Part shown: positions 1 to 27,792 of the stretch, one piece after another
Numbering within the stretch: the stretch's first letter is position 1
Layout of the letters: each line of letters begins with the position of its first letter
IMG/VR virus record: IMGVR_UViG_3300045911_000231
Span: 1-27,792 of that record
Source: a virus
Reading direction: 5' to 3' (one strand)
Length of the DNA: 27,792 nt
Translations under genes and position numbers: made by a program
The notes under the pieces: generated by a model
Seen by the model: the letters and a program-made list of their open reading frames with translations, nothing else
Told to the model about the DNA's origin: nothing
Database searches by the model: none

Positions 1-1064
1 ACTCGATCGCACGGCGGCACGAGGATGCGGCCCGTAATCGCATCAAAGAAATGGGCCGGCGTGGGGTCTTCCGGGGCGATACCCAGGTCGGACAACATTT
101 GCGTTTTCAGTATCACGCCAACTTCGATGGGCCGCGACAAGACAACCTCGTAGGTATCAGAGGGATCGGCAATAGATTCCCACACGCGAGTGGTGTCAGT
201 CTGAGAGTCTAAGACAAAGCCTGCTGGCGGGCGATAGACCATCGCAGGAGGTGCCGCTAGGCCAAATTCGCCGGGGTATGGCAGAGAGGGATTGATGCCT
301 AGAGGCATGTCAAACTCTGGAGGATAAATAATCGGACCATCCACGCGGTCGATGATAATAGTATGGTCGCCCCGAGTGATCTCCACACGCGCATACCAGT
401 TTGTCCCAAGAAATCCTTGGTAAACGTGGTCGCGCATCAAAAAATTCAGCACGGAATTTCCTGTGATTCTGCCCGAGCCATCGTGGGCCATCGTCCCAAA
501 CAGTCCGTCGATGCCGGGGAGGACCGCTTGCGGATACAGGCCGTAGATGGCATGAGTGAGCTTCGGACGATCGTTGTCGTCTTCGTCCCGTTCGGTAGTC
601 CCAGTAAGCTCGGGCAATGCGCGATCCACGTAATAATAAGGCGACGGGTAAGTGCTTAGGTCAAGCACCGCATCCCGGATAATGGAGGCGTCGCTGTCCT
701 CCTCCTCTTCCTCCTCCGCCGCCAGTGTCCATTCGCCGGGCTCCACCGTCTCCCAATGCAGGACCCGACCAGTGACCTCCCCAGGGGGCGGTTGGTTGTC
801 CGTGGTGACCAAGACAAACGGGATGCTAACACTTCTACTGGGCTTGCCGTAAGAGATAATCCGCAGAGTGTGGGACTTAGGGGTCAACCGGGTTTTTAGT
901 ATAGGGTCTTCCTCTGTGCCCACGTTTTCTTGTGAGAACGTGAATTCGCTGATCCCAGGGTTTAGCCAATGTTCGTTAGCGGGCGTATCATCGGCCTTGA
1001 CGCCAGCGGACACCTCCGTGAGCACATCGGGCTCCGGACCAGACCCGTAATTCAGGATTATCAT
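1..1064 (-). CDS. Putative phage tail-region structural protein, 3' end outside the window
   Basis: An open frame begins with ATG at 1064 and continues for 354 complete codons to the window edge with no stop, so the C-terminus is missing. The start lies one base after the stop of the upstream gene (TAATATG), which fits the coupled layout of the operon. The protein opens MIILNYGSGPEPD and has a run of acidic residues around position 115-125 (AAEEEEEEDSD). The rest is rich in Pro, Asp and Tyr, with no membrane segment or signal peptide. I do not recognise the family. Its place downstream of the tape measure and two other tail-region genes suggests a tail tip, fibre or host-contact protein; that is position-based inference only. 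Confidence 0.7.
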   Translation of the reverse strand, partial: MIILNYGSGPEPDVLTEVSAGVKADDTPANEHWLNPGISEFTFSQENVGTEEDPILKTRLTPKSHTLRIISYGKPSRSVSIPFVLVTTDNQPPPGEVTGRVLHWETVEPGEWTLAAEEEEEEDSDASIIRDAVLDLSTYPSPYYYVDRALPELTGTTERDEDDNDRPKLTHAIYGLYPQAVLPGIDGLFGTMAHDGSGRITGNSVLNFLMRDHVYQGFLGTNWYARVEITRGDHTIIIDRVDGPIIYPPEFDMPLGINPSLPYPGEFGLAAPPAMVYRPPAGFVLDSQTDTTRVWESIADPSDTYEVVLSRPIEVGVILKTQMLSDLGIAPEDPTPAHFFDAITGRILVPPCDR

Positions 1065-1065
1065 A

Positions 1066-1683
1066 TTAGGCCGAAGTGTAAACGTGCCGGACTAGCCTAT
1101 CCCCGCCCACGCCAAAAACAATGGCATAGGCTTGATAGGCGACGCTGGTTTTAACAAGTTGGACCACGCTCCCTGTCGGTGTGATGTAACCGAGGATGTG
1201 GGTGCTGGCGGCATCTGTTTCCTCGGGCATCGCATTATCGAGCGCAGTCTCAATTATGGGGTCAGTGACCCGCCCAGCCAAGATGACTGATTCGATAAAC
1301 ACATTACGCACGCGCCCGATGGGCGGCAGGGTGATCTCGACGGATGGAGCGGGAAGCGTCCACAGAGGGTCGCCATCGAGAGTAGGAAACACACCATCGA
1401 CAAGACCAGGCAGAACATTCAAAAGCCTCGTGCTCGGCGTCGGACCTGCCTTGAGGATGATCTTGAAAGGATGCGAGCCATCCTTTGCTGCCCCAACTCC
1501 GCCACCGGTCGCCGACAAAGAAAAGCCCGCGTCGGCTCGCTCTCGCTTTAAGACATTGGCCCCGCCCACGACATTCTCGCCACTCCAAAGGGCCCGGAGC
1601 ATCGAGACAATCGCCCGATAGGTCTCCGCCCTCAGCTTGATCGCCCCGCCGCCCTTTGGCTCCGGAAGGTCGTAAGGCGTCAT
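1066..1683 (-). CDS. Hypothetical phage tail-region protein (205 aa)
   Basis: The ATG at 1683 overlaps the TGA of the preceding gene as ATGA, and the stop is one base before the next start. The protein starts MTPYDLPEPKGGGAIKL. It has a helical first third, a glycine-rich patch near residues 58-66 (ATGGGVGAAKDG) and a beta-rich remainder. No catalytic motif, signal peptide or transmembrane stretch is visible. The family is not recognised. Position between the tape-measure block and the open-ended large gene makes a minor tail component likely. Start and reading frame are well supported by the overlaps; function is not. Confidence 0.7.
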   Translation of the reverse strand: MTPYDLPEPKGGGAIKLRAETYRAIVSMLRALWSGENVVGGANVLKRERADAGFSLSATGGGVGAAKDGSHPFKIILKAGPTPSTRLLNVLPGLVDGVFPTLDGDPLWTLPAPSVEITLPPIGRVRNVFIESVILAGRVTDPIIETALDNAMPEETDAASTHILGYITPTGSVVQLVKTSVAYQAYAIVFGVGGDRLVRHVYTSA

Positions 1684-2360
1684 CCGTAAATCTCCGTGTT
1701 CCAGCCGCCCCTACCAGACAGCAGCCAGACCTTAGTGATCTGGTAGATGCCCCCTTGCCTAGAATAGGACAGCCCAGCGTAAAGCCAGTTGCGGCCAGTG
1801 TAGGTCGGATTCGGGCCTTCGGGCGAGCTAATTTTGCCGACGTTTCCCGCGCCTGTCGGCGCAGAGAGCGAAAGGTAGCGCTTCGTCCATCGGGCAGTCG
1901 CATCCAGAAACTCCGACACGCCAACCAAATTGGCTCCAGAGTCCTTGCCGAAGCCCACAAAAACACCATCTTCGGAAAAGACCGCCTTGCCTTCGCCCTC
2001 GCCACCTGCTGCGTCGATGATGTCGTCAAAATCTGGATGCGTGGCAATCGGCTCTTGGTTTAGGCTAACGTCAAGCTCGTAGATGGGAGGGGGAAGGACG
2101 TTAGGATTCTGTGCTGGATCAAGCCCCTTGTATTGGACTTGCGCAATGCCGATCCCCTTGTCATTGGTGATCGTTTTGTCTGTGACTAACAAGCCAGGGA
2201 AATCTGGATGCACGTCATCGATCCTGGGCGACTGGGCGACAACAACAGCATAGACGCCCCTGTATTCTTCGGTCGCTGTGGCCACCGAGTCCTTGCTGAC
2301 TTTGAGAGTCGATCGCCCCGGCTGGCGATAGATTCTTGTTGAGTCCCCGTAAATGATCAT
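1680..2360 (-). CDS. Hypothetical phage tail-region protein (226 aa)
   Basis: This gene starts at ATG 2360, overlapping the tape-measure stop as ATGA. An AGGAGG ribosome-binding site lies inside the 3' end of that gene. The protein begins MIIYGDSTRIYRQPG and is mostly beta-rich, with a segment PSPRIDD-like near residue 45 and a C-terminal half ending in aromatic strands (GRNWLYAGLSYSRQG). There are no enzyme motifs or membrane segments. The gene directly after the tape measure in siphophages often encodes a distal tail or minor tail protein, which is the likely role here. I cannot assign a named family. Confidence 0.72.
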   Translation of the reverse strand: MIIYGDSTRIYRQPGRSTLKVSKDSVATATEEYRGVYAVVVAQSPRIDDVHPDFPGLLVTDKTITNDKGIGIAQVQYKGLDPAQNPNVLPPPIYELDVSLNQEPIATHPDFDDIIDAAGGEGEGKAVFSEDGVFVGFGKDSGANLVGVSEFLDATARWTKRYLSLSAPTGAGNVGKISSPEGPNPTYTGRNWLYAGLSYSRQGGIYQITKVWLLSGRGGWNTEIYG

Positions 2361-3991
2361 ATCGCCTCCTCTTTTTGCTCTTTCAGGATTTGCTCAATGC
2401 GCTGCAAGATAGCCCTCGACCGCTCTTGCTCCCTGACCATTGCCGCAGCCGGATCGCTCGACGCCCCCGCAATCTCGACGCCGCCACCTCCCCCAAGTCT
2501 AGCAAGTGAGGAAACAGCGCCGATGCCAAGCGCAACCTCTTGGCTCTTGCGCAAGCTCGCGTCCACTTCGGATGTGGCCTGGCGAACGGCCTCGTCCATG
2601 CGGCGCTTTCCCTTGGCTGCAATCTCATCGGCAAGGTCGGCTTCCTCTTTCTTGAGGTCCAGCAGGCGCATTTGGAGGCGGATTTTTTCTTCCTCGGACG
2701 ATGCCTTAGCCAGGTCTTTGTCCGCCGCCTGGATGCGCTGGCGCACGTCGGCGAGCTTGCCCTGGTCGTCCTTGCGGTCGAAGTCCATCTTGCTTTGTTT
2801 TTCCGCCAAAGACTCACGCAGCCGGACGATCCGCTCTTCTTCTTTGGCGATGTCGGCGCGGATTTTTTTCTCCTCTTGATAGGTCTCGACAAGGCGCAAG
2901 CGAGCGTTCAGGCCGACCTCATCATCCCGGAATGCGGCGGCTCGCAAGGCGTCACGCTCTTGCATCAATGCCAAAAGCTTTTGCTCGTTGGAATAATTCT
3001 CAAAGTTCGCCTTGCGCTGTGCTTCGTCGATGCGCTGACGCAGATCGGCCAGCTTCTTCACTTCCGCTTGCGTCATTGCAACGGATTCCGCATCAAAGCC
3101 AAGGACTGGCCTGGGCGTCTCTGTGTCGCCAGGATTGACGGCTTTCGAGAAGCCCTCGGCGGTCTGGCTTGCGAAGTCTTTGGCGTCTTGGGCGATTTGC
3201 TTGAGCAGGTCGGCTGCTTGCGAAAAGTTGCCCTTCAAAGCCTCACCAATGGCAATAGCACCCAAGGTGACGGAGCCAACATATAGTTGCCAAGTCTTGA
3301 TCATCATCTCGATGGTCTGAACGACTATCCCGCCGACCGCAATGAATGCCGGACCGAGACCCGCAATCGTCTTATTTTTAAGTCGGGTCAGTTGGTCATT
3401 CACTCGCTCCGCCTGCTTGATCGTCTCTTCGGAAACGACGTTTGCTGCCGCAAAGGACTGGCGCAAAGCCTCCGGCCCCTGGGCAAGCAGGGGAACAATA
3501 TCAGCGGCTTTTGTGCCAAGGAGATCGGTGATTGCGGCAAGAGCTTTTCCTTTGTCGCTCGTTTGCTCGTATGCTTGGGAAAGAGCAAGAAGCCTTTCTT
3601 CAAGACCCATGCCAGCAAAATCCTGTGCGCTGATTCCCAGCGCATCGAAAGCCACCGATCCTTTTTGCGCCGCTTGATTGGCAAGGGTCATCGCCCGAGC
3701 CACAAGCTCAATGTCCGAGCCCGCCAGGCTTGCAGCTTGGGAAACTCTCTGGAGGCTTTCGGCGCTCTCGCCAAAGCGTGCGGCGAGCTTGGCCAATCGA
3801 TCGAACTGCTCGGACATCGCACGCCACTGTCCAACTAGGACGCCAACTCCAAGAGCGCCAACTAAGCCGGCGCCGACCGAGGAAAAGGAAGACTTGACCG
3901 ACCGCCCGAAAGCATCCGCCTGGGCGCGGGCCTCTTCCAGGCCCCGCTTGAATGGGGCCGTATTAAGTCCGAGTGTAGCTTGGGCAGACAT
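2357..3991 (-). CDS. Tail tape measure protein (short)
   Basis: The 544-aa product has a tape-measure layout. A short N-terminal motif (SAQATLGLNTAPFKRGLEEAR) is typical of TMP N-termini that wrap substrate-like segments. Hydrophobic Gly/Ala-rich segments lie around residues 37-55 and 210-250, and a long charged coiled coil runs from about 310 to 480 (many Lys, Glu, Arg heptads). Tape measure proteins set tail length and help form the DNA-ejection channel. At 544 aa it is short for the family, predicting a short flexible tail. It starts at ATG 3991, four bases after the preceding stop, and ends in an ATGA overlap with the next gene. The block 310-480 is very rich in charged residues, which explains long shadow frames on the other strand. 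Confidence 0.85.
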   Translation of the reverse strand: MSAQATLGLNTAPFKRGLEEARAQADAFGRSVKSSFSSVGAGLVGALGVGVLVGQWRAMSEQFDRLAKLAARFGESAESLQRVSQAASLAGSDIELVARAMTLANQAAQKGSVAFDALGISAQDFAGMGLEERLLALSQAYEQTSDKGKALAAITDLLGTKAADIVPLLAQGPEALRQSFAAANVVSEETIKQAERVNDQLTRLKNKTIAGLGPAFIAVGGIVVQTIEMMIKTWQLYVGSVTLGAIAIGEALKGNFSQAADLLKQIAQDAKDFASQTAEGFSKAVNPGDTETPRPVLGFDAESVAMTQAEVKKLADLRQRIDEAQRKANFENYSNEQKLLALMQERDALRAAAFRDDEVGLNARLRLVETYQEEKKIRADIAKEEERIVRLRESLAEKQSKMDFDRKDDQGKLADVRQRIQAADKDLAKASSEEEKIRLQMRLLDLKKEEADLADEIAAKGKRRMDEAVRQATSEVDASLRKSQEVALGIGAVSSLARLGGGGGVEIAGASSDPAAAMVREQERSRAILQRIEQILKEQKEEAI

Positions 3992-3994
3992 GTC

Positions 3995-4570
3995 TTATTC
4001 CTCGCCTTCGTCATCATCATCTGATGTGAGGGTCTTCAATTCCCACTCTGTCAACAGGGTCAGCTTTGCGCCATTGTTTTCCGCTGATGCGTAGCCAAGC
4101 CAGATCGAATACGCCAGAGGCATCGTCCAGGCTCTTTCTTCTGGGATACCAAGCTCTATCAGGCGGCAGATGATGCGGAGAGCCATTGGTGTGATCGACG
4201 GCTTGCCTTGCTTCGGCTTTTTCCCTGCCTTGATTGTCAGGCTCTCCGCTGTCTCTGGCAGCGAGCAATAGTCCTGAATGTAGGCCGCAAACTTCGCCGC
4301 TTCCCTCGCAAAACACGGGCCATGCAGGACCGCCAAGAGTCGAGGCAAAAGACCAAAGCGAGGGCCAACCGCAAGCGGATTAGGAGAGGAGCAAACGGCA
4401 ACCGCTTGAGCTAGCTGCGGCGGGTCGGCAATTTGACCTAGGTATGCCGGATTGCCAATAGCTCGCAGATACTCGTAATGCGCCCAGCAAAAAGGACGCA
4501 GCACCAGGCCGTTGACCCGATGCCGCTTGCTGTGGATAATGCCCTCAAAGTAAGGGTCTTGCGGGATCAC
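3995..4570 (-). CDS. Putative tail assembly chaperone-like or tail-region protein (191 aa)
   Basis: The likely start is GTG at 4570, directly after the TGA of the gene before; an ATG is not available at this junction. The protein is mainly helical, with a Pro-rich loop near residue 65, a Lys-rich patch around 125 (KAGKKPKQGKPS) and a strongly acidic tail (DDDDEGEE). It sits immediately before the tape measure, where siphophages usually carry the tail assembly chaperone. The acidic C-terminus and helical character are compatible with that, but no sequence match is recognised. I see no clear slippery heptamer at the junction with the preceding gene, so a lambda G/GT type frameshift is not supported. 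Confidence 0.65.
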   Translation of the reverse strand: MIPQDPYFEGIIHSKRHRVNGLVLRPFCWAHYEYLRAIGNPAYLGQIADPPQLAQAVAVCSSPNPLAVGPRFGLLPRLLAVLHGPCFAREAAKFAAYIQDYCSLPETAESLTIKAGKKPKQGKPSITPMALRIICRLIELGIPEERAWTMPLAYSIWLGYASAENNGAKLTLLTEWELKTLTSDDDDEGEE

Positions 4571-4571
4571 A

Positions 4572-4943
4572 TCAGTAGGTGATCGAATTGTATTTAGCCA
4601 AGGTCAAATTAAGCTTGAGACCACGCCCCGCAGGGGTGGCTTCGTTGATTGCCGTGATGACGCCAAGCTTGACGTTTTGGTCATCCAAGACCATCGAACC
4701 GACAAGAGCCTCAATCTCTGTCTCGGTGTCGATGTCTGAAGCATTAAGAACCAAGGCGTCGAAAGTCTTTGTCACCTTCTGCTTGTCGGCAAACATGTCG
4801 AGAACGACGTTGCCGTCCTCGTCCGTCACCTGCTCGTTCCATTGCGGCTCGAATTGCCGCGAGGCGTTTTCGATGATGTAGTCGGTGACGGTAGGATTGA
4901 CCTTGATCTTGACCTGACGGTCTCCAAATTGGATGGTGGGCAT
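4572..4943 (-). CDS. Putative tail tube or tail-region protein (123 aa)
   Basis: A small beta-rich protein beginning MPTIQFGDRQVKIKV and ending LTLAKYNSITY, with start ATG at 4943 fifteen bases after the preceding stop. The order terminator-like gene, this gene, chaperone-position gene, tape measure matches where the major tail protein is normally encoded. At 123 aa it is small for a tail tube subunit. The alternating hydrophobic and charged pattern and the glycine before the last strand are compatible with a tail-tube fold, but this is a positional guess. No ribosome-binding site stronger than a partial one is visible. Confidence 0.6.
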   Translation of the reverse strand: MPTIQFGDRQVKIKVNPTVTDYIIENASRQFEPQWNEQVTDEDGNVVLDMFADKQKVTKTFDALVLNASDIDTETEIEALVGSMVLDDQNVKLGVITAINEATPAGRGLKLNLTLAKYNSITY

Positions 4944-4958
4944 GTAATTCTACATGTG

Positions 4959-5366
4959 TCAACTGTCCACAAGGCAAAAGTCCACTTCGACCACCCAGGT
5001 TGTTGCCGTCCTGTTCTCTTGGTAGTCACACTCAATGGTAGCGAGGCGAAAGCCTGACAGCTTGATGCCATCATCGACATCCGCCCTTACCGATAGGTAG
5101 TCAGTCAAAGTGCGATGCAAGGAATCCTCAATGCTTCGGTGCGTGCTGATTGGAGTCTGAGGCGCAGCAGAGATGAGCAGGATGTCTAGCGAAGCCGAGA
5201 AAAAATTATCAGGGAAAGCGGGCTGCGAGACCGCCCCGGCCCGCGCCACGACACAGGGCAAGCTCTTGGCGTCGGTCTGTGTGACTGAATAGACAGGAAT
5301 TGAAACGTGGCTTTCTAGCCACTTCGCAACAGCAAGCTCAAGTCGGGTCGATGCCTGGCCAATCAT
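4959..5366 (-). CDS. Putative tail terminator / minor tail protein U-like (135 aa)
   Basis: The product begins MIGQASTRLELAVAKWL, an amphipathic helix. It then has a conserved-looking pattern of strands: PCVVARAG, then SLDILLISAAPQ, a helix around RSIEDSLHRTL, and a final strand pair with WVVEVDFCLVD. This helix-strand arrangement and length resemble tail terminator (lambda U-type or DUF3168-type) proteins, which cap the tail tube and join it to the head. It starts with ATG at 5366, overlapping the preceding stop as ATGA. Assignment rests on fold-like pattern plus gene order. Confidence 0.6.
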   Translation of the reverse strand: MIGQASTRLELAVAKWLESHVSIPVYSVTQTDAKSLPCVVARAGAVSQPAFPDNFFSASLDILLISAAPQTPISTHRSIEDSLHRTLTDYLSVRADVDDGIKLSGFRLATIECDYQENRTATTWVVEVDFCLVDS

Positions 5367-6151
5367 TTTTTCCTCCTCAAGATCATGTCAAGTTGACGCT
5401 CCATGTTTCGCTTGACTCGTTCCACTGCATCCGCGATCTGCTGATCCGGCAATACCTTGGCAGAGTAGGCGACTAAGTTGGTTAGCGTGATGCTTGGGTC
5501 TTGGGTGCGCTGGCTATGATCCCGCACCAGGCCGGTTTGCCCCTTGTGCCGCGTCACCCAGCCAGGGATGCCTCGCGTGCCGCCAAGCTGACGGGCACAC
5601 GCAGCCCACCCAGACTTCACCCAGCCGACCTTCTTTTGTTGGCCTTGCACATATCGTTCGGCAGCCGACTTACGCACGGTGGCTCTCTCGATGAATCGCC
5701 AGCGACCAATCGTCCGATCTCGCGAGCCGGCAGTCGTCATTCGTCCGTTGCGGAATGCCTGCTTGTGCAATGCGCGCAGTTGGTTGGGGAGAGCATTCGG
5801 CACGAAGTGGGTCCGATCGGTCCCATAAATCGCGCCGTCCTTACGGACGAAGAGGCGGACATTCCCGGTCGAGTAGATACCAGACTCCAGGGCGGCGTCG
5901 ATGAGTGAATCATCTAGAGCCATGATGACGCCGGCGCGACCTTTGCCACCTAGCAAATCCCGACGGATTGCGACCTCTCCTTTGGCCTTGGTGGCGATGC
6001 TTTTCCCGTAGGGCTGGGTTCGGAACGCAAGATCAACAGCCAGCAACCTCGCCTGCGCGCGCAGCACATCGGAGGCCGTCTTGCCTGTCTCTTTGGCTAG
6101 TCGCTCCAAGACGGAAGAAAAGGCACGAGGCTTGATGTCGAAGGTGATCAT
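5363..6151 (-). CDS. Putative minor tail / head-tail joining protein, Z- or gp10-like (262 aa)
   Basis: The N-terminal 60 residues (MITFDIKPRAFSSVLERLAKETGKTASDVLRAQARLLA) form a helix typical of lambda Z / HK97 gp10-like tail completion proteins. A basic region follows, with several Arg-Lys rich turns, and a conserved-looking stretch near residues 170-215 (QQKKVGWVKSGWAACARQLGG). These proteins finish tails before head attachment. At 262 aa it is longer than HK97 gp10 and nearer to lambda Z. Start ATG 6151 overlaps the upstream stop as ATGA, and its own stop overlaps the next start the same way. No membrane or enzyme motif is seen. Confidence 0.62.
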   Translation of the reverse strand: MITFDIKPRAFSSVLERLAKETGKTASDVLRAQARLLAVDLAFRTQPYGKSIATKAKGEVAIRRDLLGGKGRAGVIMALDDSLIDAALESGIYSTGNVRLFVRKDGAIYGTDRTHFVPNALPNQLRALHKQAFRNGRMTTAGSRDRTIGRWRFIERATVRKSAAERYVQGQQKKVGWVKSGWAACARQLGGTRGIPGWVTRHKGQTGLVRDHSQRTQDPSITLTNLVAYSAKVLPDQQIADAVERVKRNMERQLDMILRRKK

Positions 6152-6462
6152 TTGTCAGGCTCCGCAAGAATGATCTCCCACGCCTGCGCCATCACTTGAT
6201 CGGCAACCGCCTCGACGCGATACGCCACGGAATCAATCTGCACGACCTGGTTGATCAGGCCGTTTCCGTCAGAAAAATCGGACTTGAACAAAGTTGCGGA
6301 GATGGTCTTTCCCTCGAAAAATCCGCCGTCCTCACGTGGGCGATCAGTTCGACCGTCCCCCAAAATACACGGGTATGATTGACCGTCTATCTCGATGGAA
6401 GAACCGAACCGACGCAGGGCATGAGACTTGAATCTCTTAAACTTTTTTTGCAGCGAGTTCAC
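6148..6462 (-). CDS. Putative head-tail joining protein, FII-like (104 aa)
   Basis: The apparent start is GTG at 6462 (reads MNSLQKKFKRFKSHAL). The N-terminus is basic and amphipathic. It is followed by strands in a pattern seen in lambda FII-type joining proteins: YPCILGDGR, a middle strand with ATLFKSDF, and a final VVQIDSVAYRVEAVADQ block. FII proteins bridge the portal stack and the tail. The stop overlaps the next gene as ATGA. The start codon is the least certain part, because no strong ribosome-binding site precedes the GTG. Confidence 0.6.
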   Translation of the reverse strand: MNSLQKKFKRFKSHALRRFGSSIEIDGQSYPCILGDGRTDRPREDGGFFEGKTISATLFKSDFSDGNGLINQVVQIDSVAYRVEAVADQVMAQAWEIILAEPDK

Positions 6463-6487
6463 AAGAATGTCCGGGTGTCAAACCGGA

Positions 6488-6745
6488 TCACGCTTGCTTG
6501 CGAGGACGACCGCGCCGCTTGATCTGCGGCGACTCTGGAACAGGATCACGATGCACCGGTTCCGGGTCGTTATGCCGGATAACTTCGTTCTCCGCGACCA
6601 GTCCCAGGCGCACGGCCTCTGTCATTGGAATGATCGTCCCTTCTGGAAAAAGCAACGAGACCGCTTCCTGCTTAGAGAAAACGGCGCGCCCATCCCCGGA
6701 GAGATAGACGCGCCGCCCAACAAGGAAGCTGTTTTGTTGTTTCAC
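6488..6745 (-). CDS. Small hypothetical head-region protein (85 aa)
   Basis: The frame opens with GTG at 6745, three bases after the capsid stop. The protein begins MKQQNSFLVGRRVYLSGDG and ends in a basic Arg-Lys tail (KRRGRPRKQA), an AT-hook-like GRP motif. Its place between capsid and joining protein matches small head-completion or decoration-type genes in lambda-like clusters. No family is recognised. The basic tail could contact packaged DNA, but that is only suggested by composition. Confidence 0.55.
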   Translation of the reverse strand: MKQQNSFLVGRRVYLSGDGRAVFSKQEAVSLLFPEGTIIPMTEAVRLGLVAENEVIRHNDPEPVHRDPVPESPQIKRRGRPRKQA

Positions 6746-6748
6746 CGC

Positions 6749-8383
6749 TTACGCCGTGAGGTCAACATCGCAGAAGGCTTTCGGCCCGCTCACGACAAAG
6801 GCCCCACGCATCTCGGCACGCAGGCCGACCTGATTCTTGCTCATGAGCTGCCAATCGCGATCCGCGATGTCGAGGCTCAACTGGCTGCGCACATGCAGGC
6901 CGCACCCGGTTGCAAAGTCGCCAACAATCGCCCGACCAGTCGGGACGTAGGAGTTGGTAACGACCGGCTTGCCCCAAATCGTCGGAGCAAGATTGACCGC
7001 CCAAGAACCGCCCACGTAGTGACCGTCGGTGGCTTTTTCTTTGCGGATGATTTCCCAGTCCGCCGGGTTCATCAAGACCGCATTGACGACGCGGCTGGCA
7101 AATTTCTCGACCTTGACAATACCAGCCAGGATCGAGTCAGCAGGCGACACCGAGTAGGCTTGGGTCTGGATGCCAGAAGTGTTCAAAATCCCCTTCAACT
7201 GGCGAGGCGCACCAGTTCCGGTGCCGTTGATGATCTGCTGCTCCAACCGCTGACGCACAGCGAGTGGCAAGCGATTCTGGATGTAGCTGGCAACAGCCGC
7301 TTGGTCTTCGAGAAGCTGGCGGGTCACGACGACAACGGCAGCAATCGCTTCAACCGGGAAATCAACCTCGGCGATGGCGAAGGTCTGATCCGGCTTGTCG
7401 CCGCTTTCATCGGTCTCAGACGCACCGGGGGTCACGTTCGCGGTCTCAACGATCTCGCGGATCGTGGAGCCAGTGGTCGCATAGACCGGGATCAGGTCGC
7501 CAAGAGTCGGCTGCTGCGAGTCGAAGGGGCGAACAGTGCCGGGCCGATCAAAGTTGGTCAGACCGAAGCCGCCAATGGAAGCAACAGCGCGGTGATCAAG
7601 ACTGATCTCGGCGCGGCTGCGACCGGGTTCCAAGGTGCGGAAAGCCGAGACGATCTGATCGACCGGGCCTTCGGCCTGGGCATCGCGCTCGGAAAGACGA
7701 TTCGCGAGGGCTTCGATATTGACGCCCTGGCGTTCGGCAATCTCCATTGCGCGGCGGGTCGCTTCGGCGACCTCGCGGATGACGGTGACGGTGGAAGTGC
7801 TTTCCGCAGGAGCGGAAGTTTCGACAGAAATGTTTTCTTGACTCATACCACTTTCCCGCGTGTCAACTGGCTGCGCGGACTCTGTGTCTTGAGCGGACTG
7901 CGCATCGAGCACTTGCGCACGATTGACGCCTACAGAATTGTCGGCGGGGACCGGGACAAGCGAGACTTCGTAGGGCGTCCACCGGGTAGCAGTCAGCGTC
8001 CGGGTGTCGGCATCCTCCTCGTAATCCTCGATTACGTAACCCACCGACACGTTGCGCCGGATGCCGTCCAGCACGTCTTGGAAAGCCTCCTCGCCACGAT
8101 CAGAGCGAGAAAAGCGCACAACAGCGCGGCCCTTGCCGTCCTCGATCCAGGCTTTCTCAACGACGCCCACCTGATCGTGAGTGTCATGATGCAACAAGAG
8201 CGGCCCGCCGTCGTTGAGCCGGTTCAAGTTGACGGCGTCAGGATCGTGGCTCAGCACCTCACGCCAGCCGCCGCGCATGACGGCAGCCTCCGACGAGAAT
8301 GAAATCTCGACGGTGCGCTGTTCGGCGTCGATGTTTTGCCGTTCGAAAGTAGCCTGAAAGGATCGGAATAGAGTCTTGTCCAT
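6749..8383 (-). CDS. Prohead protease-major capsid protein fusion
   Basis: One 544-aa reading frame joins two functions. Residues 1-155 match a U35/HK97-type prohead protease: a His pair at 65-66 (LLLHHDTHD), a Ser in NVSVGY at 113, and the closing SLVPVPAD strand at 141-148. Residues 160-240 form a charged helical linker (delta or scaffold-like). From about 240 onward the sequence reads as an HK97-fold major capsid protein. The protease would mature the capsid by cutting the linker. Such fusions are known in phages with GpA-type terminase and lambda-type portal, which are also present here. An internal Met at 180 (MSQENISVE) could allow separate synthesis of the capsid part. Start ATG 8383 follows the portal stop by 23 bases. 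Confidence 0.88.
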   Translation of the reverse strand: MDKTLFRSFQATFERQNIDAEQRTVEISFSSEAAVMRGGWREVLSHDPDAVNLNRLNDGGPLLLHHDTHDQVGVVEKAWIEDGKGRAVVRFSRSDRGEEAFQDVLDGIRRNVSVGYVIEDYEEDADTRTLTATRWTPYEVSLVPVPADNSVGVNRAQVLDAQSAQDTESAQPVDTRESGMSQENISVETSAPAESTSTVTVIREVAEATRRAMEIAERQGVNIEALANRLSERDAQAEGPVDQIVSAFRTLEPGRSRAEISLDHRAVASIGGFGLTNFDRPGTVRPFDSQQPTLGDLIPVYATTGSTIREIVETANVTPGASETDESGDKPDQTFAIAEVDFPVEAIAAVVVVTRQLLEDQAAVASYIQNRLPLAVRQRLEQQIINGTGTGAPRQLKGILNTSGIQTQAYSVSPADSILAGIVKVEKFASRVVNAVLMNPADWEIIRKEKATDGHYVGGSWAVNLAPTIWGKPVVTNSYVPTGRAIVGDFATGCGLHVRSQLSLDIADRDWQLMSKNQVGLRAEMRGAFVVSGPKAFCDVDLTA

Positions 8384-8406
8384 GCCGTTGGCGGCATGTC
8401 AACGAC

Positions 8407-9789
8407 TCACCCCGAAGCCCGACCAGGCAACCGCATGTTAAGGACCGCCTCGACGGGCACGCCTATCTTCTCTGCCACTTGGCGAGCGTAAGCAAACTCG
8501 ATGGCTCGCTGATCCAAGGCGTCGCGCCAGTCTAAGCCTCGCTCGCCGTAGTCCTCGGCCAGAGTGCGCAATCCCAGCAAGATGTCCTCACGATTGGCTT
8601 GTGCCTCGCGCCCAGCATCCACCGTCAAAGCAGGCGGTCTTTGCCAAACGATCCGGTAAGCATCGTTAACCGGGGGAAGATCGCCACGCTTGACAGCAGA
8701 AGACACAACCCAAAACGCAAGGCGGTTGAGGACTTTTTCAATGAGAAGATTCTGCCGCTCGGCAAATCGACGCTGCGCCTGGGCCGCAACCATGCGAGCG
8801 GATGCAGCTCGGCTCAAGGTCGGGTCATAGACAAACTCGGGGGGCAGGCCCATGCCAAGAGCCACAGAGCGCACCAGAAGCCGCTCGAAATCCGGCAGAC
8901 CTTGGGTGGGCCTGTTGGGTGTCAGGCTCTCGACCTTTTCTCCGACCCTCCGCTTGAGGGTCAAGCCGCCGTCCAGCTTTTCGGCAGGGATACCATCGGC
9001 ATCCACATCGGCGTCGCCAAGCAAGCCGGACTCGTCCCCGTCCAACCGATAATCAATGATGGATGTGGCCAGACTTTTCTTTGTGCCCTTCTTTTCGAGG
9101 GCGATGACATCACGCAGGTCTCGTGCATCATTGATTCCGTGGGTGATTGTTGGAAGTCCCCGATACTGGCTCGCACTGGTCGCCTCCAACAAGTGGATGA
9201 AATCCGCAGCCGCCACGTCGAACGAATTGCCACGGAGCAAACCAGAGCCGTCCAGAATACGATAGGCCACCGGACGACCCAGCGAATCAATCCTGATCCC
9301 GTCACGCCACTCGTCTCCCGCGCCGACTCCAGAGCCGATGCGGTGCCCCTCAATAAGCGCGACCTTCGGAAACCCGGAGACCGTCTTGCCAAGGATGAAG
9401 CCACAATCACCGTCCACGTCGATTGAAATGCACGCAAGCCCCAGTAACTCGTCAAAGGAGTGCCGCCCGGTGGTATCCGCAATCTTGCACCATTCCGCCC
9501 AAAATGCTTCTGCCGCTTGGTTCCACTTTTCGTCTCCGGTCTGCCACTGGGGGCGAAGGCCATGACCGACAGAATAGCGACGCATGGAGAGAACAGCCCC
9601 GCGCACCCAGCCAATGTTGGCGAAAACATCACGCGAGAGCGAAAGCACGCGGGTCCGCTCCCACGCATTAACGCGCTGCCATGCGTCCATGTCGGCCATC
9701 GCCACCGCCGACCGACTCGGCTCCGCATCGCCACTGATGGCGTCCAAGAATGTTCTCGCCCACTTGGCGACTTTCTTTCGCATCTTCAT
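8407..9789 (-). CDS. Portal protein, lambda gpB-like family
   Basis: A 460-aa protein with the features of the lambda-type portal family. It has a basic N-terminus (MKMRKKVAKWARTFLDAI) and a motif block NIGWVRGAVLSMRRYSVGHGLRPQWQ near residue 58-85. A middle region contains FIHLLEATSASQYRGLPTITHGI around 190-215, and a long helical C-terminal part has the conserved GLPPEFVYDPTLSRAASARM at about 325-345. The portal forms the dodecameric channel at one capsid vertex through which DNA is packaged and ejected. Start ATG 9789 overlaps the preceding stop as ATGA. Its neighbours (terminase upstream, protease-capsid downstream) agree. Confidence 0.9.
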   Translation of the reverse strand: MKMRKKVAKWARTFLDAISGDAEPSRSAVAMADMDAWQRVNAWERTRVLSLSRDVFANIGWVRGAVLSMRRYSVGHGLRPQWQTGDEKWNQAAEAFWAEWCKIADTTGRHSFDELLGLACISIDVDGDCGFILGKTVSGFPKVALIEGHRIGSGVGAGDEWRDGIRIDSLGRPVAYRILDGSGLLRGNSFDVAAADFIHLLEATSASQYRGLPTITHGINDARDLRDVIALEKKGTKKSLATSIIDYRLDGDESGLLGDADVDADGIPAEKLDGGLTLKRRVGEKVESLTPNRPTQGLPDFERLLVRSVALGMGLPPEFVYDPTLSRAASARMVAAQAQRRFAERQNLLIEKVLNRLAFWVVSSAVKRGDLPPVNDAYRIVWQRPPALTVDAGREAQANREDILLGLRTLAEDYGERGLDWRDALDQRAIEFAYARQVAEKIGVPVEAVLNMRLPGRASG

Positions 9790-10112
9790 CGAATCATCCC
9801 CCGAAAGTCAGACTTGCTGCCGTGCGGCTGCGTGCCGCCCTTGTGTCCGGCCATGTATTTCTCTATTGCCTTGTTAAGGGTCTGCGCTAAGAGCAAAGCC
9901 GAAGGCGCGCGAGTCTCGCTCATGCTGTGGCCCCCGGACGAAATGCTCTCCGAGAGAGCACCGCCGCCGTCCGCCTGCGACTCAACCGCCGCAGCAAACT
10001 TTTCTTTGAGCCAAACAAAGCCCGGATTGCTCGCAGCAAAGGACCACGGCGAGATGCCAGCGTCTGCATCAAGTTGCCGCGCAAAAAACACAAATGTGGC
10101 CCAGCCAGTCAT
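9786..10112 (-). CDS. Small protein before the portal, gpW-position (108 aa)
   Basis: The ATG at 10112 lies one base after the stop of the upstream gene, preceded by AAGGGCG as a ribosome-binding site, and the stop overlaps the portal start. The N-terminus (MTGWATFVFFARQLDADAG) is hydrophobic and aromatic; the middle has a WLKEKFAAAVESQADGG helix. The C-terminal third ends in a basic Gly-rich tail (HKGGTQPHGSKSDFRG). Lambda-like phages encode the head-tail joining protein W here, but this protein is longer and I cannot see a clear gpW match. A head-completion role is possible by position only. Confidence 0.6.
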   Translation of the reverse strand: MTGWATFVFFARQLDADAGISPWSFAASNPGFVWLKEKFAAAVESQADGGGALSESISSGGHSMSETRAPSALLLAQTLNKAIEKYMAGHKGGTQPHGSKSDFRGMIR

Positions 10113-10113
10113 G

Positions 10114-10623
10114 TCATTCGCCCTTTGTCAACTCCCCAATCCGATGATCCAATTCGACGAAAATCTTGAGTTCCCGCTTGACGGCTCGCAGTAGCCAATC
10201 CGGCCACTGCTCCAGAGGCGTGACCGCCTGCATCTCGGTGATCCACTTGCGGGCAGGCGTAAAGGCCGCTCCTGCTCGGCTCTCCAGTGGCACGGCAGGC
10301 TTGCGCTCTCGCTTCTCTGGCGCAGGGAAAAGCTCCAGGGCGATATAGACCTGCTTGGTTAGCTTAGCCGCTGGGCGTCCGCGCTCTGCGGCTTTGGCAA
10401 TCTTGACCAAGTCCAAGGCCGTCCGTTCGGAGAAGGGCAGACGATCATGGATCACTTGCATGAAGCGCGCCTTGCCTGTCTCCTCCCTCAAGGCAATCAG
10501 CAGATTGCCAAGCACGACCGTCTTTTTGATCAGCTTCTCCTGCTCGATTGCCTGCGCCTTGGCTGCTTCTTTCAGGGACGAGTATTGGCTCAACTCCTCA
10601 ATGATTTGCTCAATGACTTTCAT
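10114..10623 (-). CDS. DUF3102-like coiled protein in the packaging block (169 aa)
   Basis: I choose ATG 10623 rather than an in-frame start 24 bases upstream. It overlaps the previous stop as ATGA and has AGGAG eight bases before it. The protein opens MKVIEQIIEELSQYSSLKEAAKAQAIEQEKL, a long helical segment. A compact domain follows (ARFMQVIHDRLPFSERTALDLVKIAKAAERG) that resembles DUF3102-type modules, where a helix pair looks like an HTH. The C-terminal third contains a WPDWLLRAVKREL segment. The role is unknown; DUF3102-like proteins occur in phages and plasmids and may bind DNA. Confidence 0.65.
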   Translation of the reverse strand: MKVIEQIIEELSQYSSLKEAAKAQAIEQEKLIKKTVVLGNLLIALREETGKARFMQVIHDRLPFSERTALDLVKIAKAAERGRPAAKLTKQVYIALELFPAPEKRERKPAVPLESRAGAAFTPARKWITEMQAVTPLEQWPDWLLRAVKRELKIFVELDHRIGELTKGE

Positions 10624-11039
10624 TTTTTTGTCTCCTTGATCTTGCATCGGATTCGGTTTTCTTGGCTACGCATCGCATCCGACTCACGGATGCGCAAAAG
10701 ATCTCTGATCTTGTTCGCTCCTTTGCTCACTGCCGCCCGCGTCACGCCATGCTCGTCGGCAATCTCTTGCTCGCTCCGCGATCTGATGATGTCAAGGCCA
10801 AGAGCAAAGGCGACTTGATAGAGCGCAAGGCGAATGTGAGGGGCTGGGTTCTGGCCTAGCAAGTGAGCAATCAAATCGTTGTGGCGCGGTCGCAGCACAC
10901 GCCAGGCAAGCTCTGCAATCTGCTCAAGCTCGGCCTCTGGCTTGGCGTCCAAGACTCCGTCAAGGGCATCATAGTCAAAAGGCACCGCCGTCTCGATGCC
11001 GTCAAACGGTCCGGGCATGTCATCTTGTTGGTCGATCAT
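10620..11039 (-). CDS. Sigma-70 region 4-like / HTH DNA-binding protein (139 aa)
   Basis: The C-terminal half contains a clear helix-turn-helix: EQEIADEHGVTRAAVSKGANKIRDLL, like sigma region 4 or small terminase HTH domains. The N-terminal half is acidic and helical. It starts at ATG 11039 with AAGGAG nearby, sixteen bases after the terminase stop, and ends in an ATGA overlap. The protein could be a transcription regulator or an accessory terminase factor that recognises packaging DNA. Its place between terminase and portal leaves both open. Confidence 0.68.
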   Translation of the reverse strand: MIDQQDDMPGPFDGIETAVPFDYDALDGVLDAKPEAELEQIAELAWRVLRPRHNDLIAHLLGQNPAPHIRLALYQVAFALGLDIIRSRSEQEIADEHGVTRAAVSKGANKIRDLLRIRESDAMRSQENRIRCKIKETKK

Positions 11040-11055
11040 TCTTCTTACTCCTTCC

Positions 11056-12783
11056 TCATTGTGGTTTGCCAGAAAAAAGTTTTAGGACCATTGCAGCCGC
11101 CACCTGCATCGCTTCGCAGTCCCAAAGGTGGTTATGACGTCGCACTCGCTGCCACCGCTGCGTGACTTGTTTTGTCTTGGGATGAATGAAATCTTTTTTG
11201 ACCTCTGCGTCGATCTGTTCGATGTAGTCGTCGCTGACATCTTTTGGGATCTCCCACGACTCACCCGCACCTCGCCGCAAAGCGGCCAGCTTGTCTTTCA
11301 CGGGGTCGCTGGCCCAAAAGATGTGGCGGACGACAAGATTGCGACCTACCCCGTGCCGCTTTGTGGGCGAATAATAACGGGCTTCTTGAAGCCCCCCTGC
11401 AAGGTTGTGATAAAACCTGTCGTCGCCGCTGCCGTGCAACGCGGTCCAGTTGTGTGTTGCACACCAGAAATGAACCTCCTGCGTTTCATATTGTGCGTCC
11501 ACAAAGCAGAGGCGCGGTTGCACCTTGAGCCGCTGGGCGATGTTGTAAATTTGCTCGAATGTGTTGACCCGCCCCTCGTAGATCAGGCGGCTCGATCCGT
11601 CCTGTGCCCAAGCACGGACCACGATCCAGAAGTGGTCTCGTTGCTTGTCAGCGGTCAAGAATCTGTAAAGCTCCCTATCCCACTTCTGCCCGTCGGCGTA
11701 GTCTTGCTGGGTGTAGTCGCTGCCTATCAACTCCGCCGCTGGCTCCATTTCTCGCTCAGTCCAAGGTTCCGCCAGTCGCTTGTTAATGAACTGTTTCAGG
11801 GCCGCAAAGTCGTTTTCCCTCGCTCGCTCTTGCGCCTCGACCCACTCGCAAGCGACCTCGCCCCATGACGTCCACCAGACGGGCAGGATTGAATATCTGA
11901 TTGAACAGACGCCACGCACTGCGTTCGGATTCGTCGCTTTGTATTCGCTCGCCAGAGAAAGTTCTCGCCGGGTCTTGGCATCATCGCTAAATGCGTGCTT
12001 GCAGCGGGGACACTCGTAGTGGGTGCCAACCAGAATGTCGTTGGGCTTCGCCCACTCGCCATTGCTTGCTTTCGGGATCACGACTTGCGACCAAGACCAC
12101 GGCGACCACTCGCCACACTTCGGGCACGCAAAGCCGATGACTTCCTGCGTGCCACGCAACCACGCCTTGTGGAAGTCATGCCCCTCATCGCTCCCCTGCG
12201 AGACCAGCAGGGTCTTTCGATTCCATCGGTCATGGTGCCGCTTGCGCAACTCTCCAATCATTCCCTCTCTCCACCGCCAGACCTCATCCCCGATGCAATA
12301 GCGCATCGACTTTTCTTGCAGGCTACTCATGTTTGCACCCGCCAAGAAAAGCGGCATGTGGGGGAACATGATTTCGGTTTTGCGCTTGGCATGTCGATCC
12401 TTCGGGAAGAGCGCGGCCACGGGCTTGCAGTCGTTGAGCACCGGCAATAAGCGAGACTCGGCCCACTCTTTTGATAGGTCGTCCGTCTGTCCAACGACCA
12501 AAGTCGGTCCCGGATCAACGGCAATGATGTAGGGGAGCAGCAACTCCAAGAGTGTTGTCTTTGCGCCGCCAGTCGGAGCAGCCAGCACGACCTCGTGGTA
12601 TTGATCAGACAACACCGAGTTGATGACGTGCTTGAGCCAGGGGGCAGTCTGCCGATCAAACGCTTTGCTTCGGTCCGAGTGGGGCAGTCGGACACTCGCC
12701 TCCAGCCAGTCAAGCGGGTCGCCTTGATAGAGCGAATTGAGGCCATCACAGAAGCCAACAGCAAGATCACCCATCAGACTCAT
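11056..12783 (-). CDS. terL: Terminase large subunit, GpA family
   Basis: The 575-aa product is a lambda gpA-type terminase. The N-terminal ATPase domain has a Walker A-like APTGGAKTTLLE at residues 69-80, followed by the Walker B and motif III region. The middle carries a putative zinc-binding pair, CPKCGEWSPW and YECPRCKHAF. The C-terminal half is the nuclease domain, ending with the basic HNHLWDCEAMQVAAAMVL segment common in GpA proteins. It cuts concatemeric DNA and drives packaging into the prohead through the portal. Start ATG 12783 lies inside the 3' end of the small-subunit gene (17-base overlap), with an AGGAGGGAG ribosome-binding site. Confidence 0.92.
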   Translation of the reverse strand: MSLMGDLAVGFCDGLNSLYQGDPLDWLEASVRLPHSDRSKAFDRQTAPWLKHVINSVLSDQYHEVVLAAPTGGAKTTLLELLLPYIIAVDPGPTLVVGQTDDLSKEWAESRLLPVLNDCKPVAALFPKDRHAKRKTEIMFPHMPLFLAGANMSSLQEKSMRYCIGDEVWRWREGMIGELRKRHHDRWNRKTLLVSQGSDEGHDFHKAWLRGTQEVIGFACPKCGEWSPWSWSQVVIPKASNGEWAKPNDILVGTHYECPRCKHAFSDDAKTRRELSLASEYKATNPNAVRGVCSIRYSILPVWWTSWGEVACEWVEAQERARENDFAALKQFINKRLAEPWTEREMEPAAELIGSDYTQQDYADGQKWDRELYRFLTADKQRDHFWIVVRAWAQDGSSRLIYEGRVNTFEQIYNIAQRLKVQPRLCFVDAQYETQEVHFWCATHNWTALHGSGDDRFYHNLAGGLQEARYYSPTKRHGVGRNLVVRHIFWASDPVKDKLAALRRGAGESWEIPKDVSDDYIEQIDAEVKKDFIHPKTKQVTQRWQRVRRHNHLWDCEAMQVAAAMVLKLFSGKPQ

Positions 12784-13348
12784 CCTCGTCTCCCTCCTCG
12801 ACCTGTTGCTTCTCTTTTGCGCGCTCGGCCTTCATGGCCTTGGCCGTCTTTTTCGCCACCTCCGTTACGCCCTCCTCAAGTTGGCGGCGCACAGAGGCCA
12901 GCATGGCGTCGAATGTCGTTGCCATCTTTCGTCGGATCGCCACTTCATCCAGGCCGACTAACAAGCCCGGCATGTCATCGCAAGCAGCAAAAAGCGCAGA
13001 CGACAAGACCGATGCAATGCGCGTCGCCTCTTCGCGGATCAGCGCCCTAGAGACATACTCGCCTCGCAAAATCTGCAATTCCAAATCCGCCCGCTCAAGT
13101 TGCTTGCGCTTTAGGTCCGCCTCGGCCTTGGTTTTCTCGACGCGATACCTGACCAACAGTTCCGCCTGCGACTCATCTCGCACCGGGACGCGTGGATCGG
13201 ATTGCGGGGTCAGGGCCCGATAAAGTTCAAAGTCTTTTAGGACTTGCTCGTCCTCGACAGTAAGAGCAATCCCCTTCCTTTTTTTCTTTTCGACCTGCCC
13301 AACCATTTTCCGCAACCGGAGTGTTTCGGGGTTTTTGGAGTAGCTCAT
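12767..13348 (-). CDS. Terminase small subunit, Nu1-like
   Basis: A helical, highly charged protein directly before the GpA-type terminase. It contains a basic patch at the N-terminus (EKKKRKGIALTVEDEQVLKDFE), a coiled coil around KTKAEADLKRKQLERADLELQILRGEYVSRALIREEATRIASVLSS-like sequence, and a Lys/Glu-rich tail. The phrase LQxLxGEYVxxxxIxEE is typical of Nu1-type small terminases that bind cos or pac DNA. An ATG at 13408 is in frame but lies within the promoter, at its -35 hexamer; ATG 13348 is 26 bases after the predicted transcript start and is chosen. No strong ribosome-binding site is visible before 13348, so a leaderless-like short 5' end is possible. Confidence 0.78.
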   Translation of the reverse strand: MSYSKNPETLRLRKMVGQVEKKKRKGIALTVEDEQVLKDFELYRALTPQSDPRVPVRDESQAELLVRYRVEKTKAEADLKRKQLERADLELQILRGEYVSRALIREEATRIASVLSSALFAACDDMPGLLVGLDEVAIRRKMATTFDAMLASVRRQLEEGVTEVAKKTAKAMKAERAKEKQQVEEGDEDESDG

Positions 13349-13353
13349 GCCGG

Positions 13354-13408
13354 TAGGCAAAAATTGCCCAATAGGTAGGCAGAATATGCCTAGTGGGATT
13401 AAAGTCAA
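13354..13408 (-). promoter_or_regulatory. Late promoter with two operator-like palindromes
   Basis: On the minus strand a -35 TTGACT (13408-13403) and a -10 TATTCT (13386-13381) are separated by 16 bases, giving a start near 13374. A 17-bp palindrome, TAGGCA-GAATA-TGCCTA (13376-13392), covers the -10. A second, TAGGCA-AAAAT-TGCCCA (13354-13370), lies just downstream. The centres are 22 bp apart, two helical turns, as expected for two cooperatively bound repressor dimers. This would control the whole packaging and morphogenesis operon. The hexamer match is moderate; the palindromes are read directly from sequence. Confidence 0.6.
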
Positions 13409-13487
13409 TACTCATAAAAAAGTGACGAGGTGATGGCGAACCCGCCCTTACCGTCGGCCTAATAGATTCCTTGTCCTGGGGGTTTGT

Positions 13488-13871
13488 TCAAAACGGGTCG
13501 CCGTCCTCCGGGTCGGTGCTGTTGAAGTCACCCATATCAGAATCGGCGGAATGATGGGCATGATAGGCATGATATTTTGGACTTTTAGGAAAATCGGTTT
13601 TTTCTAAGAACTCCGAAATATCATGTCCATCATTCCCATCATTCCCTTTTTGGGTTAAAATGACGTATTTCCGGCTTTTTCCGGCCCCTTCCAGCGCGAA
13701 AGTCCCGGTTGCTGTGACCCGGCGGCGGTCATATCGGGCGAGCAACTTTGGGATTGCCCCTCCTTCGCCCAAAATTGCCCCTCCATTGCGCCGGAAATGT
13801 CTGGGAGTGTCATGGCAGCGGATTTCAAGCAAAACGCAACCTGGGGCCATTTTTGAGCGATTTTCGGCCAA
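13488..13871 (-). pseudogene. Possible C-terminal remnant of a replication protein
   Basis: The only notable frame starts with TTG at 13871 and has no convincing ribosome-binding site; a short distance upstream the frame is closed by stops. The part GEGGAIPKLLARYDRRRVTATG, then RKYVILTQKGNDGNDGHD, resembles the wing-helix tail of phage or plasmid primase-helicases. The tail ends in MGDFNSTDPEDGDPF, an acidic segment. An overlapping frame (14047-13655) could be an upstream piece in another register. I read this as a decayed gene end, but a small functional protein cannot be excluded. Confidence 0.3.
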
Positions 13872-14016
13872 CCTTCCAATTTCCCCGTTTTTGCCTCGGC
13901 CCGCGCCTCGCTAGCCTCAACGCCGACCAACCTACCACGCCACCGCCGAAGTTGCAACGCAAAAGAGTTGAGAATGATTCGCAGCGCATTGGATTGGGTG
14001 GGGCCGGCGGCGGGCG

Positions 14017-14187
14017 GCGTCACGGAACCTTTCGTGACGCCTAACAAAATTGCGCCCCCTGTCGCGAGGCGTCACAGCAACCTTACCCCCCCGTAGGGGG
14101 GGGTATAAGGCTTTTGTGACGCACTTTCGTGACGCGTCACAAAAGTACTTTCGTGACGCTTTCGTGACGTTTCGTGACGCGTGACGC
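14017..14187. repeat. Iteron-like GTGACGC cluster
   Basis: The heptamer GTGACGC or its complement occurs at 14017 (-), 14034, 14069 (-), 14116, 14129, 14134 (-), 14153, 14174 and 14181, with a GTGACGT variant at 14164. Several sit in the longer unit TTTCGTGACGC. Two of them form the perfect palindrome GTGACGCGTCAC (14129-14140). Spacing is irregular, about 10-45 bases. Such arrays bind replication initiators in iteron origins or repressors in phage control regions. Confidence 0.75.
14081..14110. other. C7/G8 hairpin inside the repeat cluster
   Basis: The sequence CCTTA, seven C, GTA, eight G, then TATAAGG makes an inverted repeat with a three-base loop and outer arms that pair apart from one small bulge. 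There is no following T run on either strand, so a rho-independent terminator is unlikely. Its position in the middle of the repeat cluster suggests a structural element of an origin or regulatory region. Confidence 0.5.
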
Positions 14188-14211
14188 TTTTGGCCTGCGA
14201 AACAAAAAAAG

Positions 14212-14253
14212 TTGAAAAAAGTAGTTGACAAAAAATAGGAGGTGTGGCAGATT
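14212..14253 (+). promoter_or_regulatory. Rightward promoter for the 85-aa regulator
   Basis: A perfect -35 TTGACA at 14225-14230 is followed, 17 bases on, by a weak -10 (CAGATT, 14248-14253). The upstream A-rich element TTGAAAAAAGTAG is shared base for base with the small-gene promoter at 17553-17536 on the other strand. The common 18 bases cover the upstream element and most of the -35 box. The -10 is the weak point of this call. Confidence 0.5.
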
Positions 14254-14282
14254 GGGCGCGCAACCTCAACCAAGGAACACCA

Positions 14283-14540
14283 ATGACCAACTGGAACGAA
14301 ATCGAAAAAATCGCACGGCGCGCCTGCGCAGAGAGCATTGACGGAACCCTCTCCTTCGAGGAGCTAGCCGACCTGATCGGCACCAGCGTCCTGGTGGCCA
14401 AGACCATTATCTTGGAGGCTTGGCGCCAAGAACAACCAATCCAACTCGCCAAGGGCGAGTTGCGCGACCTGCGCAATCCGGCGCTGGCAGGGCTAGATGT
14501 GCGGGGCGAGCGGTGGTATAGGTTCAGTTTCCTGGATTGA
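14283..14540 (+). CDS. Small HTH-like regulator (85 aa), rightward
   Basis: This is the only well-supported rightward gene. ATG 14283 is preceded by AAGGA seven bases upstream and follows the promoter at 14225. The protein, MTNWNEIEKIARRACAE..., carries a predicted helix-turn-helix in LSFEELADLIGTSVLVAKTII (residues about 20-40). It has a C-terminal beta segment with GLDVRGERWYRF, like a small winged helix. A terminator follows directly. Divergent from both leftward operons and next to the repeat cluster, it fits a Cro- or repressor-type switch protein, though a role in replication control is also possible. No exact family is recognised. Confidence 0.7.
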   Translation: MTNWNEIEKIARRACAESIDGTLSFEELADLIGTSVLVAKTIILEAWRQEQPIQLAKGELRDLRNPALAGLDVRGERWYRFSFLD

Positions 14541-14554
14541 CTAGGCGCACCTCC

Positions 14555-14590
14555 GAGGGGGTCGGGCGAAAGCCCGGCCCTCTTTTTTTT
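14555..14590 (+). terminator. Rho-independent terminator after the 85-aa gene
   Basis: A GC-rich stem with the GAAA tetraloop (CGGGC-GAAA-GCCCG), extended by GAGGG and CCCTC arms with a short bulge, ends in eight or more T. It lies 15 bases past the stop of the rightward gene, on the same strand. Confidence 0.85.
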
Positions 14591-14608
14591 GTGCCAGTGC
14601 CAGCAGTA

Positions 14609-14636
14609 TTGACGCTGGCCAGCAGGCATGTATGCT
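14609..14636 (+). promoter_or_regulatory. Promoter of a predicted small RNA
   Basis: A -35 TTGACG (14609-14614) and -10 TATGCT (14631-14636) are separated by 16 bases. Transcription would begin near 14643. No reading frame follows before the terminator at 14681, so the product is likely RNA. Confidence 0.55.
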
Positions 14637-14642
14637 CCTGCG

Positions 14643-14714
14643 CCTAGGGCATGTTGTGTGCCTTGCCCTTGGTTGAGGGAGGGGGTCGGGTCCGTTGGGC
14701 CTGGCCCCCTTTTT
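14643..14714 (+). ncRNA. Predicted ~72-nt small RNA
   Basis: Between the promoter at 14609 and a strong terminator lies about 72 nt with no start codon and ribosome-binding site pair. The 5' part can form a small hairpin (GGGCA...TGCCC). The 3' part is a 13-pair stem that relies on three G-U pairs, so it is stable only as the rightward transcript; it ends in TTTTT. No known RNA family is recognised. It could be a regulatory RNA, an antisense control RNA for replication, or, speculatively, a guide-like RNA for the csf complex. Confidence 0.45.
14681..14714 (+). terminator. Rho-independent terminator of the small RNA
   Basis: GGGGGTCGGGTCC pairs with GGGCCTGGCCCCC around a three-base loop, followed by five T. 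The three G-U wobbles make it strand-specific for rightward transcription. Confidence 0.8.
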
Positions 14715-14931
14715 CTGTGCGCCTAAGTGGTTAGGTTTTTAGCGCCCCTTTTGTAGTGCAACTTTTGGAGTCCTATTGGCCCCTTGGGGCGGTAAAACAC
14801 ACTAATTGTGGTGCACAAGGCAAGTGTGGTTGCCTTAGCGTGCGCCCCGCGGCAGATTGGCTTGCCGTCCGTTGCGGTTTCTGCTAGCAAATAGATTGGC
14901 GCATTCGCCCCATGCGGAAGGCGCATTAGGG

Positions 14932-14962
14932 CACGGTTCGCCGCCGTGCCCCGTTTTTTGCT
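14932..14962 (+). terminator. Rho-independent terminator, no assigned gene
   Basis: GGGCACGG and CCGTGCCC form a perfect eight-pair stem around a seven-base loop, followed by CG and six T on the plus strand. No convincing gene or promoter precedes it between 14715 and 14931; it may end a second short RNA or protect the leftward small-gene block from opposing transcription. Confidence 0.75.
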
Positions 14963-14995
14963 ACGACCGCTAGGCTTCCGACTGATCCTCAATCA

Positions 14996-15169
14996 TTACA
15001 AGCCAAACTCTGTCTGCGAGGTTTCTCTGGCGATCCGCTCGCAAGCGGCTTGGAAATAATCAGGGTCAATCTCGCAGGCCGTTAGGTGCATTTTGGCGTA
15101 GTGGCAGGCGATAGCAATGGAACCGCTGCCAAGGTGCGTGTCCAAGATTTTGTCTCCCGGCTCCTTTTC
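14996..15169 (-). pseudogene. 5'-truncated DNA methyltransferase remnant
   Basis: The frame reads EKEPGDKILDTHLGSGSIAIACHYAKMHL (given here only in part), then CEIDPDYFQAACERIARETSQTEFGL and stop at 14996. DTHLGSGSxAIA and the later EIDxxYFxAA are the AdoMet-binding motif and following acidic strand of phage-type N6-adenine or N4-cytosine methyltransferases. Upstream the frame is closed by TGA at 15172, so about the first two thirds, including the catalytic DPPY or related motif, is missing. The 57 codons left cannot be active. The gene was probably lost when the adjoining small genes were acquired or rearranged. Confidence 0.8.
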
Positions 15170-15178
15170 TCAGGGAAC

Positions 15179-15418
15179 TTAATTGCGGTAAGGGTTGATG
15201 GGCCGCGAGTCTTCATTTTCTTTTTGTGTTTGGTGGATTGCATTAACGAGTAAGTCTTGAATCAGCTTTGCTTCAACAAGCTCTTTGAGTCTGTCGATTG
15301 TTTCTTGATCAAACCAATATGTTGCGACTACTTTAAGATCGCTTTCCGTTGCTTCGAACCACGGCAGATTGTTTGGGTTGATCTTATTTATTTTCCATTT
15401 CACTTTTTTGTTTTTCAT
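15179..15418 (-). CDS. Small hypothetical protein (79 aa)
   Basis: The start ATG 15418 has AGGAGG eleven bases upstream. The protein begins MKNKKVKWKINKINPNNLPWFEATESDLKVVATYWF, strongly basic at first. It then has a helix DQETIDRLKELVEAKLIQDLLVNAIHQTQKEN typical of small phage proteins. The gene is more AT-rich than the replication genes. No family is recognised. Its start lies 25 bases after the stop of the 70-aa gene. Confidence 0.6.
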   Translation of the reverse strand: MKNKKVKWKINKINPNNLPWFEATESDLKVVATYWFDQETIDRLKELVEAKLIQDLLVNAIHQTQKENEDSRPINPYRN

Positions 15419-15443
15419 AGGCTAAAATCCTCCTGCGTGTGTC

Positions 15444-15656
15444 TCATGCTTTGCTGGTAATCGAGCGGAGCGGGAAAACGGCCTTTTCCTTTGGCCCTAT
15501 CTTTACGAGGGCGTGTGGTTGTTCCAAATGTTCGTATCCCGACTCGTCTTGCTTTAGGTAACGCATAAAAACGCCTGCCCCGGTGTAGTTTTCAGACGAC
15601 CTTTCCCCGTCCTGAAAATCAACAAACACGATCTCGTTCTTGCAGAATTTTTTCAT
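15444..15656 (-). CDS. Small hypothetical protein (70 aa)
   Basis: I place the start at ATG 15656 because AAGGAGG stands six bases before it; the frame is open for a further 30 codons upstream without a comparable site. The product (MKKFCKNEIVFVDFQDGER...) is beta-rich, with strands VFVDFQ, GAGVFMRYL and HALVKIGPKEKAVFPL. This resembles a small SH3-like or barrel protein. Function unknown. Confidence 0.6.
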   Translation of the reverse strand: MKKFCKNEIVFVDFQDGERSSENYTGAGVFMRYLKQDESGYEHLEQPHALVKIGPKEKAVFPLRSITSKA

Positions 15657-15684
15657 CGTCCACCTCCTTGTGGGTGGGGGTTGG

Positions 15685-16080
15685 TCAAACATTGGGATTG
15701 TTGTGGTTCGGCTTATTTTCTTGCACAAACAAATACGCTTCCTCATCCCACTTAGAGATGGCCAAGCGGCAGACCTCTAAGAGAACCTGTGCCTCTCCGT
15801 CCTCAATATGATCTGGCCGCTCGTCCCACGGCGACCAGACGCCAGACCAATCAGGGGTGTCTGGCCTAGTGACCACCCAGGTTGGCAGAGTTTGGCCTGA
15901 GGGGTGGGCGTATGTGCCACGCCCGACAACAAAGCCCCGCTGCTCCATCAAATTGATGAGCGCCTCGCAAGTGGCGAGGCGGATGATTTCATCAAGCTGG
16001 GATTCCATGAGGATCAACCCGTGCTCCTGGTGCATGTGCTGCCACAGGGCGTCGGTGGTGCTTCGGCGTTGTTCGCTCAT
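15685..16080 (-). CDS. Small hypothetical protein (131 aa)
   Basis: Starts at ATG 16080, overlapping the preceding stop as ATGA, with GGAGGG upstream. The sequence MSEQRRSTTDALWQHMHQEHGLILMESQLDEIIRLATCEAL is helical. The centre has a turn-rich patch GRGTYAHPSGQTLPTWVVTRPDTPDWSGVWSPWDE, and the last third is helical again. No motif is recognised; compatible with a small phage accessory protein. Confidence 0.6.
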   Translation of the reverse strand: MSEQRRSTTDALWQHMHQEHGLILMESQLDEIIRLATCEALINLMEQRGFVVGRGTYAHPSGQTLPTWVVTRPDTPDWSGVWSPWDERPDHIEDGEAQVLLEVCRLAISKWDEEAYLFVQENKPNHNNPNV

Positions 16081-16271
16081 GGCTTGCCCTCCGTCTCCTC
16101 AAGGAATCCCCGCAGCACGGCCAGTGCTTTTTTGTGGCGAGCCGCAAATTGCTTGCGATTGCCACAATACCAACACCCGTAACCGAGGTTTTCCAAAATT
16201 TTGTTGTGTTCGAGGTGCATTAAGGCGTGCCTCAAGCATTCTTTTTCTTCTTCTGAAAAGTTGTGTTTCAT
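16077..16271 (-). CDS. Small CxxC protein (64 aa), possible zinc binder
   Basis: The product contains a CWYCGNRKQFAARHKKA segment, a CxxC pair followed by basic residues and two His, reminiscent of a small zinc ribbon or treble-clef. The N-terminal half is helical and acidic. Start ATG 16271 lies 27 bases after the preceding stop with only a weak ribosome-binding site; its stop overlaps the next ATG. It may bind DNA or RNA, but that is composition-based inference. Confidence 0.55.
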   Translation of the reverse strand: MKHNFSEEEKECLRHALMHLEHNKILENLGYGCWYCGNRKQFAARHKKALAVLRGFLEETEGKP

Positions 16272-16298
16272 GTTAGTTTTTCGGTGTTCAGGTCATAG

Positions 16299-16688
16299 TT
16301 AATACAATCCCAAATCGTGAGCTTTCTTGGAAACATCATCTAATGCGGAACGGCGTTTATCCGCGTTTCCTTTACGCCACTGTTCCAGTGCCTCATCAAA
16401 GCCCTCCCAGTCCTCGGCTTTGCCTGCTCCCAATAAGGCAGAAAAGTTGCTGACAGGCTGCACGCCTTGGAGTCGGGCGTGTTCCTCGGCCAGCAGGTCC
16501 TTTAATTGAGGAAGCATTTCCACCAGCTTTTTTATCCACTTAGACCGCGAAAGCGGCCCGCGCAGGCGGTCTATCTCGGCCCACACTTCGGGTGGCAGAT
16601 TGATGCTGCGGGTTACAACTCGCCGCCCCTTATTTGACCCCTTCGGGCGTCCGGCTCCCTTTCGTTTTCCTCCGCGATTACCAGCCAT
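16299..16688 (-). CDS. Ribbon-helix-helix-like protein (129 aa)
   Basis: The N-terminus is basic and glycine-rich (MAGNRGGKRKGAGRPKGSNKG). The segment RRVVTRSINLPPEVWAEIDRLRGPLSRSKWIKKLVEM then has the strand, helix and helix pattern of ribbon-helix-helix regulators (CopG or Arc type). It could repress its own block or another phage promoter. The remaining 60 residues are helical and acidic-basic mixed. Start ATG 16688 overlaps the stop of the upstream gene by 11 bases. Confidence in the fold class is moderate. Confidence 0.65.
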   Translation of the reverse strand: MAGNRGGKRKGAGRPKGSNKGRRVVTRSINLPPEVWAEIDRLRGPLSRSKWIKKLVEMLPQLKDLLAEEHARLQGVQPVSNFSALLGAGKAEDWEGFDEALEQWRKGNADKRRSALDDVSKKAHDLGLY

Positions 16689-16950
16689 TTTTTCTCATTA
16701 TTTTTTTTGCCTCACCCCTAGAGCAGTGGTTCTGCGCAACGATGCGTTTAATTTCCTTCTCAATTGCCTCATTCATTTCGGCCTCTTGGCTAGCCAAGTA
16801 GGCCATTTCCTCGTCGGTGTATGATGGTTTTTGCAAAGACTTGTTTGCGTGGTAGGCATCATTAGCCTCAGCTTGTTTTTTGGCCTCTGCTCGCAGAGGG
16901 GCAAGCGTGCTTTTTTCGTATGCTTCGTCTAGTTGTTGTCTGATGCTCAT
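16678..16950 (-). CDS. Small charged hypothetical protein (90 aa)
   Basis: The frame is open further upstream, but that part overlaps the 79-aa frame (17003-17242) and has a non-phage-like composition. The ATG at 16950 (MSIRQQLDEAYEKSTLAPLRAEA) gives a clean, very helical and Lys/Glu-rich protein ending in HCSRGEAKKIMRKNGW. The ribosome-binding site is weak (AAAGA). It overlaps the next gene start. No function is recognised. Confidence 0.55.
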   Translation of the reverse strand: MSIRQQLDEAYEKSTLAPLRAEAKKQAEANDAYHANKSLQKPSYTDEEMAYLASQEAEMNEAIEKEIKRIVAQNHCSRGEAKKIMRKNGW

Positions 16951-17002
16951 TTTGATTCTTTTGGTTTTGGTTTCACTAAGTCCGGGGCGGGGGCCGCCGT
17001 GG

Positions 17003-17242
17003 TTATTTTGTGTCGGCGTAGGTTTTTGCCGCCTCGTAGGCGCTTGTGCCGTCGGCGTCGCTGAGCCTAGCGAACCCGCCAAACGCAACAAAGCGGCCAT
17101 TGCTCTGACATATGCGCTTCTGCCATCCACTCTTAGAGCGGCGGACCTGATGGTGATGGACGCCGCCAGCGGAGCGCTGGTCATTGGCGACATCGTGTGT
17201 GTATCCTGTAGTGCGGTATGTATTCCAGATTGTGTTTTTCAT
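17003..17242 (-). CDS. Small hypothetical protein (79 aa)
   Basis: ATG 17242 overlaps the stop of the upstream 72-aa gene as ATGA, the main reason to accept it. The product begins MKNTIWNTYRTTGYTHDV; the middle has an unusually basic patch VHHHQVRRSKSGWQKR with three His in a row. The C-terminus (SDADGTSAYEAAKTYADTK) is helical. No family is recognised. The long overlapping frame for the downstream gene is rejected in its favour. Confidence 0.5.
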   Translation of the reverse strand: MKNTIWNTYRTTGYTHDVANDQRSAGGVHHHQVRRSKSGWQKRICQSNGRFVAFGGFARLSDADGTSAYEAAKTYADTK

Positions 17243-17457
17243 ATGCGGATCATGTATTCGCGATAGTCATTCTGGGCGGCTTTTGCCGCCGCCGTTTGCG
17301 CCTCTGCTAGAGTTTTGCCGTAGCCGCGGGACTTGCGGTCTGGCGCGGCGTTGGCGGCCACGCTGGAGGGCTCGTCCCACGCCCACGCCTCAACGCAGCA
17401 CTCTTCATTTCCTGAGTCTATTTTGGTGACGAATTTGATTTTGGCGAATTTTATCAT
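17239..17457 (-). CDS. Small hypothetical protein (72 aa), first gene of the block
   Basis: This is the first gene after the promoter at 17540-17512, with a leader of about 48 bases. The product, MIKFAKIKFVTKIDSGNEECC, is beta-rich at first, then has a helix with the repeat-like GKTLAEAQTAAAKAAQNDYREYM. Two adjacent Cys are notable. No family is recognised; the helix resembles dsRBD-like or small phage proteins. The start codon has no strong ribosome-binding site. Confidence 0.6.
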   Translation of the reverse strand: MIKFAKIKFVTKIDSGNEECCVEAWAWDEPSSVAANAAPDRKSRGYGKTLAEAQTAAAKAAQNDYREYMIRI

Positions 17458-17485
17458 TTTGATTTTTTGTTTTATTTTTTTGTCG

Positions 17486-17553
17486 TAGGCTTAATTGCCT
17501 CCAACGATCAAACAATACTTCGCGCCTTGATTCGCGTCAACTACTTTTTTCAA
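17486..17553 (-). promoter_or_regulatory. Leftward promoter of the small-gene block with palindrome
   Basis: Reading leftward, the 18-base element shared with 14212-14229 (17553-17536) leads into a -35 TTGACG (17540-17535), a 17-base spacer and a -10 TATTGT (17517-17512). The palindrome AGGC-TTAATT-GCCT (+ strand 17487-17500) sits just after the expected start. It resembles the TAGGC...GCC palindromes at the late promoter, so the same regulator could act at both. The promoter separates the small genes from the csf-cysH operon. Confidence 0.6.
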
Positions 17554-17574
17554 GTTTTTTCAATTCCGCGCATC

Positions 17575-18267
17575 TCATTGATTACCAAAGACTTCCCTCG
17601 CTGACCGGTAGGCTTCTGGGTAGTATTTGCGCAGATAGACCAGGCGCCCGTAGGCTTCTCCGTTGCGTCCAATCAGCCCGTTGCGAGCCCCTGGCCCCAG
17701 GTGGTCGTAGATCGTAAGCCATGGCATCCCTGACTTAGCGATGTAGCACCACACGTCATCCACCGTCCAATCAACCAGCGGGCATAATGTATTAGGCGTG
17801 CTCCATTGCGCGTGCCGCCTATTTTTGCTCTCCTGTCTGCGTAGGCCCACCACCCGCCTTGTTAGGCCGCGCTCCTGTGCGTAGGCTTTGAGGTCACGGA
17901 ACATGTCGTCGTGGACCTTGGTCCGGTAGGTGGCTAGGTCTCCAGTGCGCGGCGCAGTGGCGTATTTGTCCCAGGGGAACAGCTCGAGATTCCACCCCTG
18001 CGCCTTGGCGTAGTCGAGCCAAGCTTGCTTTTCGCTTGCTGTCCAGTGGACAGGCGAGCCGGGGTCCACCATCAAGATCGGGATGCCTGGCATGACGTAG
18101 TGACAGGCGTGAGCCAGCACAGACGAATCCTTGCCAGCCGAAAAGCTGACATAACACCGAGAGTCTAACTCTTGGCGCAGTGTCGAAAAAAGCAGCCGCA
18201 GGCGGCTGCGGAACTGAGTCCGAGCCGCCCGCAACATGTATTCAGAGCGCGATATTTTCGAGGTCAT
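17575..18267 (-). CDS. cysH: CysH-like PP-loop protein (PAPS-reductase family) of the csf module
   Basis: The protein (230 aa) has the PP-loop SAGKDSS at residues 43-49. It also has the GLRRQES motif at 141-147 and CPLVDWTVDDVW at 162-173, all hallmarks of the CysH/PAPS-reductase-like PP-loop family. Cys residues arranged as a 4Fe-4S CC...CxxC site of true APS reductases are absent. This makes sulfate reduction unlikely and a nucleotide-transfer or adenylylation role on another substrate more plausible. It is the last gene of the csf block, overlapping csf3 by 26 bases. A CysH-like gene is a recognised companion of subtype IV-B modules, although CysH-like genes also occur alone in phages. Start ATG 18267 has only a weak ribosome-binding site. 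Confidence 0.88.
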   Translation of the reverse strand: MTSKISRSEYMLRAARTQFRSRLRLLFSTLRQELDSRCYVSFSAGKDSSVLAHACHYVMPGIPILMVDPGSPVHWTASEKQAWLDYAKAQGWNLELFPWDKYATAPRTGDLATYRTKVHDDMFRDLKAYAQERGLTRRVVGLRRQESKNRRHAQWSTPNTLCPLVDWTVDDVWCYIAKSGMPWLTIYDHLGPGARNGLIGRNGEAYGRLVYLRKYYPEAYRSAREVFGNQ

Positions 18268-18904
18268 AGGGTTCGCCTACCTCGCACATGTTCACCCTAT
18301 CCACTTGGTTCCAATAGGGTGGCCTGGCTCGGCACAAGCGAGCGCCGTCGGGCAACGGCAACCATCTTTGCGCCCTGCCGTCTCGCACGAGGGACCAGTC
18401 ATCTTCGACGCGCTCCACCGTGACATCGTTGACGACGCCTTTCCCCATTGCGGCCTTTTTACCCAGATGTCGGATGTGGCGCACTAGCTCGTGGCGCACG
18501 TTGCGGCGGTCGCCAACGCACCACGCCACCATAGTGTGGCAAAGCACCAGCGGCATGGGCATGTTGTATTCCCGCCAAGTTCCATTGGTTAAGTTGGGGG
18601 AGCCATTTGTTAGCTCAACGCGATTCTGCCGGAACTTCTTGCGCCAGAACTGGAGCGATTCCGCAGTCTGCCCGTCGGGGAATAGAGCTGAGGCGCACCA
18701 CCCCCAAGTGTCACCAGCGCGCCACTTGGCCAGCGGAATGGAGATATCGTCTGGCCTTTGGTCTCTACTCAACTCTCCAGCCCCTTTGTGATGTGCGGCA
18801 GCGGCGAACACCAGCAGGGCATCCAAGTGGATAGGCTCGGCGGGGTCGAACAACACACCTGCGCCGTCCAGATGGAAGGTCACTTTAAGCGGATAGAAGC
18901 TCAT
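18242..18904 (-). CDS. csf3: Csf3, Cas5-group subunit of a type IV CRISPR effector
   Basis: The 220-aa product matches the Csf3 (Cas5) pattern. It has an N-terminal RAMP strand (PLKVTFHLDGAGVLFDP) followed by PIHLDALLVFAAAAHH at 25-39, where family members read LDGLL. A glycine-rich loop LGKKAAMGKGVVNDVTVERVE lies at 147-167. In the type IV effector Cas5 caps one end of the guide RNA. The start is ATG 18904, with AGGAGG seven bases before it, and the gene overlaps the 3' end of csf1 by 20 bases. Longer frames upstream lack such a site. Assignment by motif and gene order; no search was run. Confidence 0.82.
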   Translation of the reverse strand: MSFYPLKVTFHLDGAGVLFDPAEPIHLDALLVFAAAAHHKGAGELSRDQRPDDISIPLAKWRAGDTWGWCASALFPDGQTAESLQFWRKKFRQNRVELTNGSPNLTNGTWREYNMPMPLVLCHTMVAWCVGDRRNVRHELVRHIRHLGKKAAMGKGVVNDVTVERVEDDWSLVRDGRAQRWLPLPDGARLCRARPPYWNQVDRVNMCEVGEPYDLENIAL

Positions 18905-19574
18905 GGCCTGCCTCCTGTGCTTTTTCTTGCTTGAGTTCCTCTTGGCTAGGGAGCAGGTAGCAGAGCAGGGCATAGAGACCGCTCTGATACTTGTCTCGTG
19001 CCCAGGCGCGGAATGTCTCCCACTTGCCAATGCCGACCTTGCGCATGACGGCTGGTGGCATGTCTAGTGACTCCATACTTTGCCGCCCGATGCCCTCACG
19101 CAGAGCAATGTTGAGCGTGTGCCACCAGTCAAGCACTCGCGTCCGATCTGTGCAGTCCACTGGGCGCATCTCGAATAGCCACACCTGGCGCGAGCCAGAG
19201 TTGACCGGGGCGCGGAGCGCTCCGTGCTTTTTGTAGCTTGTCGTAATGTAGCCGGCCCAAGTCTTGGCTTGCACGCCCACAATGACCAGCGGCCTGACCT
19301 TAGTGCGTGTTAGGCGGCGGAATGTCACACCATCGCAAATCCAAGACGATTTACGCTCGTAGGGGTGTTGTAGGGAAACGTAAGCGGCGGCGCCGACAAG
19401 AGGTGAATTAGGCGCCCTGAGCAAATGCTGCTCAGTGAAGCTGCGACCCAGCAACTCGGAGCGGGGCACGCATGGCTCTACTTCTCCCGTCACGCAGCAC
19501 ACCCCCTCGACGGGGGTGGCTGGTAATGGGACGTCTTTTTTGATCGCCTCAAAAATTAAGCGCGTCGCGTGCAT
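18885..19574 (-). CDS. csf1: Csf1, Cas8-like large subunit of a type IV CRISPR effector
   Basis: The 229-aa product resembles Csf1, the type IV large subunit. It has a Cys-containing segment CCVTGEVEPCVPRSELLG (26-43), then the SFTEQHLL (45-52) signature, a beta core (VRPLVIVG, QVWLFEMRP) and a C-terminal helical region. Typical Csf1 has a four-Cys zinc finger. Here only Cys26, 27 and 35 remain, and the place of the second pair reads SPLVGAAA, so the finger looks degenerate. I start at ATG 19574, with GGAGG six bases upstream; an in-frame TTG four codons earlier is an alternative. It overlaps csf2 by 26 bases. Confidence 0.78.
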   Translation of the reverse strand: MHATRLIFEAIKKDVPLPATPVEGVCCVTGEVEPCVPRSELLGRSFTEQHLLRAPNSPLVGAAAYVSLQHPYERKSSWICDGVTFRRLTRTKVRPLVIVGVQAKTWAGYITTSYKKHGALRAPVNSGSRQVWLFEMRPVDCTDRTRVLDWWHTLNIALREGIGRQSMESLDMPPAVMRKVGIGKWETFRAWARDKYQSGLYALLCYLLPSQEELKQEKAQEAGHELLSA

Positions 19575-20781
19575 GGATGCCTCCAATTTTTTCGAGGTAG
19601 CTCAGGATGTTCTCTTTGTTTTCGCGCAGGTAGGTTTCGTAAGGCTCGGGGTCAGGAGCATTTGTTAGCTCAATCTCAACACTGCCGAGGTCTGCCCGAT
19701 TTTGTGCGCCCAGCCGGCCACGATCCTGGAGCAGGCGCAGCCCCACACCCAGCGCCGACTTGGCTAGATCACTGGTGTGTAGGCGCAGATCAATGCCGCC
19801 CTCGAGGACCGCCCCCGCCTTGAGCGTTTCCGTGACGGCGATCATACCATGGTGCTCATCATGGTCCTCGTGGTCCTCGCGCCTTGTTAGGTATATCCAC
19901 TCAAACAACTCCGAGGCTAACACTTCTCCGCCATTCCCCCACTCGCGGCATACTGGGCGCAAGTCGCCAAAGTCAGCGTGCCCAGCGAGCACGCGATTGC
20001 CCATTGCTGCCCCTAGCAAAGAGAGGTGCGGCAAGGTGTCGCGAAACTCACGCACACCGTCGGAGCGAATCGCTCCATTGTCGCCCAGGGCAGAATTGAT
20101 CGCCTTGGTTGCCGTGCTGGCCTCCTCCAGCGCGCCGCCCGCATAGAGGACATGGAAGAACCACAGCGCGAAGGGCGGATTGTCGCGGCGTGGCTTGAGT
20201 CCGAGGCTGGCAGCGAAATGATCAGCCAGGAGATCGCGCATCTGGCCGCGCACGGCGTTGCCAGCATAATAGGGCAGCTCCATAATCGTTCCGCCTTGTC
20301 CGAGGACCGCCATGCGGCGGAACAGCGTGGCGTTACCACTCTTGGTGTCGCTGCCGTGCGAGAGCGGAGTGAGGCACTTGGCGCGGATTGTGATGTGATA
20401 GGGTCGGCGTGGAAGTGCTTGATCGCTGACGCTATCGACTTTGGGCAGCTCAATCCCTTCCATTGCTGCGTCCGCATCCGCTTGCTTGCTGGCGCAGAGG
20501 ACAGCATAGAGCGTCGGATTCTCGCGAATCCACTTCAATGCTCCTGGTCCGTCTGGTGACGTGCAAAGCGCCAGGAAGTCCGTAATGGCCTGCTGGCGTA
20601 ACTCAGACGGCTGGGCGTCAACCAGATCGGATAGACGCTGCCCAAATGCCATCAGTGTAGGCTCGACGCTGGCTTGCCGGACACGGTCGGCAAAAACATC
20701 GAGCGAGTTTCGTTTTGTTTTGATCGAGGCGGCGTGGAATACGCTAGCCCCGAATCTTTGCAGTGTTGTTGTTAGCTTCAT
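19549..20781 (-). CDS. csf2: Csf2, Cas7-group subunit of a type IV effector, with N-terminal extension
   Basis: From residue 127 on this is a Cas7-type Csf2. PYHITIRAKCLTPLSHG begins the RAMP core, followed by SGNATLFRRMAVL (148-160) and the LPYYAGNAVRGQMRDLL block (169-185). A Gly-rich loop with LGAAMGNRVLAGHADFG follows further on. Cas7 subunits form the guide-RNA-coated backbone. Before the core lie about 125 residues that look entirely helical and are not part of usual Csf2 (about 330-350 aa against 410 here). No Cas11 small-subunit gene is present, so the extension may replace it. It begins at ATG 20781, 41 bases after the primase-helicase gene. Confidence 0.85.
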   Translation of the reverse strand: MKLTTTLQRFGASVFHAASIKTKRNSLDVFADRVRQASVEPTLMAFGQRLSDLVDAQPSELRQQAITDFLALCTSPDGPGALKWIRENPTLYAVLCASKQADADAAMEGIELPKVDSVSDQALPRRPYHITIRAKCLTPLSHGSDTKSGNATLFRRMAVLGQGGTIMELPYYAGNAVRGQMRDLLADHFAASLGLKPRRDNPPFALWFFHVLYAGGALEEASTATKAINSALGDNGAIRSDGVREFRDTLPHLSLLGAAMGNRVLAGHADFGDLRPVCREWGNGGEVLASELFEWIYLTRREDHEDHDEHHGMIAVTETLKAGAVLEGGIDLRLHTSDLAKSALGVGLRLLQDRGRLGAQNRADLGSVEIELTNAPDPEPYETYLRENKENILSYLEKIGGIHARDALNF

Positions 20782-20822
20782 GTGGGGTCTTTCTGTTTTA
20801 TGTTTTAATTTTGGTGGGGTTG

Positions 20823-22853
20823 CTAGGGGGCAACAAAGTGTCCAGGGATGTGAGCAGAGGGAATAATGATCCTAGACCGGATCAGCTTGTGAAGCATCTG
20901 CCTCGGCTTGTAGCCCTCTCTCTCCAGCCAGGCGATGATGTCCTTGCGCGACATCGGCAAGACGGCCTGAAGGCCCGACCAATCCTTGCGCGGACGGTGC
21001 GCAGGCGCAATGTCGCCGCCTTCTGGCTCTTGCTGTGGATCGGGGCACAGGTGCCATGCTTGCCCAGTCTCGGAGTGGCGCAGGAAGATTTTAGTGGACA
21101 CCAAGCCGTCGTAATCCCGCAAGCCTGCTCGCCCGCCACGCTTGACCGCCGATAGGCAAAAAGTCGGGGCGTCGTCGTCCTCGGTCTTGACTCTTTGCAA
21201 GATCATGATTGATCGTGCCCAGTTGGTTAGGTCTGAGGAGCCGATGCCAAGGTATTGCATGTCGGCGTCCGTCCAGTCCTTGCGGGCCTTGGCGTCGGAG
21301 GCAGGCTTCCCGGTGTGATGGACCCAAATCATTCCGGGGCGAGTCTTGGCCGTCTCAAGGATTTGGTTCACGCCGTTGCGGAAGAAGTCGGCCACAGTCT
21401 CAATCCTGGCAATGTCTGCGCCGACGTAAGACAGGAGGGGGTCGGCAATGACAAGATCGGGTCGATGCAGATCAATTAGTCTAGCAAGTCGCTTGAGGAA
21501 TCGCCCTCCGCTTGCGCCTGCCTCGGATAGAAAAACCATGTTAGCTCTGGCGGCTTCCCACTCGGACTCGTGAAAAGCGTGTCCCACCATGCCCTGCAAC
21601 ATCTCGCCAACGTCACCGTCGTCGTTTTCTGCTTGGATGTAGAGCGTGCGCAGCGGCCTTGCCGGAGCCAAGCCGTGGAAGTCCTTGCCTAAGGCCCAGC
21701 GCACAGCCGCCGTCAGGATGAGAGTCGATTTACCGATGCCTGACGGTCCGACAAAGAGCGCCGAGCGGGAGCGGCAGAGCCAGCGGCGTCCTAGCAAGCA
21801 ATCGGGGTCTTGATCCCAGTCCGCAATAATTAGGCGGTCGAGGTCGAGCGGTGCGGGCAGAGGGTCGGCTGTCGCTGCCTCCCACTCTGCCCAAGACGCC
21901 GCGCCGAGGGTGAGGTGCACAAGCTCTTGGCTTGACTGCCCGCGTGGGTAATCGGCCATGCGCATTGTCCTAGACGGGTCTAGGAGGCACCTGTCGGGAG
22001 GGGGCAAACCAATCCGAGCGATGTGGTCGAGTACTGCTTGTGCTCTTGCTTGAAATGTTAGCAAGTCAGGTGCGTCAAATCTGACGGCAGCGTGCAATGA
22101 CTTGCCGCCAGAGAAAACAACCGCAGAAATTGGAAGGCCACTCTTAACAATCCACGCCCACTGTTCTTGAAGTGTCCCTTGGTCCCACTCTAGCAAACCA
22201 TGACGGAATGCCGACACGCCAGCCTGCCCGACCTTGTGCGCGGGATTGATGACCACTCCAAGGCCGCAGCCTTCGCCTTTTGGCGGGAACAGTTTGATTG
22301 GGGTGTGATCGATCAGTCTTTCGGTTAGGCTTTCAAAGTTCCATGCGCTTCCCTTGCCTGCCCACGAGGGCTTGCCCTCCTCGTCAAGATGCTGCTGGCG
22401 AATGATGATTGAGTCTCCCTCCTGGAAAAGGGCGAGCACAAGAGCCAATGCGCCGCTGGGAATGATGGGCGGCAGGCTGACAGAGGCCAGAGGTGGCTCT
22501 GGCGTCCGCATTGGTGCAGGGGCAATCCTTGGCGCAGGCGGCACAAGTCCGGGGGCAGTGCGGTCCTCGAAGCGATGCAAAAATCGTCCATTCCGACACC
22601 CATTTGCTGTGGGTCTCTTTCTACCGTCGGCTGCGGCTCTTGATTTCAGTGCAGAATTAAGGGTCGCCCTGGCCTCTGACTCTCGCATTCCGTAGCTAAT
22701 GGCGGCGGGCAAAAGATCGGCAAAGACTTGTTCTGGATGTGCCCCTTTGCCGAGCCAAGAAACGGCAGCGTCATAGAGGGCTTCGTTCCGCTCGCCTTTG
22801 ACTATCTGGCCGCTGAGGAATCGGCGGACAGCTTCTGGATGGTCTTTAATCAC
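20823..22853 (-). CDS. Phage primase-helicase (AEP primase plus RecA-like helicase)
   Basis: A 676-aa fusion. Residues 1-75 look like a PriCT-type helical domain (KGERNEALYDAA..., ISYGMRESEAR). Residues 185-320 carry archaeo-eukaryotic primase signatures: an acidic LLEWD at 220-224 and SGGKSLHAAVRF at 248-259. A RecA-like ATPase begins near 360, with Walker A GPSGIGKST at 369-377 and Walker B DLVIADPLL at 466-474 (RepA-like). The product would prime and unwind phage DNA. GTG 22853 is the start, overlapping the RuvC stop as GTGA with a GGAGGAGGG ribosome-binding site. csf2 follows 41 bases later. Confidence 0.85.
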   Translation of the reverse strand: MIKDHPEAVRRFLSGQIVKGERNEALYDAAVSWLGKGAHPEQVFADLLPAAISYGMRESEARATLNSALKSRAAADGRKRPTANGCRNGRFLHRFEDRTAPGLVPPAPRIAPAPMRTPEPPLASVSLPPIIPSGALALVLALFQEGDSIIIRQQHLDEEGKPSWAGKGSAWNFESLTERLIDHTPIKLFPPKGEGCGLGVVINPAHKVGQAGVSAFRHGLLEWDQGTLQEQWAWIVKSGLPISAVVFSGGKSLHAAVRFDAPDLLTFQARAQAVLDHIARIGLPPPDRCLLDPSRTMRMADYPRGQSSQELVHLTLGAASWAEWEAATADPLPAPLDLDRLIIADWDQDPDCLLGRRWLCRSRSALFVGPSGIGKSTLILTAAVRWALGKDFHGLAPARPLRTLYIQAENDDGDVGEMLQGMVGHAFHESEWEAARANMVFLSEAGASGGRFLKRLARLIDLHRPDLVIADPLLSYVGADIARIETVADFFRNGVNQILETAKTRPGMIWVHHTGKPASDAKARKDWTDADMQYLGIGSSDLTNWARSIMILQRVKTEDDDAPTFCLSAVKRGGRAGLRDYDGLVSTKIFLRHSETGQAWHLCPDPQQEPEGGDIAPAHRPRKDWSGLQAVLPMSRKDIIAWLEREGYKPRQMLHKLIRSRIIIPSAHIPGHFVAP

Positions 22854-23347
22854 AGCCCCGCCCTCCTCCCGTATTCGGCAATAAGGGCGGCGTCAATGAG
22901 ACCATCATGCGGCGTCCGGCATCGGTCGGAAGCTCGCCAATCAGTCCCAGGCCAAAGCCGCCGTGCTACCTCCAGCGCACGGGCTTTGGTCTCGCCGCCC
23001 TTGGCCCCGGGAATCATCACTCGTTGCCAAGTCTGCGGCGTTATGCGCTCGTATCTGACTCCGTAGATGTCTAGGAGGGCACGCAGTGCGTGAAACGACC
23101 CCGCCATCGAAGTCGCTGCCTTTGCGGACTTTGACCCTCCTGGTTCTTCGATGATTGTCATGGTTTCGGATAGGCGAATCTCGTTTTTGTCCAGCCACCA
23201 AATAATCTCGCTCAAATCCACCTCATTCCCCTTGCGCGCCCGCTTGACGGGCATAGGAAGCATGGCGATGGGCGAGAGTCCTGGCGTCGCTGAGAGCAAC
23301 ACCATGCCGCCGCTGATGCCGTTGTCGATGCCGAGGTATTGTTTCAC
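22850..23347 (-). CDS. RuvC-like Holliday junction resolvase
   Basis: The 165-aa protein has the RuvC fold signature. Asp8 sits in YLGIDNGISGG, Glu67/68 in MTIIEEPGG, and Asp148 with Asp152 in PHDGLIDAALIAEY. The third and fourth acidic residues complete the metal site. A Lys-rich and Gly-rich substrate loop (IPGAKGGETKARAL) precedes them. Such phage enzymes resolve branched DNA before packaging and during replication-recombination. The start is GTG 23347, sharing GTGA with the stop of the 56-aa gene, so ribosomes likely move straight on from that gene. Confidence 0.88.
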   Translation of the reverse strand: MKQYLGIDNGISGGMVLLSATPGLSPIAMLPMPVKRARKGNEVDLSEIIWWLDKNEIRLSETMTIIEEPGGSKSAKAATSMAGSFHALRALLDIYGVRYERITPQTWQRVMIPGAKGGETKARALEVARRLWPGTDWRASDRCRTPHDGLIDAALIAEYGRRAGL

Positions 23348-23514
23348 TTTGCTCCCTTGATGAGGTTGGCTAGGTCTTTTAGCAGCCTGCCGCTAATCTC
23401 AGCCAAGGCTTGCGGCAATGCATCCTCGGTCGTCTCTTTCGAGACTGAGACCAGCGCAGCTTGGCGGCGGTCGTAGGTCTTGTTAGAGATTGTTAGGGTT
23501 ATACGCAGATTCAT
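23344..23514 (-). CDS. Small protein (56 aa) between nuclease and resolvase genes
   Basis: This frame is too short for ordinary ORF thresholds, but its ends are fixed. ATG 23514 overlaps the stop of the DUF2800 gene as ATGA and its TGA overlaps the GTG of the RuvC-like gene. The product starts MNLRITLTISNKTYDRRQ and continues with a helix ETTEDALPQALAEISGRLLKDLANLIKGAK. Strand followed by helices suggests a small dimeric or accessory protein, possibly of the recombination complex. No family is recognised. Confidence 0.7.
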   Translation of the reverse strand: MNLRITLTISNKTYDRRQAALVSVSKETTEDALPQALAEISGRLLKDLANLIKGAK

Positions 23515-24539
23515 TTTTTGACCTCCACCAAGGCGGTTGTTTGCGGGCCTTCCTCAAACGCATCTGCGAACATGCGTGCCGCTTCCTCGGAGTGAGCTTC
23601 GATGGCGTCTTTGAGCTTAGCGGCATTGACCGTGCAGCACTCAAACACCTTGGCCGTGCCAAGGCGCATGGCGATGGCGTCCAGATGCGTCCTATTGACT
23701 TGGAGTTTGCCCTTGCGGTGCTGCACCCGGAACCCCTCCGGGCACCAGTCGCCGCCAGCCTTGGCCTTGGCGTCAATCGCCTCCTCGATCTGAGAGGCAA
23801 TCTTCATTGCTTTTTTGAATGCTCCAGCGCGGGCTGGATCAGCCAGCAGAATTGCCTTGGCCTGCTCCAGATCGGCAGGCAAGGGCACAAGCGGCGCAAG
23901 CGGGGCTAGCTGCTTGGCGATGACCGAGCAAGATGCGTCCCCGGCTGGACCCTTGCGGCACCAGTCGCAGTATTCACAAGGCGTCGGCTCCACGCCGTGC
24001 CGCTGTGCCCACGCATCCCGCAGCGGCAAGACTTGCGAGGTCGCCTCATCGTAGGTCCAGTGCATCTCGATTACTTCGCCCTGATCCACGTAGATGAGCA
24101 GCGTGGTCCAAGTCTCCACGCCAAAGCGATCCATGCACCCGAGCGCATATGCCGCCATCTGGTGGTCGTAATCGCGGATCGCCCCTGTCTTGAGGTCGGC
24201 AGAGAGCTTGAGCGCCGGGACAATGGCGTCGCACGTGCCCTCGCAGACTTGCACAAAATCGGAGTCCTGCACGATGATCTTGCAATCCTGCTCACGCGAC
24301 AAGATCGGGTGGTCGCGAGCTATCTCCCTCAGCATCTCGACGCCCTTACGTGCCAATGCAAGCTCGGCCTTGGTCTGGTCAGTGTTGGCGGCTGGCTCCT
24401 CATTAGCCAACAGCGCACGGAAGAATGAGTCGATCCGCGTCCCCCGCGCAGCGGCCTCACCTGCCGCGCCATGCTCGTAGTGAAGGCACTGGCGTAGCTT
24501 GGGCAAGGAGCTTGGACGGAATATGCTTTGTGTGCTCAT
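23511..24539 (-). CDS. DUF2800 protein, Cas4/RecB-like PD-(D/E)xK nuclease
   Basis: The 342-aa product has a RecB-type nuclease motif set: Asp104 in GTCDAI, Asp115-x-Lys117 in SADLKTG, and Gln127 in HQMAAYA. Cys18, Cys188, Cys191, Cys194 and Cys204 (CEYCDWCRKG...C) could hold an iron-sulfur cluster as in Cas4 and AddB. Such DUF2800 proteins are phage exonucleases acting with Sak4-type recombinases. It starts at ATG 24539 with GAGGAG six bases upstream. Whether it also serves the csf module is unknown; Cas4 belongs to adaptation, for which no other genes are present. Confidence 0.83.
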   Translation of the reverse strand: MSTQSIFRPSSLPKLRQCLHYEHGAAGEAAARGTRIDSFFRALLANEEPAANTDQTKAELALARKGVEMLREIARDHPILSREQDCKIIVQDSDFVQVCEGTCDAIVPALKLSADLKTGAIRDYDHQMAAYALGCMDRFGVETWTTLLIYVDQGEVIEMHWTYDEATSQVLPLRDAWAQRHGVEPTPCEYCDWCRKGPAGDASCSVIAKQLAPLAPLVPLPADLEQAKAILLADPARAGAFKKAMKIASQIEEAIDAKAKAGGDWCPEGFRVQHRKGKLQVNRTHLDAIAMRLGTAKVFECCTVNAAKLKDAIEAHSEEAARMFADAFEEGPQTTALVEVKK

Positions 24540-24548
24540 GGTTGCTCC

Positions 24549-24962
24549 TCAGAAGGGGATGTTGTCGGACTCATTGACTTGGGCTTGCCGTGCGGCGTCT
24601 TTTTTCTCCAGCCACGCCGCCACACGCGGCCAAGATTTCCCTTCGTCGTCCTTTTCATGCTCGATGCGGGCCCACCCTTGGGCACCAAGGCAAAGCGCCG
24701 GCGTCACGTCCACCATCACCCCTTTCGACTTTGGGGCTTTGCCAACAGACTTGAGGAACGTATCAATCTTCCAGCCAGTCTTAGGCGAAAAGACGAGGTA
24801 ATCCTGCACTTTCCCCTGTTCGCATTCCAAATCCAGCACCAACATTTCATTGCCGGACTTGCTAACTTTTTCGGTGACATTGACCACTTCGAGCAAGTGG
24901 TCTCCTTCGGGCAACAGCTTATAGCCGCCGCCCCCTTCATCGTTGAATTGATATTGAGGCAT
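24549..24962 (-). CDS. DUF669-like phage recombination accessory protein
   Basis: A 137-aa product resembling DUF669 proteins, which lie next to Sak4-type ATPases in phages and are thought to bind single-stranded DNA. It opens MPQYQFNDEGGGGYKLLPEGDHLLEVVNV, then a five-strand OB-like pattern (LVLDLECEQ, VQDYLVFS, GVMVDVTPALCLG), and ends in a charged Pro/Glu tail with NESDNIPF, a typical ssDNA-binding-protein-like acidic end. ATG 24962 has AAAGGA upstream. The order Sak4, DUF669, DUF2800, RuvC, primase is a common phage recombination-replication block. Confidence 0.75.
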   Translation of the reverse strand: MPQYQFNDEGGGGYKLLPEGDHLLEVVNVTEKVSKSGNEMLVLDLECEQGKVQDYLVFSPKTGWKIDTFLKSVGKAPKSKGVMVDVTPALCLGAQGWARIEHEKDDEGKSWPRVAAWLEKKDAARQAQVNESDNIPF

Positions 24963-24977
24963 AATTTTCCTTTCGAT

Positions 24978-26021
24978 TTATTGGTTGAATTCCTTGATCC
25001 TCTTCCGGAACGCATTCGGGCGGGCCAAGATTTGTTTGCAGTGGTGGTCGGAGAGGTCCGATAGCTCTTGCCCTTCCTGGAGCCAGCCCCACGCCCGCAA
25101 GGCCACCACCGCTTTCTGTGCCTCGCTCAGCGTGCCGTGCAGGACATCAAAGAAGACCTGCTCATGCAGGGGAGGAACCTTTGCTGGAGCCGGGGCCACA
25201 GCCGGGGCTTGATCGACAGGCTGGGGAGCAGGCTCGGCCGCTTTAGATTCCTGCTTCGCTTCGGCCTGCTCCGGCTGTTTGGCAGGTGCTGGCTGCGCAT
25301 TGCCAAAGATCGGAGCCACCGCCGCCCACGTCATCGGGATCTCTTCGGGGATGCCTGGCACACGGCACTTGGCATCCCAAGCCGCGCACCGCTGGGTGTA
25401 AAGGACGCGCTCCTTCCCGCCCACTCCCTTCGCCCGTCCCGATTCCGCCTCCAAGACCCGTGTCTTGAAGTTGGCGAAGAGCAACGCATCGGCCCACTCC
25501 TTGATCAAAGGACTCGATTGCTTGGTCAGTTTGAGTTCATACCTATCGTAGGCTTGCATTCCGTCGGGGGGCTCATGCCGCGCCACCTTGGCGTGCGCGA
25601 TCAAGAGCACATGCACCCCGCGAGCTACTACCATGTCCAAGGTGGCCAGCCACCGCGTCATCTTCTCGGCCAAGAGCACATACCCTTTCCCATACCCGTA
25701 ATCTTCAATCGAAGACTTCTTATCCTTCTCCAGCATGTGCTCGACGGCCAACTTCTCCGCCCAATCGGCAGAGTCCACCACCAACGTCCGGTAGTCATGG
25801 CCCCCAGCGGCCACTTCCTTCACCGCCTGCTCCAATGCGGACCACGTCTTGACCGACAGGCGCGGCACGTCCAGGTGCGCGGTCCCGTCTTCAACGTCCA
25901 AAAACAGCGGGGCCGGAGCCTGCGCCGCCAGAGTCGTCTTGCCGACCGATTCTACCCCGTAGAGCACCACTCGTTGCGCACGGGGCACCGTCCCCCGGCG
26001 GACTGTTTGCAGCAGGCTCAT
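24978..26021 (-). CDS. Sak4-type RecA-like ATPase (AAA_24) with long linker and C-terminal domain
   Basis: The N-terminal part (residues 1-240) is a RecA-like ATPase with Walker A GVESVGKTTL at 22-31 and Walker B TLVVDSAD at 79-86, typical of Sak4/AAA_24 single-strand annealing or recombination proteins. A low-complexity Pro/Ala/Gln/Glu linker follows (about 245-285), then a small C-terminal helical domain (HEQVFFDVLHGTLSEAQKAV...). The linker makes the protein longer than many Sak4 proteins. ATG 26021 has AGGAGG seven bases upstream and overlaps the stop of a 15-codon leader. Confidence 0.82.
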   Translation of the reverse strand: MSLLQTVRRGTVPRAQRVVLYGVESVGKTTLAAQAPAPLFLDVEDGTAHLDVPRLSVKTWSALEQAVKEVAAGGHDYRTLVVDSADWAEKLAVEHMLEKDKKSSIEDYGYGKGYVLLAEKMTRWLATLDMVVARGVHVLLIAHAKVARHEPPDGMQAYDRYELKLTKQSSPLIKEWADALLFANFKTRVLEAESGRAKGVGGKERVLYTQRCAAWDAKCRVPGIPEEIPMTWAAVAPIFGNAQPAPAKQPEQAEAKQESKAAEPAPQPVDQAPAVAPAPAKVPPLHEQVFFDVLHGTLSEAQKAVVALRAWGWLQEGQELSDLSDHHCKQILARPNAFRKRIKEFNQ

Positions 26022-26065
26022 TGGTGGGCCTCCTGTAGATTTGTCAGCTCTGCATTTCTTTTCAT
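26018..26065 (-). CDS. 15-residue leader peptide before the Sak4 gene
   Basis: ATG 26065 is preceded by AAAGGAG and begins the frame MKRNAELTNLQEAHQ, which stops with TGA at 26018-26020 overlapping the ATG of the Sak4 gene (ATGA). The peptide region carries the AGGAGG of the next gene, so translation of the leader may open or couple it. It is short and could be coincidental, but the site, spacing and overlap are all in place. Confidence 0.45.
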   Translation of the reverse strand: MKRNAELTNLQEAHQ

Positions 26066-26122
26066 TTCTTCTCCTTTGTTATTAGTTTACGTTATGGGCC
26101 TATGGTAAAGAGATAAGGTTTT
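26022..26122 (-). other. Intergenic region between early operon and integrase
   Basis: Apart from the leader peptide, this stretch holds the AT-rich start region of the early operon. Candidate -35 (TTTACC or TTGAAA) and -10 (TAAACT) hexamers exist, but with poor spacing; I cannot name a single promoter. A quasi-palindrome around ATGGGCCTAT (26093-26102) could be an operator. No terminator follows the integrase stop that I can see. Confidence 0.4.
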
Positions 26123-27079
26123 TCAAGTGGACTCCAAGGGGCTGCCGACGCTGAGGGCGTCAGCGTGGATATAGCCCATGGTGGTCTCTAGGTTTTGATG
26201 GCCCATGGCAGCTTGGACGGCGCGGACGTTGGCACCGCGCTCCAGGAGGTGCGTGGCGTAGCCATGGCGGAGATGGTGGGGGGTCAAGGCTCCATCGATC
26301 CCGAGGCGCTGGACGGCGGCGCGGACGGCGCGCTGAATGTTGGCCTCATGCAAGTGCCAGCGCACGGTGCGGTTGTCTCGCTGATCCCAGCAGGGCTTGT
26401 GCTGCGGGAACACCCAGAACCACGTCCAGGCCCGCTCGTAGGCAGGGTATTTCTTTCCTAAAAGACCGGGCAGCTTGCAAGGGATGCCGGAGGCGTGGTC
26501 TCTCTCCCAGACTCCCCGGGCAAAGGTGATTTGCGCCCGAAGCGCCGGGATGAGGCTGCACGGGATGCTGACGACACGATCCTTGCGTCCTTTGGATTGA
26601 GCAATGACCAGGCGGCTGCCTGCAAAATCGACATCGCGGATGCGGAGTTTGAGCGGTTCTGAAACTCGCAATCCGCAGCCGTAGAGCATGTGCGTGAGCA
26701 AACGGGTGGGATAACCGCCGACGTCCTCCACACTTTCCATCAAGCGACGGGCCTCCGCTTGGGAGGGAGCGCGGCGGATGAAGGCGGGGCGCTGAGCGCG
26801 GAGGGCATCTACGTCCTTAAGCGGTTGGCGGACGACTTCTTTGAAGAAGAAGAGGATGGCATGAAACGCCTGCCGCTGCGTGGAGGCCGCGCAGTTTCCC
26901 CTGGCCATGTCGGAGAGCCAGTGTTCCAGCTTTTGCTCACGGGTCCAAGCGGCAGGCATGGTCAGCGCGGCGGCCCCAAAGCGTTTCAGCCAATGGCAAT
27001 ACGTGTGCTCGGTTTGCAGGGAGTAATGCCGCAACCGGCAACCCCCCCTCAATTTCTCTAAACCCCTCTCCATGTTCAT
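26123..27079 (-). CDS. intI: Integron-type tyrosine recombinase (IntI family)
   Basis: The 318-aa protein is a tyrosine recombinase with Arg138 (GLRVSE), Lys163 and Lys166 (SKGRKDR), His268-269 to Arg271 (HHLRHG), His294 (MGHQN) and Tyr303 (MGYIH). Between patches II and III lies a region aligning with the IntI-specific insertion: WERDHASGIPCKLPGLLG, KKYPAYERAWTWFWVFP and then VRWHLHEANIQRAV (about 191-252). It would act on folded single-strand attC sites and attI, not on classic phage att sites. ATG 27079 has AAAGGAG four bases upstream; ATG 27073 is an alternative, while a longer frame starting at 27130 lacks a site. It reads away from an attC-like element, as integron integrases do. Confidence 0.85.
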   Translation of the reverse strand: MNMERGLEKLRGGCRLRHYSLQTEHTYCHWLKRFGAAALTMPAAWTREQKLEHWLSDMARGNCAASTQRQAFHAILFFFKEVVRQPLKDVDALRAQRPAFIRRAPSQAEARRLMESVEDVGGYPTRLLTHMLYGCGLRVSEPLKLRIRDVDFAGSRLVIAQSKGRKDRVVSIPCSLIPALRAQITFARGVWERDHASGIPCKLPGLLGKKYPAYERAWTWFWVFPQHKPCWDQRDNRTVRWHLHEANIQRAVRAAVQRLGIDGALTPHHLRHGYATHLLERGANVRAVQAAMGHQNLETTMGYIHADALSVGSPLEST

Positions 27080-27130
27080 GTTGCTCCTTTGGTTATACAA
27101 CCGGTTATCTGACAGGTGTCGTGGAATCAC

Positions 27131-27324
27131 TGTTCTGCTTGACTTTTTTTTGCCGCTCCTGCACTATGCTCGCAGGCTTTGGATCGATGGGGCGCGGAGG
27201 CGTCTGTTCTCTGTCGAGTCCACGGCGGCGAGAGGAAGACGCAATCTCGCTTGAGCCGCTGGCGGGGGTCGGACCCCGCAAGCCGAACCATTCGCTGATG
27301 CAGACACAGCGCGGGCGAAAAAGA
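27131..27324 (+). other. Upstream region of the integrase, possible attI and cassette promoter
   Basis: No supported gene lies here. A TTGACT (27139-27144) followed by an eight-T tract and a TATGCT 20 bases later is an imperfect rightward promoter-like sequence, the place and direction of a cassette promoter. The rest contains no clear repeat that I can name as attI. A 94-codon rightward frame reads through into the attC-like site and ends there; it contains the Gln/Gly-rich QGGGGQQPP translation typical of attC DNA and is not a convincing gene. Confidence 0.35.
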
Positions 27325-27424
27325 GCCGAACAAGGCGGTGGAGGACAACAGCCTCCCGTTGAGTCTTTTGGTGTATTCATAGTTTTATTGGTCGGGACTC
27401 TGTGAGTCACCTTGGACGTTCGCA
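27325..27424 (+). repeat. attC-like recombination site
   Basis: The element begins GCCGAACAAGGCGGTGG and ends CACCTTGGACGTTCGCA about 100 bases later. The outer ends pair (GCCGAAC with GTTCGC, last bases diverged, as expected after cassette exchange at G/TT). Inner arms CAAG and GTG pair with CAC and CTTG across a short bulge. AACAAGGCG and TTGGACGTTCG are common ends of attC sites in environmental integrons. The orientation, R'' box nearest the integrase, is canonical. The loop part has no long stem, so the call is moderate. Confidence 0.45.
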
Positions 27425-27657
27425 GAAAGTATCTGGCCGATTGTCCTGTCGTGGGGGTCTTTATTTCCCCACGGTCTGCATTGCGGATTCCATCCAGGAG
27501 GAAGATCATCAAGTTTCAGGATCTCGTCGGCAAATATGATTTCCGGCTCGTCGTCAATTTCGTGGCGCATGGAGTATTGAGCATTGCTTATTGCTGATTC
27601 TTCATCCTCCGCGAGGATGACGGTTTCGTATTCGATATGGACTTTATAGAGTTTCAT
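27385..27657 (-). CDS. Small acidic hypothetical protein (90 aa), possible cassette gene
   Basis: ATG 27657 has AAGGAG at a good distance and is preferred over an upstream in-frame start. The product begins MKLYKVHIEYETVILAEDEESAISNAQYSMRHEIDDEPEI: strand, helix, then a strongly acidic strand, compatible with a small DpnD/PcfM-like or antitoxin-like fold. The C-terminal third is polar. The stop lies inside the attC-like element, so the gene runs opposite to the usual cassette direction. Function unknown. Confidence 0.6.
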   Translation of the reverse strand: MKLYKVHIEYETVILAEDEESAISNAQYSMRHEIDDEPEIIFADEILKLDDLPPGWNPQCRPWGNKDPHDRTIGQILSANVQGDSQSPDQ

Positions 27658-27713
27658 GGGAACGCTCCTTGTAAGAAGGTTGTTGGATTCGGGAAATTGT
27701 TTGCCGGCCTGTC

Positions 27714-27792
27714 TCACAGGAGGGTCTTTCCTTTCGAGGGGTGGCGCTGAACTTCACCTCTGACGACCGCAGCGACCTGAGCTTCGATCCGT
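27714..27792 (-). CDS. C-terminal end of an unknown gene, 5' end outside the window
   Basis: The last 25 codons on the minus strand read RIEAQVAAVVRGEVQRHPSK and a few more residues, then TGA at 27714-27716. The composition is protein-like and another gene start follows 57 bases later. With so little sequence no family can be named and chance openness cannot be excluded. Confidence 0.3.
   Translation of the reverse strand, partial: RIEAQVAAVVRGEVQRHPSKGKTLL

Follow-up and report, generated by a model that had tools for sequence, protein, structure and literature searches.

A probable phage-borne integron at the edge of a metagenomic viral contig

Integrons are gene-shuffling devices that have been studied as bacterial elements and are best known for spreading antibiotic resistance. 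Qi et al. (2023) described integrons and CALINs carried by phages, with IntI and/or attC sites in phage genomes (PMC9892861), and some phage attC sites recombine with IntI1 in E. coli (PMC9892861). The IntI phages reported there hold integrons that were recently captured from hosts (Vibrio IntIA, class 1 on P1, and a Shewanella IntI with 95% identity to that of its host; PMC9892861). A phage-restricted IntI clade, inverted cassettes, or cassette duplications in phage genomes were not reported in the literature found by our search. Phage integrons are already known (PMC9892861), but an IntI clade restricted to phages, with cassettes inverted, appears to be new.

The DNA analyzed here (the window) is a linear 27,792-bp fragment of an IMG/VR virus record and is metagenomic, like the contigs with which it was compared. 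Judged from sequence comparisons, the phage very probably carries an integron, represented by intI, one attC site and the first cassette gene at the contig edge. The features referred to below are as follows.

6749-9789, minus strand: major capsid protein with protease domain and portal, phage hallmarks (PF05065, PF05136; phrog_617, phrog_21)
11056-12783, minus strand: terminase large subunit, phage hallmark (PF05876/PF20454, phrog_15)
17575-18267, minus strand: cysH-like gene of a type IV-B-like operon
18242-18937, minus strand: csf3 of the same operon
18885-19586, minus strand: csf1 of the same operon
19549-20781, minus strand: csf2, with an N-terminal match to Cas11
24978-26021, minus strand: Sak4-like single-strand annealing ATPase (phrog_124, E 4e-52), directly downstream of intI
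26123-27079, minus strand: intI, integron integrase, intact, about 313 to 318 aa; start ATG at 27079 or 27073
27080-27324, no strand assigned: intI-attC intergenic stretch, expected from its position to hold attI and promoters
27282-27305, plus strand: possible degenerate second R''-L'' half-site (GCCGAACCATTCGCTGATGCAGAC), seen by eye, without a matching 3' half and folding not above shuffles
27325-27424, plus strand: attC site, 100 nt; R'' GCCGAAC at 27325-27331, R' GTTCGCA at 27418-27424
27385-27657, minus strand: first cassette gene, 90 aa, unknown function, antisense to attC, with its stop codon inside attC

Like the phage integrons described previously, the window combines IntI and attC within a phage genome. 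It differs from them in that its IntI lineage comprises viral contigs only among the matches listed, in its inverted cassettes, and in the cassette duplications found next to intI in its relatives. With the sedentary chromosomal integrons (V. cholerae IntI4/IntIA) it has in common the IntI fold, patch and catalytic residues, the attC architecture R''-L''-L'-R', and an attC orientation away from intI. In contrast to these, the phage cassettes are antisense to attC and codirectional with intI, lie in a phage early operon, and often have GTTCGN as their R box. Virus Rctr41k (KX853513; L002), a phage from a DAMO/anammox enrichment, likewise has an IntI-type gene among phage genes and, within positions 4680-9433, at least three attC-type sites that each follow an ORF; its IntI gene is annotated only as "integrase-like." However, its array lies downstream of intI, its cassettes are sense, and its IntI is 36 to 39% identical to that of the window and belongs to another clade.

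The main genes of the window all read leftward, from tail, capsid, portal and terminase genes through a replication block (primase, RuvC-like protein, exonuclease, DUF669 protein and the Sak4-type annealing ATPase) to the recombinase and a small edge gene. The Sak4-like protein is 84 to 98% identical in amino acids to its counterparts in sister phages. An Rfam search of positions 25800-27792 gave no match, and no tRNA usable as an att site was found in the window. A hairpin at 15002-15087 (minus strand) resembled an attC at first sight and was rejected, as it falls within the coding sequence for the C-terminal part of a DNA methyltransferase. A short ORF at 14996-15145 (minus strand), apparently the remnant of a gene, resembles the C terminus of an adenine DNA methyltransferase (HLGSGSIAIACHYAKMHLTACEIDPDYF). 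The type IV-B-like CRISPR-Cas operon lies inside the phage at 17575-20781 (minus strand); in its place, beyond the primase, a sister phage (G051) carries attC cassettes. Clustered TTTCGTGACGCGTCAC-type repeats occupy a noncoding stretch at 14019-14185, to the left of the accessory genes; they may represent an origin or a region bound by a regulator.

By its sequence, the window recombinase is a true integron integrase. It scores 278.6 bits against TIGR02249 (cutoff, 265) and falls below the class 1 equivalog cutoff of NF011946, as expected. Among PDB entries, it matches V. cholerae IntI4 best (E 1e-48), to which the IntI-specific patch (KKYPAYERAWTWFWVFP) aligns without gaps between conserved boxes. 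All catalytic residues (R, K, H-x-x-R, H and Y) are kept, as judged by conserved columns and motif positions. An IntI-specific region had been proposed in an earlier note on this DNA, and both the TIGR02249 score and the gap-free alignment bear it out. In a 131-row tree, the protein grouped with IntI, not with Xer, and formed a group of full support (100) with L092, L093, L094 and L095, all from viral contigs, within a larger all-viral group. Identity to these four relatives is 45 to 49%, L093 being closest, compared with 39% for the best bacterial-genome IntI among the matches listed; closer chromosomal IntIs may exist. A single-sequence IntI query gave no match among viral contigs, and an alignment-based query was required. 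The intI loci of the relatives contain a terminase gene (L094), portal and capsid genes (L095), a weak portal match (L093; phrog_1216), and a phage-family gene of unknown function (L092; phrog_2045), with intI of L092 overlapping its neighbor by 4 bases.

Two sister phages place the integron in its phage context. L090 is 92.8% identical in nucleotides to window positions 25690-26314, and L088 (record G051) is 84% identical. L090 keeps the last 190 bp of intI and L088 the last 110 bp, both before the same sak4 gene, and the L090 remnant contains two stops. Both remnants are flanked by phage genes, with tail-fiber-like and lysis-type genes upstream and sak4 on the other side. L090 has attC sites at 3456-3557 and 3878-3978; a cassette and attC directly adjoin the intI remnant, into which the site at 3878-3978 runs. 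Coding sequence of intI contributes part of the R''-L'' half of the latter (minus strand; GTCCAGCGCCTCGGG), as though intI had perhaps been destroyed by recombination at an attC-like spot within the gene. Four attC sites were found in G051 (at 73, 928, 1763 and 2771); two of these flank a gene for a C5-type DNA methyltransferase. As phage genes lie on both sides of the intI remnant and attC sites, the integron lies inside the phage genome in this group. The sister phages further indicate that intI has decayed in some members while cassettes remained, and the integron of the window lineage may therefore be decaying as well.

The attC at 27325-27424 (plus strand) is in canonical orientation relative to intI. 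Alternative boundaries at 27282-27364 proved wrong; the stretch between them folds no better than shuffles. Three covariance models were used. R1, built from 28 attC sites of viral and bacterial loci, had 1 match in 50 control phage records, compared with 27 of 49 search-set records; it missed 27325-27424, and no window match that it gave was convincing. R2, built from 16 phage attC sites with the window left out, reported 27325-27424 in default runs at 27.8 bits (E 2.4e-5 to 5.5e-5), and gave one strong and two marginal matches in 49 other phage records; with filters off, only a shorter overlapping match was returned (27325-27372, 10 bits). R3, built from chromosomal attC sites only, did not reach the window attC, but nevertheless recovered most attC sites of G051 and L090.

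The sister-phage attC G051:1763-1860 starts with GCCGAACAAGGCGATGGAC, like the window at 27325, and its best match anywhere in the window is 27325-27424. Global alignment of the two sites scored 33.5, which was reached by none of 500 dinucleotide shuffles (mean, -3.0; maximum, 9.5). The bottom-strand hairpin predicted for the window attC is of attC type but weak (z of -0.83), two sister attC sites folding likewise weakly (z of -0.2 and +0.6), and R' (GTTCGCA) deviates from GTTRRRY. On the strength of the R2 match and this alignment, 27325-27424 is a real attC, homologous to the sister-phage site. An attC-like element to the right of intI in canonical orientation had also been claimed previously, and both the R2 score and the homology to the G051 site confirm it; even the end given at the time, 27424, is the exact attC limit found by R2. 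A nonfolding element had been named as evidence to the contrary; an attC-type hairpin is predicted, but its z score is weak. The distance between attC and intI is similar in L094 (243 to 246 bp). attI sites are poorly conserved in sequence. The window holds one attC and one cassette gene only, and as the contig ends 370 bp beyond that attC, any array would continue outside the window; arrays are seen in G051, L090 and L256.

Among viral contigs, a single relative of the first cassette gene was found, L256:3145-3420 (65% identical in amino acids, with third-position-biased differences), which sits between two attC sites. L256 is a phage contig whose terminase is unrelated to that of the window; its roughly nine attC sites span 4 kb, with one ORF per interval. 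The cassette gene is the only significant blastn/tblastx similarity between the two contigs. At the DNA level, the two stay closely similar as far as TGCGAAC, which is the R' box on the strand of the gene; similarity drops immediately beyond it, at the place where an IntI crossover would be expected.

Perfect cassette duplications were found in two relatives, L093 (368 nt; 5604-5971 and 7573-7940, with intI at 7980) and L123 (305 nt; 6863-7167 and 7543-7847, with intI at 7935). The latter also carries portal and head-protease genes. Each duplicated unit opens with an AAC box and closes with CCGAAC or CCCAAC, which correspond to the G^TT crossover in reverse complement. In both phages, one copy is the cassette adjoining intI, where integrons insert. 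These duplications point to cassette insertion as the job of IntI.

The truncated, stop-containing intI genes of the sister phages, together with the atypical and weakly folding window attC, would also fit an IntI that no longer acts as a cassette recombinase, being either a passenger in decay or, in its position beside sak4, a resolvase of phage-genome dimers or a helper in recombination. However, the window intI is an intact ORF that keeps all catalytic residues, and close relatives show a cassette boundary and arrays. We therefore consider this reading unlikely.

Adoption of an IntI-type enzyme as the lysogeny integrase, with the attC-like element serving as attP, would account for the position of attC beside intI, as attP often adjoins int. 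PF00589 and PF00239 searches of the window and its nearest relatives revealed no further tyrosine or serine integrase, save a large serine recombinase in G043; as these records are fragments, another integrase may lie elsewhere. A prophage copy of this phage was looked for and not found. L117, L145 and L161, which are related IntI phages, have a classical phage integrase (phrog_1) right beside the IntI gene, so that both recombinases coexist. The phrog_1 tyrosine recombinases belong to the same superfamily as the window IntI and have the same catalytic domain, but differ from it in that the window IntI has the IntI-specific patch and attC sites. Furthermore, there are several attC sites per phage, each with its own small gene, and arrays are unnecessary for lysogeny; the sister phages, moreover, truncated intI and yet kept their attC sites. 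This role is thus quite improbable. The earlier note had considered that the phage took IntI as its own integrase and that a second phage-type integrase would speak against this: the sister-phage context supports IntI as belonging to the phage, whereas a lysogeny role left no sign, and a second integrase is seen beside IntI in the three phages named above. The 40-kb phage contig with the large serine recombinase (G043:C1; L255) has no tyrosine recombinase; its positions 36158-38376 include an attC with a strong score (56.6 bits) and another attC-like hairpin.

In bacterial-genome integrons, ORFs beside attC were sense in 60 of 62 cases, and all 13 decided loci were sense. Among 41 viral loci with attC sites found by R3, 30 were antisense, 6 sense and 5 tied, i.e., antisense in 30 of 36 decided loci, compared with 0 of 13 in bacteria. 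As the viral loci are related to each other, the associated P value (1e-7) overstates their independence and is indicative only; genes at these loci were called with a simple custom codon-bias caller. The array lies downstream of intI in at least four of the sense loci (L100, L113, L127 and Rctr41k). Cassette genes of the window and of its nearest relatives run antisense to attC. Consequently, cassettes, intI and phage operon all share one reading direction in these phages, with either the cassette genes or the array inverted. One integron criterion is that cassette genes are sense to attC and expressed from Pc; here, the cassette gene is antisense. A prophage excised or assembled together with a flanking chromosomal integron head, akin to the earlier suggestion of a prophage inserted beside one, has a precedent in the Vibrio anguillarum phages Va_90-11-286_p16 and PF430-3_p42 (PMC9892861) and agrees with the window ending near intI, but is largely refuted and most improbable given the intI remnants between phage genes (with attC sites and a cassette adjoining that of L090), the antisense cassette genes, unlike those of bacterial integrons, and nearest IntIs that are viral, with those of bacterial genomes at 39% or less among the matches listed.

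A phage-borne integron is instead supported by the intact IntI, the attC homology, the shared cassette ending at the crossover, the duplications beside intI, the cassette orientation, and the remnants and arrays of the sister phages. We propose that IntI would be made from a gene in the phage early (recombination) operon and would recognize folded single-stranded attC sites, with activity and strand choice presumed. It could then insert and excise small gene cassettes just upstream of its own gene, at a putative attI. Replicating phage DNA may supply single strands and extra copies, if the timing is as we suppose, and a cassette could thereby be copied to a second place or passed between coinfecting phages. 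Given their inverted orientation with respect to attC, the cassette genes would be read by the phage operon together with intI, not by an integron promoter. The array is presumed to extend beyond the contig edge.

In the literature that we searched, phage integrons are mostly captures of host integrons. Whether tailed phages have integron lineages of their own seems to us evenly balanced: inverted cassettes would be expressed by the phage operon, and IntI would shuffle accessory genes (methyltransferases and small unknowns) between replicating or coinfecting genomes. The cassette pool would then be functionally separate from the bacterial one, because a transferred cassette would be read antisense. 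If this is true, a phage-maintained integron lineage would be a dedicated system for reshuffling accessory and counterdefense genes, and part of phage mosaicism would stem from site-specific rather than illegitimate recombination. It would also become testable whether lytic replication, with its abundance of single-stranded DNA, offers attC sites a natural setting in which to fold. Finally, the reversed polarity would offer a simple marker for separating phage from bacterial cassettes in metagenomes.
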